Shown here: positions 1-64,000 of the stretch, one piece after another
How the letters are laid out: every line of letters starts with the position of its first letter
Numbering within the stretch: the first letter of the stretch is position 1
NCBI GenBank assembly: GCA_020248265.1
Contig: JADCHX010000024.1
Location: 124,001-188,000, forward strand
Length of the DNA: 64,000 bases
Direction: 5' to 3'
From: Rhodocyclaceae bacterium
GTDB lineage: Bacteria; Pseudomonadota; Gammaproteobacteria; Burkholderiales; CAIKXV01
Position numbers and translations under genes: made by a program
The notes under the pieces: model-generated
What the model was told of the DNA's origin: nothing
Database searches by the model: none
The model's input: only the letters and a program-made list of their open reading frames with translations

Positions 1-482
1 CTGGTGCGCATCGCGGCCGGGTCCGACCCCGCCTGCGGTTCGGTCAACGCGAAGCAGCCGACCCACTCGCCGGTGGCCATGCGCGGCAGGTAGCGCTGCT
101 TCTGCTCGTCGTTGCCGAGGTCGACGATGCCCTTGGTGCTGATGCCGGTATGGTTGGCGATGACCGTAGAGAAACCGTAGTTGCTGCGGCCGAGTTCCTC
201 TTCCATCGCGCACTTGCCGGCCAGGTCGAGGCCGATGCCACCGTAGGCCTCGGGGATGGTCAGGCCGAACAGCCCGAGGTCGCGCGCCATCGCCATCAGG
301 TCGTCGGGGATGGTGTCGTTCTCCTCGATCCAGCGCGACCGGGTCTCGACCTCGGCCTCGATGAAACGGCGCAGTTCACGCTTGAGCAGCAGCACGTCGT
401 CGCCCAGCCCGCGGGCGAAACCGATGTCGGCGGCGGGCATCTCGCCGGCCGGCGTCTTCATGGAGGTATCGGGTGGGGTCAT
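1..482 (-). CDS. Acyl-CoA dehydrogenase, N-terminal part (runs off the left edge)
   Basis: Flavoprotein that would oxidise an acyl-CoA to the trans-2-enoyl-CoA and pass electrons to ETF. Only the first 160 codons are inside the window, so there is no stop codon. The visible part has the all-helical N-terminal domain and then the start of the FAD-contacting beta domain, with the family motif ALTEPQAGSD near the visible end. The start was chosen because AGGAG lies about 8 bases before the ATG at 482; a second in-frame ATG at 461 is less well placed. The gene begins 25 bases after the stop of the acyl-CoA ligase on the same strand, so the two probably form an operon that activates and then oxidises an acid. 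Substrate chain length cannot be told. Confidence 0.9.
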   Translation of the reverse strand, partial: MTPPDTSMKTPAGEMPAADIGFARGLGDDVLLLKRELRRFIEAEVETRSRWIEENDTIPDDLMAMARDLGLFGLTIPEAYGGIGLDLAGKCAMEEELGRSNYGFSTVIANHTGISTKGIVDLGNDEQKQRYLPRMATGEWVGCFALTEPQAGSDPAAMRT

Positions 483-507
483 GACAGCGGCTCCTGCGGA
501 GTGGGCA

Positions 508-2661
508 TCAGGCTTGCGTGTGCGGCTTGGCCAGCGCGTCGAGCGCGCGCACGCCGCGCCCCTGCTCGAGCACCACCAGCGGGTTGATGTCGAGCTCGGC
601 CAGTTCCTGCCTCAGGTCGATCGACAACGCAGACAGTTTCAGCAGCACGTCGACCACGGCATCGACATCCGCCTTCGGGCGACCGCGTGCGCCGTCGAGC
701 AGCGGGAAGCACTTGAGGTCGCGCAGCATCGACTCGGCCACCGAGCGGGTCAGCGGCGCGAGGCGGAACGACACGTCCTTGAACACCTCGGCGTAGATGC
801 CGCCCAGGCCGACCATCACCGCCGGCCCGAACAACGGGTCGTTCTGCACGCCGACGATCAGTTCGGTACCGCCGGACACCATCTCCTGCACCGACACGCC
901 GTCGATCACCGCGTCGGGCGCGTACGCCCTCGCACTGACGACGATCGCATCGAACGCGGCCTCGACGGCCGCCGCATCGGGCACGCCAATGCGCACGCCG
1001 CCAGCCTCGGTCTTGTGCGCGATGCCGGCCGACTGCACCTTCATCACCACCGGGAAGCCGATCTCCTTCGCTGCCGCGACCGCAGCCGCGCGATCCTTGG
1101 CCAGCACCTCGCGCGTGACCGGGATGCCATACGCCGAGACCAGGGCCTTGGCCTGGTACTCGGCGAGATCGGCGCTGCGGCCGGCGAGCATCGCCCTCGC
1201 ATCGGGGCGCTGCAGCGACAGCACCGGTTCGGCCTTCTCCTTCGCCCGGCGGCGCTGTGCTTCGGCGAACGTGGTGAGCGCCGCCAAAGCCTTGCCGCAC
1301 GACACTGGCGTCGAGAAGCGCGGCACCTTGCCTTCCTTCAGGATGCGGTAGGCCTCGGACGCGAACTTCTCGCGTGCGCTCCAGGCGGCGAGGATCGGCT
1401 TGGGCGTGCGTGCGCTCAGTTCCACCAGTTCCTTCGCGCGCTGGGTGGCGATATCGCCCTGCAGCGAGGCGAAGATGACGACGATCGAATCCACCGACGG
1501 GTCGTCGACGATGATCTGCATCGCCTGCGCCAGCATCTCGGGGTTGTTGAAGATACCCGCGGTGATGTCGATCGGGTTCTGCCACGAACCGAACGAGGGG
1601 ATGATGTCCTTCAGCGCCAGTTCGCTGTCTCGGGTGAGCGGCCCAACCGACAGGCCCGACTCGACGCACTGGTCAGCCATCAGGATGCCGCCGCCGCCGG
1701 AGATGGTGACGATCGCCACCCGGTTTCCCGCCGGCCGCTTGTCGCATTCGAACACCTGGGTGTAGTCGATCAGTTCGTTCGCATCGCGTACGCGGATCAT
1801 GCCGCGCTGGCGGAAAGCCGCCTCGTACAGCGCCAGTGCGCCGCCCAGGTTCGCGGTGTGCGAAGCCGCCGCGCGCTGGCCGACATCGGTGTTGCCGACC
1901 TTCCAGATCAGCACCGGTTTGTCGGCATCGAGCGCCTTGTCGCCGACCTCGAGCAGGCGATGCGCGTCCTTCACGCCCTCCATGTAGGCGCCGATGACCT
2001 TGGTCTGCGGATCCTGGGTGAACCACTCGATGAAGTCGGTGGTGGTCAGGCCCGACTCGTTGCCGGTGCTGACGATGCTGCGGAAGCCCAGGCCCGACTC
2101 TTCCGCCAGGATGATCACGCCGTAGCCGAAGCCGCCGGATTGCGTCGTCATCGACAGCGAGCCCTGGCGGAAGTTGTCGCCGGAGAACGCCGAGCCGAAG
2201 CCGGCGTAGACGTCGTCGGTGACGCCGATCATGCCCTGGCAGTTCGGCCCTACTACCGCGATGGAATACTCGCGCGCGATCGCGGCGATCTCTTTCTGCA
2301 GCGCGAGGCCTTCGGCACCGGTCTCGGCGAAGCCGGAACTGAAGATGATGCAGAACGGGATGCCCTTCTTCCCCACCTCGCGCAGCATCTGCGGCACGCG
2401 CGCGGCGGCGACGAGGATCAGCGCGAGATCGGGCACCTCGGGCAGCGATTCGACCGACGGGTAGCACTTGACGCCTTCGACCGTGTCGTACTTCGGGTTG
2501 ACCGGGTACAGCGTGCCCTTGTAGCCATGCTTCGCCAGCGACCAGGCGGGCTGCCCGCTGATCGTCTTCACGTTCTGCGACGCGCCCAGGATGGCGACCG
2601 AGCGCGGGTTGAACAACCGTTCCAGGTCGGAACGGCCACCGGTATTCGTCTGCTTGCCCAT
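508..2661 (-). CDS. Acetate--CoA ligase family protein (NDP-forming acyl-CoA synthetase, fused alpha/beta)
   Basis: Predicted 717-residue cytoplasmic enzyme joining a carboxylic acid to CoA with NTP hydrolysed to NDP and phosphate. The N-terminal CoA-binding Rossmann domain begins near residue 17 (RSVAILGAS), a succinyl-CoA-ligase-like domain follows ([11 protein letters not shown]), and the C-terminal third is an ATP-grasp domain with the [10 protein letters not shown] motif typical of this family. The length fits single-chain alpha-beta fusions. The start at 2661 has a strong GGAGGAG ribosome site; longer upstream frames run into the tsaD leader. It is followed closely by an acyl-CoA dehydrogenase gene, which suggests activation of a substrate for beta-oxidation-like chemistry. 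Substrate unknown. Confidence 0.92.
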
Positions 2662-2764
2662 CGAAAGCTCCTCCGTCATTCCGTCGATGATAGCGGATGG
2701 ACCCGGCACGGACCCGCTAGAATGCCCGGCCCGGCGCGACCTGGCGCCGGCTGACGGGGATGGC
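2662..2764. promoter_or_regulatory. Divergent intergenic region with candidate -10 elements
   Basis: This 103-base gap separates the acyl-CoA ligase gene (leftward) from tsaD (rightward) and must hold both promoters unless they lie in coding sequence. A TAGAAT hexamer at 2718-2723 is a plausible -10 for tsaD and a TATCAT hexamer on the minus strand at 2692-2687 a plausible -10 for the ligase. Neither has a recognisable TTGACA-like -35, so both are tentative. Confidence 0.3.
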
Positions 2765-3802
2765 ATGCGGGTCCTGGGTATCGAGACATCCTGCGACGAG
2801 ACCGGCGTCGCGCTGGTCGACGGCGAGCGCGGTCTGCTCGCGCACGCGCTGCACTCCCAGGTCGACCTGCACGAGGCTTATGGCGGCGTGGTGCCGGAAC
2901 TTGCCTCGCGCGACCATGTGCGCCGGCTGCTGCCACTGACCCGCAAGGTGCTCGCCGAGGCCGACTGCACGCTCGCCGACCTCGATGCGATCGCGGTCAC
3001 CGAGGGCCCGGGGCTGGCAGGCGCGCTGCTGGTGGGCACCAGCGTCGCCCATGCGCTCGGCTATGCGCTGCGCATCCCGGTGATCCCGATCCACCACCTC
3101 GAGGGCCACCTGCTGTCGCCGCTGATCTCGGAGCCCGACCTTGCGTTTCCCTTCGTCGCGCTGCTGGTCTCGGGCGGGCACAGCCAGTTGATGCGGGTAG
3201 GCGGCGTCGGCGACTATGAACTGCTGGGCGACACGCTCGACGACGCGGCGGGCGAGGCGTTCGACAAGACGGCGAAACTGCTCGGCCTGGGTTACCCCGG
3301 TGGACCTGCGGTGGCGAAGGCCGCCCTGGCAGGCAAGGCCGGGCGCCTGAAGCTGCCGCGTCCGATGATCGCCAGCAACGACCTCGAGATGAGCTTCAGC
3401 GGCCTGAAGACCGCCGTGCTGACGCTGGTGCGCGCGCAGCCGGCACTGACTGCGGCAACCGTAGCCGACATCGCAGCCGAGTTCCAGGAAGCGGTCACCG
3501 ACGTGCTGTGCGCCAAGTCGATCGATGCGCTCGTGCGCACCGGCCTCGACACGCTGGTGGTCGCCGGTGGCGTCGGCGCCAACCTGCGACTGCGCGAGAA
3601 GCTCGATGCCGCGGCGCGCCGGCGCGGCGCGCGCGTGGTCTATCCGCCGGTCGCGCTGTGCACCGACAACGGCGCGATGATCGCCTGGGCAGGCGCGCTG
3701 CGCCTGCGCGAAGGAAGCCTGCCGGCTGCGGCCAACGATGGCGGCGCCCGCGGCTTCGGGGTGCGTCCGCGCTGGCCCCTCGATTCGCTGCAGCGTCCCT
3801 GA
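2765..3802 (+). CDS. tsaD: tRNA N6-adenosine threonylcarbamoyltransferase TsaD
   Basis: Transfers the threonylcarbamoyl group from TC-AMP to A37 of ANN-decoding tRNAs, together with TsaB and TsaE, in the cytoplasm. The 345-residue product has the ASKHA fold, with the opening [12 protein letters not shown] and the iron-binding H-x-E-x-H motif at residues 111-115 (HLEGH), the same numbering as E. coli TsaD. The C-terminal part has the nucleotide-binding segment [13 protein letters not shown]. The ATG at 2765 is preceded by GGGGA. It is divergent from the acyl-CoA ligase gene and convergent with plsY; tsaD and plsY are commonly close in betaproteobacteria. Confidence 0.97.
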
Positions 3803-3812
3803 ACACAAGGCA

Positions 3813-3832
3813 TAGCTGCGCAGGCGCAGCTA
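3813..3832. terminator. Hairpin between convergent tsaD and plsY
   Basis: A perfect 9-base inverted repeat (TAGCTGCGC and its complement) with a two-base gap sits 10 bases after the tsaD stop and includes the plsY stop codon. It could fold in transcripts from either side. There is no T-run on either flank, so this is at best a weak or Rho-assisted terminator. Confidence 0.4.
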
Positions 3833-4471
3833 CTGCTGCGCGGTCGGACCTTCCTTGCCAGCCTTGCCACCGAAACCGCTTTCGCTACCCGACAGCAGCT
3901 TGCGGATGTTCGACCGGTGGCGCCAGACCAGCAGCACCCCGATCGCGCCGATCGTGGCGAGGTACTCGCCGGGCATGGCCAGCCACCAGGCGAGCGGCAG
4001 CGCCGCGGCAGTGGCGACCAGCGCCGCCAGCGACGACAGCTTCAACCCGACCGCCAGCACCAGCCAGATCACCAGCAGGCCCAGCCCGAGCCAGGGGTTC
4101 AGCGCGAACAGCACGCCCGCGGCAGTCGCCACGCCCTTGCCGCCGATGAAGCGGAAGAACACCGGGTACAGGTGGCCGAGGAACACCGCCAGCGCCACCA
4201 GCGCGATCGTGGTGTCGGTGTATCCCTGCGCCGGCGCGAGCCACTGCGCGAGCGCGACAGCCAGCCAGCCCTTCAGGCCGTCGCCGGCGAGCGTCAGGAT
4301 CGCCGCAGCCTTGCGGCCGGAGCGCAGCACGTTGGTCGCGCCCGGGTTCTTCGAACCGTAGGTGCGCGGGTCGGGCAGGCCGAACCAGCGGCTGACGATC
4401 ACGGCGAACGAGATGGAGCCGATCAGGTAGGCAGCCAGGATGATCAGCAGGTCGGCGGATGTATCGAGCAT
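3830..4471 (-). CDS. plsY: Glycerol-3-phosphate acyltransferase PlsY
   Basis: Inner-membrane enzyme of 213 residues that acylates sn-glycerol-3-phosphate with acyl-phosphate, the first step in phospholipid synthesis. Five hydrophobic segments are visible. The family motifs are present: GSISFAVIVSR, then GSKNPGATNV in the first cytoplasmic loop, and the glycine-rich FIGGKGVAT further on. The ATG at 4471 starts directly before the first membrane segment; a longer frame to 4567 would add an unlikely extension and overlap folB. It is convergent with tsaD and divergent from folB, with a 49-base gap to the folB start chosen here. Confidence 0.96.
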   Translation of the reverse strand: MLDTSADLLIILAAYLIGSISFAVIVSRWFGLPDPRTYGSKNPGATNVLRSGRKAAAILTLAGDGLKGWLAVALAQWLAPAQGYTDTTIALVALAVFLGHLYPVFFRFIGGKGVATAAGVLFALNPWLGLGLLVIWLVLAVGLKLSSLAALVATAAALPLAWWLAMPGEYLATIGAIGVLLVWRHRSNIRKLLSGSESGFGGKAGKEGPTAQQ

Positions 4472-4520
4472 ACGTCCAGTGTAGCGCGACCGCCCGATGC
4501 TCGCTAACATCGACCGGACC

Positions 4521-4910
4521 ATGGACACCGCAACCGCATCCCTCCCCGCCCCGGACACCATCTTCATCCGGGAACTGCGCCACCAGACGCTGGTCGGGGT
4601 CTATCCCTGGGAGCGTGAGGCGACGCAGGCGGTAGAGATCGACATCGACTTCGACCTGCCGGGCCGCCATGCCGCCGACAGCCATGAACTCGCCGACACC
4701 ATCGACTACAGCAAGGTGGTCGCGCGGGTGCGTGCAATCCTCGACCACCACGATGCCCAGCTGCTCGAGGCGCTCGCCGAGCTGATCGCCACCACCTTGC
4801 TTGGCGAGTTCGGCATGCCGCGGCTGCGGCTGTCGCTGGCGAAGCTGAACCTGATGCCGGGTGTGAAGAAGCTGGGGATCACGATCGAGCGGCGGGCGGC
4901 CGAAGTCTGA
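4521..4910 (+). CDS. folB: Dihydroneopterin aldolase FolB
   Basis: Cytoplasmic folate-pathway enzyme that cleaves 7,8-dihydroneopterin to 6-hydroxymethyl-dihydropterin and glycolaldehyde. The 129-residue product has the usual FolB landmarks: GVYPWERE with the pterin-contacting Glu near residue 31, the Tyr in DTIDYSK near residue 63, and the Lys-containing KLNLMPGVKKLG segment near the C-terminus. The length matches the family. Two ATGs are possible, 4497 and 4521; neither has a clear ribosome site, and the shorter form was chosen because homologous chains begin close to the TIFIREL strand. It shares a divergent promoter region with plsY. Confidence 0.93.
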   Translation: MDTATASLPAPDTIFIRELRHQTLVGVYPWEREATQAVEIDIDFDLPGRHAADSHELADTIDYSKVVARVRAILDHHDAQLLEALAELIATTLLGEFGMPRLRLSLAKLNLMPGVKKLGITIERRAAEV

Positions 4911-4936
4911 CCCGGCGGCCAGAGGCACTGCCGGGA

Positions 4937-5902
4937 TCAGTTGTCGATCACCACCCCGGTCGCCTTCACCAGCCGCGCATACTTCGCCAGTTCGCTGCGC
5001 AGGAACGCGTCGAACTCCTCGGGCGTGCCGCCACCGATGTCGGTGCCGACGGCCACCAGCTTCTCGCGGATCGCTGGCTCCTTCATCACCCGGTTCGCGT
5101 CGGCATTGATCTGGTTCACCAACGCCCGCGGCGTCGCGCCGGGAGCCATCAGACCGTACCAGTTGGTCATCTCGAAACCCTTCAGCCCGAGTTCTTCGAG
5201 GGTTGGCACATCCGGCAGCTGGCTGGCGCGGCGCGGGGTAGTCACCGCCAGCGCACGCAGCTTGCCGTTGCGGATGTGCTCGAGAACCGGCGGCATGGTG
5301 TCGAAGTTGAGCGACACATGGCCGCCGATCAGGTCCTGGATCGCCTGGCCGCTGCCCTTGAACGGCACGTGGATCAGCTTCGTGCCGGTGAGATTCATGA
5401 ACATCTCGCCGGCCAGGTGCTGCGTGCTGCCGGTGCCCGAGGAGGCGAAGGTCAGCGCACCCGGCTTCGCACGCGCGAGCGAGATCAGTTCCTTCACCGA
5501 CTTCGCCGGCAGCGACGGATGAAGCACCAGCACGTTCGGCACATAGCCGACGTAGACGACGGTCGCGAGGTCCTTCAGCGTGTCGTAGGGCATGCGCCGG
5601 AACACGTTCGGCGCGATCGCGTTCGAGTTCACATGGCCCATCAGCAGCGTGTAGCCATCGGCGGGTGCCTTTGCGACGAAGTCGGCGCCGATGGTGCCGG
5701 CTGCACCGGCGCGGTTCTCGACCAGCACCGGCTGGCCCCAGACCTCGCCCAGACGCTGACCGAGTACGCGCGCCACGAAATCGGTGCCGCCACCGGGCGC
5801 GAAGCCGACAATGATGCGTACCGGCTTGGCGGGGAACGACTGCGCAACGGCGATCGGGACAGCGCAGACCAGCGCCAACGGAATCAGCAGGGTGCGGACC
5901 AC
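4937..5902 (-). CDS. Tripartite tricarboxylate transporter receptor (Bug/TctC family)
   Basis: Periplasmic solute-binding receptor of 321 residues. It begins with a signal peptide (about 19 residues ending AVAQS), then the family motif PVRIIVGFAPGGGTDFVAR, a GQPVLVENRAGAAGTIG segment and PADGYTLLMG, all hallmarks of Bug proteins. These bind carboxylates, amino acid derivatives or aromatic acids for uptake or sensing. The start is a GTG at 5902 with a GGAGGAG ribosome site seven bases before it; a start further upstream would hide the signal peptide. No TctA/TctB membrane genes are nearby, so this is an orphan receptor. Neighbours (folB, xerD) give no clue to its ligand. Confidence 0.93.
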   Translation of the reverse strand: MVRTLLIPLALVCAVPIAVAQSFPAKPVRIIVGFAPGGGTDFVARVLGQRLGEVWGQPVLVENRAGAAGTIGADFVAKAPADGYTLLMGHVNSNAIAPNVFRRMPYDTLKDLATVVYVGYVPNVLVLHPSLPAKSVKELISLARAKPGALTFASSGTGSTQHLAGEMFMNLTGTKLIHVPFKGSGQAIQDLIGGHVSLNFDTMPPVLEHIRNGKLRALAVTTPRRASQLPDVPTLEELGLKGFEMTNWYGLMAPGATPRALVNQINADANRVMKEPAIREKLVAVGTDIGGGTPEEFDAFLRSELAKYARLVKATGVVIDN

Positions 5903-6027
5903 AGGTTCTCCTCCTGACGCGCCAGGCGCGTCGTCGTCACCAACTGGGAACGCCGGTCTTTGCCGACGCTGCGCATCATCGCCGATCGCGGCGGCGATCG
6001 GCAACCTTGCCGCGCTGACCGCACGGC

Positions 6028-6987
6028 TCAGCCGCGCGGATGGTGCTTGCGATGCACGTCCTTCAGCCGCTCGCGCGCGACATGGGTGTAGATCTGCGTC
6101 GTCGAGATGTCCGCATGACCAAGCAGCAACTGCACCACGCGCAGGTCTGCGCCGTGGTTCACGAGGTGGGTCGCGAACGCATGGCGCAGCACGTGCGGCG
6201 AGATCGCCTGCACGATCCCGGCGGTGCGCCCGTGCAGCTTGATCCGGTACCAGAACGCCTGGCGCGTCATCGCCTCGCCCCGCCCGGTCACGAACAGGGC
6301 GGTACTCTGGCGTGCACCGAGGATGTCGCCGCGCCCCTGCGCCAGGTAGCGCGCCAGCCAGGCCAGCGACGCCTCGCCCAGCGGCACCAGCCGCTCCTTC
6401 GAGCCTTTGCCCACGACCCGCACCACGCCCATCTCGCGGCTCACCTGCGGCAGGGTCAGCGATACCAGTTCGGTCACGCGCAGGCCGGTCGCGTACAGCA
6501 CCTCGAGCATCGCCCGGTCGCGCAGCCCGACCGGGTGCTGGATGTCCGGCGCTTCGAGCAGTGCTTCGACCTGCGCCTCGGACAGGCTGTGCGGCAGCGC
6601 GCGCATATGCCTGGGCGCGTCGATCTCCAGCGTTGGATCGACCGGCACCCGGCCACGGACCAGCATGAAGCGATAGAAGCGCTTCATCGCCGACAGCAGC
6701 CGGCCACTGCTCGATGCACGCGCGCCGATGCGTACCCGGTGCGCCAGGTATTCGAGCAGTTCGGCCCGGCCGGCGGCCAGCAGCGTGGTCGATCGCGGCG
6801 GCTGCGCCAGCCAGTCGGCGAACTGGGCGAGGTCGCGCCGGTAGCTGTCGATCGAGTTGCGTGCCAGCCCGTCCTCCAGCCAGATCGCATCGCAGAACTC
6901 GTCCAGTTCCGCCCCTCCGGGCGCGCTGCTGGCGGCAGCAGCCCTGGCCGTCGCCCGAGCCCCCTCACCGTGGACGGAGGCTCCCAT
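6028..6987 (-). CDS. xerD: Tyrosine site-specific recombinase XerD
   Basis: Cytoplasmic recombinase that, with XerC, resolves chromosome dimers at dif near the terminus. The 319-residue protein has an N-terminal SAM-like DNA-binding domain (about 28-115) and a C-terminal catalytic domain with the full active-site set: Arg170 (GLRVTEL), Lys194 (GKGSKER), His265 and Arg268 (HVLRHAF), His291 (GHADIS) and the nucleophile Tyr300 (QIYTHV). The first 25 residues are poorly conserved, so the true start may be further in. The gene lies one base after the stop of the TRAP permease gene on the same strand, an odd operon partner. Confidence 0.94.
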   Translation of the reverse strand: MGASVHGEGARATARAAAASSAPGGAELDEFCDAIWLEDGLARNSIDSYRRDLAQFADWLAQPPRSTTLLAAGRAELLEYLAHRVRIGARASSSGRLLSAMKRFYRFMLVRGRVPVDPTLEIDAPRHMRALPHSLSEAQVEALLEAPDIQHPVGLRDRAMLEVLYATGLRVTELVSLTLPQVSREMGVVRVVGKGSKERLVPLGEASLAWLARYLAQGRGDILGARQSTALFVTGRGEAMTRQAFWYRIKLHGRTAGIVQAISPHVLRHAFATHLVNHGADLRVVQLLLGHADISTTQIYTHVARERLKDVHRKHHPRG

Positions 6988-6988
6988 C

Positions 6989-9151
6989 TCAGGCGGCGCC
7001 CGCCCCGGGGGCCGGGCCAGGCGGCAGGTTACGCCGCAGGAACTGGCTCGCTGCCGCGACGGTGATGCAGGCGAAACCGAGCAGGTCGGTCACGGTCGAC
7101 ATGAAAATCAGCAGCACGCCGCCACCCACCAGCAGCCAGCGCTCGAACCGGCCTGTCCTGCGCAGCAGCCAGCCCTGTGCACCGGCGGCGAGCGCACAGA
7201 TGCCGATCAGCGCGGTCATGCATACCCAGGCCACGTCGAGCCAGTCGCCCCCGACCGGCACCTTCAGCAGCAGGCTGACCCCGGCGGGATCGAGCACGAA
7301 CATGAACGGCACGACGAACGCGGGCATCACGTACTTCCACGACTGGAGCGTGGTCTTGTAGGCATCGCCGCCGGTGATCGCCGCGGCCGCGAAGGGCGAC
7401 AGTGCGGTCGGCGGCGACACTTCAGACAGCACCGCGTAGTAGAAGATGAACATGTGCGCGGCGAAGTCGGGCACGCCGAGCTTGATCAGCGCCGGTGCTG
7501 CGACCACCGCGCAGATGATGTACGAAGCCGTGACCGGCACCGCCAGGCCGACGATCCAGACGATCAGCGCGGTGAAGATGGTCGTGAACAGCAGCCGGGT
7601 GTTCGCGAACACCGCCTCGCCGGGCGACAGGCCGACCGCCTGGAACGCGGCAACGAAGCCGCCCGCGAACACCTCGGCATAGCCGATCACGATCGAGCTG
7701 AACTTCAGGCCCAGCCCGGTCAGGGTGACGATGCCTACGATGATGCCCGCCGCGGCACAGGTAACCCCGACATTGAGCATGCCGACCGTACCGTCGCGCA
7801 GCGCGAGCGCCAGCCGGGAATCGCGCAGGTTCGTCCAGAGCGCGGCGGGCCGCAGGCCGCGCGGAGAGAACAGCGCGTAGGGCAGCAGCGCGCAGTCGCG
7901 GTGCAGGAAGCTCACCGCAAAGGCGGTGACGATGGCCCAGAACACGGACGCCGTCGGCGAATAGCCCCACATCATGTAGAGGACGATCGCCACCAGCGAC
8001 AGGAAGTGGAACCAGTAGGTCCTGAGCAGGTGCCATACCGACAGTGGATTGTCGACGACCGCGTCGCTGCCGCCGTACTTGCGCGCATCCAGTTCCACCA
8101 TCAGGAACAGGCTGAAGTAGTAGAGCAGCGTCGGGATGATCGCCATCTGGATCACGTCCAGATACGAGATGCGCAGGAACTCGGCGATGATGAAGGCAGC
8201 CGCGCCGAGCACGGGCGGCGAGATGATCGCGCCCAGCCCGCCTGCGGCGAGCAGGCCACCGGCCGGGTTCGGCGGATAGCCGGCCTTCTTCAGCATCGGA
8301 TATGCGACCGAGCCGATGGTCACCGTGGTCGCCACGCCCGAGCCCGAAGGCCCGCCGAGCAGGAACGACGCCAGCACTACGGTGCGCCCGGCATTGGTCG
8401 GCTTCGAGCCCATCGCGGCGAACGAGAAGTCGAGAAAGAACTTGCCCGCGCCGGAAAACTGCAGGAAGGCGCCGTAGATGCAGAACAGGATGATCAGAGA
8501 CGAGGAGACGTCCACGGCCGTGCCATAGACGCCGTCGACCGTCATGTAGAGCGTGGCTGCCAGCCGGGAGAGGTCGTAGCCGCGATGCGTCCACGGTTGC
8601 GGAAGCCACGGCCCGGCGAACGCGTAGGCGATGAACACGGCCAGCACGACCACCATCACCCAGCCTGTGGTGCGCCGCGTCGCCTCCAGCAGCAGCAGGA
8701 TCAGCAACCAGCCCATCACCACGTCCATCGTGGTCGGGGAAATGGTGCGGTAGGCGAAATCCCAGCCTTCGACCAGCACGTACACCAGCGTCGACAGGCT
8801 GGCCAGCGCTAACACCCAGTCCCACCACATCATCCGGTTGCGATAGCGGCGCGCGACCGGAAACAGCAGGAAGGCCAGGAACAGCACCAGCGCCACATGC
8901 GCGGTGCGGAAGAACTGCGCCGGCACGACCTCGATCGCGCCGTACAGGTGGAACAGCGAGACGCCGATCGCGACGAGCGTGAGGAAGCCGCCCAGCCAGC
9001 CACCGTGGCGGTGCAGGGCCCCCTCCTCGGCTTCGATCAGCTCGTTGACCTTCCGCCCGACGGCCCCGTCGAGTACCACCGCCTCGCCGGGAACGGCGGG
9101 CGCCCCGGCGGCGGCCGGCACGCCGTCCGCCCTGCCCGCCTGCATCGACAC
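6989..9151 (-). CDS. TRAP transporter fused permease (4TM/12TM, TAXI-associated)
   Basis: Inner-membrane secondary transporter of about 720 residues fusing the small DctQ-like and large DctM-like subunits. A cytoplasmic tail of about 50 residues is followed by some sixteen or more hydrophobic segments; the glycine-rich segment SFLLGGPSGSGVATTVTIGSVA and the later FYYAVLSEVSPPTALSPFAA are typical of the large-subunit domain. It works with the TAXI-type receptor encoded just upstream and probably takes up an organic acid using an ion gradient. The start shown is a GTG at 9151; an ATG at 9145 is equally possible since neither has a strong ribosome site. Translation probably follows the receptor gene 15 bases upstream. 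Confidence 0.94.
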   Translation of the reverse strand: MSMQAGRADGVPAAAGAPAVPGEAVVLDGAVGRKVNELIEAEEGALHRHGGWLGGFLTLVAIGVSLFHLYGAIEVVPAQFFRTAHVALVLFLAFLLFPVARRYRNRMMWWDWVLALASLSTLVYVLVEGWDFAYRTISPTTMDVVMGWLLILLLLEATRRTTGWVMVVVLAVFIAYAFAGPWLPQPWTHRGYDLSRLAATLYMTVDGVYGTAVDVSSSLIILFCIYGAFLQFSGAGKFFLDFSFAAMGSKPTNAGRTVVLASFLLGGPSGSGVATTVTIGSVAYPMLKKAGYPPNPAGGLLAAGGLGAIISPPVLGAAAFIIAEFLRISYLDVIQMAIIPTLLYYFSLFLMVELDARKYGGSDAVVDNPLSVWHLLRTYWFHFLSLVAIVLYMMWGYSPTASVFWAIVTAFAVSFLHRDCALLPYALFSPRGLRPAALWTNLRDSRLALALRDGTVGMLNVGVTCAAAGIIVGIVTLTGLGLKFSSIVIGYAEVFAGGFVAAFQAVGLSPGEAVFANTRLLFTTIFTALIVWIVGLAVPVTASYIICAVVAAPALIKLGVPDFAAHMFIFYYAVLSEVSPPTALSPFAAAAITGGDAYKTTLQSWKYVMPAFVVPFMFVLDPAGVSLLLKVPVGGDWLDVAWVCMTALIGICALAAGAQGWLLRRTGRFERWLLVGGGVLLIFMSTVTDLLGFACITVAAASQFLRRNLPPGPAPGAGAA

Positions 9152-9166
9152 GCCGCGCGCGCCCGG

Positions 9167-10126
9167 CTACTTGAGCTTCACGCCCTGCTCGGCCCAGAAC
9201 TTCATCGCCCCGGGATGGAAGGGGATCACGGCTGCGCCATTCAACTGCCACTTGATGTCGATGTTGCGCCCCTCGGGATGGACCGCTGCGAGTTCCGCAC
9301 GCTGCTGGTAGGCGGCACGGGTGATGTTGTAGGCCATCTCGACCGGCATGTCGTCGCGCACGGCCAGGATGTTCCACACGGCGACCGCCTGCGCAGGCGT
9401 GTCCTGCCCCGGATACGACTTGGCCGGGATGGTGAGCGGCACGTAGATCGGCCCGGTGGTCTTGACCATGCCCGCCAGCGCTTCCTTCTGGTAGTCGATC
9501 AGCTTGATCTTGATGCCGGGCGTGGCGGCAAGGTCGGTGATCGCAGGGGTCGGCACGCCGCCGACGAACCAGTAGGCATCGAGCTGGCGATCCCGGATCG
9601 CACGCGTCGATTCGGCAGGCGACAGCCGGGCGCGCTTCACGTCCTTGTCAGGGTCGATGCCCACGGCCTGCATCGCGCGCATCGCCATGATCTCGGTTGC
9701 GCTGTTGGCCGGGCCGGTGGACACACGCTTGCCGCGCAGGTCGGCGATCGAATTGATGCCTGAGCCCTCGATGGTCACCAGGTGCATCGCGTTCGGGTAC
9801 AGCACCATCAGCGCGCGGATGCCCATCTTGTTGCCCGAGAACTTGTCGAGCCCGTTCACTGCGTCCCAGGCGGCGTCGGTCTGGCTGAACGCGAGGTCGG
9901 CCTGGCCCTTGCCGATGCGGTACATGTTCTCCGCCGAGCCGGCTGTCGCCTCGACGTTGGCGTTGATGCCGGCATGCTTGTTCAGCAGCTGTGCAAGCCC
10001 GCCGCCGAGGGGGAAGTAGACACCACCCGTGGTACCGGTGACGATCGAGAAGGCTTTCGGCTGCGCGAACACGGATGCGGACAGGGCGACGAGCACCGCC
10101 GCGGTCATTGCGATGAGGCGTTTCAT
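9167..10126 (-). CDS. TAXI family TRAP transporter solute-binding subunit
   Basis: Periplasmic receptor of 319 residues for the adjacent fused TRAP permease. A clear signal peptide (MKRLIAM then hydrophobic core, cleavage after SVFAQ) is followed by the TAXI signature FSIVTGTTGGVYFPLGGGLA and later by RGKRVSTGPANSATE, the segment that lines the binding cleft in this family (relatives bind glutamate or similar dicarboxylates). The ATG at 10126 has GAGGTAA upstream. The 213 bases before it are relatively AT-rich around 10215-10240, with a TATACT hexamer on the minus strand at 10239-10234; no matching -35 was found. Confidence 0.94.
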   Translation of the reverse strand: MKRLIAMTAAVLVALSASVFAQPKAFSIVTGTTGGVYFPLGGGLAQLLNKHAGINANVEATAGSAENMYRIGKGQADLAFSQTDAAWDAVNGLDKFSGNKMGIRALMVLYPNAMHLVTIEGSGINSIADLRGKRVSTGPANSATEIMAMRAMQAVGIDPDKDVKRARLSPAESTRAIRDRQLDAYWFVGGVPTPAITDLAATPGIKIKLIDYQKEALAGMVKTTGPIYVPLTIPAKSYPGQDTPAQAVAVWNILAVRDDMPVEMAYNITRAAYQQRAELAAVHPEGRNIDIKWQLNGAAVIPFHPGAMKFWAEQGVKLK

Positions 10127-10339
10127 GAATGGGTTACCTCTGGATGTGAGTGCGCCCCCGCGCACGGATAGTACGGACGCTGTCCGCACGAGCGCAGGAT
10201 CTCGTATCCCGCTTTCCGCTGTTGTAATAATCGAGTATAGAGAGCCAGCGGTGATCGGTGGCGGAGAAACGATGGTGCAGTGCAGCGTGAGGACCTGTCC
10301 CGCTCCGGCGAGGCGCGTGCGGGGCGCGTACCGGGCACA

Positions 10340-10774
10340 TCACTTCCGGAACAGGTAACCAATGTCGGTGAACGCCTTGAACTCGAGCGCGTTGCCCGAC
10401 GGATCGAGGAAGAACATCGAGTGCTGCTCGCCGATCTCGCCGACGAAGCGGATCTGCGGCTCGATGATGAACGTCACGCCCGCAGACCGCAGCCGGTCGC
10501 GCAGCGCCTCCCAGTCGGGCAGCGCCAGCACCGCGCCGAAGTGGCGGATCGGCACGTCGTCGCCGTCGACCGGCGAGGTGTCGCTGACGGCGCACAGGTG
10601 CGGCGCCTCGTAGGCGACGATCTGGTGCCCGTAGAAGTTGAAGTCGCACCATTCGTCGGACGAGCGGCCTTCGCTGCAGCCGATCAGGTCGCCGTAGAAC
10701 GCACGTGCCTCGGCAAGGTCGCGGACAGGGAAGGCAAGATGGAACAGCGGCTGGAACGAGGGGGTTGCACTCAT
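10340..10774 (-). CDS. VOC family (glyoxalase/dioxygenase fold) protein
   Basis: A 144-residue single-domain protein of the vicinal oxygen chelate superfamily. The two beta-alpha-beta-beta-beta modules are visible: [19 protein letters not shown] at the start and [17 protein letters not shown] near the end. His12 (FHLAF), a second His in the middle strand and the late Glu (ALEFK) would be metal ligands. Function could be dioxygenase, isomerase or lyase; sequence alone does not decide. It is divergent from the CoA transferase and lies upstream of the TRAP-TAXI genes on the same strand, but 213 bases away. The start is the ATG at 10774. Confidence 0.88.
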
Positions 10775-10868
10775 GGCAGTCTCCGGTCGATGATGGACGA
10801 TCAATACCACAGGGTCTGCGGCACGCGCCGGGAACACCGAATGAAGCCAGCACGATGAGGGAAGCGGA

Positions 10869-12053
10869 ATGAGCCACGCCCTGCCGTTCGCCGACCTGCG
10901 GGTCGTCGAATTCGTCCACATGGTCATGGGTCCGACCTGCGGCCTGGTGCTCGGCGACATGGGTGCCGAAGTGATCAAGATCGAGCCGCTCGAGGGCGAC
11001 CACACCCGCAAGCTGACCGCCTCCGGCGCCGGCTTCTTCCCGGCCTACAACCGCAACAAGAAGAGCCTGGCGGTCGACCTGAAGTCCGCCCCGGGAAAGG
11101 AGATCGTGCACCGGCTGGTAGCGCGGGCAGACGTGGTCACCGAGAACTTCAGGCCCGGGGCGATGGCGTCGCTCGGCTTCGGCTATGAAGCGCTGTCGAA
11201 AGAGAATCCAGGCCTGGTCTACTGCTCGCACAAGGGCTTCCTGCGCGGGCCGTACGCGCACCGCACGGCCCTCGACGAGATGGCGCAGATGATGGGCGGC
11301 CTGGCCTACATGACCGGACCGAAGGGCCGTCCGCTGCGCGCGGGCGCGTCGGTCAACGACGTGATGGGCGGCGTGTTCGGTGCGGTCGCGGTGATGGGTG
11401 CGCTCTACCAGCGCAAGGCGACCGGCCGCGGCCAGTATGTCGAGAGTGCGCTGTACGAGAACAACGTGTTCCTGATGGCACAGCACATGATGGAATCGCT
11501 GGCCACCGGCAGGCCGGCGGTGCCGATGCCCGAGCGCGTGCGCGCCTGGGCCGTCTACGACACCTTCACCACCGTCGAGGGCGAGCAGGTGTTCGTCGGC
11601 GTGGTCACCGATACCCAGTGGAAGGTGTTCTGCGATGCCTTCGACCTGCCGCAGTTCCTGACCGACCCCTCGCTGGCGACCAATCCGCAGCGCGTCGAGC
11701 AGCGCGGCAAGACCATCCCGGTAATCACCGAACTGTTCTCGCGCATGAGCAAGGCCGACCTGATGGCGCGCTTCGAGGCTCTCGGCCTGCCGTTCGCGCC
11801 GATCGCGCGCCCTGAAGACCTGTTCGACGACCCGCACCTGAACGCCTCGGACGGCCTGGCGCCGATCACGCTACCGGACGGCACCGCGACGAAGGTGCCG
11901 ATCCTGCCGATCGAGATGGACGGGCACCGGCTGGGCGTACGGCTCGACCTGCCGAAGGTCGGCGAACATACGCGCGAGGTACTGGAATCGATCGGCTACG
12001 GCACGCGCGAGATCGACGAACTGAACGCAGCGAAAGTCATCCGGCTGGGTTGA
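10869..12053 (+). CDS. CaiB/BaiF family (class III) CoA transferase
   Basis: Cytoplasmic enzyme of 394 residues that moves CoA between carboxylic acids. The family landmarks are there: the N-terminal [36 protein letters not shown], the [13 protein letters not shown] strand, and the Asp in VNDVMGG where the family's catalytic aspartate lies. The length matches class III enzymes. Start at the ATG after GGGAAGCGGA. The last 17 bases overlap the 3' end of the convergent beta-hydroxyacid dehydrogenase gene. The closest relatives by eye are formyl-CoA/succinyl-CoA:acid transferases, but the acid cannot be named. Confidence 0.94.
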
Positions 12054-12936
12054 CCCGCTTCAGCCGCGCCATCTCGCCGAGCACTGCGCACACCGAACCG
12101 GTGTCCTGTTCCGACCGGCCCTGGGCCATCGCCGCGTCGTACAGGATGGCCGAGGTATTGAGCAGCGGCGTCGGGCAGGCCACCGCCTTGGCCATCTCGC
12201 CGATGATGTGCATGTCCTTCTGCCACACCGACACCTTCATCGTCGCCGGGTACTCGTCCTTCACCATCATCGGACCCCGGACCTCGAACATGCGCGAGCC
12301 CCCGGCCCCGTTGCCGGCGACCTTCAGGATCGACTCGGGGTCCAGTCCCATCTTCATGCCGAACACGAAGGCCTCGGCGGCAGCCACGTTGTGGATCGCC
12401 ACCAGCATGTTGGCCACCGCCTTCATCTTCATGCCGTTGCCGAACGGGCCGACGTGGTCCTGCTGGCGCGAGAAGCCGGCGAACACCGGGCGCAGCTTCT
12501 CCGACGCAGACGCATCGCCGCTCATGTAGACCGACAGGTCGCCGCTGACCGCCTGGCCACCGGTGCCCGACAGCGGGCAGTCGAGCATCGTGATGCCGGC
12601 CGCAGCGAGCGCGTCGTGGCTGCGCTGCTTGTCCTCGATCGGCAGCGTGGACAGTTCGGCCACGACGATGCCGCCGCGCGCGGCATCGAGGATGCCGTCC
12701 GCGCCTGCGACGACGGCATCGAGCGCCGCCACGCTCGGCAGCGACAGCAGCAGCACGTCGGCCTTCGCGGCGGCTTCCTTCGGCGAGCCGACCAGCGTGA
12801 CACCCTTCGCCCTCGCGGCGGCCTTCGCTGCGTCGGATACATCGAAGCCCAGCACCGTGAAGCCGTTCTTCACCAGGTTCGCCGAGATCGCCGAACCCAT
12901 GATGCCGAGCCCGATCATCGCCACTGTCTGTGCCAT
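12037..12936 (-). CDS. NAD(P)-dependent beta-hydroxyacid dehydrogenase (3-hydroxyisobutyrate dehydrogenase-like)
   Basis: A 299-residue oxidoreductase for beta-hydroxyacids such as 3-hydroxyisobutyrate or tartronate semialdehyde. The N-terminal Rossmann motif is MIGLGIMGSAISANLV (residues about 7-22); the substrate-binding DCPLSGTGGQAVSGDL and the catalytic Lys in MKMKAVANM are in place; the C-terminal half is the helical dimerisation domain. A GGAGG ribosome site precedes the ATG at 12936. It lies 33 bases after a Bug receptor gene on the same strand, repeating the Bug-then-dehydrogenase order seen at 15286-17301. Confidence 0.92.
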   Translation of the reverse strand: MAQTVAMIGLGIMGSAISANLVKNGFTVLGFDVSDAAKAAARAKGVTLVGSPKEAAAKADVLLLSLPSVAALDAVVAGADGILDAARGGIVVAELSTLPIEDKQRSHDALAAAGITMLDCPLSGTGGQAVSGDLSVYMSGDASASEKLRPVFAGFSRQQDHVGPFGNGMKMKAVANMLVAIHNVAAAEAFVFGMKMGLDPESILKVAGNGAGGSRMFEVRGPMMVKDEYPATMKVSVWQKDMHIIGEMAKAVACPTPLLNTSAILYDAAMAQGRSEQDTGSVCAVLGEMARLKRVNPAG

Positions 12937-12969
12937 GCCTGCCTCCGTCGTCGCGTCCGCCGCAGCGGA

Positions 12970-14049
12970 TCAGTCGATATTGATCTTCGCCTGCCGGATC
13001 ACCTTGGTCCAGCGGGCGATCTCGGCACGGTTGTGCGCGAGCAGTTTGTCCGGGCCGGCGCCGATCATCTCGATGCCCTGGCCGCCCGCCCGCTCGCGCA
13101 CGTCGGCCAGGCCACCGATGCGCACCGCCTCGGCGGCGAGCCGGCCGACGACCTCCTTCGGCGTACCGGCCGGCGCGTACAACGCATACCAGGTGTCGAT
13201 GTCGATCGGATAGCCCAGCTCTGCCATCGTCGGCACGTCGGGAGCCAGGCTTGCCCGGCGCGAACTGGCGGTGGCCAGCGCGCGCAGACGGCCGCTCTTC
13301 ACGTAGGGCAGCGGCGACAGGATGACGTTGAAAGCCACTGCAACCTCACCGGACAGGATCGCGGTGAGCGCCGGCGCTGCGCCCTTGAACGGCACATGCA
13401 CGATGTCGATGCCGGTCATCAGCTTTAGCTGCTCGGCCGCGATGTGCTGACCGCTGCCGCTGCCGTTGGACGCATAGGAGATCTGGCCAGGGCGGGCCTT
13501 CGCGAAGGCGATGAAGTCCTTCAGCGTCTTCACCGGCATGGACGGATGCACCACCAGCAGGTTCGGCTGTCCCGCGACCAGCGAGATCGGCTCGAACGCC
13601 TTCAGCGGGTCATAAGGCAAGGCCGGGTACAGGCCGACGGACAGCGCCTGTGGCCCGATGCCGCCCATCAACAGGGTGTAGCCGTCCGGCGGGGCCTTCG
13701 CGGCGACCTCGGAGCCGATGTTGCCGTTGGCACCGGCCCGGTTCTCGACCAGCACCGGCTGACCCCAGGCCTCGGCCATCTTCGCCGCGTACAGCCGCCC
13801 CAGGAAATCGTAGCCGCCGCCCGCCGGGAACGGCACGATCATGCGGATCGGTTTCGACGGGTAAGGCGCCTGCGCGTACGCGGGAAGTGCAACCAGGACC
13901 GATGCGGCTGCCATCACGGCCGCGCCTGCCATGGTCAGCCCGCTCGACCGAATCGCCGATCGGCGCGGCACCGCCCCGGGCAGGCGACCTTCCACCACAT
14001 CCCGCCGCCGCTCGCCCGCGCGCATACGGCCTGCCTGCTGCAGCTCCAT
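12970..14049 (-). CDS. Bug/TctC family periplasmic receptor
   Basis: Orphan extracytoplasmic receptor of 359 residues. After the ATG at 14049, which has a strong GAGGAGG site, there is an unusually long, basic N-terminal region of about 30 residues before the hydrophobic signal core (cleavage near AYAQA). It includes an Arg-Arg pair (VPRRSAIR) but not the full Tat consensus, so either Tat-like export or an internal start is possible. The mature part has PIRMIVPFPAGGGYDFLGR, GQPVLVENRAGANG and PPDGYTLLMGG. It is the last Bug gene of the long minus-strand run and sits just beyond the left end of the RAYT element, which may have separated it from its former upstream neighbour. Confidence 0.92.
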   Translation of the reverse strand: MELQQAGRMRAGERRRDVVEGRLPGAVPRRSAIRSSGLTMAGAAVMAAASVLVALPAYAQAPYPSKPIRMIVPFPAGGGYDFLGRLYAAKMAEAWGQPVLVENRAGANGNIGSEVAAKAPPDGYTLLMGGIGPQALSVGLYPALPYDPLKAFEPISLVAGQPNLLVVHPSMPVKTLKDFIAFAKARPGQISYASNGSGSGQHIAAEQLKLMTGIDIVHVPFKGAAPALTAILSGEVAVAFNVILSPLPYVKSGRLRALATASSRRASLAPDVPTMAELGYPIDIDTWYALYAPAGTPKEVVGRLAAEAVRIGGLADVRERAGGQGIEMIGAGPDKLLAHNRAEIARWTKVIRQAKINID

Positions 14050-14202
14050 GTCCTGCCTCCTCGCCTGGTTCCGTTCATTCCGCGACCTGCGCTGCGTCGG
14101 CGCCCGCGTCAGGTCCATGCCACATCGCCGGCGGCCCGATAGGGCGTCGCACCTGCGAGTTCTGACGGCATTGTACAAGCAGGCATCCCATCGAAACGGA
14201 GG

Positions 14203-14225
14203 GGGGGTCAGGTCTTGATTCTTGC
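14203..14225 (+). repeat. Left terminal inverted repeat of the RAYT element
   Basis: Begins GGGGGTCAGGTCTTGA and continues to TTGC. It matches the reverse complement of 15253-15275 at 21 of 23 positions, with the first 16 identical. Such GGTCAGGTCTTG ends are familiar around betaproteobacterial Y1 transposase genes. Confidence 0.8.
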
Positions 14226-14253
14226 AGCCGCCAGCAGGACCCTCGACAGATCG

Positions 14254-14276
14254 GCCTGCGGAACGTTTCCGCAGGC
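14254..14276. repeat. REP-like hairpin inside the left end of the RAYT element
   Basis: Perfect inverted repeat with 10-base arms (GCCTGCGGAA / TTCCGCAGGC) and a three-base CGT loop, 28 bases inside the left repeat. HUH transposases of the RAYT group recognise short imperfect palindromes of this kind as single-strand hairpins. Confidence 0.6.
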
Positions 14277-14385
14277 AACCCCTGTTCAGCGCGCTTGCCG
14301 CTACGTCGTCGCCAGTACACCCTGCGATCGCATGGCGAACCGCCTCGTTCCGGCACTTCGCCCTTCACAGGAGCCGCGCCGATCG

Positions 14386-15270
14386 ATGTCCCGCCCGCTG
14401 CGTCTGGAGTTCCCCGGCGCGCTTTATCACATCACCTGTCGGGGCGACCGCCGCGAGGCGATCTATCTCGACGACGCCGACCGCAAAGCGCACTTGCAGG
14501 TTCTGTCCAATGCTCTGGATCGCTTCGATGCGCGAGCGCTGGCCTATTGTCTGATGGGCAATCACTACCATGTCGTGCTGCACACCCAGCGTGCGAATCT
14601 GTCGCGACTCATGCGCCACGTCAATGGCGTGTACTCGCAGAGATTCAATCGGCGGCACGGGCTCGTCGGGCATCTGTTCCAGGGGCGCTACAAGGCAATC
14701 CTGGTCGATCGCGATGCTTACCTGTGGGCGCTGTGTCGCTACGTCGAGCGCAACCCGGTCGCGGCGCAGTTGGTGTCGCATGCTGGCGACTGGACGTGGT
14801 CGAGTTATCGCGCGCACGTCGGGCTCACGCTACCGCCACCATGGCTCGACGTAGAGGGTCTTCACAGCCTCATCCTGGGCTATCCGGCGAGATCGCCTGC
14901 GCACCGCAAGCGCGCTGCCGCCCTTTACGCAGAAAGCGTCGCCGGGCCATGCGATTTCGCCCCATGGCAGCACGGCCTGCGGCGCCAAGTGTTCCTCGGC
15001 GATGACGCGTTCATCGAGCGCTCGCTAAAGCATTGCGAGATACGCCCTGCCGATCCCGACGGCATACCTCGGCAGCAGACGCTTGCGCCGCGAACGCTGC
15101 CCTCGATACTTGCAGCGCACACCGTCCTGGCCCAGGGCATGCGCTCCGCTTACCGGGAGGGCGGCTTCACTATGAGCGCGATCGCACGATACGCAGGCAT
15201 GAGCGTGTCGAGCGTAAGTCGGATGATCGCCGCGGCTGAGGGGGGCAGCAACGCAAAACTCAAGACCTGA
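14386..15270 (+). CDS. REP-associated tyrosine transposase (RAYT, Y1_Tnp/HUH)
   Basis: A 294-residue single-strand nuclease of the Y1 transposase family. It opens with the family start PLRLEFPGALYHITCRGDRR; the metal-binding His-x-His is in GNHYHVVLH (near residue 66); the nucleophilic Tyr is likely in the following GVYSQRFNRRHG helix, ahead of HLFQGRYKAIL. The C-terminal 60 residues look like a helix-turn-helix domain (SAIARYAGMSVSSVSRMIA). The start ATG at 14386 aligns with the usual N-terminus; an upstream open extension to 14215 is unlikely to be coding. The last codons (…AKLKT, stop) are encoded by the right inverted repeat itself. Confidence 0.88.
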   Translation: MSRPLRLEFPGALYHITCRGDRREAIYLDDADRKAHLQVLSNALDRFDARALAYCLMGNHYHVVLHTQRANLSRLMRHVNGVYSQRFNRRHGLVGHLFQGRYKAILVDRDAYLWALCRYVERNPVAAQLVSHAGDWTWSSYRAHVGLTLPPPWLDVEGLHSLILGYPARSPAHRKRAAALYAESVAGPCDFAPWQHGLRRQVFLGDDAFIERSLKHCEIRPADPDGIPRQQTLAPRTLPSILAAHTVLAQGMRSAYREGGFTMSAIARYAGMSVSSVSRMIAAAEGGSNAKLKT

Positions 15271-15275
15271 CCCCC
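15253..15275 (-). repeat. Right terminal inverted repeat of the RAYT element
   Basis: Reverse complement reads GGGGGTCAGGTCTTGA then GTTTTGC, differing from the left end at two of 23 positions. It contains the transposase stop codon (15268-15270), so the repeat and the end of the gene are tied together. Confidence 0.8.
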
Positions 15276-15285
15276 TCGCGCCTTG

Positions 15286-16218
15286 TCAGGACAGCCCGTC
15301 ACCCACCTCGACGTTCTCCGGCTTCAACTCGACGCCGGATGCCTTCGCCTGCAGCAGCAGCAGCTGGGAGAAGTCCTCGTCGTAGCCATGGCCGATCAGG
15401 GTCTGCACCAGGTCGCGGGTGATCGTGGTGGTCGGCATCGGCACCTCGAGCGCTTTCGCCGCGTACAGCCCCAGGTCAAGATCCTTCCTCAGCAGCTCCG
15501 GCGTGAAGGTCACGTGGAAATCGAGGTTGGTCAGCGCTGGCGTCTTGTACTTCGTGAACGTCGAGCCCATCACGCTCTTGTTCAGGAAGTCGAGGAACTG
15601 ATGGCGCTTCATGCCAGCCTTTTCGGCCAGCACGGTGATCTCGCACAGGTTCTGGATCACCACGCCGAGCATCACGTTGTGGCAGATCTTCGCGATGCGC
15701 GCGAGTTCGCCTTCGCCGACGTACGACACGCCGGCACCGACAACGTCGAGGTAGGGCAGCGCCATGTCGAACGCGGCCTGCGGGCCGGAGGCAACGATGG
15801 TGAGCTTGCCGGCCTTGATCACCTTGGCGTTGCCGGACACCGGCGCGGCCAGCATCTGCACGCCGTGCGCGGCGAGTTCGGCACGGATCTCGGCCGAGGC
15901 CTCCAGCGAGATCGAGGTCGAGTCGATCACCAGCTTCGGCTTGCCGCCCTTCGACATCACGCCGTTCGGGCCGTACAGCACCTCCTTCACGTCATCGCCG
16001 GTGGAGACCATCGTGAAGATGATGTCGCAGCCGGCCAGGTCGGTGAGGTCGTCGACGACCTTCGCGCCGTACTCCTTCAGCGGCTCGGCCTTGGACTTGG
16101 TGCGGTTCCAGACCGACAGGTCGCAGCCGACCTTGGCCAGCCTCGCCGCCATCGCATAGCCCATGCGGCCGATGCCGATCCAGCCGAGCTTGTGTTGCTT
16201 GAGGTTTGCAGTTGCCAT
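15286..16218 (-). CDS. NAD(P)-dependent beta-hydroxyacid dehydrogenase
   Basis: A 310-residue member of the 3-hydroxyisobutyrate dehydrogenase superfamily. Rossmann motif GWIGIGRMGYAMAARLAKVG near residues 12-31, substrate loop APVSGNAKVIKAGKL, and the catalytic Lys in RIAKICHNVMLG. It is only distantly similar to the paralogue at 12037, so the two probably act on different acids. It follows a Bug receptor gene by 84 bases on the same strand. The right end of the RAYT element lies 11 bases beyond its stop. The substrate could be a hydroxyacid produced by the upstream hydrolases; this is inference. Confidence 0.92.
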   Translation of the reverse strand: MATANLKQHKLGWIGIGRMGYAMAARLAKVGCDLSVWNRTKSKAEPLKEYGAKVVDDLTDLAGCDIIFTMVSTGDDVKEVLYGPNGVMSKGGKPKLVIDSTSISLEASAEIRAELAAHGVQMLAAPVSGNAKVIKAGKLTIVASGPQAAFDMALPYLDVVGAGVSYVGEGELARIAKICHNVMLGVVIQNLCEITVLAEKAGMKRHQFLDFLNKSVMGSTFTKYKTPALTNLDFHVTFTPELLRKDLDLGLYAAKALEVPMPTTTITRDLVQTLIGHGYDEDFSQLLLLQAKASGVELKPENVEVGDGLS

Positions 16219-16302
16219 GGGTTTCTCCGGGTTCAGAGGTGGATGAAAGGGTAGAGGATCGAGGCCCGCCGCCGCGACGCTGCCCGAAGGCGGCGCCCGT
16301 GT

Positions 16303-17301
16303 TCAGTCGGCCTTGATGTTCGCGGCACGGATCAGGTTGCCGAACGATGCGATCTCGGCCTTGACCAGCGCGGTCAGCTCCTCGGGCGTGCTCGACAGGG
16401 ACTCCACGCCGAGGCCGGCGAAACGATCGACCACGTCGGTCGAACGCATGATCTTGACCAGTTCCGAGTTGAGCCTGCCGATCACCGGCTGCGGCGTGCC
16501 GGCGGGCACGAACAGGCCCCACCAGTTGACCATGTCGAAGCCGGGCAGCACCGAGGCCATGGTCGGCACGTCAGGCAGCAGCGGGCTCGGCTTGGCCGAG
16601 GTGACCGCCACCGCGCGCAGCTTGCCAGCCTTCACCTGGGTCAGCGCCGGAGCCATGTCCGACCAAGCCAGCGGGATGTTGCCGGCCACCATGTCGAGCA
16701 CCACGAGGATGGACCCCTTGTAGGTGATGTGGGTGATGTCGGTCTTCGTCATCGTCTTGAACTGCTCGGCCGCCAGGTGGGCGAGCGTGCCGATGCCCGA
16801 TGATCCGTAGTTGACCTTGCCGCTGTTGGCCTTCATGAACGGGATCAGGTCCTTGACGGTCTTGATCGGCAGTGTCGGGTGCACCACGAGCAGTTGCGGC
16901 GAACGAGCGACCAGCGTCACCGAGGCGAAGTCGCGCAGGGTGTCGTACTGGTACTTGACCAGCAGCGGGTTGATCGAGATCGGGCTCGCATTGCCGACCA
17001 GGATCGTGTAACCGTCAGCGGGCGCGCGGGCGGCCACCTCGGTACCGAGGCTGCCTCCGGCCCCGGCACGGTTCTCGACCAGCACGTTCTGGCCGAGCAC
17101 TTCCTGCAGCTTGCCGCCGACGACGCGACCGATCACATCGGACGTACCGCCGGGCGGGAACGGAGCGATCATGCGGATGGGCTTGGCTGGCCAGGCCTGT
17201 GCCCGCGACTCGGCCGCGCCAAGCATGAGCGCCGCCGCGCCGAACACCAGCGCGCCGAGTTTCGCTGCCGCATCCACGGATGATTCGATCATTGGGTTCA
17301 T
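16303..17301 (-). CDS. Bug/TctC family periplasmic receptor
   Basis: A 332-residue orphan receptor. Signal peptide of about 35 residues (hydrophobic core ALVFGAAALMLGAA, cleavage after SRAQA), then PIRMIAPFPPGGTSDVIGR, GQNVLVENRAGAGGS and PADGYTILVG. The ATG at 17301 has GGAGGA upstream. It lies between the E2 acyltransferase gene (84-base gap) and a beta-hydroxyacid dehydrogenase gene (84-base gap), in the same direction, so it is likely cotranscribed with the oxoacid dehydrogenase genes. The ligand is unknown. Confidence 0.93.
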   Translation of the reverse strand: MNPMIESSVDAAAKLGALVFGAAALMLGAAESRAQAWPAKPIRMIAPFPPGGTSDVIGRVVGGKLQEVLGQNVLVENRAGAGGSLGTEVAARAPADGYTILVGNASPISINPLLVKYQYDTLRDFASVTLVARSPQLLVVHPTLPIKTVKDLIPFMKANSGKVNYGSSGIGTLAHLAAEQFKTMTKTDITHITYKGSILVVLDMVAGNIPLAWSDMAPALTQVKAGKLRAVAVTSAKPSPLLPDVPTMASVLPGFDMVNWWGLFVPAGTPQPVIGRLNSELVKIMRSTDVVDRFAGLGVESLSSTPEELTALVKAEIASFGNLIRAANIKAD

Positions 17302-17385
17302 TGCTGTAGTCCTCCGGTTCGGGGGCAGGGTGGTCCCCGCCGCCCGTTTGCTGCCAGCATGGAAAGTTCGCGGGAACGGCCCGGG

Positions 17386-18723
17386 TCAGGCTTCGAGGTC
17401 CTGTACCCAGTGCCGGGTTTCGAGCACGGCCTTCACTTCCTTCAGGAAGGCCGCCGAGTACGCGCCGTCGACCGCACGATGGTCGAAGCATTGCGCAAGC
17501 ATGCCGACCGGGCGGATCGCGATGCTGTCGCCCGCCGGGCCTTCGATCACCACCGGCTTCTTCTGCACGCCGTCGGTGGACAATATCGCAACCTGCGGCA
17601 CGTTGACGATCGGCGCGGTGAATGCCGTACCGAACACGCCGGAATTGGACAGCGTGTAGGTGGCCTCGGACAGGTCGTCCGGCTTCAGCCGGTTCGCGCG
17701 GGCACGCTGCGCAAGGTCGTTCACCTCGCGCGCGATCTGCGGCAGCGACTTCGACGGTACGTCCTTCACCACGGGCACCATCAGGCCGTCGAAGTTCATG
17801 TCGACCGCGATGCCGAGGTTGATACGCTTGTGCAGCACGAGTTCGTCGCCATCGACGCTCGAATTCAGGCGCGGGAACTTCGCCAGCGCGATCGACACCG
17901 CGCGCGCGATGAACGGCAGGTAGGTCAGCGAGAATCCCTCGCGTGCCTTCCAGCCGCTGCCAGCCACCTTGCGCGCCTCGTCGACCTTGTGGAAATCGAC
18001 CTCGATCGCCTGCAACACCGCCGGCACGGTGACCCAGGCTCGCGCCAGGTGTTCCGCGGTGCGCTTGCGGATCGGATTCAGCCGGATACGCTCGGAGGGA
18101 CCGGTGGAGGCCGGGGCGGCAGTGACCGGTACCACCGGCAGTGCCGGCGTGGAGGGCGCCGGCCGGGTGGACGGCGCAGCCTGCGCCGCCGCGGCAGGCG
18201 TCGAGGCCGGCACCGCGGAAGCAACAGGTTGCGACGTACGCGCCTCGACGAAGGCCAGCATGTCCTCGCGGGTCACGCGGCCATCACGTCCGGTGCCGGG
18301 CACCTGCCTCGGGTCGATGCCATGCTCGGCCGCCAGCTTGCGCACCACCGGTGAAAGCCGCAGGCTGCCGTCGACCTTCGCCGGCACTGCCGACGGACGG
18401 GCAGCCCACGCACCAGCGGCGGGCGATGCAGCCTGCACCGACGCTGCCACGGGCGCGGCCGCTGCCGGGGCCGACGGCGCCGCAGCGGACCCGGCCTCGG
18501 TGATCACCGCCAGCACCACGCCGACCTTGGCGGTGACGCCCTCGGCCACGCGGATCTCGGTCAGTACCCCGGCGACCGGCGACGGGATCTCGGTGTTGAC
18601 CTTGTCGGTCTCGACATCGAACAGCGTCTCGTCCGCCTTGATGGCATCGCCGACCTTCTTGTACCACTTGCTGACCGTGCCCTCGGCGACTGTCTCGCCG
18701 AGCTGCGGCATGATGATTTCCAT
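17386..18723 (-). CDS. 2-oxoacid dehydrogenase E2, dihydrolipoamide acyltransferase
   Basis: Core acyltransferase (445 residues) of a cytoplasmic 2-oxoacid or acetoin dehydrogenase complex; it takes the acyl group from E1 on its lipoyl arm and passes it to CoA. Domains in order: one lipoyl domain (about 1-75) with the lipoylated Lys41 in ETDKVNTE; an Ala/Pro linker; the E1/E3-binding domain (about 118-160, LSPVVRKLAAEHGIDPRQVPGTG); a second Ala/Pro linker; and the catalytic domain with His415 and Asp419 in FDHRAVDG. E1 alpha and E1 beta genes lie upstream in the same direction, separated from it by an amidohydrolase gene. No E3 gene is in the window, so E3 would be shared. The lipA/lipB genes elsewhere in the window could supply the lipoyl group. 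Confidence 0.94.
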   Translation of the reverse strand: MEIIMPQLGETVAEGTVSKWYKKVGDAIKADETLFDVETDKVNTEIPSPVAGVLTEIRVAEGVTAKVGVVLAVITEAGSAAAPSAPAAAAPVAASVQAASPAAGAWAARPSAVPAKVDGSLRLSPVVRKLAAEHGIDPRQVPGTGRDGRVTREDMLAFVEARTSQPVASAVPASTPAAAAQAAPSTRPAPSTPALPVVPVTAAPASTGPSERIRLNPIRKRTAEHLARAWVTVPAVLQAIEVDFHKVDEARKVAGSGWKAREGFSLTYLPFIARAVSIALAKFPRLNSSVDGDELVLHKRINLGIAVDMNFDGLMVPVVKDVPSKSLPQIAREVNDLAQRARANRLKPDDLSEATYTLSNSGVFGTAFTAPIVNVPQVAILSTDGVQKKPVVIEGPAGDSIAIRPVGMLAQCFDHRAVDGAYSAAFLKEVKAVLETRHWVQDLEA

Positions 18724-18756
18724 GGATCCACCCGTCTCTGATTGCCGGAACTTCTG

Positions 18757-20481
18757 CTACCGCTTGCCCGCCTCGTACACGACCCGGCCGCCGACCATCG
18801 TCATCACCGGCTTGAGGTCCTTGATGTCGTCCGCGGGCACGCGGAAGTAATCCCTGTCGAGCACCAGGAGGTCGGCGTACTTGCCCGGCGCGAGCGAACC
18901 GAGGTTCGACTCCTGGAACACGATGTATGCGTTGTTACGCGTGTGCGCGATCAGCGCCTCCTCGCGGCTGATCGTCTGGCGGTTCACGTGGTGGCCGCCG
19001 ACCATCTTCCCGGTGATGGCGAACCCCAGCGTGTAGAAGGGGTTCGACGTGGTGACCGCGGTTGCGTCCGAGCCCAGGCCCCAGCGGATGCCGCTGTCCT
19101 GGACGCGCCGGAACGGCGGCATGTCCCAGGCCTTGTCGCCGTGCACGCGGTGCATCAGCACGCCCTGGATCAGGGGCCGGCTGTGGATCTGCGCGGTCAT
19201 GCCCAGGCGCTTCATGCGGTCGAGCTGAACCGCCGTCACCTGGTCGAGGTGCGAGAACGACCAGCGGAAGCCGCGGAACGGCACCTGTGCATTCAGCTTC
19301 TCGAACTCGGCGAGGTAGACATCGATCACGTCCTCCATCTCGACATGCGCGTTCAGGTAGATGCCGCGCTCGGCGAGTGCCCGCGCGATGCGCACCATCT
19401 GCGCGACATCCTCGGGACGCACGACGGTCTCCTTGCGCAGCAGCTGCGTGGTCAGCGGCCCGTACATCGTCTCGCCGTATCCGACATGGTCGAAGTAGTC
19501 GTTGCCCTGGAACGGACGCAGGGTCGAAATCTCCGCCAGCACCTTGTCGACCTGCTCCGGCGTTGCCGGCTGCCGGATGGTGGTCCAGAACACCCGCACG
19601 TCGAGTTCGTCGCGCCTTGCGAGTTCCGCATAGGGCTCGTAGTGGCGCGCACTCATGCCGCGGCCGCCGGCATCCATCCAGCTGGTGATGCCCATCGCGT
19701 TGAGCTCGCGCACCAGCTTGCGGGTATTGGCGAGCCAGGCATCGCGGTCCTTCAGCGGGATGCGGGCAGCGACGAACGCGACGCCGCCGGCACCGGTCAC
19801 CATCCCAGTCGGCTGGCCGTCGGCGCCCTTCTCGATCACGCCATTGGGCGGGTTGGGCGTCGATGCGTCGATCTTCGCTCCGCGCAGCGCCGCCGTGTTC
19901 AGGGTGCTGTGCAGGTACACCGCCTGCAGCACCACCGGATGGTTCGGCGCGATGGCATCGATCTCGGCACGGGTAAAGCTGCGCTGGTCGTCGGTGAACT
20001 GCTGCTCCGACCAGCCACCGAGTACCGAGATCCATTCCCCGGCCGGCGTCGTGCGCACCCTGTCGGCGAGCAGCTTCAGCGCCTGCGCCCGGGAGGTGAT
20101 GCCGTCGAAGCGCAGCTCGTCATGCTCGGCTGCACGGACCCAGTGCGAGTGGTTGTCGATCAGGCCCGGGATGACAGTCCGCCCCTGCAGGTCGATCACC
20201 TTCGTGGCTGGCCCGGCCATCTTCCGGATGTCAGCGTTGGTACCGGTGGCGGCGATGCGACGACCGGACACCGCCAGCGCCTGCACGAACCGGAACTGGT
20301 CATCGACGGTCGCGATCCGCCCGTTCACCAATATGGTGTCGGGCGCAGGCCGGGCTTCCGGCTTCGGTTGTGCCGAGGCCGGCAACGGTACGACGGTCGT
20401 CATCGACAGCATGACGACCAGCGCAGCGGCACGGCAGAAGGCTCGGCGGATCACGGACGTATCGGGTCTGGCGATTGACAT
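18757..20481 (-). CDS. Exported amidohydrolase (YtcJ-like, amidohydrolase family 3)
   Basis: A 574-residue metal-dependent hydrolase with a long signal peptide (basic start, hydrophobic core AAALVVMLSMTTVVPL, cleavage after ASAQ), so it is probably periplasmic. The composite urease-like fold shows: an N-terminal small domain beginning ILVNGRIATVDD; the metal-binding GLIDNHSHW; LNAHVEMEDV; SHLDQV; the late GLGSDAT; and a C-terminal strand that returns to the small domain (LAPGKYADLLVLD). The ATG at 20481 has a GGGGGAG site. It is inserted between the E1 beta and E2 genes, which is not a usual place. YtcJ-like enzymes hydrolyse amides, formamides or carbamates; the substrate here is not known. 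Confidence 0.9.
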   Translation of the reverse strand: MSIARPDTSVIRRAFCRAAALVVMLSMTTVVPLPASAQPKPEARPAPDTILVNGRIATVDDQFRFVQALAVSGRRIAATGTNADIRKMAGPATKVIDLQGRTVIPGLIDNHSHWVRAAEHDELRFDGITSRAQALKLLADRVRTTPAGEWISVLGGWSEQQFTDDQRSFTRAEIDAIAPNHPVVLQAVYLHSTLNTAALRGAKIDASTPNPPNGVIEKGADGQPTGMVTGAGGVAFVAARIPLKDRDAWLANTRKLVRELNAMGITSWMDAGGRGMSARHYEPYAELARRDELDVRVFWTTIRQPATPEQVDKVLAEISTLRPFQGNDYFDHVGYGETMYGPLTTQLLRKETVVRPEDVAQMVRIARALAERGIYLNAHVEMEDVIDVYLAEFEKLNAQVPFRGFRWSFSHLDQVTAVQLDRMKRLGMTAQIHSRPLIQGVLMHRVHGDKAWDMPPFRRVQDSGIRWGLGSDATAVTTSNPFYTLGFAITGKMVGGHHVNRQTISREEALIAHTRNNAYIVFQESNLGSLAPGKYADLLVLDRDYFRVPADDIKDLKPVMTMVGGRVVYEAGKR

Positions 20482-20587
20482 TGGAAGACTCCCCCTGGTT
20501 GGCGAAACTGCATCGGCGGCTCTTGCCGCTCTGGTGGCGTCACGTCGGCCCGCAGCGCCGGCGTGACGTACTTCAGGCCCGTCTCGC

Positions 20588-21565
20588 TCAGCCGAGCCGC
20601 GTGCGCACCGTCTCGACGATGCGCGCGACCGACGGGATCGTCGCGTCTTCCAGGGCATCGGCCGACGGCAGCGGGATGTGCGGGGTGGTGATGCGGATGA
20701 TCGGGCCGTCGAGGTCCCAGAAGCACTCCTCGGTGACGATCGAGGAGATCTCCGCGCCCCAGCCGCACAGCCGCGGGTTCTCCTCCACGGTGATCAGGTG
20801 GCCGGTGCGGGCCACCTCGGCGAGGATGGTCTGGGTATCGAGCGGCACCAGGCAGCGCAGGTCGATCACCGTGGCATCGATGCCGTGTTCGCGCTGCAGG
20901 ATCTCGGCCGCGTCCATCGAGCGGTGCACCATCGCCGCCAGGGCGACGATCGTGCAGTGCCGGCCCCGACGCAGCACCTTCGCCTTGCCCAGCGGTTCGT
21001 AGTGTTCGCCGTCGGGCACTTCGCCCTTCATCGAATAGAGCGACTTCTGCTCGAAGAACACCACCGGGTTGCCGTCGCGCACCGCGGCGGCCAGCAGGCC
21101 CTTGACGTCGGCCGGATAGGCCGGCGCTACGACCTTCAGGCCGGGCACCGTCATCGCCCAGTTCTCGAGCGACTGCGAATGCTGCGCGCCGAACCGGGAG
21201 CCGGCACCGTTCGCGGTGCGGATCACCACCGGCATCGTCACCTGGCCGTTGGTCATGTAGCGCATCTTCGCCATCTCGTTGGCGATGATGTCCCAGCACA
21301 CCGCCAGGAAGTCGGAGAACATGATCTCGGCGATCGGCTTCAACCCCGTCATCGCCGCACCCATCGCCGCGCCGAGGATGGCCTGCTCGGAGATCGGGCA
21401 GTCTCGCACGCGCAGCGGTCCGAACTCCTCGAGCAGCCCGACGGTCGCCTTGAATACGCCGCCGGCATGGGCGACGTCCTCGCCCAGGAACACCACGTTC
21501 GGATCGCGCCGCATTTCCTGCGCGATGCCCGCCGCGACCGCGTCGCGATATGTCAGTTCCGCCAT
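20588..21565 (-). CDS. 2-oxoacid (pyruvate/acetoin-type) dehydrogenase E1 component, beta subunit
   Basis: A 325-residue partner of E1 alpha, forming the TPP-dependent decarboxylase. Transketolase-like pyrimidine-binding domain at the N-terminus (TYRDAVAAGIAQEM, VVFLGEDVAHAGGVF with the Glu that activates TPP), the conserved FGAQHSQSLE segment, then the transketolase C-terminal domain (LVPLDTQTILAEVARTGHLITVEE). The ATG at 21565 overlaps the end of E1 alpha by 13 bases, so translation is probably coupled. A 106-base gap follows before the amidohydrolase gene. Confidence 0.94.
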   Translation of the reverse strand: MAELTYRDAVAAGIAQEMRRDPNVVFLGEDVAHAGGVFKATVGLLEEFGPLRVRDCPISEQAILGAAMGAAMTGLKPIAEIMFSDFLAVCWDIIANEMAKMRYMTNGQVTMPVVIRTANGAGSRFGAQHSQSLENWAMTVPGLKVVAPAYPADVKGLLAAAVRDGNPVVFFEQKSLYSMKGEVPDGEHYEPLGKAKVLRRGRHCTIVALAAMVHRSMDAAEILQREHGIDATVIDLRCLVPLDTQTILAEVARTGHLITVEENPRLCGWGAEISSIVTEECFWDLDGPIIRITTPHIPLPSADALEDATIPSVARIVETVRTRLG

Positions 21566-22569
21566 GCCGTGCTCCCGTCTGCCCAGACATCCTTGTCGAT
21601 CACGTCCAGCGAGGGTACCGGCGAAGCCTTCGCCGCCGCCGTCGCCTCGTCCACCTTGCGCTGCGTGTCTTCCTCGATCCCCTTCAGCGTGCCTTCCGAG
21701 AAGCCCAGCCGCAGCAGGCGCTCGCGGTAGGTCGGGATCGGATCCTTCTTCAGCCATTCCTCGAGTTCGCCTTCGGGCCGGTACTTCGCCGGGTCGGCGC
21801 GCGAGTGACCAGAGTGGCGGTAGGTGCGCGCCTCGATCAGCGAGGGCCCGCCACCGGCACGTGCCTTGTCGATCGCCGCCATCGCGGTCTCGAACATGAT
21901 GTCGGCGTCGTTGCCGTCGACGATGATCGACGGCAGTCCGTAGGCCGCCGCGCGGTCGGCCGCCGGGGCATCCACCGCAGTCACCGAGCGGATCGGCGTG
22001 TACTCCATGTAGAAGTTGTTCTCGCAGACGAACACCACCGGCAGCTTCCAGATCACCGAGAAGTTGAGTGCCTCGTGGAAGGCGCCGATGTTGGTCGTGC
22101 CGTCGCCGAAGAAGCACACCGCGACCTGCTTGGTGCCGCGGTACTGCGCCGACCAGGCGGCACCGGCGGCGATCGGCAGATGCGCGCCGATGATCGCGTA
22201 AGAGCCCATGACGCCCTTCTCGACGTCGGTCAGGTGCATCGACCCGCCCTTGCCACCGAGCAGGCCGCACTCGCGACCCATCAGTTCGCCCAGCACGCCG
22301 GTCATCGACGCACCGCGCGCCAGCGTGTGCGCATGGCCACGATAGGTGCAGAACGTGTAGTCGTCGGCCTTCATCGCGACGCCGAACGCGGCGGCGATCG
22401 CCTCCTGCCCGAGGGACAGGTGGCTGGTGCCCTTGATCATGTTCTGCAGGAACAGGTCGAACGCACGCTTCTCGCACATGCGCAGCTCGAGCTGCAGCCG
22501 GAACAGGTCGAGGCGCGTCTCGCGCCCGATCTCGAAGGCCGGCTTCTTCGCTTTCGGAATGGCACTCAT
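21553..22569 (-). CDS. 2-oxoacid (pyruvate/acetoin-type) dehydrogenase E1 component, alpha subunit
   Basis: A 338-residue TPP-binding subunit. The pyrophosphate/Mg motif runs from GDG at 155-157 to NN at 184-185 (CENN), with the usual spacing of about 30. The conserved YRGHAHTLARG segment (about 76-85) and GGKGGSMHLTD (about 105-115) fit acetoin- and pyruvate-type E1 alpha. The serine loop contains TYRHSGHSRADPAKYR. The gene starts 19 bases after an M24-family gene and overlaps E1 beta. With E2 it would make acyl-CoA from a 2-oxoacid or acetoin; which one cannot be decided here. Confidence 0.94.
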   Translation of the reverse strand: MSAIPKAKKPAFEIGRETRLDLFRLQLELRMCEKRAFDLFLQNMIKGTSHLSLGQEAIAAAFGVAMKADDYTFCTYRGHAHTLARGASMTGVLGELMGRECGLLGGKGGSMHLTDVEKGVMGSYAIIGAHLPIAAGAAWSAQYRGTKQVAVCFFGDGTTNIGAFHEALNFSVIWKLPVVFVCENNFYMEYTPIRSVTAVDAPAADRAAAYGLPSIIVDGNDADIMFETAMAAIDKARAGGGPSLIEARTYRHSGHSRADPAKYRPEGELEEWLKKDPIPTYRERLLRLGFSEGTLKGIEEDTQRKVDEATAAAKASPVPSLDVIDKDVWADGSTAWRN

Positions 22570-22588
22570 CGGATTCCCTTCTCGGTAC

Positions 22589-23950
22589 TCAGTACTTGTT
22601 TGCGATCGGCAGTTCCTGCGCCGGGAACAGCGAGATGATCTGCGCGCCGTTGGGCGTCAGCACCACCTCCTCCTCGATGCGCGCGGCCGACACGCCGTCC
22701 TTGGCCGGGCAGAACGTCTCGACCGCGAACACCATGCCGGCCTTCAGTTCGTACGGATCCTTGAACGAGTTCAGCCGCGAGATCAGCGGCCGCTCGTGCA
22801 GGCCCAGGCCCAGGCCGTGGCAGAAGTTCAGGCCGAAGGCGGACATCTCGGTCTCGAAGCCGATCTCGGTCGACTTCGGGAACGCCGCGGCGACCTTGTC
22901 GGTGGTGACGCCCGGCTTGAGCATCGAGATCGCACCGTCCATCCAGGCGCGGGCCTTCTTGTACGCATCCTGCTGTGCCTTCGTGGCACTGCCGACGGTG
23001 AACGTGCGGTAGTAGCAGGTACGGTAGCCCATGTACGACTGGATGATGTCGAAGTAGGCCTGGTCGCCCGGGCGGATCAGCCGGTCGGTGAAGTTGTGCG
23101 GATGCGGGCTGCAGCGCTCGCCGGCGATCGCGTTGATCGCCTCGACGCAGTCCGAGCCCATCTCGTACAGGCGCTTGGTGGCCATCGCCACCACCTCGTT
23201 CTCGCGCACGCCCGGCTTGAGCGCCTCGAAGATGTCCTGGTAGACGCCGTCGACCATGGAACTGGCCATGTTCAGCAGGGTGATCTCGTCATGGTTCTTG
23301 ATCTCGCGCGCCGCCAGCATCATCTGCTGGCCGTCGACGATCTTCAGCCCGAGCTTCTGCAGCGCGAACAGGAACGGCGGCTCGACCACGTCGATGCCCA
23401 GCGGCATGTCGGCAACGCCCTCCTGCCTGAGGATGTCGAAGATCTCCTTCGCCGCTTCCTCGAACAGTCCGACCGAAGGGTTGATCGCCCCGCGCATGCC
23501 GACATTGCCGGCGAACACATGGTTGGTCGGCAGCCACGGGCAGTAGATGCGGTGGTGGCGCGCAGCCGAACCGAAGTCCCAGATGTAGGGCTCGCCGTTG
23601 CCGGTAACCAGCGACCAGCGGGTGAGCTTGTCGCGCGCCCACTCGCCGATCACGGTGCTGGTGGTGTAGCGCACGTTGTACTGGTCGAAGCAGAGCATCG
23701 CGCCCATTCCGCTGCGTGCGAGCGCGGCCTTGGTGCGGGCGAGGCGGTAGGTGTGCAGCCGCTGGAAGTTGACTCGCTCCTCGAAGTCGACCTGCATCCG
23801 GCCCGGGGCCTGCAACGGGCGGTCCCAGCGGTGGTCCGGGTCCGGGTACTCCATCATCGTCTCGGCCAGCGACTTGCCGCGCCGGGCCTTGACCGGGATG
23901 TCCGCCGCCTTGACCTGCTGCGGCTCGACCTTCTTCAGCTTCTTAGCCAT
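22589..23950 (-). CDS. M24 (Xaa-Pro peptidase/creatinase fold) family protein with one altered metal ligand
   Basis: A 453-residue pita-bread-fold protein: N-terminal creatinase-like domain (about 60-215) and C-terminal M24 domain (about 225-440). Four of the five usual metal ligands can be placed: Asp301, His378 (FCHGLGLGLHE), Glu411 (FAVETF) and Glu426 (RIEEEVVL). The second aspartate, normally in a GYxxDxxRT motif, is Cys312 (GYRTCYYRT). The first 50 residues are a basic extension. It lies between an alpha/beta hydrolase gene and E1 alpha. It could be a peptidase, an amidinohydrolase-like enzyme or a lyase; relatives of this fold include creatinase and the DMSP lyase DddP. The function is unassigned. 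Confidence 0.88.
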   Translation of the reverse strand: MAKKLKKVEPQQVKAADIPVKARRGKSLAETMMEYPDPDHRWDRPLQAPGRMQVDFEERVNFQRLHTYRLARTKAALARSGMGAMLCFDQYNVRYTTSTVIGEWARDKLTRWSLVTGNGEPYIWDFGSAARHHRIYCPWLPTNHVFAGNVGMRGAINPSVGLFEEAAKEIFDILRQEGVADMPLGIDVVEPPFLFALQKLGLKIVDGQQMMLAAREIKNHDEITLLNMASSMVDGVYQDIFEALKPGVRENEVVAMATKRLYEMGSDCVEAINAIAGERCSPHPHNFTDRLIRPGDQAYFDIIQSYMGYRTCYYRTFTVGSATKAQQDAYKKARAWMDGAISMLKPGVTTDKVAAAFPKSTEIGFETEMSAFGLNFCHGLGLGLHERPLISRLNSFKDPYELKAGMVFAVETFCPAKDGVSAARIEEEVVLTPNGAQIISLFPAQELPIANKY

Positions 23951-23996
23951 TCGATGCTTCTCCGTCGTTTCGTTCGTGTTCGCGGCCTGCGCCCGC

Positions 23997-25070
23997 TCAG
24001 CGCTTCGGCACGCCGAGTTGCGTCGCCATCCAGTCGGCCGTCTGATCGCGGTAGGTGTACCAGTAGTTGTTCACCACGTGGTTGCCACCCTCGACGATCG
24101 ACAGCGTCACCGGGCCGGAAACCGCGTCGGCCAGCTTCTGCGCCTGGTCGACGCCGGTCAGGCGGTCCTTGGTGCCAGCCAGGATATAGATCGGGCAGGT
24201 GATGTCTTTCGCGCAGTCGGCCAGGCTCACGCGCGCGGCGACCCGTCCTGCCTCCTCGAGATCCTTGCTGCCGGAGCGTACACGGAACGCCTCGACGTTG
24301 ATCACCGGGCGCCCCTCGAAGGTGGTCTTGCGCTGGAAGGCACCCGACAGCGATACGCAGGCCTTGATCCGCTTCTCGAAAGCCGCGGCGCGCGGCGCGT
24401 AGTAACCACCGAACGAAACGCCCCAGATACCGATGCGGCTGGCATCGAGGTCGCCGCGGGTCTCGATCCAGTCGACTACCGCCTTTACCGGCTTCTCGAA
24501 CTCCGGGCAGATCGGCAGCTCGTACTCGGCCTCGCCCTGCCCCGGCCCGTCGAACGGCAACGTCGCCACGCCGCGCGCGAGAAAGCGGTTCTCGTAGTCG
24601 TCCATCTCCTCCTTGGTGGAGTCCAGCCCCATGCACATCACCACCACCGGCGGATTGGCCACCCCCTTCGGCTTGCGCAGGTTGCCGTACAGCACCCTGC
24701 CTTCATAGGGAATCGCGACACGTTCGCCCGGCGGATCGATCAGCGGCAGCGCCTTGTTGCGGCACTCGACCGCACGCATGTTGGCGGCCTTCTGCTGCAC
24801 GAGGTCGTTGACGAACAGGAACTTGCCGAAGTGGTGGCAGACCGCTGCACGGGTGAAATGCGCGCCGGCCGAGAGCCGGTAGCCGTCGGCCAGCGCCTGC
24901 TCGCCGAGAGCTTCGTGAATCTTCGCCCGCTCGCCCCAGGCGGCGCACCAGTCGTCCCAGCTTTCGCAGGCTGCCGTCACTTCGGCGAAATCGGCCGACG
25001 GCACGCCGTTGACGATGAAGCGCGGCGACCAGTGGTCGATCGCCGATTGCACGCGGGGATCCCTTGCCAT
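23997..25070 (-). CDS. Alpha/beta hydrolase, 2,6-dihydroxypseudooxynicotine hydrolase-like (C-C hydrolase family)
   Basis: A 357-residue cytoplasmic hydrolase with an N-terminal helical lid domain (about 1-105) and a canonical alpha/beta hydrolase domain. Nucleophile Ser219 in GVSFGGYYAPR, acid Asp302 in AGTKDRLT, and His331 in GGNHVVNN. The arrangement closely follows 2,6-dihydroxypseudooxynicotine hydrolase of nicotine degradation, which cleaves a C-C bond next to a pyridine ring. Identity of substrate is not implied; many relatives are simple esterases or dienelactone-like hydrolases. A paralogue with the same residues is at 32031-33101. It lies 12 bases downstream of a Bug gene and 46 bases before an M24 gene. 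Confidence 0.87.
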   Translation of the reverse strand: MARDPRVQSAIDHWSPRFIVNGVPSADFAEVTAACESWDDWCAAWGERAKIHEALGEQALADGYRLSAGAHFTRAAVCHHFGKFLFVNDLVQQKAANMRAVECRNKALPLIDPPGERVAIPYEGRVLYGNLRKPKGVANPPVVVMCMGLDSTKEEMDDYENRFLARGVATLPFDGPGQGEAEYELPICPEFEKPVKAVVDWIETRGDLDASRIGIWGVSFGGYYAPRAAAFEKRIKACVSLSGAFQRKTTFEGRPVINVEAFRVRSGSKDLEEAGRVAARVSLADCAKDITCPIYILAGTKDRLTGVDQAQKLADAVSGPVTLSIVEGGNHVVNNYWYTYRDQTADWMATQLGVPKR

Positions 25071-25082
25071 GTTCCGTTCTTC

Positions 25083-26144
25083 CTAGTCGATGCGCAGGTT
25101 GGCCTGCTTGATGAGTTTCGCGTAGCGCGGGTACTCGGCCTTCATCAGCGCGAGGAACTCGGCCGATGTCGACGGCGCCGGGTCGCTGCCGCTCTTGAGC
25201 ATGCGCTCGACCGTGTCGGGTTCGCGCAGGATCTTGCCGAGGTCGGCCACCCAGCGATCGACGATCCGTGCCGGCAGCTTGGCCGGGCCGATGATGCCGA
25301 ACCAGGTGTCGTACACGAAGCCCGGCATGCCGGCCTCGGTCATCGCCGGCACGTCGGGGAAGCCGCTCGCGCGCTTGCCCGAGGTGACGGCGATCGGGCG
25401 CAGCCGGCCTTCGCGCAGCACCGGTGCGATCGCCGCCACCGGGAACACATAGTAGTGCACTCGCCCGGCGAACATCTCGGACAGGGCATCCGACAACAGC
25501 TTGAACGGCACGTGCACCGTGTCGATCCCGGCTGCCTGCCGGAAGAACTCACCGGCCATGTGCGAGCCGCTGCCGATGCCGGCCGAACCCATGTTGAGCT
25601 GGCCGGGACGCGACTTGGCATGCGCGAGGAACTCGGGCAGCGTCTTCACCGGAAGCTGCTGCGCGACGACCAGCACGTTTGCGAGCGATGCGATCTGCAT
25701 CACCATCGTGAAGTCCTCGATCGGGCGGAACGGCAGTTCGCGCTGCAGCAGCGGCGCCGCGAGGTGCGGCGTGCCGACCAGCGCCATGGTGTAGCCGTCG
25801 GGCGCAGCCCCGGCGACGATCTGGCCGCCAAGGATGCCGCCCGCGCCGGGCCGGTTGTCGACCACCACCTGCTGGCCCCAGGTCTCGAACAGGCGCACGC
25901 CCAGGGTTCGGCCGAGGAAATCGCTCGCAGCCCCCGGCGGGAACGGCACCACCAGGCGCACCGGACGCACCGGGTACTTCGGATCGGCCGCCAGCGCCGC
26001 GCCCGGCGCGGCCGTTGCCGCGACTACAGTCGCTGCCACGGCGCCGGCCAGCGCAACCCCGAGGGCCGCCAGTGTGCCGGCGAACATCGACCTGCGGCGG
26101 CCGGCGCCCTGCCTGCTGCCCGAAAGCCATCCCGATGCGTGCAT
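25083..26144 (-). CDS. Bug/TctC family periplasmic receptor
   Basis: A 353-residue receptor. The ATG at 26144 is preceded by GGAGGAGAGGCA and was preferred over an ATG at 26213 that overlaps the upstream M24 stop codon. A basic leader with RRRSMFAG is followed by a long hydrophobic signal core and cleavage near AALAAD. The mature protein has PVRLVVPFPPGAASDFLGR, GQQVVVDNRPGAGG and PDGYTMALVG. It is sandwiched between the second M24 gene and the alpha/beta hydrolase gene in one transcription unit, which suggests that its ligand is the substrate or inducer of that pathway. Confidence 0.92.
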   Translation of the reverse strand: MHASGWLSGSRQGAGRRRSMFAGTLAALGVALAGAVAATVVAATAAPGAALAADPKYPVRPVRLVVPFPPGAASDFLGRTLGVRLFETWGQQVVVDNRPGAGGILGGQIVAGAAPDGYTMALVGTPHLAAPLLQRELPFRPIEDFTMVMQIASLANVLVVAQQLPVKTLPEFLAHAKSRPGQLNMGSAGIGSGSHMAGEFFRQAAGIDTVHVPFKLLSDALSEMFAGRVHYYVFPVAAIAPVLREGRLRPIAVTSGKRASGFPDVPAMTEAGMPGFVYDTWFGIIGPAKLPARIVDRWVADLGKILREPDTVERMLKSGSDPAPSTSAEFLALMKAEYPRYAKLIKQANLRID

Positions 26145-26212
26145 TGCCTCTCCTCCTCCAGGAACGATGGAACCGGCTGGCGGGGTCGCCTTTCCGTGCA
26201 TGGCGTCCTCCA

Positions 26213-27391
26213 TCAGTCGGTGACGAAATACTGCAGCGGCAATCGGTGCAGGTTCTCGACACCGGTGTCGGTGATGCGCACCAGGTTGCCCAGCTGTACG
26301 CCGGCACGCTCGTCCTCGGTGACGATGTTCGGCTGCAGCACCATGCACATGTTCTTCTCGAACACGAACGGCGCGATCGAGCGCCCCTTCGCCGTGCGCC
26401 GGGTGCCCAGGTTCGGCGGCAGCAGGCCGACACCGAATCCATGCAGGAAGGAGTCGTTGATCGTGAACCCGCGCTCGTGAATCACCTCGGCCGCGTCGAG
26501 CAGGTCATCGCTGGTGGCACCCGCGCGCAGCAACTCGAGCCCGCGCTGGTAGGACTCGAGCGCCACCGCGCACAGCGAAGCATAGCGCTGGCCGGGCGCC
26601 TCGCCGATGAAGATCGGCCGCTGGATCTGCCCCGAGTAGCCCCAGTGGCTGATGCTGATCTCGTTGTTCACCACGTCGCCCTTGCGCAGCACGCGCTGGG
26701 TCAGGTTCTGCCGGGGCACGCAGGCCGAGGCCTCGTCCTGGCCGCCGGAGGACAGGTAGCACAGGTGCGGCAGGCCACCGGCGGCGAAGCCGGCCGACTC
26801 GACGATCGCGCCGAGTTCCGCCTCGCGCAGCCCGGCATGCGCGCCGTCGATCAAGGCCTGCAGCGCGGCATCGGTCAGCTGGGCGCCGCGGCGCAGCCAT
26901 TCGATCTCTTCGTCGCCCTTCACCTGGCGCAGGTTACGGAACTTCGGCGTCACCTCGCGGAAGGTCCAGCCGGGCAGCAGCTTCTGCCAGGTGAGCCAGT
27001 CGGCCGCCGGCACGTCGCCGACCCAGCCGAGCACGCCGGGCGCTGCGCCGGAATCGAGCAGGAAGCGCGCGATCGTCGCCGCCGAATCGGCGCCGCCCCA
27101 GCGCGTCTCGATCGAGGCCATCTCGCGCGCGTTGGGCACATGGTTGTGCGACTGCGCGAACAGCACTGGCGCGCCGCCGTCGACCATCGCCACGTAGTTG
27201 TTGCGATTGCCGAAGAAACCGGACAGCCAGAGCACGTCGGCCTGCATGTGGCGCGACATGCCGGAGTGGCCGTAGACGACCAGCGCCGCGAGGCCCTCGC
27301 CGGACATCAGCGTGCGCGCACGCGCATGCCGCCGCTCGAATTCGGCGTCGGAGAACCGGGGATACAGGGAATCGGGGATGGCGCCGGACAT
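26213..27391 (-). CDS. M24-fold protein lacking four of five metal ligands (creatinase-like or regulatory)
   Basis: A 392-residue protein with the N-terminal creatinase domain (about 18-155) and C-terminal pita-bread domain (about 165-385). At the metal positions of aminopeptidase P it has Glu244, Gln255, His317, Gln353 and Gln366, so four of the five ligands are changed. Creatinase uses the same fold without metal, so a metal-free hydrolase is possible; a non-catalytic binding role is another option. The ATG at 27391 is two bases after the aldo/keto reductase stop, with GGAGG in the end of that gene, indicating tight coupling. It overlaps an alternative start of the downstream Bug gene. Confidence 0.87.
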   Translation of the reverse strand: MSGAIPDSLYPRFSDAEFERRHARARTLMSGEGLAALVVYGHSGMSRHMQADVLWLSGFFGNRNNYVAMVDGGAPVLFAQSHNHVPNAREMASIETRWGGADSAATIARFLLDSGAAPGVLGWVGDVPAADWLTWQKLLPGWTFREVTPKFRNLRQVKGDEEIEWLRRGAQLTDAALQALIDGAHAGLREAELGAIVESAGFAAGGLPHLCYLSSGGQDEASACVPRQNLTQRVLRKGDVVNNEISISHWGYSGQIQRPIFIGEAPGQRYASLCAVALESYQRGLELLRAGATSDDLLDAAEVIHERGFTINDSFLHGFGVGLLPPNLGTRRTAKGRSIAPFVFEKNMCMVLQPNIVTEDERAGVQLGNLVRITDTGVENLHRLPLQYFVTD

Positions 27392-27393
27392 GC

Positions 27394-28377
27394 TCAGCCT
27401 CCGAGCGTCTTGAAATAACCGGTGGGATAGCGCTCGCCGGCGCCGACGCCGGGGCGGAACGCTTCGGAGAGCTCGGCGATGTCCGCAGGGGTCAGCACGA
27501 AGTCGACCGCCGCGACGTTCTGTTCGAGGTACTTCTGCTGCTTGGTGCCCGGGATCGGCACGATGTCGTCGCCCTGCGCCAGCAGCCAGGCGAGGGCCAC
27601 CTGCGCGGTGGTCGCGCCTAGCCGGTCGGCGATGCGCTGCAGCGGTGCGAGCAGTTCCAGGTTCTTCTCGAGGTTTCCGGCATGGAAGCGCGGATGGATG
27701 CGTCGCCGGTCGTTCGGCGCGATGTCGTCGAGCGAGCGCACGCGCCCGGTCAGCAGCCCGCGGCCCAGCGGCGAGTAGGGCACGAAGCCGATGCCCAGTT
27801 CACGGCAGGCCGGCAGGATCTCGCGCTCGACATGTCGCTCCCAGAGCGAATACTCGGTCTGCAGCGCGGCCACCGGATGCACGGCACTCGCGCGCCGCAG
27901 CGTGTCGGCGCCAGCCTCGCAGATGCCCAGGAAGCGCACCTTGCCCTGCTCGACCAGCCTGGCCATCGCACCCCAGGTCTCCTCGACCGGTACGTCCGGA
28001 TCGATCCGGTGCAGGTAGTACAGGTCGATGGTGTCGACCCCGAGCTGCTTCAGGCTCTTGTCGCAGGCCTGCGGCACGTAGTCCGGCCTTCCGTTGTAGC
28101 CCTTGCTGCCGCCGGGCAGGTCGAAGTTGCCGAACTTCGACACCACCACGACGCAGTCGCGTCGCCCGCGGATGGCTTCGGCGATCAGCTGCTCGTGGCG
28201 GCCCTTCTGGTAGGCATCGGACGAATCGAGGAAGTTGACTCCGAGGTCGAGCGCCCGGCGCATGGTCTCGACCTGGACTTCGCCGTCGTTCTCGCCGAAG
28301 TTGGTGGTCGTGCTGCCCATGCCGAGGCCGATGGCAGAAACCTGCAGGCCATGGCTTCCGAGCGTCCGTGTCTTCAT
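27394..28377 (-). CDS. Aldo/keto reductase
   Basis: A 327-residue (beta/alpha)8 NADPH-dependent oxidoreductase acting on aldehydes or ketones. The catalytic tetrad can be placed: Asp and Tyr in [15 protein letters not shown] (near 50-60), Lys in VVVSKFG, and His in YYLHRID. The C-terminal part has the NADP-binding [15 protein letters not shown]. It resembles the AKR13/YajO-like group. It lies 19 bases downstream of a Bug gene and two bases upstream of the second M24 gene, so it is clearly part of the transcription unit. Substrate unknown. Confidence 0.94.
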
Positions 28378-28396
28378 CGGGGCGTTGCTGTCCGGA

Positions 28397-29422
28397 TCAG
28401 TCTGCCGTGATGCCGGCCGCCTTGATGATCGGCGTCCAGCGGGCGATCTCGTCCGTCACGAAGCGGCCGAGCTCCGCCGGCGACGACGACACGACTTCGA
28501 TGCCCTGCTTCAGGATGGTCTCGCGTACATCAGGCATCGCAAGGATTTCGACGATCGCCTGATGCAGCTTGTCGACCACCGGCTTGGGTGTCTTCTGCGT
28601 CGTGAACAGGCCGAACCACAGGCGCGCCTCGAACTGCGGCAGTCCGACCTCGGCGGAGCCGGGGATGTCCGGCGCGCCGATGAAGCGCTTCGGGCTCGAA
28701 ACCGCAAGCGGTCGCATCTTCGCGGCGCCGCCGGCCTTCAACTGTCCGGCCACGGTGACCGGGGACAGGAAAGACAGCTGTACGTCGCCGGACAGGAGTC
28801 CGGTCAGCGCGGCACCCGCACTCTTGTACGGCACGTGCTCCATTTCGATGCCTGCGACCTTCTTGAACAGTTCACCCGACAGGTGGCTGATCGAACCGTT
28901 GCCCGCCGAACCGTAGGTCAACCGCCCCTTCTGCTTCGCGTAGGCGATCAGGTCCTTGACGCTGGTCACCGGCAGGGTGGTGTTCACCACCAGCGCGGTC
29001 ACGCCCTGCGCCACCATCGACAGCGGTTGCAGGTCGCGCACGGGGTCGTAGCCGAGCTTCGGATACAGGGTGACCGCGCTGACCATCGGCCCGGCATGTC
29101 CCATCACCAGCGTGTGGCCGTCCGGCGTTGCCCGCGCCGCGACCTCGGTCGGGATGGTGCCACCGGCGCCCGCACGGTTGTCCACCACCACCGGTTGGCC
29201 CCAGCGTTCGGTCAGCTTCTGGCCGATCACCCGCGACAGGTAGTCGGCGGTGCTGCCCGTACCCTGGCCCATGATGCGCAGCGGCCGGTTCGGGAAGTCC
29301 TTCGCCGCATCGGCCTGTGCGAATGCAGCCCCGGACAGGGCGAGCGCGAGCGCCCCGACGGCAGCCTGCAGGCCGGGGACGGCGGACTTCGACGGGGTGT
29401 TGCGTGTGCAATGGCGTTCCAT
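28397..29422 (-). CDS. Bug/TctC family periplasmic receptor
   Basis: A 341-residue receptor. Two neighbouring in-frame ATGs (29428 and 29422) follow a GGAGGAG site; spacing favours 29422. The signal peptide has the hydrophobic core [16 protein letters not shown] with cleavage near FAQAD. Mature motifs: [18 protein letters not shown], in which the usual PFPPGG is replaced by GQGTGS, then [14 protein letters not shown] and [12 protein letters not shown]. The changed first binding loop suggests a ligand different from that of its neighbours. Located between another Bug gene and the aldo/keto reductase gene. Confidence 0.92.
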
Positions 29423-29502
29423 GGTCATCTCCTCCTGTTGCGACTCGAGCCGGGCGGTGAAGTGCATCGCCGGCCTCTGTTTGCGTATTGACGACGGTGC
29501 GG

Positions 29503-30516
29503 CTACTGGACCTTCGCGCCCGAGGCCTTCACCACCTTGCCCCAGAGTTCGATCTCGGACCGGATGTAGGCCGCGAACTCCGCCGGCGTGCTGTCGAGCA
29601 CGTCCATGCCCTGTGCCGCCAGCTTCTGCCGGTTGCCCGGGTCCTGCAGCACCTTGCGCATCTCGGCGTTGAGCAGGTTCACCACCGGCTCGGGCGTGCC
29701 GCCGGTGGCGGAGAACCCGAACCAGGCGGCGATCGCGAAGCCGGGTACGCCGCTCTCGGCGATCGTCGGCAGATCCGGCAGCGACGGGATGCGCCTGGCG
29801 TTGGTGACGCCCAGCGTACGCAGCTTGCCCGACTGCACGATGCCCGAGACCACCGACACGCTGGCGAACGAGGCGATGGTCTCGCCCGAGAGCACCGCGT
29901 TGATCGACAGCGGCGTGCTCTTGTAGGCGATGTGCGTCAGCCTGGTTCCGGTGAGCATGCCGAACAGTTCGCCGGCCATGTGCTGCGACGTACCGGTACC
30001 ACCCGACGAAAAGGTGAGCTCGCCCGGCTTCTGCCGCGCCAGCGCGATGAAATCTTTAACCGTCTTCACCGGCAGCGACGGATGCACGACCAGCATGTTC
30101 GGGCTGGACGCGGCCAGGATGATCGGCGCGAAGTCCTTGATCGGGTCGAAGTTCAGCTTGCCGTACAGCGTCGGATTGATGCCGTGCGTGCTGATCGTGG
30201 TGATGAACAGCGTGTAGCCGTCGGGTGCAGCACGCGCCGCCAGTTCCGCTGCGACGTTGCCGCCGGCACCCGGACGGTTGTCGACGACCACCTGCTGGCC
30301 GAGCGAACGCGACAGGCCGTCGGCCATCAGCCGGGACAGGTTGTCGCCGGCCGAACCCGGCCCGAGCGTGACCAGGAGGCGGATCGGCTTGGTCGGGTAC
30401 TTCGGTGCCTGGGCCCATGCACCGTCGGCCGCCAGCAGCGCGGCCGGAAGGATCACCGACGCGATCACCGAAGCGATCACCGCACCGTTGGCATCACGGG
30501 TCGCGGCACGATTCAT
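29503..30516 (-). CDS. Bug/TctC family periplasmic receptor
   Basis: A 337-residue receptor whose ATG overlaps the RidA-like stop codon in an ATGA, so translation is probably coupled. Signal core VIASVIASVILPAALLAA, cleavage after AWAQA. First binding loop PIRLLVTLGPGSAGDNLSR differs from the usual PFPPGG, as in the next gene downstream; later motifs GQQVVVDNRPGAGGN and PDGYTLFITT are normal. Two Bug genes lie back to back here (80-base gap), perhaps by duplication, though they have diverged. Confidence 0.92.
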   Translation of the reverse strand: MNRAATRDANGAVIASVIASVILPAALLAADGAWAQAPKYPTKPIRLLVTLGPGSAGDNLSRLMADGLSRSLGQQVVVDNRPGAGGNVAAELAARAAPDGYTLFITTISTHGINPTLYGKLNFDPIKDFAPIILAASSPNMLVVHPSLPVKTVKDFIALARQKPGELTFSSGGTGTSQHMAGELFGMLTGTRLTHIAYKSTPLSINAVLSGETIASFASVSVVSGIVQSGKLRTLGVTNARRIPSLPDLPTIAESGVPGFAIAAWFGFSATGGTPEPVVNLLNAEMRKVLQDPGNRQKLAAQGMDVLDSTPAEFAAYIRSEIELWGKVVKASGAKVQ

Positions 30517-30908
30517 TCAGCCACCACCGCGACGCCCTGGATCTCGATCAGCAGGCCCGGCCGCGCGAAGTGCGAGACGGTGATCAGCGCACTCGCCGGG
30601 TACTTGCCGTCGGGGAAGCGCTTGCCGCGCAGCGCGACGAACCTGTCGCCATTGCGCGGGTCGTTGATGAACACGGTCATCGTCACCATGTCGGCGAGCG
30701 TGCCGCCGGCGCGCGCAATGGTCGCACCGAGCAGGTCGAAGATGCGCTCGGCCTGCGCTTCGAAGTTGCCGGACAGGTCCTTGCCCTCGGCATCGGTGAG
30801 CGCGGTCTGCCCGGCGAGCCAGACGATGCGTCCGCCCTCGGTAATCACCGCTGGCGAATAGGCGCGGCCCTTCTGGGCCTCGCCGGTGGGCAGGTGTTCC
30901 TTCTTCAT
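30513..30908 (-). CDS. RidA/YjgF-family protein without the catalytic arginine
   Basis: A 131-residue protein of the RidA (YjgF/YER057c/UK114) fold, which forms trimers with clefts between subunits. Family strands are clear (RIVWLAGQTAL, VTMTVFINDP). In imine deaminases the strand reads PxRxxVxV with an Arg; here it is YPASALITV, with Ser106 at the Arg position. It therefore probably belongs to one of the Rid groups that do not hydrolyse 2-imino acids. Such proteins are often found in degradation operons for amines, aromatic amines or heterocycles. It is coupled to the following Bug gene. Confidence 0.9.
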   Translation of the reverse strand: MKKEHLPTGEAQKGRAYSPAVITEGGRIVWLAGQTALTDAEGKDLSGNFEAQAERIFDLLGATIARAGGTLADMVTMTVFINDPRNGDRFVALRGKRFPDGKYPASALITVSHFARPGLLIEIQGVAVVAE

Positions 30909-30943
30909 CGATGCGCTCCCCTTCTCATGATGGATGTTGCCGG

Positions 30944-31906
30944 CTACTCGGCCTTCGCGCCCGACTCGCGCACCACCTTGCCCAGACGCACGACCTCGGC
31001 GGCCAGGAACTTGTCGAACTGCTCCGGCGTCATCGACATCGTCTCGGCACCCTGGGTCAGGAACAGCTCCCGCACCTCGGGCATCGACAGTACCTTGTTC
31101 ACGTCGCGGTTCAGACGACCGACCAGCGCGCGCGGCGACTTCGACGACGCGAGCAGACCGAACCAGCCGTCGAAACCCGCGTTCGGGTAGGTCTCGACCA
31201 GCGTCGGCAGGTCGGGCAGCACCGACGAACGCTTGTTGGTGCCGACCGCCAGGCCAAGGAGCTTGCCGGCCTTGATCTGGCTGAGCGAGGCCACCAGCGG
31301 CACCATGAAGAAGTCGACCCGGCCGCCGATCACGTCGGCCAGGCCTTCGGGTACGCCCTTGAACGGGACGTGCTGGGCCTGGAGTCCGAGTGCGGCACGC
31401 ACCACCTCGCCGTTGAGGTGGGTGGAGCTGCCGATACCGGCCGATGCGTAGAGCAGCCCGTTCGGCCGCTTCTTCGACAGCTCGACCAGGTCGCGCACGC
31501 TCTTGACGCCGGAGGACGGGGACACCACCAGCACGTTCGGCACGATGGCCACCGGCGCGATGCCGGAGAAATCCTTCACCGTGTCGAACGGCAGCTTTGC
31601 CGCGAGCGTCGCGTTGGCCGCGTGGCCGGACGACACCATCAGTATCGTGTGGCCGTCGGGGTTTGCCTTGAGCACCATCTCGGTGCCGATGATGCCGAGC
31701 GCGCCGGGACGGTTGTCCGACAGCACCTGCTGGCCCCAGGCCTCGGTGAGCCGCGCGGCAACCGCCCGCGCCAGGATGTCGGTCGCGCTGCCGGCGGAGA
31801 ACGGCACGACGATCCGCACCGGACGGTTCGGGAAGTTGTCCTGTGCCTGTGCATTCATCGATACGGCGGCCGCCGCCGCGGCGGCACCTGCAAGCAAGCG
31901 ATTCAT
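30944..31906 (-). CDS. Bug/TctC family periplasmic receptor
   Basis: A 320-residue receptor; the ATG at 31906 has AAAGGAG upstream. The signal peptide is short (MNRLLAGAAAAAAAVSMNAQAQ). Mature motifs: PVRIVVPFSAGSATDILAR, GQQVLSDNRPGALG and PDGHTILMVSSG. It lies between the first alpha/beta hydrolase gene of the run (124-base gap) and the RidA-like gene (35-base gap). Confidence 0.93.
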   Translation of the reverse strand: MNRLLAGAAAAAAAVSMNAQAQDNFPNRPVRIVVPFSAGSATDILARAVAARLTEAWGQQVLSDNRPGALGIIGTEMVLKANPDGHTILMVSSGHAANATLAAKLPFDTVKDFSGIAPVAIVPNVLVVSPSSGVKSVRDLVELSKKRPNGLLYASAGIGSSTHLNGEVVRAALGLQAQHVPFKGVPEGLADVIGGRVDFFMVPLVASLSQIKAGKLLGLAVGTNKRSSVLPDLPTLVETYPNAGFDGWFGLLASSKSPRALVGRLNRDVNKVLSMPEVRELFLTQGAETMSMTPEQFDKFLAAEVVRLGKVVRESGAKAE

Positions 31907-32030
31907 GGTGTCTCCTTTGGAAGGTCGACGGGCTGCTCGGGCAGCCTCGTGCTGTGAATCCTGCATGGACCGCTCGGGCGGCCTCGCATCGTCCGGCTTG
32001 CGCCGGCCTGTCCCTGCGCCAACCCGTCCC

Positions 32031-33101
32031 CTATCGCTTCGGAAGGCCGAGCCGAGCCGCCATCCAGTCGGCGGTCTGCGTACGGTAGCGGTACGCGCGG
32101 TTGTTCACCACGTGGTTGCCATCCTCGACCATCAGCAGTTCGACCGGACCACCCGCCTCGCGGGCAAGCCGCTCCGCGTCCTGCCACGGGATGATACGGT
32201 CCTGCTTGCCGGCGACGATGAACAATGGGCAAGTGATCTTCGACGCCAGCCCCTCGAGCGACAGCGTATGCGCCGCCTTGCGGCCTTCCTCGGGCGTCGC
32301 GCACTTGGCACGCACCTGGAACGCACGACGGGTGAGTTCCGGTAGCCCGTCCCAGTTGGCGCCCATGTTGTACGGGCCGGACAGCGCGATGCAGGCCTTC
32401 GCCCGTTTCTCGAAAGCCGCAGCCCGCGGTGCATAGTAACCGCCGAGCGAGACGCCCCACAGGGCGGCACGGCCATGGTCGATGTCGCTGCGCGTCTCGA
32501 GCCAGTCGAACACCGCCTTCACCGGAACCTCGTAGTCGCCGCGGATCGGGAACTCGTATTCGGCCTCGCCCTGCCCCGGACCATCGAACGCCAGCGTCGC
32601 GATGCCGCGCTCGAGGAAGTTGCGCTCGTACGCGTCCATTTCTTCTTTGCAGGAATCGAGGCCCATGCACATTACCAGCACCGGTGGGCGCACGCTGCCG
32701 GCCGGCTTGCGCAGTTCACCCTTGAGCGTGGTACCCATGTAGGGGATCTCGACCCGCTCGCCGGGCGGATCGATCAACGGCAGCGCCTTCGCGCGCGATG
32801 CCACCGCCTTCATGTGCGCCCACTTCATCTGATCGAGGTCATCGACGAACACGAACTTCGCGAAGTGATGGCAGACGGCGGCGCGCGAGAAGTGCTCACC
32901 GGCCGACAGACGGTGCCCGGCGGCGAGATCGGTCTCGCCGAGCGCATCGTGCACGTCGCCGCGGGCGACCCACGCCTTGCACCAGTCGCTCCAGGAGGCG
33001 AGGCTGCCGGTGACGTCCTGGAAGTCAGTCAGTGGAATGCCATTGGCGATGAGGCGCGGCGCCCAGTGCGCCAGTGCGGACTGCAGTTGTGAATCGGCCA
33101 T
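32031..33101 (-). CDS. Alpha/beta hydrolase, 2,6-dihydroxypseudooxynicotine hydrolase-like (first gene of the run)
   Basis: A 356-residue paralogue of the protein at 23997-25070, with the same helical lid (about 1-105) and catalytic residues Ser218 (GVSLGGYYAPR), Asp301 (GKQDRII) and His330 (DGNHVVNN). The two share long identical stretches such as the CMGLDS and DGPGQGEAEYE segments, but differ around the lid and the SGxxx loop after the nucleophile, so they may act on different but related substrates or on successive steps. It is the first gene of the 21-kb minus-strand run and faces the GntR regulator gene across a 284-base intergenic region with inverted half-sites. Confidence 0.87.
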   Translation of the reverse strand: MADSQLQSALAHWAPRLIANGIPLTDFQDVTGSLASWSDWCKAWVARGDVHDALGETDLAAGHRLSAGEHFSRAAVCHHFAKFVFVDDLDQMKWAHMKAVASRAKALPLIDPPGERVEIPYMGTTLKGELRKPAGSVRPPVLVMCMGLDSCKEEMDAYERNFLERGIATLAFDGPGQGEAEYEFPIRGDYEVPVKAVFDWLETRSDIDHGRAALWGVSLGGYYAPRAAAFEKRAKACIALSGPYNMGANWDGLPELTRRAFQVRAKCATPEEGRKAAHTLSLEGLASKITCPLFIVAGKQDRIIPWQDAERLAREAGGPVELLMVEDGNHVVNNRAYRYRTQTADWMAARLGLPKR

Positions 33102-33227
33102 CGTGTCGGTCTCCTCTCCGGCGGGCCCGGGATGTGTCGGCGACTGTCCAGGGACGGGAGCGCGCCGACGCTCGCAGGGGCGGGGAATGCTAGCTGCGCC
33201 CCTGACCGGACGTCAACCAGAAACAGG

Positions 33228-33252
33228 ATTGGTTCGATACTTATGCACCAAT
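33228..33252. promoter_or_regulatory. Candidate GntR operator 1: ATTGGT - 13 bases - ACCAAT
   Basis: Perfect inverted half-sites ATTGGT (33228-33233) and ACCAAT (33247-33252). They lie 127 bases before the alpha/beta hydrolase start and within an AT-richer patch that could hold that gene's promoter. FCD-type GntR regulators typically bind GGT/ACC-containing palindromes, and the same half-sites recur in operator 2. Confidence 0.45.
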
Positions 33253-33349
33253 TTTGCCCGAGCGGCCTGATGCAGACTACCTAGATGTCAGAGGGCCTTT
33301 TTTGTTGCGCCGCACCACCTTTACCGCATTGCAGGATACGCCCGCATTG

Positions 33350-33369
33350 AACCAATCGACGCATTGGTT
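33350..33369. promoter_or_regulatory. Candidate GntR operator 2 upstream of the regulator gene
   Basis: Perfect 7-base inverted repeat AACCAAT - 6 bases - ATTGGTT, ending 17 bases before the GntR start codon. It overlaps a possible promoter (TTGAAC at 33347-33352, TAGTTT at 33369-33374, 16-base spacer), which would fit autorepression. The half-site is the same as in operator 1 but in opposite order. Confidence 0.5.
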
Positions 33370-33385
33370 TAGTTTTGGCAGGGCC

Positions 33386-34066
33386 ATGGCATCCCGCATC
33401 CGGAACCGAGCCTCGACGCGTGAATTGCGCACGTTCGTGCTCGCGCAGGCGGGCACTGCGGACGGCCCCGGCAGCAAACTGCCGACCGAGCGCGAGTTCG
33501 CGCTGCGCTTCGCCCTGCCGCGCAACGCGGTCCGGCGGACGCTGGCCGACCTGGAGGCCGAAGGCCGCATTCACCGCGAGGTCGGGCGCGGCACCTTCAT
33601 CGCGGCAGTGCCGGCGCCGGCACCGACCGACCTGCCGACCGTCGCCCGCGCAAGCCCGGGAGAACTGATGGATGCGCGGCTGCGCATCGAGCCCGCCGCG
33701 GTCGAACTGATCGTGGTCAACGCCACCCCGGCCGACTACGAACGCATGGACCATTGCCTCGACCGAGCCGAAGCGGCGGTGACGCTCGGCGAGTTCGAAC
33801 TGTGGGATGCCGCGCTCCACCAGGCGATGGCCGCAGCGGCCCACAACGCATTGATCGCCGGCATATTCGAACTGTTCCACGCTGCGCGACAGCAGACGGA
33901 GTTCGGCAAGCTGCGCAACCGGATCGTCACCGAGACACTGAGACTGGAGTACCAGCGTCAGCATCGCGCCATCGTCGCTGCGCTCAAGGCGCGCGATGCC
34001 GCCGCTGCGCGCGCGGCGGTCACCGCCCACCTCACCTGCGCGCACCGGAACCTGTTCGAGGGCTGA
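33386..34066 (+). CDS. GntR family transcriptional regulator, FadR/FCD subfamily
   Basis: A 226-residue DNA-binding regulator. The N-terminal winged helix (about 4-72) contains GSKLPTEREFALRFALPRNAVRRTL and a wing with GRGTFI; the all-helical FCD domain (about 85-222) contains the metal/ligand residues in DARLRIEPAAVELIV, WDAALHQAM and the His in YQRQHRAIVAAL. FCD regulators sense carboxylates such as lactate, gluconate or aromatic acids. It is divergent from the catabolic run and is the obvious candidate to control it. The start at 33386 is supported by domain boundaries; the ribosome site is weak. Confidence 0.9.
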   Translation: MASRIRNRASTRELRTFVLAQAGTADGPGSKLPTEREFALRFALPRNAVRRTLADLEAEGRIHREVGRGTFIAAVPAPAPTDLPTVARASPGELMDARLRIEPAAVELIVVNATPADYERMDHCLDRAEAAVTLGEFELWDAALHQAMAAAAHNALIAGIFELFHAARQQTEFGKLRNRIVTETLRLEYQRQHRAIVAALKARDAAAARAAVTAHLTCAHRNLFEG

Positions 34067-34071
34067 GCGCG

Positions 34072-34554
34072 TCAGGCGGCGGCCGGATTGCGCCCGAGCC
34101 GTGGCCGCAGCACGCCGAGCACGACGTTGAGCAGCGACAGCGCGAGGATCGTCCACAAGCCCAACCATTCGGTGCGCAGCAGTTCCGCCATCAGCGCCGG
34201 ATCCGCCTGCCCGTCCAGCGCACCGGCCGACAGTTCCGCCACGCGGCGCGAGGTGCCCTGCACTGCCACCAGCGTGCCTTCCAGCAGGACGATGCCGGTG
34301 AACGCCTTCGCCCATACCCAGCGCGCCTGGCAGAACGGGTAGTGCACGGCCATCGCGAGCAGGCCGCTCAGCAGTACGACCAGCAGCGACGGCAGCAGCA
34401 GGTACTTCGACACTGCGAGGATCGACTGGCGCACCGCGGCATACTCGGCGAGCGAGGTGTCGGGCGCGGTGATGACCAGGATCAGGTGGGCGGCCAGAGC
34501 ACCGGTCATGCCGATCCCGCCGATCTCGTGCATCAGTTTGAGGAAACGCTTCAT
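34072..34554 (-). CDS. DUF2269-like integral membrane protein
   Basis: A 160-residue protein with four predicted membrane segments: near residues 12-31 (GGIGMTGALAAHLILVI), 45-70 (LLLPSLLVVLLSGLLAM), 82-102 and 130-150. His9 and His23 lie in or near the first helix, as in DUF2269/CopD-like proteins where they might bind haem or metal. No function is known. It is convergent with the GntR gene (5-base gap) and divergent from the MBL-fold gene; the 233 bases before its start hold no recognisable gene or motif. Confidence 0.75.
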   Translation of the reverse strand: MKRFLKLMHEIGGIGMTGALAAHLILVITAPDTSLAEYAAVRQSILAVSKYLLLPSLLVVLLSGLLAMAVHYPFCQARWVWAKAFTGIVLLEGTLVAVQGTSRRVAELSAGALDGQADPALMAELLRTEWLGLWTILALSLLNVVLGVLRPRLGRNPAAA

Positions 34555-34787
34555 GCCGTCACTCCGCCGCGCAATCGCCGCTCGCGCGAGTGTAATCGCG
34601 CACATGCGGACAGGGACGAATAACCCCGCTGGCACGGGTTTCAGGGGCGGACGCGGAGGTTGCGCCGGACCGGGCAGCCGCGCGATCATCCTGTCTGGTG
34701 TCCGGCAGACTGCGAACGCAAGACAGATACGCGGATGGCGGAACGTACCCGGCCCGGCATCCGCCCGGCCCAGCGAGGAGGTGTTCC

Positions 34788-35819
34788 ATGCAGAAACCAT
34801 CGGCAACCCGTATCCGTTCGTGCCTCGCCACCGCGCGTCCATGGCTGGCCGCACTGATGCTGCTGGCTTCCATTCCGCTGTCGGCACCCGCCACGGCGGC
34901 CGCCGCAGCCACCACCGCATCCCCGGCCGACCTCGCACGCTTCGACAACTTCAAGGCGCGCAAGGGCATCCCGATGGAACTCAAGCAGGTCGCGCCAGAC
35001 CTCTGGTTCCTGTACGACGACCTGTCGTCCAATGCCGCCTTCCTGGTTACCGACGAGGGCGTACTGGTGATCGATTCGCGCCAGCATCCACAGCACGGTC
35101 GCGAACTGATCGCGATGATCCGCAAGGTCACCGACAAGCCGATCCGCTGGCTGGTAAACACCCATGCGCACGGCGACCACTACTACGGCAACCCGCCCTT
35201 CCGCGAGATCGGCGCGACCATCATCGCCCACCGCGACACCGTGGCCGGGATGATCAAGAACGAGAGGCTCGAGTTCAGCCGCCGCCAGGCGTTCTTCCGG
35301 TCGCAGAACCTCGACCCGAAGGAAGTGAGGACGGTGCTGCCGGACATGATGTTCGACACCACACTGCGCATCGGTTCGGGCCAGCGCGTCGCCGAGATCT
35401 TCTACTGGGGCCCCGGCCAGAACCCGGGCGACACGATGATCTATTTCCCGCATGCCAAGGCGGTGTTCATCGGCGGCCCGTTCGCACGCAAGAACTGGTC
35501 GAACATGTCGTTCAGCCCGTCGATCGACGGCTGGATCACGTTGCTCAACAAGGTCGCTGCCCTGCCGGTCGACCTGTTCCTGCCGGGCCATGGCGACGTC
35601 AGCACGCGCGAGGACGTGCTCGACGAGGTGAAGCTGCTGGCCGACGTGCAGGCCGATGTGAAGAAGGCGATCGCCGCCGGCATGACCCGGGAGCAGATCG
35701 TGAAGGAACTGCGCTTCCCGCAGTACGCCAACCTGCGCAACTACGAGCGCATCGACGTGTTCCTCGAGGCGCTGCACCACCTGTTCACCACCGGCAAGCC
35801 GATGTTCCCGTATCCCTGA
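34788..35819 (+). CDS. Exported MBL-fold protein with an incomplete metal site
   Basis: A 343-residue metallo-beta-lactamase-fold protein with a signal peptide (core LAALMLLASIPL, cleavage near ATAAAA). The first metal motif is intact: His126, His128, Asp130, His131 in NTHAHGDHYYG. The later ligands are not: the third histidine (usually GPAHTxGD) is Gln211 in GPGQNPGD, and the bridging aspartate (usually TGD) is Gly230 in FIGGPF; the last His (268, LPGHGD) is kept. It might bind one metal or none. The ATG at 34788 has GAGGAGG seven bases before it. Substrate unknown; related exported MBL proteins are often neighbours of Bug and quinoprotein genes. Confidence 0.88.
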   Translation: MQKPSATRIRSCLATARPWLAALMLLASIPLSAPATAAAAATTASPADLARFDNFKARKGIPMELKQVAPDLWFLYDDLSSNAAFLVTDEGVLVIDSRQHPQHGRELIAMIRKVTDKPIRWLVNTHAHGDHYYGNPPFREIGATIIAHRDTVAGMIKNERLEFSRRQAFFRSQNLDPKEVRTVLPDMMFDTTLRIGSGQRVAEIFYWGPGQNPGDTMIYFPHAKAVFIGGPFARKNWSNMSFSPSIDGWITLLNKVAALPVDLFLPGHGDVSTREDVLDEVKLLADVQADVKKAIAAGMTREQIVKELRFPQYANLRNYERIDVFLEALHHLFTTGKPMFPYP

Positions 35820-35875
35820 TGGGGTGATGCATGGCCGGGGCAGTGGCCGTACCGCTCCGGCAGAAGGTGGTCGCG

Positions 35876-36475
35876 TTACTGCGGCGGCTTCACGCCAGCC
35901 TTCTCGGCCTGGATGCGCAGCGCGGTGATCGTGTTGTCGGGCCCGATCTCGGCTGCCATGAACACGTAGACACCGGGCGCGAGCGCCGACCGGTCGGCCG
36001 GATCGGTCGTCACCACCGGCGTGCCGGCCGGCACACGGATACGCTGCATGCCCCCCTTGTAGACCATCGTGATCTCGTTGCCGCTGCTGGTCTGCACGCT
36101 GGCTTCGAGATACGCGTTGGTCATCGATGCACCCGGTTCGAGGTCCCAGTCGGTATGACCCTCGTTCGCGGTCTTCGGGATCGTGTGCACCTCGCGCGCG
36201 ACCAGCACGCCGTCGGTTCCTTTCACCGCGGTGACGCCGACGAATGCATTCTTCGGCAGGTCGGCGAGTTGCAGTGCACGCGCGGTCGCCACCGTGGTCT
36301 TCCCGGTCATGCGCACCTTCAGCGCGGTACCGTCGCGCGACTTCAGCGACAGCACATCGCCGTCGATCGCGGTGATGGTCGCCCGGATGCGGATGTTCTG
36401 CGGCGCCTGTGCGAACGCGGCCGCCGTGCAACAGAACAGCGCGAGGACGGCGGTGACGCGGAGGAATCCATTCAT
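35876..36475 (-). CDS. Small exported protein, DUF5666-like
   Basis: A 199-residue protein with a signal peptide (VTAVLALFCCTAAAFAQA). The mature part is beta-rich, with IRATITAIDGDVLSLKSRDGTALKVRMT in two pieces that resemble the OB-like strands of DUF5666 proteins. No catalytic motif is seen. It follows an alpha/beta hydrolase gene with an ATGA overlap, so the two are translationally coupled, but no functional link is known. Confidence 0.75.
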   Translation of the reverse strand: MNGFLRVTAVLALFCCTAAAFAQAPQNIRIRATITAIDGDVLSLKSRDGTALKVRMTGKTTVATARALQLADLPKNAFVGVTAVKGTDGVLVAREVHTIPKTANEGHTDWDLEPGASMTNAYLEASVQTSSGNEITMVYKGGMQRIRVPAGTPVVTTDPADRSALAPGVYVFMAAEIGPDNTITALRIQAEKAGVKPPQ

Positions 36476-37263
36476 GCGAGCGCTCCTTCGATCAGCGCGA
36501 CGAGCGCCGTGGGTTGTTCGAGCATCGGACAGTGGCCGCTGCCGGGAATGGAAGCATAACCCGCACCCGGAATCAGCGATGCCATCCGCTCGGCCAGTTC
36601 CGGCGGCGTCGTGCGGTCGAGTTCGCCGCACAGGACGCAGGTCGGGACCGTCAGCGCAGGCAGCCGGTCCGCCAGGTCGAGGGCTGCCAGCGCGCGGCAG
36701 GCCCGTGCGAAAGCAGCCGGGTCGGCAGTGGCCAGGCGCTGCTTGCGGTCTGCGACCACGGCCGGGTTGGCCTGCTGGAACGGTTCGGGAAACATGCGGC
36801 CGATCGCGGCATCGAGCACGGTCTCCATGCCACCCTCGGTGACCTTGCCGGCCATCATTCCGAACGGCAGACGCCCTTCCGCGGGGAAGCCCGCATTCAC
36901 GTCGGCGACCACCAGCCGGCGGATGCGGCCCGGGTTGTCCAGCGCAAAGACTGTCGCGACGAACGCACCGAAGCCGTTGGCGAACAGGTCGGCCGTCACC
37001 GGCAGTGCCAGTGCGTCCATCGCCTCGCGCAGGAACGCGGCGTAGCCGGCGATGGTCTCCAGCGGGCGAGCCGCGCTCGCACCATACCCGGGCAGGTTTA
37101 TCGTGGTCACCCGGCGCGACCTGGCGAGCACCGGGGCAATGCCCTCGAACACGCTGGCATCGGTCAGCAGCGAATGGATCAGGACCAGTTCCGGGCTGCT
37201 GCCCGACGGGCCACCCCACTGGTGGTATTCGACGGCGTGTCCAGTCACTTCGATGACGGGCAT
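36472..37263 (-). CDS. Alpha/beta hydrolase-fold protein lacking the nucleophile
   Basis: A 263-residue protein resembling 3-oxoadipate enol-lactonase-type hydrolases: oxyanion region VLIHSLLTD, cap region in the middle, acid Asp in CGELDRTTPP, and His in GSGHCPML. The nucleophile elbow, normally GxSxG, reads FANGFGAF, putting Gly97 where Ser should be. A single base change (AGC to GGC) would explain it. The protein may be inactive, use another mechanism or have a binding role. It starts at 37263 and overlaps the DUF5666-like gene by four bases. Confidence 0.87.
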   Translation of the reverse strand: MPVIEVTGHAVEYHQWGGPSGSSPELVLIHSLLTDASVFEGIAPVLARSRRVTTINLPGYGASAARPLETIAGYAAFLREAMDALALPVTADLFANGFGAFVATVFALDNPGRIRRLVVADVNAGFPAEGRLPFGMMAGKVTEGGMETVLDAAIGRMFPEPFQQANPAVVADRKQRLATADPAAFARACRALAALDLADRLPALTVPTCVLCGELDRTTPPELAERMASLIPGAGYASIPGSGHCPMLEQPTALVALIEGALA

Positions 37264-37439
37264 GGCAGGTCCTTTGTCTGGCGGATGGGGGATGGCGGAT
37301 AGGCGAGGGACGGTTGACTGGCAGCGCCGGGCGACCCGATCCGGGCGGGAATGGTGGCGCGTCCGCGCGCCACGGACAAGACCCCGGACAGTCCGCCGCC
37401 GGGTTATCGTTCTGCCCTCCTCACGCCTGCGAGCCCCCG

Positions 37440-38972
37440 ATGCCGACGTCTGCCACCGCCACCCACGCCGTCCCCACCCGTGGCCTGTTCATCGACGGCG
37501 CCGAGCGTCCGGCCTCGTCGGCGGACCTGATCGATGTCTTCGACCCCTCGCGCGGCGAGGTGATCGCGCGCATCGGCCACGCCACCGACGCGGATGTCGA
37601 TGCCGCGGTGCAGTCCGCGCGCCGGGCCTTCGCCAGCGGCCCCTGGGCGACGATGACGGTGCGTGCCCGGGCACGGCTCGTCAACACGCTGGCCGATGCG
37701 CTGGAAGCCCACCTGGAAGAGCTGTACCAGCTCGAGACCCGCAACAACGGCCGGCCGATCACCGAGACGCGGGCACAACTCGGCCGCCTGCCGGACTTTT
37801 TCCGCTACAACGCCGGGCTCGCGCTGGCGCGTCGCGATGCGGTGATCCCGGTCGAGGGGGACTATCTCTGCTACACCCAGCGCTCGCCGATCGGCGTGGT
37901 CGGCAACTGCACGCCGTTCAACCATCCGCTGATGATCATGGCGAAGAGCCTGGCCCCGGTGTTCGCCTCCGGATGCACCACCGTGGTCAAGTGCTCCGAG
38001 TACACGCCGCTGACGACCTTGCGGCTGGCGCAGATCTTCGTCGAGGCCGGGCTGCCGGCTGGCGTGTTCAACGTCGTGACCGGCCTGGGTGCGACGACCG
38101 GCAAGGCGCTTGCCGAACACCCCGGCATCGACAAGTTCGTGCTGACCGGCGGCACCGAGGCCGGACGGATCTCGGGCGCGCTGGCCGCGCGCCACTTCGC
38201 GCACCAGACGATGGAACTGGGTGGCAAGACGCCGGTCATCGTTTTCGACGACTACGACCTCGAACAGGCGGTGAACTACGCGGCGTTCGGCGCCTTCATC
38301 GCCGCCGGCCAGACCTGCGTCTGCGCGGCACGACATATCGTCCAGCGCAGCATCCACGACGAGTTCGTCGAGCGACTCGCGCGCAAGGCTGCGGCGATCC
38401 GGGTCGGCGACCCGGCGCTGCCTGGCACGCAGATGGGTCCGGTGATCTCGGCGCGCCAGCGCGAGCGCGTGCTGCGCCTGGTCGACATCGCCCGGCACGA
38501 GGGCGCGCATGCGGTGACCGGCGGCGGCCGGCCGGCCCACCTCGAAGGCGCGCTGGCCGGCGGGTACTTCCTCGAGCCGACCGTGTTCGCCGGCGTCACG
38601 CCATCGATGACCATCGCGCGCGAGGAAGTGTTCGGGCCGGTGACCGTGGTGATCCCGTTCGACACCGAGGACGAAGCGGTGCGCATCGCCAACGACTCGC
38701 CGTACGGACTCGCCGCCGGCGTGCGCACCGCCGATGTCGCGCGGGCGCACCGGATCGCACGCCGCGTCGACTGCGGCATCTTCTGGATCAACGACCACCA
38801 CCGGCTCGATCCCGCCTCGCCCTGGGGCGGGGTGAAGGATTCCGGCATCGGTTCGGAGTTCGGCACCGAATCGTTCGACGCCCATTTCAACGTGAAGGCG
38901 GTGATGACCAACGTGTCGGGCAAGCCGTTCGACTGGTACGGCACGGTCGAGGGCGCGCGCCGGCTGAACTGA
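37440..38972 (+). CDS. NAD(P)-dependent aldehyde dehydrogenase
   Basis: A 510-residue enzyme oxidising an aldehyde to the acid. Cofactor region with TPFNHPLMIMAKS and VVKCSEYTP, glycine motif FVLTGGTEAGR, catalytic Glu259 in MELGGKTP and nucleophile Cys293 in GQTCVCA. The C-terminal NGL-type segment (SPYGLAAGVRTAD) and the FWINDHHRLDPASPWGG dimer segment are present. Length and motifs fit the betaine/phenylacetaldehyde dehydrogenase group. It is upstream of a BMP-type ABC transporter in the same direction (113-base gap), which may import its substrate precursor. Confidence 0.94.
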   Translation: MPTSATATHAVPTRGLFIDGAERPASSADLIDVFDPSRGEVIARIGHATDADVDAAVQSARRAFASGPWATMTVRARARLVNTLADALEAHLEELYQLETRNNGRPITETRAQLGRLPDFFRYNAGLALARRDAVIPVEGDYLCYTQRSPIGVVGNCTPFNHPLMIMAKSLAPVFASGCTTVVKCSEYTPLTTLRLAQIFVEAGLPAGVFNVVTGLGATTGKALAEHPGIDKFVLTGGTEAGRISGALAARHFAHQTMELGGKTPVIVFDDYDLEQAVNYAAFGAFIAAGQTCVCAARHIVQRSIHDEFVERLARKAAAIRVGDPALPGTQMGPVISARQRERVLRLVDIARHEGAHAVTGGGRPAHLEGALAGGYFLEPTVFAGVTPSMTIAREEVFGPVTVVIPFDTEDEAVRIANDSPYGLAAGVRTADVARAHRIARRVDCGIFWINDHHRLDPASPWGGVKDSGIGSEFGTESFDAHFNVKAVMTNVSGKPFDWYGTVEGARRLN

Positions 38973-39085
38973 CGGCCGGTCAGGCCGTTCGGCCAGAGAC
39001 CAGCCACAGACGTTGCGCAACACGGCAAACGCGTCTACGCTGGAGCGAGACCTCCCGAGCCTTGCCTGACCGGCGACCACTGCCC

Positions 39086-40669
39086 TTGTCCGAGCCTACC
39101 GCCGCGCGCCCCGGAAGCCCGCCGCCCCGACTGCAGCTCGAGGGCATCACCCGCCACTACCCCGGGGTGAAGGCGAACGACGGCATCGACCTGCACGTCG
39201 CCGCGGGCGAAATCCATGCGGTGCTCGGCGAGAACGGCGCGGGCAAGAGCACGCTGATGAAGATCATCCACGGCTCGGTGCGACCCGACGCGGGCACCGT
39301 ACGCTGGAACGGTGAACCGGTGCAACTCGCCAGCCCCGCGATGGCGCAGGCGCTGGGCATCAGCATGGTCTACCAGCACTTCAGCCTGTTCGAGACGCTG
39401 ACGGTCGCCGAGAACGTCTGGCTCGGCCTGCCGCGCGGGGAAACACTGGCCTCGGTCGCACGCCGCATCGAGGCGATGGGTACCAGCTACGACCTCGCGG
39501 TCGATCCGGGCAGCCCGGTGCATGCCCTGTCGGTGGGCGAGCGCCAGCGCGTGGAGATCATCCGTGCGCTGCTCGGCGCGCCCAGGCTGCTGATCCTCGA
39601 CGAGCCGACCTCGGTGCTGGCCCCGCAGGCGATCGACGGCCTGTTCGCGACCCTGCGGCGCCTGGCGGCCGAAGGCTGCTCGATCCTCTACGTGAGCCAC
39701 AAGCTCGACGAGATCCGCGCGCTGTGCGACCGCTGCACGGTGCTGCGCGCCGGGCGGGTGACTGGCGAGGTCGTGCCCGCGCAGGAGACCCCGGCCAGCC
39801 TGTCGCGGCTGATGATCGGGACCGAGCCCCCACCACTGACCCGCAGGAACGTCGCCCCGGGCCCGGTTGCCCTGTCGGTGCATGCGTTGTCGATGCAGGG
39901 CGAGACGGTGCATGGCACGCCCCTGGAGCAGGTATCGCTGCAGGTGCGGACCGGCGAGATCCTCGGCATCGCCGGCGTCTCGGGCAACGGCCAGCAGGCG
40001 CTGCTCGCGGCGCTGTCGGGCGAACGTACAGTCGATCGCACCGGCGATCGCGCCGCGATCCGGCTGTTCGAGCATCCGGTCGGCGGGCTCGGGCCGCGCG
40101 AGCGGCGCAGGCTCGGCCTGCACTTCGTGCCGGAGGAGCGGCTCGGGCGCGGTGCGGTACCGGCACTCGGGCTCGACCGCAACACTCTGCTCACCCGCGA
40201 CGAGGGTGTCGGCCGCGGCGGCTGCCTGAAGCCGGACGCCATGCGAGCGCTGGCGCGGCGCCTGATCGAGCGCTTCGGCGTCCGTGCCGAGGGCCCGGCC
40301 AGCGCCGCGCGCTCGCTGTCCGGCGGCAACCTGCAGAAGTTCATCGTCGGGCGCGAGATCGATGCCGCCCCCCGGGTACTGGTCGTCGCACAACCGACCT
40401 GGGGCGTCGACGTCGGCGCCGCCGCACTGATCCGCGCCGAACTGCTCGCGCTGCGCGAGCGCGGCGGTGCGCTGCTGGTAGTGAGCGAAGACCTCGACGA
40501 ACTGTTCGCACTGTGCGACCGCCTGCAGGTGATCGCACGCGGCCGCCTGTCGCCGTCGCTGCCGATCGCCGATGCCTCGCCCGCACGGATCGGCGAATGG
40601 ATGTCCGGGCTCTGGCCACAGGCGGTGATGGCCGATGCTGCCGCAGCCGCAGTGCCGGCTGCCCGATGA
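39086..40669 (+). CDS. ABC transporter ATP-binding protein, BMP/nucleoside type (two ATPase domains)
   Basis: Cytoplasmic double ATPase of about 527 residues for the permeases that follow. Domain 1: Walker A GENGAGKST, signature LSVGERQRVE (this transporter group has LSVGE instead of LSGGQ), Walker B LLILDEPTSVL. Domain 2 is degenerate as usual: GVSGNGQQALL for Walker A, LSGGNLQKFIVGRE for the signature, VLVVAQPTWGVD for Walker B. There is no ATG in the right place; a TTG at 39086 or at 39062 must serve as start, neither with a strong ribosome site. The stop overlaps the first permease start (ATGA). Confidence 0.92.
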   Translation: MSEPTAARPGSPPPRLQLEGITRHYPGVKANDGIDLHVAAGEIHAVLGENGAGKSTLMKIIHGSVRPDAGTVRWNGEPVQLASPAMAQALGISMVYQHFSLFETLTVAENVWLGLPRGETLASVARRIEAMGTSYDLAVDPGSPVHALSVGERQRVEIIRALLGAPRLLILDEPTSVLAPQAIDGLFATLRRLAAEGCSILYVSHKLDEIRALCDRCTVLRAGRVTGEVVPAQETPASLSRLMIGTEPPPLTRRNVAPGPVALSVHALSMQGETVHGTPLEQVSLQVRTGEILGIAGVSGNGQQALLAALSGERTVDRTGDRAAIRLFEHPVGGLGPRERRRLGLHFVPEERLGRGAVPALGLDRNTLLTRDEGVGRGGCLKPDAMRALARRLIERFGVRAEGPASAARSLSGGNLQKFIVGREIDAAPRVLVVAQPTWGVDVGAAALIRAELLALRERGGALLVVSEDLDELFALCDRLQVIARGRLSPSLPIADASPARIGEWMSGLWPQAVMADAAAAAVPAAR

Positions 40670-41811
40670 TACGCGCGACCTTCCTGCCCAGGTTCGAACC
40701 GCGCGGCCGGCCCAGCGCGGCGATGTCGATCGCCTCGCCGCTGATCGCGCTGCTGCTGACCGCGCTGCTTGCTGCCGTGCTGTTCGTCGCACTCGGCAAG
40801 GACCCGTGGCGCGGGCTGTCGGTTTTCTTCATCGAGCCGCTGTCCGGCTGGCGGCCGGCGAGCGAAGTACTGCTCAAGGCCACGCCACTGGCGCTTTGCG
40901 CGCTCGGGCTGTCGCTGTGCTACCGCAGCAACATCTGGAACGTGGGCGCAGAAGGACAGTTCCTGCTGGGTGCGATCGCTGCAGGCGGCATGGCGCTCTG
41001 GATCGGCGGGCCGCACGGTGCGCTGGGCAGCCTCGCGGCTGGCGACGGCGTCTTCGCGACACTCGCGGGGCGCCCGCTGCAACTGCCGCTGGTGCTGCTC
41101 GCCGGCGTGGCCGGCGGGGCCGCCTGGGCCGCGATCACCGCGCTGCTGCGCGACCGCTGCAACGCCAACGAGATCCTGGTCAGCCTGATGCTGGTCTACG
41201 TGGCGCAGCAGCTGCTCGGTTACCTGGTATTCGGGCCGTGGAAAGATCCTGCGGGCTTCAACTTCCCGCAGACGTCGACCTTCGCTGCGTCGACCTGGCT
41301 GCCGCCGCTGATGGCCGGCACGCGGCTGCACTGGGGCTTCGTGCTGGCGCTGCTCGCGGTACCACTGTTCTGGTTCGTGCTGTTCCGCTCCTGGCGCGGT
41401 TTCCAGCTCGACGTGTCCGGACAGGCGCCAGCGGCGGCGCGCTACGCAGGTTTCTCCGCCCGACGCGCGCTCTGGACTGCGCTGCTCGTCTCCGGTGGCA
41501 TGGCAGGGCTGGCCGGTGCGATGGAAGTGGCGGGACCGCTGCGCCAGCTGACGCCGCACGTTTCCACCGGCTACGGATTCACCGCGATCATCGTCGTCTT
41601 CGTCGGCCGGCTGCATCCGGTGGGTATCCTGCTGGCCGCCATCCTGCTGTCGATGATGCTCATCGGTGGCGAGTATGCGCAGTCGCGCCTCGGCCTGCCC
41701 GGCGCGCTCACCGGCGTGTTCCAGGGTTCGATGCTGTTCATGCTGCTCGCCTGCGACACCCTGATCCATTCCCGCGTGCGCTGGCAGCGCGCCAGGCCGG
41801 TGTCATCGTGA
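40666..41811 (+). CDS. ABC transporter permease 1, BMP/nucleoside type
   Basis: A 381-residue inner-membrane protein with about ten hydrophobic segments and the BPD_transp_2 signature region CYRSNIWNVGAEGQFLLGA and RDRCNANEILVSLML. It overlaps both the ATPase gene (4 bases) and the second permease gene (GTGA, 4 bases), so the three are coupled. Relatives import nucleosides or purine-like compounds (YufP/YufQ, NupPQ); others import unrelated small molecules. Confidence 0.94.
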   Translation: MIRATFLPRFEPRGRPSAAMSIASPLIALLLTALLAAVLFVALGKDPWRGLSVFFIEPLSGWRPASEVLLKATPLALCALGLSLCYRSNIWNVGAEGQFLLGAIAAGGMALWIGGPHGALGSLAAGDGVFATLAGRPLQLPLVLLAGVAGGAAWAAITALLRDRCNANEILVSLMLVYVAQQLLGYLVFGPWKDPAGFNFPQTSTFAASTWLPPLMAGTRLHWGFVLALLAVPLFWFVLFRSWRGFQLDVSGQAPAAARYAGFSARRALWTALLVSGGMAGLAGAMEVAGPLRQLTPHVSTGYGFTAIIVVFVGRLHPVGILLAAILLSMMLIGGEYAQSRLGLPGALTGVFQGSMLFMLLACDTLIHSRVRWQRARPVSS

Positions 41812-42737
41812 ACGAGACCGTGCTGCTGCTTGCCGCTGCCATCGCCTCGGGCACGCCACTGGTGCTCGCAGGGCTGGGGCTGCTGATCAACGAGAAGGCC
41901 GGGGTGGTCAACCTCGGGGCCGAGGGGATGATGCTGATTGCCGCAGTCGCGGGCTTCGCCACCGCTTTCGGCACCGGCAGCGAAGTGCTCGCGCTCGGTG
42001 CCGGCGCGCTCGCCGGGGCCACCGCGGCGGCTGTCTTCGGATTGCTGGTGATCGGGCTCAACGCGAACCAGTATGCGGCAGGGCTGGCGCTGTCGCTGTT
42101 CGGAGGCGGCTTCTCCGCCTTCGTCGGCATCGGCTATGTCGGCAGGAAGCTGGGCGACCCGGTGGCACCGCTGGCCGGGTCGATCGGACACTGGCTGGCT
42201 GAACTGCCGCTGATCGGCCCGCTGCTGTTCGGTCAGCATCCGATTGTCTGGCTGTCACTCGCGCTGACCGTGGCCGTCGCATGGCTGCTCTACCGCACGC
42301 GTGCCGGGCTGGTACTGCGCGCGATCGGCGAGTCTCCGGAGTCGGCGCATGCGCTCGGCTATCCGGTGCGCCTCATCCGCTTCGCGGCGGTGGTCACGGG
42401 CGGTGCATTGTGCGGCGTGGCCGGTGCCTGCCTGTCGGTGGTCTACGCGCCGATGTGGGTCGAAGGACTGGTGGCCGGACGCGGCTGGATCGCCCTGGCG
42501 CTCACCACCTTCGCCACCTGGCGTCCCGGCCGGGTGCTGCTCGGCGCCTGGCTGTTCGGTGGCGTCACGCTGCTGCAGTTCCACCTGCAGGCGCAGGGCG
42601 TGGCGATCGCCAGCCAGCTGCTGGCCATGCTGCCCTACGTCGCGACGATCGTCGTGCTGGCGCTGATCAGCCGTAATCCGGCGTGGATACGCGCCAACAT
42701 GCCGGCCTCACTGGGTCGGCCTTTCCACGCCGACTGA
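41808..42737 (+). CDS. ABC transporter permease 2, BMP/nucleoside type
   Basis: A 309-residue inner-membrane partner of permease 1 with about nine hydrophobic segments and the family stretch LLINEKAGVVNLGAEGMML. It starts with GTG at 41808, overlapping the previous stop. The EAA-like loop region is LRAIGESPESAHALGYPV. It is followed after 93 bases by the lipoprotein receptor gene. Confidence 0.94.
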   Translation: MNETVLLLAAAIASGTPLVLAGLGLLINEKAGVVNLGAEGMMLIAAVAGFATAFGTGSEVLALGAGALAGATAAAVFGLLVIGLNANQYAAGLALSLFGGGFSAFVGIGYVGRKLGDPVAPLAGSIGHWLAELPLIGPLLFGQHPIVWLSLALTVAVAWLLYRTRAGLVLRAIGESPESAHALGYPVRLIRFAAVVTGGALCGVAGACLSVVYAPMWVEGLVAGRGWIALALTTFATWRPGRVLLGAWLFGGVTLLQFHLQAQGVAIASQLLAMLPYVATIVVLALISRNPAWIRANMPASLGRPFHAD

Positions 42738-42830
42738 CCCTGTACGATCAACATCCGGGCCGATCCTTGCGTGGACCGGTCGTAGCCCGTACCTTTCGCC
42801 AACCCGATTTCAACCCAGGAGACCCGTTCC

Positions 42831-43979
42831 ATGACCGATCGTTCCAGACGCCATCTCATCAGCGTGGCTGGCAGCCTGTCCGCACTCGCTGCCGCAGGCG
42901 TGCTCTCGGCCTGTGGCAAGCAGGAGCCGGCCGCGCCGAAGGCCGAGGCGAAGGCCGAGCCGAAGAAGGCTGATCCGCTGAAGGCAGCGTGGATCTACGT
43001 CGGTCCGGTCGGAGACGCCGGCTGGTCGTTTGCGCACGACCTCGGCCGCAAGGCGGTCGAGGCGAAGTTCGGCAGCGCGGTCAGCACCAGCTTCGTCGAG
43101 AAGGTGCCCGAAGGCGCGGATGCCGAGCGGGTGATCCGCGACCTGGCCCAGCAGGGCAACAAGATCATATTCGCGACCTCGTTCGGCTACATGGAGCCGA
43201 TGCTGAAGGTGGCCGGTGAATTCCCCGACGTGAAGTTCGAGCACGCGACCGGCTACAAGAGCGCGCCGAACATGCGCATCTACGATGCCAGCCTCTACCA
43301 GGATGCCTACCTCGCCGGCGTCATCGCGGGCCGCATGACGAAGACCGGCACGCTGGGCTTCGTCGGTTCGTTCCCGATCCCGGAGGTGCTGCGCAACATC
43401 AACGCCTACACGCTGGGTGCACGCAGCGTGAACCCGAAGGTGCGCACCCGCGTGGTCTGGGTGAACACCTGGTTCGACCCGGCTCGCGAGAGCGAGGCGG
43501 CGCAGACGCTGATCAACCAGGGCGCCGACGTGCTGCTGCAGAACACCGACTCCACCGCCGTGCTGCAGACGGCCGAGAAGAACGGCAAGTACGCATTCGG
43601 CTGGGACAGCGACATGAGCGCCTTCGGCCCGAAAGCCCACCTGGCCTCGGCGATCATCAACTGGGGGCCCTACTACATCAAGGCGATCGACGACGTGCTG
43701 AAGGGGTCCTGGCAGACCGGCCGCACGATCTGGGGCGTGAAGGAAGACCTGAACGACCTGGTGAAGATCGCCGACGTCGTCCCGGAAGAGACGAAGGCGC
43801 AGATCGCGAAGGTCAAGGCCGGGCTGAAAGACGACAGCTTCGAAGTGTTCACCGGACCGATCGTCGACAACGCCGGCAAGGAGCGCCTGCCGAAAGACCA
43901 GAAAGCCGACCGCGCGTGGAAGGACAAGGTCGACTTCTTCGTCGCCGGCGTCGAGGGCAAGGTGCCGTCGGGCAGCTGA
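42831..43979 (+). CDS. BMP family ABC transporter substrate-binding lipoprotein (PnrA-like)
   Basis: A 382-residue receptor anchored in the membrane through Cys28 (lipobox LSAC after a signal peptide with SLSALAAAGV), followed by a Lys/Ala/Pro/Glu linker (about 30-48). The BMP domain has WIYVGPVGDAGWSFAHDLGRK, the QQGNKIIFATSFGY strand and ADVLLQNTDSTAV. The ATG has AGGAG nine bases before it. Together with the upstream ATPase and permeases it completes the importer. BMP proteins of this clade are usually assigned to purine nucleosides, but in betaproteobacteria many have unknown ligands. Confidence 0.93.
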   Translation: MTDRSRRHLISVAGSLSALAAAGVLSACGKQEPAAPKAEAKAEPKKADPLKAAWIYVGPVGDAGWSFAHDLGRKAVEAKFGSAVSTSFVEKVPEGADAERVIRDLAQQGNKIIFATSFGYMEPMLKVAGEFPDVKFEHATGYKSAPNMRIYDASLYQDAYLAGVIAGRMTKTGTLGFVGSFPIPEVLRNINAYTLGARSVNPKVRTRVVWVNTWFDPARESEAAQTLINQGADVLLQNTDSTAVLQTAEKNGKYAFGWDSDMSAFGPKAHLASAIINWGPYYIKAIDDVLKGSWQTGRTIWGVKEDLNDLVKIADVVPEETKAQIAKVKAGLKDDSFEVFTGPIVDNAGKERLPKDQKADRAWKDKVDFFVAGVEGKVPSGS

Positions 43980-44003
43980 GCCCCGGAACGCCGCCTGCGG
44001 GGC
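43980..44003. terminator. Weak hairpin after the BMP lipoprotein gene
   Basis: GCCCCG and CGGGGC, 12 bases apart, directly after the lipoprotein stop and before the convergent GST gene. The stem is only six bases and no T-run follows, so this is a weak candidate. Confidence 0.25.
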
Positions 44004-44066
44004 CGCGCCGGCGGTCTCGCGGGCGGACTCGCCCCGGCGAACTCCGTCACCCGGCCATACGGCCCG

Positions 44067-44717
44067 TCAGCTCGACACGGGCGCGCCCTGCTGCCTGAGC
44101 GGATGCGCCCGGGCGAAGGCGTCCAGCTGCAGGCAATGGTCGGCTATCCGGTTGCAGGTCTGGAACGCCGAGAGATCGAACCTGGACAGCCGCGCGCCGA
44201 CCACGTGGGCGACCAGGCAGATGTCCGCGATCGTCGGCGATGCTCCAGCGCAGAAAGAACCGGTCGCGCCGGCGAGCTGCTGCTCGACCGCCCGCAGCGC
44301 GGTAAGGCTCCAGTGCTCGATCCACGCCATGCGCACGGGCTCTTCCAGCCCGAGCACGTCCGACAGGTAGCTGCGCACCCGTGGTACCACCAGTGGGTGT
44401 GCATCGGACACGAAGGTCATCGCCAGCGCACGTACATGGGCGCGGGCGCGCGGCGCGGCCGGCAGCAGCGGCGGCTGCGGGTAAGCCTCTTCCAGGTATT
44501 CGAGGATGGCCATCGACTGCGTGAGCGGTGGCTGGCCATCCTCGACCAGGACCGGCACCGCGGCCATCGGGTTGATCGCGCGAAACGACGCCGCGTACTG
44601 TTCGCCCGAGAACAGGTCGATCGGATGCTCGCGGTAGTCCAGCCCTTTCAGGTTGAGCGCGATACGTACGCGCAAGGTGGCGAGCGAGCGCCAGAATCCG
44701 TAAAGGTCCAGGGTCAT
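44067..44717 (-). CDS. maiA: Zeta-class glutathione S-transferase / maleylacetoacetate isomerase
   Basis: A 216-residue cytoplasmic protein with an N-terminal thioredoxin-like domain (1-82) and helical C-terminal domain. The zeta signature is recognisable: Ser-containing FWRSLATLRVRIALNLKGL, then INPMAAVPVLVEDG and LTQSMAILEYLEE. Family members isomerise maleylacetoacetate or maleylpyruvate in aromatic ring degradation using glutathione; some act on chlorinated acids. The usual SSCxxR start is changed to RSLATLR, so the isomerase call is likely but not certain. No homogentisate or gentisate dioxygenase gene is near. Confidence 0.85.
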   Translation of the reverse strand: MTLDLYGFWRSLATLRVRIALNLKGLDYREHPIDLFSGEQYAASFRAINPMAAVPVLVEDGQPPLTQSMAILEYLEEAYPQPPLLPAAPRARAHVRALAMTFVSDAHPLVVPRVRSYLSDVLGLEEPVRMAWIEHWSLTALRAVEQQLAGATGSFCAGASPTIADICLVAHVVGARLSRFDLSAFQTCNRIADHCLQLDAFARAHPLRQQGAPVSS

Positions 44718-44757
44718 CGTCCTTCTCCTCGGTGCAGGTTGATCGGGATCATCGGCT

Positions 44758-46545
44758 TCATTCGATCACCGGCAGCAGCAGCCACGCTTCGCGGCCGGGC
44801 CCGGCGTGCAGGGTAGTGCGCCCGGCGAACACCGCCCGTGGCCGATCGCGCGGATCGTCGTGCAGGAACGGGCCGCAGCCCTTCAGTTCGTTCTTGAAAT
44901 TCGACAGCCGCGCTCCGGTCGATGCCTGCCATTCGTAGTCGCGGCCGCGCACGGTCAACGCCAGGCGGTGGCCGGCCGGCACCACGATCGAGGTCGGCCA
45001 CAGCTCGATGTCGAGCGCGACTGGCTCCCCAGGCGCCAGTGGCTCAGCCCGATCGTGCAGGTGGTAGGGCCGCCACTCGGTGGACAGCGCCGGATCGAGC
45101 CGACGGTGCGACGCCCGCAGCCAGCCCTGCGCGATCGGGGTATGCGGATCGATCGCGCCCATGAACACGACCTCGCGCAGGTCGGGCGTGAACACCCGGA
45201 ACACCGCGAACAGGTCGGCATCGGTCGTCGTCGACGACACCCAGAGGCGCAGCGCGAGCGGACCGGTGACCTCGGTGTCGCGCGCGCACGGCGCGGCCAG
45301 GAAGGTGATGCCATCGCCCATAGCCTCGAACGTGCCGGTGCACGCGCGCGTCGGCGGCTGCGCCTCGAGCGTGCCTGCCGACGGATCGAGGTGCAGCTTC
45401 GTCCAGCGCGTGCGCGCGATCGGCCATTCCTGCTCCGCGCGTTCGACGAAGCGATCGACATGGCGCACCTGCAGCAGCACCGGCGGCATACGGTCCTGCC
45501 CGTTGTCGATGCCCTTCAGGAAGTGGTCGAAGAAGCGCAGCTGCAGGCGTCGGCCGTAGTCGGTGTAGAAATGGGTCCAGTGCTCCAGGCCGTGTGCCTC
45601 GAGCCACTTGTGCGGGGATGCCGCGCGCAGGAAGCCTTCGAAGTTGCCGCGCGGATGCAGCCCCTGTCCGCCCCAGTTGGCGGCAGACAGGAAGGGCACC
45701 ATCACCCGGTCCCACCGGGGCGAACGCGCGCGGTGCCAGTCATCGTCGAACGGATGCGCGAGGATCTCGTCGCCGAAGTTGCAGCGGTTCGCCGCGAGCT
45801 GTTCGTCGGACAGGGTCTCGTCGCCGCACACCAGCGCGCCGGTCACCCGGCTGCGCGCGCCGCGCTCGCCAAGCCCGTACTGCACGGTCTTCACCTGCAT
45901 GTCGTACCAGTTGGCCCAGAAGGTCGACAGGATGCCGCCGTGGTGTGTCATGTCGCGGTACCAGTCGGCAGCGCCCTCCCAGATGCACATCGCAGCCAGG
46001 TGCGGCGGCTGCAGCGACGCCACGTGCCACTGATTGATGCCGAAGTACGACACGCCGTTCAGCCCGACCTTGCCGTTCGACCACGGCTGCACCCCGGCCC
46101 ATTCGATGCAGTCGTGGAAGTCGCGCGTCTCGCGCGGGGAGAACGGGTCGATGAACCCCGGCGAGCGGCCGGCCCCGCGGGAATCCACCCGCACGCAGAC
46201 GTAGCCCTCCGGCACCCATTTCTCGGGGTCGACCACTTCCCAGTTCTGGTAGCGGTTGCTCGACCCGTGGGCGACATCCGGATGCTCGGCGACCATGCGC
46301 TGCCAGGCGCTCGGATAGCCTTCCTGGAAGGCCAGCCCCTTCGCATACGGGCCGTAGGTCAGCAGCACAGGCCACGGTCCGCCCGCCAGGGGACGATACA
46401 CGTCCGCACGCAGCACGACGCCGTCGTCCATCGGGATCGGGACATCGAACGCGCAATGCATGCCATCGCGCACGGTACCGCCCTCCTCTGCGAGGACGGC
46501 AGGCCCTGTCGCCTGCGCGGGTGCCGCGCCTTCATTCGTTGCCAT
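44758..46545 (-). CDS. CocE/NonD family hydrolase (X-Pro dipeptidyl-peptidase-like, S15)
   Basis: A 595-residue hydrolase of the CocE type, which cleaves esters or acylated amines. The alpha/beta hydrolase core (about 35-330) holds the nucleophile in LNGVSYFGINQ; the helical cap is inserted after it; the C-terminal jelly-roll domain (about 370-590) ends with RGRDYEWQASTGARLSNF. A likely catalytic His lies in GLEHWTHF. The ATG at 46545 has a GGGGGGAGG site. The 149 bases to the divergent dehydrogenase gene hold both promoters; a TTGACG at 46637-46642 is a possible -35 for the rightward gene. Confidence 0.92.
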   Translation of the reverse strand: MATNEGAAPAQATGPAVLAEEGGTVRDGMHCAFDVPIPMDDGVVLRADVYRPLAGGPWPVLLTYGPYAKGLAFQEGYPSAWQRMVAEHPDVAHGSSNRYQNWEVVDPEKWVPEGYVCVRVDSRGAGRSPGFIDPFSPRETRDFHDCIEWAGVQPWSNGKVGLNGVSYFGINQWHVASLQPPHLAAMCIWEGAADWYRDMTHHGGILSTFWANWYDMQVKTVQYGLGERGARSRVTGALVCGDETLSDEQLAANRCNFGDEILAHPFDDDWHRARSPRWDRVMVPFLSAANWGGQGLHPRGNFEGFLRAASPHKWLEAHGLEHWTHFYTDYGRRLQLRFFDHFLKGIDNGQDRMPPVLLQVRHVDRFVERAEQEWPIARTRWTKLHLDPSAGTLEAQPPTRACTGTFEAMGDGITFLAAPCARDTEVTGPLALRLWVSSTTTDADLFAVFRVFTPDLREVVFMGAIDPHTPIAQGWLRASHRRLDPALSTEWRPYHLHDRAEPLAPGEPVALDIELWPTSIVVPAGHRLALTVRGRDYEWQASTGARLSNFKNELKGCGPFLHDDPRDRPRAVFAGRTTLHAGPGREAWLLLPVIE

Positions 46546-46694
46546 CGGATCCTCCCCCCGGCCGCGTCGGTTCGCCGCGCTGCCTGCCGTTCGTCGATGC
46601 CTGCATGCCCGTGCACATGTCCGCACGCACCTAAATTGACGGCGGGCGCAAGCGGTGTCAAGTTCGTGTTCTTTCAACCGTGGAGGCAGCATCC

Positions 46695-47579
46695 TTGAAG
46701 ATCGGAATCCTGGGTATCGGCCGCATGGGCGCGGCAATGGCGACACGCCTGCTCGGCCTCGGCCATGAAGTGTTCGTGTGGAACCGCTCGCCGGAGAAGG
46801 CGCAGGCCCTGGTAGCCGCGGGCGCGCAGGTGTGCACGAGCCCGCGCGCGCTGGCCGAGGCGAGCGAGGCCATCCTCAGCATCGTGGCCGACGCGAAGGC
46901 CGTCGAGGCCACCTACTTCGGCGCGGCGGGCGCGGCCACCGGCAGCCTGGCCGGAAAGCTGGTGATCGAGATGAGTACGCTGCGCCCGGAGACCCAGCGC
47001 AGCCTCGCCGAACGACTGAAGGCGACGGGCGCGGCAGTGATCGAATGCCCGGTCGGCGGTACTACCGGACCTGCGCGCGACGGCAAGCTGCTCGGCTTCG
47101 CCGGCGGCAGCGCGGAAGATTTCGCGCGTGCGAAGCCGCTGCTCGACCAGCTCTGCCGGCGGGTGGAGCACATCGGCCCGGCCGGCGCCGGGGCGAGCAT
47201 GAAGCTGGCGATCAACCTGCCGCTGCTGGTCTACTGGCAGGCACTCGGCGAGGCGCTGACGCTGATCAAGCCGCTGGGCCTGGAGCCGGCAAGGATCATG
47301 GACATCCTGGCCGATACCTCCGGCGGCCCGAACGTGCTCAAGGTACGCGGTCCCACCGTCGCACGCGCGATGGCCGGCGGCGACACCGGGCCGGTCACCT
47401 TCGATGTCGACCTGATCCGCAAGGACCTGCAGACGATGATCGACGAAGCCGCATCGCTCGGGGCGACCCTGCCGGTGACCCAGCGCGCCCTCGACGTGTT
47501 CGACGAAGCCTCGAAGGAAGGCATGGGCGGTGCCGATGCGGTAGCCCTGCCGGTGCGCTGGATGAAGCGCACCGGATGA
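46695..47579 (+). CDS. NAD(P)-dependent beta-hydroxyacid dehydrogenase, TTG start
   Basis: A 294-residue member of the 3-hydroxyisobutyrate dehydrogenase family: Rossmann motif ILGIGRMGAAMATRLLGLG, substrate loop IECPVGGTTGPARDGKL, catalytic Lys in GASMKLAINLP. The best start is TTG at 46695, nine bases after GGAGG; the GTG at 46680 lies in that ribosome site itself. It is the third enzyme of this family in the window and is not closely similar to the other two. A TIM-barrel amidohydrolase gene follows 76 bases later. Confidence 0.92.
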   Translation: MKIGILGIGRMGAAMATRLLGLGHEVFVWNRSPEKAQALVAAGAQVCTSPRALAEASEAILSIVADAKAVEATYFGAAGAATGSLAGKLVIEMSTLRPETQRSLAERLKATGAAVIECPVGGTTGPARDGKLLGFAGGSAEDFARAKPLLDQLCRRVEHIGPAGAGASMKLAINLPLLVYWQALGEALTLIKPLGLEPARIMDILADTSGGPNVLKVRGPTVARAMAGGDTGPVTFDVDLIRKDLQTMIDEAASLGATLPVTQRALDVFDEASKEGMGGADAVALPVRWMKRTG

Positions 47580-47655
47580 CACAGGCGCGGCTGCCGGCCG
47601 CGCCGTACACGCCGTACACAACGACAGCCCGGAACGGGCAACGAGGAGAGTGGCG

Positions 47656-48489
47656 ATGCTGATCGTCGATTCGCAGGTACACATCTGGGGCGCCGACACG
47701 CCGGACCGCCCCTGGCCGAAGCGCGCCGAGGCGCAGCGGCCGATCCCGCTGGACCACACCGACCTGCTGCGCGAGATGGATGAAGCGGGCGTCGATCGCG
47801 TGGTGATCGTCCCCCCCTCCTGGGAGGGCGACCGCAACGACCTGGCGATCGCCGCCCACCTCGCGCACCCCACCCGGTTCGCGACGATGGGCCGCATCGA
47901 CCCGCAAGACCCGGCCGCGCGCGGCACGCTCGCGGCATGGCGCAGCCAGCCTGGCATGCTCGGCCTGCGTTTCACCTTCCACCTGCCGATGCTCGAGGCC
48001 CTGCTCACCGAAGGTCACATGGACTGGGTGTGGGGCGAGGCAGAGAAAGCCGGCGTGCCGATCTACGTGCTGGTACCGCACCGGCTGGTACCGGAGATCG
48101 ACAAGGTCGCGGCGCGCTATCCGGACCTGCGGCTGGTGATGGACCATTTCGGCCTGAACAGCAAGCAGCGCGACGCCGAGGCTTTCGCCGACTTCGACAA
48201 GCTGCTGGCGATCGCGAAGCGCCCGAATGTCGCCGCGAAGGCCAGCGCGCTGCCCTGCTACACGAACGACAGCTACCCCTACCGCTCGCTGCACGGCCAC
48301 CTGCGCCGCGCCTACGATGCATTCGGGCCGAAGCGGCTGTTCTGGGGCACCGACCTGTCCCGTTCGCCGATCCCCTACCGGCAGCATGTGACGATGTTCA
48401 TCGACGAGATCCCATGGCTGTCGGCATCGGACAAGGAATGGATCATGGGCCGCGGCGTCTGCGAATGGATCGGCTGGCCAATCCCCTGA
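47656..48489 (+). CDS. Amidohydrolase family 2 protein (TIM-barrel, lactonase/decarboxylase type)
   Basis: A 277-residue metal-dependent hydrolase or decarboxylase. Motifs of the amidohydrolase_2 group: IVDSQVHIW with the first metal ligand(s), LLREMDEAGVDRVVIVPP, LRLVMDHFGLN, and the C-terminal LFWGTDLSRSP. The GAGGAG site seven bases before the ATG at 47656 decides the start over a GTG at 47650. Family members include 2-pyrone-4,6-dicarboxylate hydrolase and aromatic decarboxylases, so it may act on an aromatic breakdown product. It follows a beta-hydroxyacid dehydrogenase gene in the same direction. Confidence 0.9.
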   Translation: MLIVDSQVHIWGADTPDRPWPKRAEAQRPIPLDHTDLLREMDEAGVDRVVIVPPSWEGDRNDLAIAAHLAHPTRFATMGRIDPQDPAARGTLAAWRSQPGMLGLRFTFHLPMLEALLTEGHMDWVWGEAEKAGVPIYVLVPHRLVPEIDKVAARYPDLRLVMDHFGLNSKQRDAEAFADFDKLLAIAKRPNVAAKASALPCYTNDSYPYRSLHGHLRRAYDAFGPKRLFWGTDLSRSPIPYRQHVTMFIDEIPWLSASDKEWIMGRGVCEWIGWPIP

Positions 48490-48502
48490 AGGCCCGAAGC
48501 TC

Positions 48503-49852
48503 TCAGGGCCTGCTGTCGAGGAACCGGTACCAGTAGAACAGCGCGCGCTGGGGGATCCGCATCAGGCGATGCAGCGGGAAGGGCCGCACCGGATGCCCGG
48601 CGGCCTCGATCACCGGCTCGGCCGCATCGCCGGCAATCCGTGCCGCGATCAGCCTGCCTGCATACAGAGACAGCGACACGCCACTGCCCTGGTAGCCGAC
48701 CGCATAGTGAACGGTCGAGTCGTCTGCCGCGCAGCGGATGCGCGGCAGGAAGTCGCGCGTGAACGCGACCCATCCATGCCAGTCGTGTTCGATGCCGATG
48801 CCGTCGAGCGACGGATACTTGGCGATCAGTTCGCGGTACAGGTAATCGCGATGGCTCGCCGTGCGGCCCGGGGTGTCGGCGATCAGCCCGCGGCCACCGA
48901 ACAGGATGCGCCGGTCGGGCAACCGCCGCCAGTAGAACATCAGCTTGCGTGCGTCGGTCAGCACATGGCCGGTGATGAAGTTGGTACTCGCCACCTCGGC
49001 ATCGGTCATCGGGCGGGTCACGATGATGTGCGAGAGGATGGGCATCATCGCGGCGTTCAGGTCGCGGTGCAGGCCGGGCGGCGTGTAGCCGTTGGTGCCG
49101 ATCACGACCTGCGCGGCACGTACCGTTCCCTGGGGCGTCGACAGCACATGGGTCGCGCCGTCCTTGCGCCAGCCGGTGACCGGACTCGAAGCGTGCACCA
49201 CCGCGCCGGCGGCACGTGCCATGCGCAGCACGCCGGCGGCGAGCTTGAGCGGATGCAGCGCCAGCGCATCCGGTATGCGCAGCGCACCGAACGACTGGGC
49301 ACCGCCGAGATGGTCGCGCTGCAGGGTCCGGGCATCGATGAACTCGGCCGGGTAGTCGAGTTCGCGCTGCATCAGCCGTGCTTCAGCCGCCAGCGCCGCG
49401 GCGCGCCCCGGTTTCGGCGCGACCTTCAGGTAGCCAGCCTCGGACGCATCGCAATCGATGCCACCCTCGCGGATCATCTGGCGGACGTTGTCGAGCGAGG
49501 CCTTCGTGTGCCCGAACAGCACCTTTGCCCCGGGCAGGCCGAAGCGCGACACCATGTCGCTGAACGACAGGCGTCCGAACGCCATGCGCGCGAAGCCGCC
49601 GTTGCGCCCGCTGCAGCCCCAGCCCGGACGGTTCGCCTCCAGCACGGTGACGCGATGACCGCGCCGCGCGAGGTGCAGTGCGGTCGACAGCCCGGTGTAG
49701 CCGCCGCCGATCACCGCGACCTCGGTATCCAGCGCCGCGGGTGCCGGGCCATCGTCGGCCGGCAGTGGACCGGCAGTGTCGAGCCAGTACGAAGCGGGAT
49801 GCGCCAGGCCAGTGCCAGGGCCGTCGGCGAAGATCGGATCGTACGGGGTCAT
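48503..49852 (-). CDS. FAD-dependent amine/amino-acid oxidoreductase (PuuB/DadA-like)
   Basis: A 449-residue flavoprotein of the D-amino acid oxidase (DAO) family. The dinucleotide-binding motif EVAVIGGGYTGLSTALHLARRG with a following Glu (VLEA) lies at about 43-72, then the FAD motif CSGRNGGF. The C-terminal part has the second FAD-contact motif VHYAVGYQGSGVSLSLYAG. Best resemblance is to gamma-glutamylputrescine oxidase (PuuB/OrdL). It would oxidise a secondary or primary amine. The C-terminus has an extra segment of about 40 residues (IPQRALFYWYRF). It is convergent with the amidohydrolase gene (13-base gap). Confidence 0.9.
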   Translation of the reverse strand: MTPYDPIFADGPGTGLAHPASYWLDTAGPLPADDGPAPAALDTEVAVIGGGYTGLSTALHLARRGHRVTVLEANRPGWGCSGRNGGFARMAFGRLSFSDMVSRFGLPGAKVLFGHTKASLDNVRQMIREGGIDCDASEAGYLKVAPKPGRAAALAAEARLMQRELDYPAEFIDARTLQRDHLGGAQSFGALRIPDALALHPLKLAAGVLRMARAAGAVVHASSPVTGWRKDGATHVLSTPQGTVRAAQVVIGTNGYTPPGLHRDLNAAMMPILSHIIVTRPMTDAEVASTNFITGHVLTDARKLMFYWRRLPDRRILFGGRGLIADTPGRTASHRDYLYRELIAKYPSLDGIGIEHDWHGWVAFTRDFLPRIRCAADDSTVHYAVGYQGSGVSLSLYAGRLIAARIAGDAAEPVIEAAGHPVRPFPLHRLMRIPQRALFYWYRFLDSRP

Positions 49853-49904
49853 CGCCGCTGGCCGCGGCGTGGCCTGCAGGCGCGTGTCCTGCGTGCGGCA
49901 CGCC

Positions 49905-50840
49905 TCACGGCAGGCGGCCTGCCGCGCGCCGCGCCTGATACGTCATGCAGTGCGTATAGGCGACGGTGTGCAGCGTGTCGTCCAGTCCGAATGCCCGGCA
50001 GCGCTCGAGCATGAAGCCGAGGATGTGCTCGGCCTCGATCGGCCCGCCCCGCTCGATGTCGCGCGCCATCGATGCGCTGTAGGCTGCATCGCGGTTGCCG
50101 AACAGCGCCCGGAACTCGTCGATGAAGCCCTGCTTCGGCGCGCAGCCGGCCCGCGTCGCGATCTCTATGTTCAGGTCGAAGAACGCATTGAGCAGTCGCG
50201 TGCCATCGGGCGTGCGGGCGATCTCGCCGACGCTGCCGCGCATCAGGCAGGTCATGCCGGCCACGGTGGACAGGTGGACCAGCTTGATCCAGAGATCGTG
50301 TCGGATGGCCGAAGAGACCGTGGCGATGACCGAGGTGCGGTCGAACAGCGCCTTCAGTTGCGCGACACGTTCGGACGCGTGCCCGTCCAGTTCGCCGAAC
50401 GTGATGTAGCGCCAGTCGTTCAGGTGCTTCACCACGCCCTCCGGGCTCAGCGTGGCCTGGATCTTCGCCAGCCCGCCGATCACCCGCTGCGCGCCGAACA
50501 CGGCCACCAGTCGGTCGACATGCGCATAGCCGTTGAGCAGCGGCAGTATCGCGGTGCCCGGCCCGATCGCCGGGCGTACCGCCTCGATGGCCGCATCGAG
50601 GTCGTAAGCCTTGCTGGTGAGCAGCACGAGGTCGAAGGCCTTCGTAGGGTCGGCTGCGGTGATCGCATCGACCTTCAGCCGCGCATCGCCGCAGACAGGG
50701 CTTTCGATCACCAGGCCGTCGCGCGCGAGTTGCGCCAGCCGGCGGTCTCGAACGAGGAAGGTGACATCTGCGCCGGCCTCGACCAGCCGTCCGCCGTAAT
50801 AGCCGCCGATCGCACCGGCACCCAACACCAGGATCTTCAC
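49905..50840 (-). CDS. 2-dehydropantoate 2-reductase family (PanE/ApbA-like) oxidoreductase
   Basis: A 311-residue NADPH-dependent reductase. It starts with GTG at 50840, immediately giving the Rossmann motif VKILVLGAGAIGGYYGGRL. The ApbA C-terminal helical domain follows residue 170. The usual WxKxxxN catalytic stretch reads WIKLVHLS, with the Lys kept but the Asn changed, so it may act on a ketoacid other than ketopantoate. No panB/panC genes are near. It is 52 bases upstream of the PuuB-like gene on the same strand. Confidence 0.87.
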   Translation of the reverse strand: MKILVLGAGAIGGYYGGRLVEAGADVTFLVRDRRLAQLARDGLVIESPVCGDARLKVDAITAADPTKAFDLVLLTSKAYDLDAAIEAVRPAIGPGTAILPLLNGYAHVDRLVAVFGAQRVIGGLAKIQATLSPEGVVKHLNDWRYITFGELDGHASERVAQLKALFDRTSVIATVSSAIRHDLWIKLVHLSTVAGMTCLMRGSVGEIARTPDGTRLLNAFFDLNIEIATRAGCAPKQGFIDEFRALFGNRDAAYSASMARDIERGGPIEAEHILGFMLERCRAFGLDDTLHTVAYTHCMTYQARRAAGRLP

Positions 50841-50962
50841 GCTTGCTCGCTCCGTCGTCTCGTCCGCGGGGCGTTCGCGGCACGGCCACCGACGGCCACG
50901 CGCCCCCACGCTCCGATCTTACGGCGTCCCGCCGCCGAAGTCAGGCATGCGTACGGACGGGT

Positions 50963-51625
50963 TCACACCAGCTTTCCGGCTCCGGCCTGCCCGGCCTTGC
51001 GTGCCGCCCAGTACTCGGGCGAAGCCTTCGATTGCGCGAGGGCATCGGCGGTCTCGAAGCCGGGCGCCATCGAACCGTCGGTGCCGGCGAGATACTGATG
51101 GTGCTCGATGTTGAGCAGGCGCAGCCAGCTCTGCTGGCCGTAGGTCAGTCCGATCGCACAGCCGAGTTCGACCAGTTCCGCTTCGTTGAAGCTCGCATGC
51201 ATGCGCTTCCAGAACGCGTCGTCGGTGTCGAGCCGCCAGACGATCGCCTCGGCATAGGCAAGGGCCGCCTTCTGCCGCTCGTCGTACTTCGTCGACTTCT
51301 CGAAGTTGATCAGGTCGTCGTACTTCGCCTCGGTCAGTCCTTCGGATGCACCCTTGATCGAGCGCTGGTTGCCGCAGAATTCGCAGATCACCGAACGCGA
51401 TACGTACACCCGGCAGAGTTCCTTGATCGCATGCTCGACGACGCCGTTGCGGAAAATCTTCTCCCACGAGTCGGCGAAGAACCAGAAGCATTCCGGCACG
51501 TGGGCACGCACCGCGGAGCTCTCGGGACGCGGCGTGCCGTCGCGCGCGCACCGCTCGAGCTCGGCGCGCATGCGCGGGTCGTGGATCTGTTCGAACGGTA
51601 CATAGCTGATGCGCTGCGTCTTCAT
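50963..51625 (-). CDS. Carboxymuconolactone decarboxylase/AhpD-like protein
   Basis: A 220-residue all-helical protein of the AhpD-like superfamily. The CxxC pair is Cys81 and Cys84 (CEFCGNQRS), but the histidine that follows in AhpD (CxxCxxxH) is Arg88 here, so thiol peroxidase-reducing chemistry may be altered. Members are annotated as peroxidase-related or decarboxylases and often lie in degradation clusters without proven function. The gene is divergent from a MarR regulator 79 bases away, which probably controls it. Confidence 0.87.
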   Translation of the reverse strand: MKTQRISYVPFEQIHDPRMRAELERCARDGTPRPESSAVRAHVPECFWFFADSWEKIFRNGVVEHAIKELCRVYVSRSVICEFCGNQRSIKGASEGLTEAKYDDLINFEKSTKYDERQKAALAYAEAIVWRLDTDDAFWKRMHASFNEAELVELGCAIGLTYGQQSWLRLLNIEHHQYLAGTDGSMAPGFETADALAQSKASPEYWAARKAGQAGAGKLV

Positions 51626-51704
51626 CGTAGGGCTTCCCGGGCAGTGTCCGCCGCCGCGTACAATCGCGCGGTCGAAGGCCGGACGCTATTCCCGAGTTAT
51701 CTCA

Positions 51705-52256
51705 ATGTCAAGACATCAGGCGGATGATGCGGTGGGGCAGTTCGTCGCGCAGTGGCGCGCGAGCCGCCTCGACCTCGACCCGGCACCGACCGAGGTGATC
51801 GGGCGCATCACGCGCCTGGCGCGGATCTTCCAGCGGCGCGCCGATGGCTGGCTCGCCGAGTTCGACCTGACCTGGGAGACCTTCGCCGTGCTCGGTGCGC
51901 TGCTGCGGCAGGGCCCGCCCTATCGGCTGACGCCGACGGCCCTCTACCGCCAGGCACTGCTCACGTCGGGCGCGATCACCAACCGCATCGCGCGCGCCGA
52001 GGCGATGGGCTGGGTGATGCGCGAGCCCGATCCGCTCGATGCGCGGTCGAGCGCGGTGCGACTGACCCCGAGGGGACTGAAGCTGGCCAACCGGGTGATC
52101 GAACGCCACTTCGCCGAACAGGCACGGCTGCTCGACGTACTCGGCGAAGCCGACCGCAACACGCTGGCGCGGCTGCTGTCGCTGCTCGCCGCCGAGCATG
52201 AGCAGGACCGCGATCCCGGGGCTGCCCCCGCCGGCACCCGGCGCGCTCGCGGCTGA
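51705..52256 (+). CDS. MarR family transcriptional regulator
   Basis: A 183-residue winged-helix regulator. Helices of the dimer core surround a DNA-binding domain with LTPTALYRQALLTSGAITNRIARAE (recognition helix about 80-95) and the wing EPDPLDARSSAVRLTPRG, whose D-x-R motif is typical of MarR. The ATG at 51705 is inside a short palindrome ATGTC-AA-GACAT (51705-51716) that could be its own operator, though such short repeats occur by chance. A TACAAT hexamer at 51659-51664 is a possible -10. It is divergent from the AhpD-like gene. Confidence 0.9.
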   Translation: MSRHQADDAVGQFVAQWRASRLDLDPAPTEVIGRITRLARIFQRRADGWLAEFDLTWETFAVLGALLRQGPPYRLTPTALYRQALLTSGAITNRIARAEAMGWVMREPDPLDARSSAVRLTPRGLKLANRVIERHFAEQARLLDVLGEADRNTLARLLSLLAAEHEQDRDPGAAPAGTRRARG

Positions 52257-52292
52257 GCCCCGGGTAGCCGCCTGGGCTGGCGCTGCCTGCGC

Positions 52293-53060
52293 TCAGCCTG
52301 CGTCGAGCACGAGCTCGCGGCGCACGCCGCGTACGTCCATCTCGTACTCGAGATCGAGCACCGGCGGACGCACCCAGTGCCAGGTCAGGCCGGCGCGCAT
52401 CGCACCGCGGCCCGCGAGCTCAGCCGCGAGGAACGGATGCGGATCGTGGATCGTGTAGAGCTGCGCGGCGGTGATGTCGGGCCAGGCGAAGCCGAGCGAA
52501 GCCATCCGCCGCTCCATCTCGCCCAGGACCCAGCGCGCCTTCTCGACGATGGCATCGGGCGACGTCTCGCCGCGGCGGACGATATGGCTCTCGTAGTGGC
52601 CCTTGCCTTCCGGGGCCTCGGCGCTACCCGCGACGACGAAGGTGGGCGGCGCATCGGCCGACGGCACGGTGTACGAGAACGCGAACAGGCTGGGTACCGG
52701 CGGCTTGTCGAGTTCGGGGCAGACATTGCTTCGAGCGACCGGATTCACACCGTCGCGGATCAGCCCCCAGCGTTCGAGGGTGCCGACATACGCGCGGTTG
52801 AACGAGACGAAGCCCTCCTCGGTGAACGGGGCGGGAGAGCGCAGCTCGCACTGGCAGAACGCCAGCGGCGTGCGGCCGACCGAGGCGAGGTGGCGCTCGA
52901 TCGCTGCGAAGCCCTCGACCAGCGCTACCGGGCGCAGGAAACGGGCGCGCACGATCTCGAAGCCGGGCTCGGCGGCGACGCCGGCCGAATACTGGAACGG
53001 GCCGGGGACGAATCGATAGCCCCCGGGCGCGAACTGCGGTAGCGACGCTGGCACCGGCAC
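52293..53060 (-). CDS. Conserved protein with RidA-like features, possibly CnbZ-like deaminase
   Basis: A 255-residue protein. The segment CELRSPAPFTEEGFVSFNRAYVG and the GxVxPVARSNVCPE stretch recall YjgF/RidA strands, and the opening YRFVPGPFQYSAGVAAEPGF resembles proteins annotated as 2-amino-5-chloromuconate deaminase (CnbZ) in betaproteobacteria. I am not certain of that assignment. Two candidate active-site cysteines (FCQCEL) and His-rich IHDPHPF are visible. It is convergent with the MarR gene. If CnbZ-like, it would remove ammonia from an aminomuconate-type intermediate, fitting an aromatic amine or nitroarene pathway. Confidence 0.6.
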   Translation of the reverse strand: MPVPASLPQFAPGGYRFVPGPFQYSAGVAAEPGFEIVRARFLRPVALVEGFAAIERHLASVGRTPLAFCQCELRSPAPFTEEGFVSFNRAYVGTLERWGLIRDGVNPVARSNVCPELDKPPVPSLFAFSYTVPSADAPPTFVVAGSAEAPEGKGHYESHIVRRGETSPDAIVEKARWVLGEMERRMASLGFAWPDITAAQLYTIHDPHPFLAAELAGRGAMRAGLTWHWVRPPVLDLEYEMDVRGVRRELVLDAG

Positions 53061-53169
53061 TCTCCTTCACGGACGAAAGCCGGATGGTAGCCGGTGCCGG
53101 CATGCCGGCACCATCGTTCACGCCACGCGCGCGGCCGAGCAGACCCCGCCCCGGAAGCAGCGTCGGGCG

Positions 53170-54069
53170 TCAGCCTTCGCGGCGGCGGATCGTGAACAGC
53201 AGGTAGCGCTTCTCGCGCCGGAACACGTCCGGGTCGAGCGTGTCGAGCCGCACGCCGTCGAGCTTCGCCTTCAGCGTGTCGCGAAACAGGTAGCCGAGCA
53301 GCCGCTGCTTCAGGAACAGCTTGTCGGCGCCGAAGCGTGCCATCGGCAGCGCGAAGCGGGTGGCCAGCAGCCTGCCGTAGGCGAGGCTCGGCACGCAGTT
53401 CTCGGTGACATCCACCCGCTCTGTGATCTCGAGGCCATGGCGCTCGAGCGCGGCTTCGAAGTCGGAAAGCACATGGCCCGAGCGGTTCTTCGTGCCCGGC
53501 TGCAGACGGTAGTAGTCGATGATGATCCAGCGCCCGCCGGGTGCCAGCAGCGCCTTCACCTTGGCCAGGCCCTGGTCGAGGTCGATGTACTGGAAAGACT
53601 CGGCGTTGATCACCGCGTCGAACTTCGGCCCGATCGCCGCGGCGTCGACCTGCTCGAACGGGCTTTCGATCAGCGGAATGTGCGGCCAGCCGGCCCGGAT
53701 GTGCTGCGCATGCGCACGGTTCGGCGTGACGCCAGTGGGCTTCGCGCCGGCGCGGTCGAGCCGGTTCAGCAGGCCTCCCATGCCGCAGCCGACATCGAGC
53801 ACGCGCTCGCCCGGCTCCACCCGGTCGACCAGCAGCGATGCATAGTCGTCCATCGCGCGGCTGACGTCGGCGAGGCTGATCTCGTCGGCCGAGGCCGGGA
53901 TCTCGCGGAAGTATCCGTAGTGCAGGAAGTTGTTGCCGAAGATCGCGCCGTACAGCTGAAGCTCGAGGTCTTCGGCCGGATCCCAGACCGACCGGTCGGC
54001 CCGGTGCTCGCGCATGTAGCGCAGCAGGGCCGGCAGGTTCAGCAGCCGGCCGAGGATGCGCCCGATCAT
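53170..54069 (-). CDS. Class I SAM-dependent methyltransferase
   Basis: A 299-residue protein with the SAM-binding motif RVLDVGCGMGGLL (near 90-102), the acidic FDAVINAESFQYID strand (motif II region) and LLAPGGRWIIIDYYRL (motif III). An N-terminal helical part of about 75 residues precedes it. The arrangement is that of cyclopropane-fatty-acid synthase/sterol methyltransferase-like enzymes acting on lipids or small molecules. Substrate unknown. It lies 52 bases downstream of the molybdenum hydroxylase large subunit in the same direction. Confidence 0.85.
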   Translation of the reverse strand: MIGRILGRLLNLPALLRYMREHRADRSVWDPAEDLELQLYGAIFGNNFLHYGYFREIPASADEISLADVSRAMDDYASLLVDRVEPGERVLDVGCGMGGLLNRLDRAGAKPTGVTPNRAHAQHIRAGWPHIPLIESPFEQVDAAAIGPKFDAVINAESFQYIDLDQGLAKVKALLAPGGRWIIIDYYRLQPGTKNRSGHVLSDFEAALERHGLEITERVDVTENCVPSLAYGRLLATRFALPMARFGADKLFLKQRLLGYLFRDTLKAKLDGVRLDTLDPDVFRREKRYLLFTIRRREG

Positions 54070-54121
54070 CGCGCGCCCCTGCGCAGGGGCGCGCGCCCGG
54101 GCACCGGCAGCCGCGCCGGCA

Positions 54122-56278
54122 TCAGACCAGCGCTTTCGCGATCTGGTCCTTCGTCAGCGGCAGGTCGCGCACGCGCACGCCGATCGCATGCGCCAGCGCA
54201 TTGGCGATCGCCGCCCCGGTCGGACCCTGCGCCGCCTCGCCGGCGCCGAGCGACTTCTGGTCCGGCCGGTCGATCAGCACCACGTCGACCTCCGGCACCT
54301 CGTCGAAACGCAGGATCGGATAGTCGTCCCAGGTCATGCAGCGTACGCCGGACGGGTCGAACGGCACCGCCTCCTTCAACGTCCACGACACCGCCTGGAT
54401 CACGCCGCCTTCGGTCTGGTTGATGATGCCGTCCGGATTGATCGCAAGCCCCGCCTCGACCGCCGCCACGCAACGGGTGACGCGCAGATCTTCCTCGAGC
54501 GACACCTCGGCCACCACCGCGCAGTAGGACTGCTTGTTCTTGTACTGGGCGAACGCGATACCCATGCCGGTCGTGCCATCGGAGGCCTTGCGCGACTTCC
54601 AGCCGGCACGGTCGGCCGCCGCCTCGATCACCGCGCGGGCGCGCGGGTCTTTCATGTGGCGCAGCCGGTACTCGACCGGGTCGACGCCGGCCGCCTCGGC
54701 CAGTTCGTCCATGAAGGTCTCGATCGCGAACACGTTGGCGAACGCGCCGAGCGAGCGCAGCGCCGACACGCGCACCGGCATCTCGGTGATGAAGTGGTGG
54801 ATCACCTTCGAGTTCGGCAGGTCGTACAGCGGCACCGCATTGCGGTCGCTGCCGCCACCACCGGCCAGCGGGATCATCCGCGGCGGCGGCTTGGGCAGCG
54901 GATCGGCCAGGTGCCAGCCCGCCATCAGCCAGGTGCCCTCGGGCTGGCGGCCCGGCCGCGTGCTCTGCGTGTTGCTCCAGAGTTCATGGGTCCAGTCGAC
55001 GATGTTGCCGCCGGCGTCGAGCGAGGCCGTGACCTCGACGCTCATCGCCGGGCCGAAGGGCTCCCACTGGAACTCGTCCTCGCGCGACCACTGCAGCTTG
55101 ACCGGACGCCCCGGTACCGCGCGTGCGACCAGCGCCGCGTCGAGCGCCGCGTCGTCGGCACCGTTGTGGCCGTAGCAGCCCGCGCCTTCGGCATGGTGGA
55201 CGGTGATGTCCGCCTCGGGCATGCGCAGCGACTTGGAGAGGTCGACGCGCAGCGGAAAGATGCCCTGGCTGTGCGACCAGATCTCCGGCTTGCCGTCGTT
55301 CCAGACTGCCACCGCGCAGGACGGGCCGATCGAGGCATGTGCGATGTACGGCTTGGTGAATGCCGCCTTCATCGTCTTCGCCGCCTTTGCCTTCGCAGCA
55401 TCGTCGGTCTTCTCGTGCACCACGTGCACGGTCTTGGGCAGCGTCTTCAGATGGTCGTACACCGCACCTTGCGCCGGCAGGTTTGTGCGGTCGTCCCACT
55501 TCGCGCGGTTGCGCAGGGCGCGCGCGGCGCGGATCGCCTGCTCTTCCTTCGTGCAGATCACCGCCAGGAAACTGCCATCGCGCACCACCTCGACCAACCC
55601 GGGCATCGCACGCAGCCCCGCCTCGTCGTCGATCGACAGCAGGCGTGCATCGTAGCTCGGCGGGCGCACGACGCGACCATGCAGCATGCCGGGCAGAACC
55701 ATGTCGTGCACGTAGCTCGGTTTGCCGGTGACCTTCGCCGGAATGTCCAGCCGCGGCACGTCGGTGCCGATCAGCTTGAAGTCTTCCACGGCCTTGGGCC
55801 GGAACTGGGCGGTGGCCTCGCGATGGAACAGCCCGGGTTCGAGCAGGTCCCAGTAGGTGACGCTGCCGCCCCCGGCGGCGGTGATCACCCCGTCGTCGAC
55901 GGTCAGCCGCTCGGCGCTCACGCCCAGCTGCTGCGCGGCCTTCTGCAGCAGCGTGCCGCGGATCTCGGCGCAGACGAAGCGGATCGCGATGCCGCTGTGC
56001 TCGATCGACAGGCTGCTGGAGGTCATCTCCTCGTTCGGCGACGCATCGGTGCCGGCAGGCTTCATGACGATGCGCGACAGCGAGACGTCGAGCTCGTCGG
56101 CGGCGATCTGCGCGAGCGCGGTGGAGATGCCCTGGCCGATGTCGACCTTGCCGGGCGACACGGTCACCGCATGCGAGGCCGGGCCGGCGGCACCAGGCAC
56201 CAGGCGCACCCACTTGTCCAGGATCGGGTTGACGGAGAGGCTGCCGGGCAGCGGGGAGGAATCGTTGGTACGCGACAT
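54122..56278 (-). CDS. Xanthine dehydrogenase-family molybdopterin-binding subunit (IorB-like)
   Basis: A 718-residue large subunit that would carry the molybdenum cytosine-dinucleotide cofactor and hydroxylate an aromatic N-heterocycle or aldehyde using water. Family landmarks: VDIGQGISTALAQIAADELDV near the N-terminus, DIPAKVTGKPSYVHDM, the glycine-rich GCYGHNGADDAA and, near the C-terminus, the GAGEAAQGPTGAAIANA stretch that contains the catalytic Glu region. The length and two-subunit arrangement match isoquinoline 1-oxidoreductase (IorAB), which uses no FAD subunit. No Tat or Sec signal is visible. The 2Fe-2S subunit gene is 22 bases upstream. Confidence 0.92.
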   Translation of the reverse strand: MSRTNDSSPLPGSLSVNPILDKWVRLVPGAAGPASHAVTVSPGKVDIGQGISTALAQIAADELDVSLSRIVMKPAGTDASPNEEMTSSSLSIEHSGIAIRFVCAEIRGTLLQKAAQQLGVSAERLTVDDGVITAAGGGSVTYWDLLEPGLFHREATAQFRPKAVEDFKLIGTDVPRLDIPAKVTGKPSYVHDMVLPGMLHGRVVRPPSYDARLLSIDDEAGLRAMPGLVEVVRDGSFLAVICTKEEQAIRAARALRNRAKWDDRTNLPAQGAVYDHLKTLPKTVHVVHEKTDDAAKAKAAKTMKAAFTKPYIAHASIGPSCAVAVWNDGKPEIWSHSQGIFPLRVDLSKSLRMPEADITVHHAEGAGCYGHNGADDAALDAALVARAVPGRPVKLQWSREDEFQWEPFGPAMSVEVTASLDAGGNIVDWTHELWSNTQSTRPGRQPEGTWLMAGWHLADPLPKPPPRMIPLAGGGGSDRNAVPLYDLPNSKVIHHFITEMPVRVSALRSLGAFANVFAIETFMDELAEAAGVDPVEYRLRHMKDPRARAVIEAAADRAGWKSRKASDGTTGMGIAFAQYKNKQSYCAVVAEVSLEEDLRVTRCVAAVEAGLAINPDGIINQTEGGVIQAVSWTLKEAVPFDPSGVRCMTWDDYPILRFDEVPEVDVVLIDRPDQKSLGAGEAAQGPTGAAIANALAHAIGVRVRDLPLTKDQIAKALV

Positions 56279-56300
56279 CGTTCGTGACCTCTCGGGGTGT

Positions 56301-56774
56301 TCAGGCAGCCATCGCCGCGGCGGCGCGCTCGATCGCGCGGATGATCCGCGCATGGGTACCGCAACGGCACAGGTTGTCGCGCAGCGCGGCGGTGATTTCG
56401 GCGCGCGTGGGCTTCGGATTGACGTCGAGCAGCGCCTTGGCACTCATCACGATGCCGGTCACGCAGTAGCCGCACTGTGCCGCCTGCTCGTCGATGAACG
56501 CCTGCTGCAGCGGATGCGGCGCCTCGGCGGTGCCCAGGCCCTCGATCGTGGTGATCGACTTGCCGGCGAAGTCGGACACCGGCACGTTGCACGACTGCAC
56601 GGCCTTGCCGTCGACCAGCACGGTGCAGGCGCCGCACTGGCCCTGACCGCAGCCGTAGCGGGCGCCCTTCAGCGACAGGTCGTTGCGCAGGATGTAGAGC
56701 AGTGGCGTTTCGGGGTCGCACTGTACGGCGTGCGCACTTCCGTTGACGACGAGCGTCAGCGTCTGGTCGGTCAT
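56301..56774 (-). CDS. 2Fe-2S subunit of the molybdenum hydroxylase (IorA-like)
   Basis: A 157-residue electron-transfer subunit with two clusters: the plant-ferredoxin-type N-terminal domain with CGQGQCGACTVL and an earlier/later Cys set (GARYGCGQGQCGAC…SCN), and the helical C-terminal domain with QCGYCVTGI and NLCRCGTHAR. Length is usual. It precedes the large subunit gene in the same direction. Electrons probably pass to a cytochrome c or other acceptor not encoded here. Confidence 0.94.
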   Translation of the reverse strand: MTDQTLTLVVNGSAHAVQCDPETPLLYILRNDLSLKGARYGCGQGQCGACTVLVDGKAVQSCNVPVSDFAGKSITTIEGLGTAEAPHPLQQAFIDEQAAQCGYCVTGIVMSAKALLDVNPKPTRAEITAALRDNLCRCGTHARIIRAIERAAAAMAA

Positions 56775-56808
56775 GTCGGTTCCATCCGTGTGTTGGGCAT
56801 CGCCGCGC

Positions 56809-57813
56809 TCAGGCGCGGCTGGCCAGTTGCTGCAATTGTCGGTAAAGCGTATCCGGGATGTCGACCCCTTCGGCACCTGCCCGGGCGCGCGCAGCGTAGC
56901 GGCGGTCGCCCGGCAGACGTACACCGGGGTCGGCCAGCATGGCAGCGATCAGTGCCTCGACGCGCTCGAAATACACCGCGCTGCCGGCCGTGGAGCCGGG
57001 ATCGATCGCAATCAGCGTATGGCCGATGCGGGGCTTGTTGCCGGGCTCGAAATACGAGTCGTTCTCGAAGGCCAGCGCCGCCCCGGTCAGCCCGCAACAC
57101 AGGAGCTCGACCATCATCGCGAGCATCGCACCTTTGGCGCCGCCGATCGCGAACAGACTGCCAGTGAGGGCGGCCTTCGCATCGGTGGTCGGGTTGCCGT
57201 CCTTGTCGACCGCCCAGCCCTCGGGGATCGGACGCCCTTCCTTCGCGGCGATCATGATCTTGCCGCGGGTCACTTCAGTCAGCGAAAGATCGATCAGCAC
57301 CGGCGGTTTCGCCGCGCGCGGAAACGCCGCCGCGATCGGATTGGTGCCGAACACCGGCCGGCGCCCGCCCCAGGCGTTGATCGCACCGGGGGAATTGGTC
57401 AGCGCCAGGCCGATCATGCCAGCCGCGGCGATCGGTTCGAGATGATAGACAGCGGCCCCGTAGTGGTGGCTGTTGGTCAACGCGACCAGAGAGATGCCGT
57501 GGCTGCGCGCGCGGGCGATCGCTTCACCGACGGCCATTTCGCAGGCTTCATAGGCGAGCCCGCCGCACACGTCGATCAGGCAACTGCCGCCGCGCTCATG
57601 GACGACCGCCGGTCGGGCGTTGCCGTCAACCCGCGCGGTCGCCAGGTGGTCGACGTACAGCGGGATGCGCGACACGCCATGCGTCGCGAGGTCATCGCGG
57701 TCTGCCGCGACCAGCGCGCGCGCGGTGGCTGCCGCCTGTGCCGGTGCCGCACCGGCCTTCACCAGCGTGGCGGCAGCCAGGTCGGTCAGTTGATCGAGGG
57801 CAATGCGGGGCAT
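56809..57813 (-). CDS. Ldh family (malate/L-sulfolactate dehydrogenase-type) oxidoreductase
   Basis: A 334-residue NAD(P)-dependent dehydrogenase of the type-2 malate/lactate dehydrogenase fold, which differs from the Rossmann fold. Motifs: DDLATHGVSRIPLYV near residue 40, the NSHHYGAAVYHLEPIA segment with the catalytic His near 115, and GTNPIAAAFP in the nucleotide site. It would reduce a 2-oxoacid or imine (relatives reduce oxaloacetate, 2,3-diketogulonate or delta-piperideine-2-carboxylate). It lies 34 bases upstream of the Fe-S subunit gene, so may be in the same operon. Confidence 0.93.
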   Translation of the reverse strand: MPRIALDQLTDLAAATLVKAGAAPAQAAATARALVAADRDDLATHGVSRIPLYVDHLATARVDGNARPAVVHERGGSCLIDVCGGLAYEACEMAVGEAIARARSHGISLVALTNSHHYGAAVYHLEPIAAAGMIGLALTNSPGAINAWGGRRPVFGTNPIAAAFPRAAKPPVLIDLSLTEVTRGKIMIAAKEGRPIPEGWAVDKDGNPTTDAKAALTGSLFAIGGAKGAMLAMMVELLCCGLTGAALAFENDSYFEPGNKPRIGHTLIAIDPGSTAGSAVYFERVEALIAAMLADPGVRLPGDRRYAARARAGAEGVDIPDTLYRQLQQLASRA

Positions 57814-57905
57814 CGACGTTCCATCTCTCTGCGCTCAAACCGCCGAGTGTAATGGCTGGAACAGGGAAATGCAGGGCGCCCGTGCTAGACTTGTCGGCTT
57901 TTGTC

Positions 57906-57920
57906 GGCGCTAAAAGCGCC
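57906..57920. other. Short hairpin in the typA leader
   Basis: GGCGCT - AAA - AGCGCC, 107 bases before the typA start codon, directly after a TTGTCGGC repeat. It could be a structure in the 5' untranslated region; whether it has a regulatory role cannot be said. The intergenic region 57814-58026 holds nothing else recognisable. Confidence 0.35.
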
Positions 57921-58026
57921 ATCGTCGGCGTCGTGTCGGCACCCCGCCGGCACCCCGCCGCATGACCCATCCGATGCCGCCACGAGCGGTGCGGATTTCC
58001 CAGCCACAGAACGGACGCCACCCCCA

Positions 58027-59859
<1,833 letters not shown>

Positions 59860-59885
59860 TCCCGTACGCCCGCGGGCGTACGGGA
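59860..59885. terminator. Perfect 26-base palindrome after typA
   Basis: Starting on the base after the typA stop codon, 13 bases (TCCCGTACGCCCG) are followed at once by their exact reverse complement. In RNA it would form a GC-rich hairpin. No T-run follows, so it may act as a Rho-assisted terminator or mRNA-stabilising structure, or be a protein-binding site. Confidence 0.5.
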
Positions 59886-60042
59886 CGGGGATGCAACCAG
59901 GGCACCCTGTCCACGCATCCTGGGCAAGAGTCTGCTGCCAGACGCCTCCAGCGTCCCCTGTCGGACGCTGGGGAACCATCCTGCAGCCGCTCCTGTCTAT
60001 GCGTGCAGAGGCATTTGCTTCGATACGTGGAGGAGTCACGCG

Positions 60043-60534
60043 ATGAGCCCTGCCGGTACGCCCTTGTCAGTCACGCCGCCGACTTCCGGTGAGCAGGTAC
60101 CCCTCGATCCTCGACTCTTCGTGGGCACGGTCGCAGTACTCGTCTGGTTCGTCGCGCTGACCATGACCGACTTCGCGCACGACGCACTGGGCATCGCCAG
60201 CGCAGATCCTTCCACCCACCCGGCGGCCTACGTCACCTACGAGCTCGCATCGGGGTACGTTCTGGGCGTGGTCGCCGCAGTCGCCCTGGCGCTGCTTGGC
60301 GGGCTGCTTCGCACGCCAGACGCCGACAGCCAGGCACCCGTGCATCCGCTCCTGCGCCAACTGGCAGGCGCAGCCCTGTTCGTCGTGGCGCTCGCGTGCA
60401 TCACCGGTGCGGCCGTGCACAACGCGGATGGCATCACGCTGCTCTACGACATCGCGTTCGCCACCGGATTGATCGCGGTGTTCGTCGGTGTCGTGCCCTT
60501 GCACCAGCACCTGCAGGATTCGCGACGCGCCTGA
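60043..60534 (+). CDS. Hypothetical membrane protein
   Basis: A 163-residue protein with four hydrophobic segments: residues about 26-44 (LFVGTVAVLVWFVALTM), 66-88 (LASGYVLGVVAAVALALLGGLL), 106-124 and 131-150. The hydrophilic N-terminus is Pro/Thr-rich. A strong GGAGGAG site precedes the ATG at 60043. No family is recognised. It is convergent with the PagL-like gene. Confidence 0.7.
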   Translation: MSPAGTPLSVTPPTSGEQVPLDPRLFVGTVAVLVWFVALTMTDFAHDALGIASADPSTHPAAYVTYELASGYVLGVVAAVALALLGGLLRTPDADSQAPVHPLLRQLAGAALFVVALACITGAAVHNADGITLLYDIAFATGLIAVFVGVVPLHQHLQDSRRA

Positions 60535-60576
60535 GCATCCCGCGCGTCGTCACCGGGCCTGCGCAATGCGGCCCGG

Positions 60577-61125
60577 TCAGAAGCGGTAGGTGAACTCGAC
60601 CATGTGGAAATCCGCTCCGATGGTGTGCGACCCGTATGCGCCTGCGTCGGAGTAGTGCTGGAACCGGTAGCCGATGCCGGTTCGCCGGTAGAGCGGCGCG
60701 GAAACCCCGAACGTCAGGGCGCCCTGCAGGGCCCCTCCGAAGTCCTGGTTGGCGAAGCGGTGCTCGCTGATCAAGGCCAGCCCCGCACCCAGGTCGATCG
60801 TGAAGCGGCCGTCCTGGCTGCCGAACGCGAGCATGGGTATCGCGGACACGACAAGCGCCGTCCTGCCCGCCCCTTGGATGAGGCCCGCACTTGCGATGAC
60901 ACGGGTGCCGACACCCCAGCCCGAGGCGTGATAACGCTGCCAGGGCAGCCGGACCGTCGCCACCAGGTCATACGCGTTGAACGATTCTGGCGCCACCTGC
61001 CCGAGCACCCGCTTCTCGCCCACCCGGGCCCTTACACCGGCATTGAGCAGGTCGAAACCGGCTGCAGCGGTGGGGCACGGAAGCAGCGTGGATGCGACGA
61101 TGATCGCGATACCGAGTCGATACAT
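60577..61125 (-). CDS. Acyloxyacyl hydrolase, lipid A 3-O-deacylase (PagL-like)
   Basis: A 182-residue outer-membrane beta-barrel protein with a signal peptide (MYRLGIAIIVASTLLPCPTAAA). Alternating hydrophobic strands end with a terminal aromatic residue (FTYRF). The catalytic His-x-Ser pair is His157 and Ser159 in YRFQHYSDAG, matching PagL. The third residue, a Glu 12 positions later in PagL, is not obvious; an Asp is at 13. The enzyme would remove the 3-O-acyl chain of lipid A. Start at the ATG 61125 gives a clean signal peptide. Confidence 0.82.
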   Translation of the reverse strand: MYRLGIAIIVASTLLPCPTAAAGFDLLNAGVRARVGEKRVLGQVAPESFNAYDLVATVRLPWQRYHASGWGVGTRVIASAGLIQGAGRTALVVSAIPMLAFGSQDGRFTIDLGAGLALISEHRFANQDFGGALQGALTFGVSAPLYRRTGIGYRFQHYSDAGAYGSHTIGADFHMVEFTYRF

Positions 61126-61531
61126 GCGGGAGGCAACCCCTGTCGTGCAAGGGAAACATTCGTCGCGTGCACGCAAGCGCGGGCGCTTCGAGGCCGTGCC
61201 TCAGGTTGTCCGGATTGCCATGCATCGAATCCGAACAGACAAGCGCTGCCCAGGAAAGTTCCGCGTCGACCGGCCGCCGGACCTGGCGGCCGAGGCGCCC
61301 TGCCCGAGCGCAGCGCGCAGCGCACCGACCTGGTCGACGCCGGAGATCGCGGCGAGGGCCTGGGCACGCGCAGGCGCGGGCAGGCAAAGCAGCGCAGCGG
61401 AGGCCAGCAGCAGGCCGGACAGGTCCCTTCGCATCGTCGGGCAACCACTTTCGAGTGGTTTCCGGGTGAACCGGTCAGCGTTTTCGATGTCGTGTACGCA
61501 GGTTCTGTTCGTGTTGCAGCCGTGTTCAGTG
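61126..61531. other. Intergenic stretch between pagL-like gene and lipA
   Basis: These 406 bases have no intact gene. The central part (about 61165-61434, minus strand) carries a decayed DUF4197-like sequence; the outer parts show no promoter or terminator I can recognise. Confidence 0.5.
61165..61434 (-). pseudogene. Truncated, frameshifted DUF4197-like gene
   Basis: An open frame of 77 codons (61434-61201) starts with a signal peptide (MRRDLSGLLLASAALLCLPAPARAQ), then ISGVDQVGALRAALGQGASAA, which resembles the beginning of exported DUF4197 proteins. After that the match drifts, and a piece resembling the family's next segment (NPDNLRHGLEA) is in another frame before all similarity ends. 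Intact members are about 220-260 residues. No ribosome site is evident. It may be a remnant; the alternative is a small unrelated exported protein. Confidence 0.4.
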
Positions 61532-62533
61532 TCAGGCGCTGGCCGGGGCAGCCAAACCGATCTCCGACACGACGACGCCCGCGTCGTGGGCCTGCTGGTC
61601 GGCGTGGTAGCTCGAGCGCACCATCGGCCCGCAGGCTGCGTGGGCGAAGCCCATCTTCATCGCCTCGGCCTCGTACATCGCGAAGGTGTCCGGATGCACG
61701 AAGCGGGTCACCGGCAGGTGGTGCCCGGACGGCTGCAGGTACTGGCCGACCGTGAGCATGTCGACATCGTGTGCACGCATCTCGCGCATCACGTCGAGGA
61801 TCTCCTCGTCGGTCTCCCCGAGTCCGACCATCAGGCCCGACTTGGTCGGCACCGTCGGGTGGCGTGCCTTGAATTCCTTCAGCAGCAGCAGCGAGTTGGC
61901 AAAGTCCGCGCCTGGCCGTGCAGCCTTGTACAGCCGGGGCACGGTTTCCATGTTGTGGTTCATCACGTCCGGCGGGCCAGCGTCGAGTATGGCCAGTGCA
62001 CGGTCGCGGCGGCCGCGGAAATCGGGCACCAGCACCTCGATCGTCGTCGCAGGGGACAGCGCGCGCACCGACCGGATGCAATCGACGAAATGCTGTGCGC
62101 CACCGTCGCGCAGGTCGTCGCGGTCGACGCTGGTGATCACCACGTAGCGCAGCCGGAGCGCTGCGATGGTCTCGCCGAGGTGGCGCGGTTCGTCAGGATC
62201 GGGGGGTTGCGGGCGGCCATGGCCTACGTCGCAGAACGGACAGCGCCTGGTGCACAGGTCGCCCAGGATCATGAACGTGGCGGTGCCCTTGCCGAAGCAC
62301 TCGCCGATGTTCGGACACGACGCTTCCTCGCACACCGTGTGCAGTTTCTGCTCGCGCAGGATCTTCTTGATCTCGTAGAAGCGCGAATCCGGGTGCGGAG
62401 CCTTCACCCGGATCCAGTCGGGCTTCTTGAGCGCGACACCGACCGGCACGATCGGGATCGGATTGCGCGAGGTCTTGGCCTGCGCTTTCTGCTTCTCGCC
62501 TGCGGCGGGCGAGGGAACCGGAGCTGTATTCAT
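61532..62533 (-). CDS. lipA: Lipoyl synthase LipA
   Basis: Radical SAM enzyme of 333 residues that inserts two sulfurs into octanoyl groups on lipoyl domains. Two 4Fe-4S motifs are present: the auxiliary cluster [12 protein letters not shown] and the radical SAM cluster CTRRCPFC. The conserved [17 protein letters not shown] follows, and the C-terminal [10 protein letters not shown] contains the serine that ligates the auxiliary cluster. The ATG at 62533 overlaps the lipB stop (ATGA). It would lipoylate E2 proteins such as the one at 17386. Confidence 0.98.
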
Positions 62534-63213
62534 TCTGGAACGATCGGGAATCGGGCTTGCAGGCTGGCGATGAACAGGGTGGCCAGGCGGTCGGCCATTT
62601 CACCGGTGGATGCGTCGATCCCGAGCGCACGAGCCTGCGTGACCGCAAGGCCGGGATAGCCGCACGGGTCTATTGCGTCAAAAGGGGACAGATCCATGTC
62701 GACGTTGAATGCAAGCCCGTGATAGCTCGCGCCACGCCGGACCTTCAGACCGAGGGCGGAAATCTTCGCCGCGCCGACATAGACACCGGGTGCGTCCACC
62801 CTGCCGTGCGCTTCGATTCCCCACACGCCAAGGCAGTCTATCACGGCCTGTTCCAGCATCCGGACGAGCTGCCGCACGCCGAGCCGCCGGCGCTTCAGGT
62901 CGAGCAGCACATACATCACGGCCTGCCCGGGTCCGTGGTATGTGACCTGCCCGCCACGGTCGGCGTGGACGATCTCGATCGCGCCTTCCGCGGCGGCCGG
63001 ATGCAGGTGCCCGGCCCGCCCGGCGAGGCCCAGCGTATAGACGGGCGGGTGCTCGGTGAGCCACAGCTCGTCGCGGGTCCCCGCGCCACGCTGGTCCGTG
63101 AAGGCCTGCATCGCACCCCAGGTCTCGCGGTAGGCGGTCGTTCCCAGGTGGCGCACGATGGGTTCGTCGACGCCCGGAAGGCGGTCGCAGGCGTCGGAAT
63201 TCGACAGATTCAT
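62530..63213 (-). CDS. lipB: Octanoyltransferase LipB
   Basis: Cytoplasmic enzyme of 227 residues moving octanoyl from acyl carrier protein to lipoyl domains. Motifs: [27 protein letters not shown], the catalytic Lys in [10 protein letters not shown] and Cys in IDPCGYPGL. Coupled to lipA by a four-base overlap. The start at 63213 is the only ATG near the conserved N-terminus and is divergent from the DUF1499 gene. Confidence 0.97.
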
Positions 63214-63280
63214 GGGCCGATTGTAGGCGTGCAGTGCCGGTTCGCTGTGCGGGCGAACCGGCTTGCGTCACAATTGCCCG

Positions 63281-63715
63281 ATGTCATCCACCCACGTCCG
63301 TCTCCGCGCGCTGGTCGCCGCCACCCTCGCGGTCGTGCTGTGCACCGGGGCGGCCAGATCGGCGAGCATGCTGCCTTCCTGCCCTGACAGTCCCAACTGC
63401 GTATCGTCCCGGGCGGCACGACCGTCGCAACAGATCGCCCCGTTCGCATTCACCGGCCCGGCCGAAGCGGCGCAGGGCAGGCTGCTGCGGATCATCGAAC
63501 AGGACCGCAACGCAACCGTGGTCGATGCGCGCCAGGGCTGGATCGCCGTCGAGTTCCGCTCGCGCGTGTTCGGCTTCATCGACGACCTGCGGTTCGAACT
63601 CGATCCGGCAGCTGGCGTGTTCCAGGTGCAATCCGCCTCGCGTCTGGGTTACTGGGACCTCGGCGTGAACCGGCGCAGGGTCGAGGCACTGCGGGCGAAG
63701 TTCAACGCCGGCTGA
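63281..63715 (+). CDS. Exported DUF1499 protein
   Basis: A 144-residue protein with a signal peptide (LVAATLAVVLCTGAARSAS). The DUF1499 signature CPDSPNCVSSRA comes right after it, and the C-terminal GYWDLGVNRRRVEALRAKF matches the family's last helix. The ATG at 63281 was preferred to an upstream TTG. Function of the family is unknown. Confidence 0.88.
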   Translation: MSSTHVRLRALVAATLAVVLCTGAARSASMLPSCPDSPNCVSSRAARPSQQIAPFAFTGPAEAAQGRLLRIIEQDRNATVVDARQGWIAVEFRSRVFGFIDDLRFELDPAAGVFQVQSASRLGYWDLGVNRRRVEALRAKFNAG

Positions 63716-63736
63716 CCGGCCGGCACTGGCCGGTCA
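63713..63736. terminator. Hairpin between DUF1499 and SET genes
   Basis: TGACCGGCC and GGCCGGTCA, nine-base perfect arms with a six-base loop, including the DUF1499 stop codon. The SET-domain gene converges on it. No T-run follows on either strand. Confidence 0.4.
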
Positions 63737-63775
63737 GCACAGGTGAGTCGGAACAGGCAAGTCCGCGCAAGTGAG

Positions 63776-64000
63776 TCAGCGCTTCTTCCCGAGCAGCGTG
63801 CCGCGGCAGTTCTTCGATCCGCAGCGGCAGCCCCAGCGGCGCTTCTCGGCCGGGGTATGCGGCGTCTCGAGGGTGATGTTGTAGTCGTAATTCAGCTCTT
63901 CGCCGGCCTTGATGTTACGCAGCGACTCGATCCAGATCCGGCCATCGACGATGTCGGATTCGCAGTTCGGGTTGCAGGAGTGGTTGATCCAGCGGGCGCT
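63776..64000 (-). CDS. SET domain-containing protein, C-terminal part (runs off the right edge)
   Basis: The last 74 codons and stop of a gene continuing past the right edge. The SET-domain core is clear: RWINHSCNPNCES (SAM and pseudoknot region) and EELNYDYN (the catalytic Tyr motif), followed by a post-SET-like Cys cluster, GCRCGSKNCRG, that would bind zinc. Bacterial SET proteins methylate lysines on unknown targets. The C-terminus ends LLGKKR. Confidence 0.88.
   Translation of the reverse strand, partial: SARWINHSCNPNCESDIVDGRIWIESLRNIKAGEELNYDYNITLETPHTPAEKRRWGCRCGSKNCRGTLLGKKR

Follow-up and report, generated by a model that had tools for sequence, protein, structure and literature searches.

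The window, by which we mean the whole stretch of 64,000 nucleotides that was analysed, carries a gene for a GntR/FCD regulator that diverges from an operon headed by an alpha/beta hydrolase. Four exact copies of the hexamer ATTGGT (ACCAAT in the opposite orientation) lie in the 284-bp intergenic region between them, forming two pairs that we refer to as site 1 and site 2. The features of the locus are as follows:

32031-33101, minus strand: alpha/beta hydrolase, first gene of the divergent operon (Pfam; PDB 2jbw, E 7e-49)
33187-33216, minus strand: candidate promoter of the hydrolase operon, TTGACG-18-TAGCAT (promoter scan)
33228-33252: site 1, ATTGGT-N13-ACCAAT, converging, hexamer starts 19 apart, 5' of the hydrolase -35 box
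33228-33233: hexamer 1, ATTGGT, exact match
33247-33252: hexamer 2, ACCAAT, exact match
33303-33317: third inverted repeat, TGNTGC-N3-GCANCA, conserved and genus-specific
33347-33371: site 2, TTGAACCAAT-N6-ATTGGTTTA, diverging, hexamer starts 12 apart, overlapping the predicted promoter of the regulator
33351-33356: hexamer 3, ACCAAT, exact match
33363-33368: hexamer 4, ATTGGT, exact match
33347-33375, plus strand: candidate promoter of the regulator, TTGAAC (33347-33352), 17-bp spacer, TAGTTT (33370-33375)
33386-34066, plus strand: GntR-superfamily regulator of the FadR/FCD type, 226 amino acids (Pfam PF00392 and PF07729, both over cut-off)

The PDB sequence nearest to the hydrolase is that of 2,6-dihydroxypseudooxynicotine hydrolase (2jbw, 7e-49). 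The minus-strand run that it heads also encodes TctC-type receptors (two confirmed by Pfam, the third a candidate open reading frame at 29503-30516), a RidA-like protein, an aldo/keto reductase and an M24 peptidase.

The regulator and its predicted linker

The regulator combines an N-terminal GntR winged helix-turn-helix (HTH, residues 28-72) with a C-terminal FCD domain (residues 93-216), both matched by Pfam and joined by a linker at about residues 73-90, and its best fold matches are GntR/FCD regulators; it is thus a member of the FadR/FCD group of the GntR superfamily. None of the NCBIfam cut-offs for PdhR, LldR, UxuR, ExuR or NanR was reached, the best score being 71.6 bits for UxuR vs a cut-off of 442, and no close paralogue was found in the genome (next match, E 3e-4). 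Residues D141, H145, H193 and H215, which we take to be the FCD metal ligands (one Asp and three His), were invariant in 36/36 representative homologues (<80% identity). Glu35, Arg46 and Arg50 of the HTH were likewise invariant in 36/36, and correspond to DNA-contact residues of Atu1419 as given in excerpts of PMC7797058. Position 51 of the HTH was Arg or Lys in 33/34 subfamily members, and Ala in the outlying loci L031 and L032.

The AlphaFold2 model of the regulator had a mean pLDDT of 86.5, but residues 76-84 fell under 50, and a long helix was absent between residues 73 and 90. The length from wing to FCD domain ranged from 13 to 25 residues, with unconserved sequence, among the 30/34 members that could be parsed by script. 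The linker between the DNA-binding head and the FCD domain is variable and predicted to be disordered.

Half-sites and candidate promoters in the intergenic region

An earlier note on this DNA had listed the four hexamers with their gaps of 13 and 6, had judged so many copies improbable by chance, and had suggested that the second pair overlaps a possible promoter of the regulator. Hexamers and gaps proved exact, with the second pair reading AACCAAT-6-ATTGGTT at 33350-33369, and none of 20000 dinucleotide shuffles of the 284-bp region contained four or more hexamers (mean 0.11). Promoter-like sequence conserved in the genus does lie at the second pair, as described below. The hexamer was not enriched over the whole 64-kb window (10 observed vs 9.8 expected); the significance resides in clustering, not in the window-wide number.

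Each arrangement was also specific to this locus. ACCAAT-N4..9-ATTGGT and ATTGGT-N1..15-ACCAAT each occurred once in the 4.55-Mb genome, here, and searches with the site 1 and site 2 patterns allowing up to two or three mismatches returned this locus only, revealing no further targets of these patterns in the genome. Loose converging and diverging pairs likewise gave no match beyond it. Elsewhere in the window, a pair of hexamers spaced by 54 bp (at 57340 and 57394; 57340-57399) falls within a reading frame on the minus strand (56809-57813) that, judged by eye, looks like a malate/lactate dehydrogenase; we take this pair as chance.

We found orthologues of the regulator in 11/11 genomes examined from a single genus of the family, and the hydrolase adjoined the regulator gene in all 11, although it was cut by the contig end in L013. 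Loci L004-L013, whose genomes are also represented by L033-L042, entered this genus alignment only. A search of related genomes, which the earlier note had proposed as a check, thus found the half-sites in 11/11 with the same arrangement, so that the refuting outcome named there did not occur. Both halves of site 2 and its gap of 6 were exact in 11/11. At site 1, the right hexamer was exact in 11/11 and the left in 8/11, with one mismatch in the other three, while TGGTTC and ACCAAT were invariant throughout. The distance from site 1 to site 2, between hexamer starts, was 123 in 8/11 genomes; the remaining three had 119, 125 and 128. Invariant blocks of at least 3 bases in the 11-genome intergenic alignment fell in the hydrolase promoter elements, site 1, parts of the third repeat, site 2 and the ATG.

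The candidate promoter of the regulator was inferred from conservation, since the consensus promoter scan did not pick it up. Its -10 box, TAnnnT, was common to 11/11 genus genomes, and site 2 fills the spacer of TTGAAC-17-TAnnnT. Only 6-10 nt separate the -10 box from the ATG in all 11 genomes (33370-33388 in the window), so that the regulator mRNA is predicted to be leaderless or nearly so. On the other side, the candidate hydrolase promoter contained invariant blocks at 33211-33217, 33191-33194 and 33187-33188, and the centre of site 1 precedes the predicted start of the hydrolase by ~60 bp. The divergent members L011, L012 and L013 carried an extra ACCAAT against the hydrolase -35 box, a counterpart of which was not recognisable in the window within one mismatch.

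The third inverted repeat, TGNTGC-N3-GCANCA, was present in 11/11 genus regions vs 0/78 upstream regions of other homologues. The genome contained 12 such sites vs 6 for a reversed control. It is perhaps the site of another factor or regulator.

The hexamer accompanies the regulator subfamily

Homologues of the regulator were collected from an order search, in which 25/399 genomes had one at E 1e-20, and from a genome scan, in which 80 of 191 relatives were kept. The resulting 97 loci gave 89 distinct homologues, eight being dropped for a repeated coding sequence or <300 bp upstream. At least one exact hexamer was present upstream of 88/89 homologues, and at least two upstream of 86/89. Upstream of the 36 representatives, we counted 111 hexamers in 13608 bp vs 5.0 in mononucleotide shuffles, while the coding DNA of the same representatives held 3 in 22329 bp. 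The divergent neighbours varied among this hydrolase, NMT1 receptors, FAA hydrolases, TctB and TctC; since the divergent gene changes among homologues, the neighbour fails to explain the hexamer. Eight of the nine other FCD genes in the genome of the window had no hexamer in their 3.4-kb loci, and the ninth had a single copy located ~1.2 kb upstream of the FCD domain.

A class search added nine further loci, which were kept out of the counts. L113 was the same gene as L027; the pattern also held in L114 (diverging, 14 apart) and L115 (ACCAATTGGT); and the six most distant homologues, L116-L121, had no hexamer pair nearby. Going by record titles, the subfamily would be mainly betaproteobacterial. 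Four metagenome bins whose titles name Bordetella parapertussis or Chitinophaga pinensis (L035, L050, L056 and L072) also carry the regulator. L035 is 95% identical to the protein of the window, and the tree places L050 with a betaproteobacterial bin; the four titles look mislabelled. Plasmid records yielded three weak partial matches, covering 10-16% of the query, which were left out of the analysis.

Hexamer pairs are in helical phase at short range

We next considered the spacing of hexamers upstream of the homologues. Pairs were scored as in phase when within 1.5 bp of whole helical turns at an offset of 2.5, for which the jitter null had a mean of 36%. Among exact hexamers 8-75 bp apart in 34 non-redundant regions, 48/52 pairs were in phase (jitter p=2e-4), and this held for each orientation: direct, 19/20; diverging, 20/22; converging, 9/10. 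Direct repeats occurred at 10-11, 18, 20-21, 32, 41-43, 54 and 74 bp, diverging pairs at 12-13, 22-25, 33-36, 44-46 and 58 bp, and converging pairs at 16, 17, 19, 30, 38 and 70 bp. The combined periodogram had its maximum at 10.5 bp (15 trial periods). The converging class was thin, with 10 exact pairs, of which three came from a single lineage (19 bp) and another three from ACCAATTGGT regions (70 bp).

A first look at the data preceded our choice of period, distance range and reference phase, as well as the decision to leave out L031 and L032. For the reference phase we took the canonical converging operator, whose hexamers start 8 bp from each other, L032 being an example; an initial fit had by then given 2.63, so that this choice is not wholly independent of the data. 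We excluded L031 and L032 on seeing that they form a separate long branch of the tree, carry Ala at position 51 and have sites at canonical spacing. With an offset of 2.4 instead of 2.5, 44/52 pairs were in phase, or 47/55 when L031 and L032 were retained. With one member of the window's lineage, and the 10 ACCAATTGGT regions removed, the count was 23/24 pairs in 21 regions (p=2e-4).

Hexamers with one mismatch that lie close to an exact copy had played no part in finding the rule; 86/139 of these pairs were in phase against a null of 28%. This was strong for direct repeats (59/78) and weak for diverging (18/36) and converging (9/25) pairs, so that the claim of orientation freedom rests mainly on the exact hexamers. 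When up to one mismatch and distances within 48 bp were allowed, 32/34 regions held an in-phase pair vs 0.74 in shuffles. Permuted control words were in phase in 39% of cases when pooled, with single words reaching 61%, vs 75% for ATTGGT and about 29% expected from even phases; given this mild excess, general AT periodicity may supply part of the effect. Beyond short range, phase was not significant, either at 75-130 bp (p 0.44 in 36 regions, 0.18 in 12) or at 130-300 bp (p 0.35 in 36 regions, 0.06 in 12).

Ten of the 34 regions contained the overlapped hexamers ACCAATTGGT (L024, L025, L028, L029, L082, L087, L090, L095, L109 and L112). This sequence should be unable to seat two heads at once and needs a separate explanation; it may be a half-site readable from both directions. 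Its partners were 42 bp away in L024, 21 bp in L025 and 32 or 42 bp in L109. Nine of the 34 regions had neither an exact in-phase pair nor ACCAATTGGT, and in six of these nine we recognised ATTGGT-N4-TTTGGT direct repeats by eye.

FCD regulators usually bind a palindrome in which GT and AC are separated by a few bases. An exact canonical palindrome was absent from all 34 subfamily regions; exact converging hexamers 8-9 bp apart occurred only in the outlying L032, which reads ATTGGT-N2-ACCAAT. A scan for hidden canonical palindromes with up to two mismatches yielded look-alikes in 8/34 regions plus L031, a raw count with no shuffle baseline, and the idea was rejected, the one exact case being that of L032. 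We also considered ATTGGTTCAAT as a full pseudo-palindrome for one dimer. Its flanking TTCAA was only partly conserved, and its dyad would call for a phase of 5.5, which the diverging offset of ~2.5 does not fit; it was rejected as a general rule.

Discussion

Sequence comparison establishes the conservation of the hexamers, their association with the regulator, their phasing and the variability of the linker. We think it probable that the adjacent GntR/FCD regulator uses the hexamers as operator half-sites, through which it would control its own gene and the hydrolase operon by means of whole-turn spacing and tethered heads. Operators of the subfamily would then consist of ATTGGT half-sites spaced by whole turns and oriented in any of three ways (direct, diverging or converging), with no fixed palindrome. 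A dimer, or a pair of dimers, would sit on a single face of the DNA, each winged-helix head on its flexible linker taking any half-site within reach on that face. Such flexible tethers would fit a phase that extends to ~75 bp and none beyond.

At the locus itself, site 2 lies between the -35 and -10 boxes, so that its occupancy should block the promoter of the regulator, amounting to autorepression. Site 1 would modulate the hydrolase promoter, repression being likelier than activation, and this control would last until an acidic metabolite binds the FCD domain. Binding, the tethered heads, the direction of regulation and the class of ligand are what we infer.

The main alternative, possible though on balance doubtful, is cooperative binding by dimers, one per half-site, with neighbours on the same face touching and the tether irrelevant. 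Direct repeats one turn apart are common here, phase is still present at 40-75 bp, which is long for a single dimer, and NanR offers a precedent with one GGTATA repeat per dimer (excerpts of PMC8012715). In the same excerpts, however, the repeats of NanR follow each other within less than half a turn and longer spacers weaken binding, whereas one to five turns recur here. NanR cooperativity is also described in those excerpts as requiring a 32-residue N-terminal extension, for which the regulator (P0001) has little room, because the 27 residues preceding its Pfam match stand for the first 19 profile positions. Nor is it obvious that cooperative arrays would tolerate three orientations.

The earlier note had also raised the possibility of looping between the two pairs. 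A tetramer like that of Atu1419 would bridge site 1 and site 2 and repress both promoters, which we consider improbable. Separate sites do occur at both ends of the intergenic region in 11/11 genus genomes, 9/11 of the distances between them are by arithmetic within 1.5 bp of phase, and the Atu1419 tetramer has palindromes 190 bp apart (excerpts of PMC7797058). Against this, the same arithmetic puts two genus members (119 and 128; 2/11) ~4.5 bp out of phase, phase is not significant anywhere from 75 to 300 bp, and L048, L029 and L030 are among the representatives with a single cluster of exact hexamers. Since long-range phase is missing and some members of the genus are out of phase, phase-locked looping is not a shared requirement, and helical phase at 75-300 bp led us to reject it as a general one. 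The half-sites listed in the earlier note are real, conserved and tied to the GntR gene; the looping it suggested between the pairs is not borne out; a flexible bridge between site 1 and site 2 is possible.

It is very unlikely that the hexamers belong to another regulator and that the GntR gene is a passenger. The link of hexamer to regulator does come from comparing sequences, but the hexamer tracks the GntR subfamily across changing neighbours, the same word serves as half-site for PdhR, an FCD regulator (AATTGGTnnnACCAATT, excerpts of PMC7660256), and the outlying L032 carries the same words at canonical spacing. Chance, or a general AT periodicity of promoters, is scarcely credible: permuted words are mildly in excess (39% pooled vs about 29%), but the hexamers number 111 vs 5, are conserved in 11/11 genomes and are in phase in 48/52 pairs.

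Our preferred reading, tethered heads on phased half-sites, can be set beside known systems. CytR, of the LacI family, is described in excerpts of PMC3454398 (citing Jorgensen 1998) as accepting direct as well as inverted half-sites, with a relaxed spacing of whole turns, and as having a flexible linker. According to the same excerpts, two- or three-turn spacers are possible experimentally but had yet to be observed in nature. CytR has a weak motif and works jointly with CRP. The regulator studied here resembles CytR in that its half-sites stand at whole-turn spacings in more than one orientation (48/52 pairs), and differs in that about one to five turns recur in genomes. The protein itself is GntR/FCD, from a family unrelated to that of CytR, and does not have the LacI-type HTH and periplasmic-binding-like core. 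The best reading of the sequences would therefore be a local regulator with tethered heads that works in a CytR-like way within the GntR/FCD family.

Within that family, a fixed palindrome is usual but not defining, NanR being a known exception. UxuR recognises an operator of the same palindromic type as PdhR and LldR. The PdhR/LldR type has one palindrome with a 2-3 bp gap and the half-site ATTGGT/ACCAAT (excerpts of PMC7660256). The regulator shares the half-site word and the domain order with PdhR, LldR and UxuR, yet their 2-3 bp-gap palindrome is exact only in L032, with two-mismatch look-alikes in 8/34 regions. NanR, for its part, uses a (GGTATA)3 operator with repeats less than half a turn apart and needs tight spacing (excerpts of PMC8012715). 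It is likewise an FCD regulator with repeated hexamers in place of a palindrome, but whole-turn spacing and varied orientation set the present operators apart from a NanR-type repeat. Atu1419, a VanR-type FCD tetramer, has a fixed 10-bp palindrome for which looping was proposed (excerpts of PMC7797058); it resembles our regulator in FCD fold (PDB 6z74), in having two operators in one promoter region and in placing one of these between the -10 and -35 boxes of its own gene, and differs in that its palindrome is fixed and of another sequence. DhdR, a fold match of the regulator, also has a fixed palindrome in the excerpted text of PMC8651671. Finally, Suvorova 2015 described extra boxes 7-12 nt, or about one turn, from the centre of GntR sites (excerpts of PMC4494728). 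Those boxes are a weak addition to a canonical palindrome in these excerpts, whereas here the phased boxes seem to be the operator itself.

We put at roughly even the chance that the whole GntR/FCD subfamily has exchanged the palindrome for a one-face rule, with any orientation, one to about five turns and disordered tethers. Because L031 and L032 have Ala51 where 33/34 members have Arg or Lys, the operator switch may trace to a few residues plus the linker, and these two loci are a possible contrast pair for the change of rule.

Among the open-licence PMC papers listed by our searches, we found no title or abstract opening on this subfamily or on the spacing rule. What appears to be new is a short-range phase rule common to a subfamily and looser than the usual fixed FCD operators. 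Prediction of operators from palindromes, as is usual for GntR/FCD regulators, would overlook this subfamily. If the rule is true, the solution used by CytR was arrived at independently in another family, and the many homologues, with one to five turns and three orientations, would provide a natural operator series for the reach of tethered heads. Operators would then also become predictable for a group of catabolic operons with unassigned substrates.
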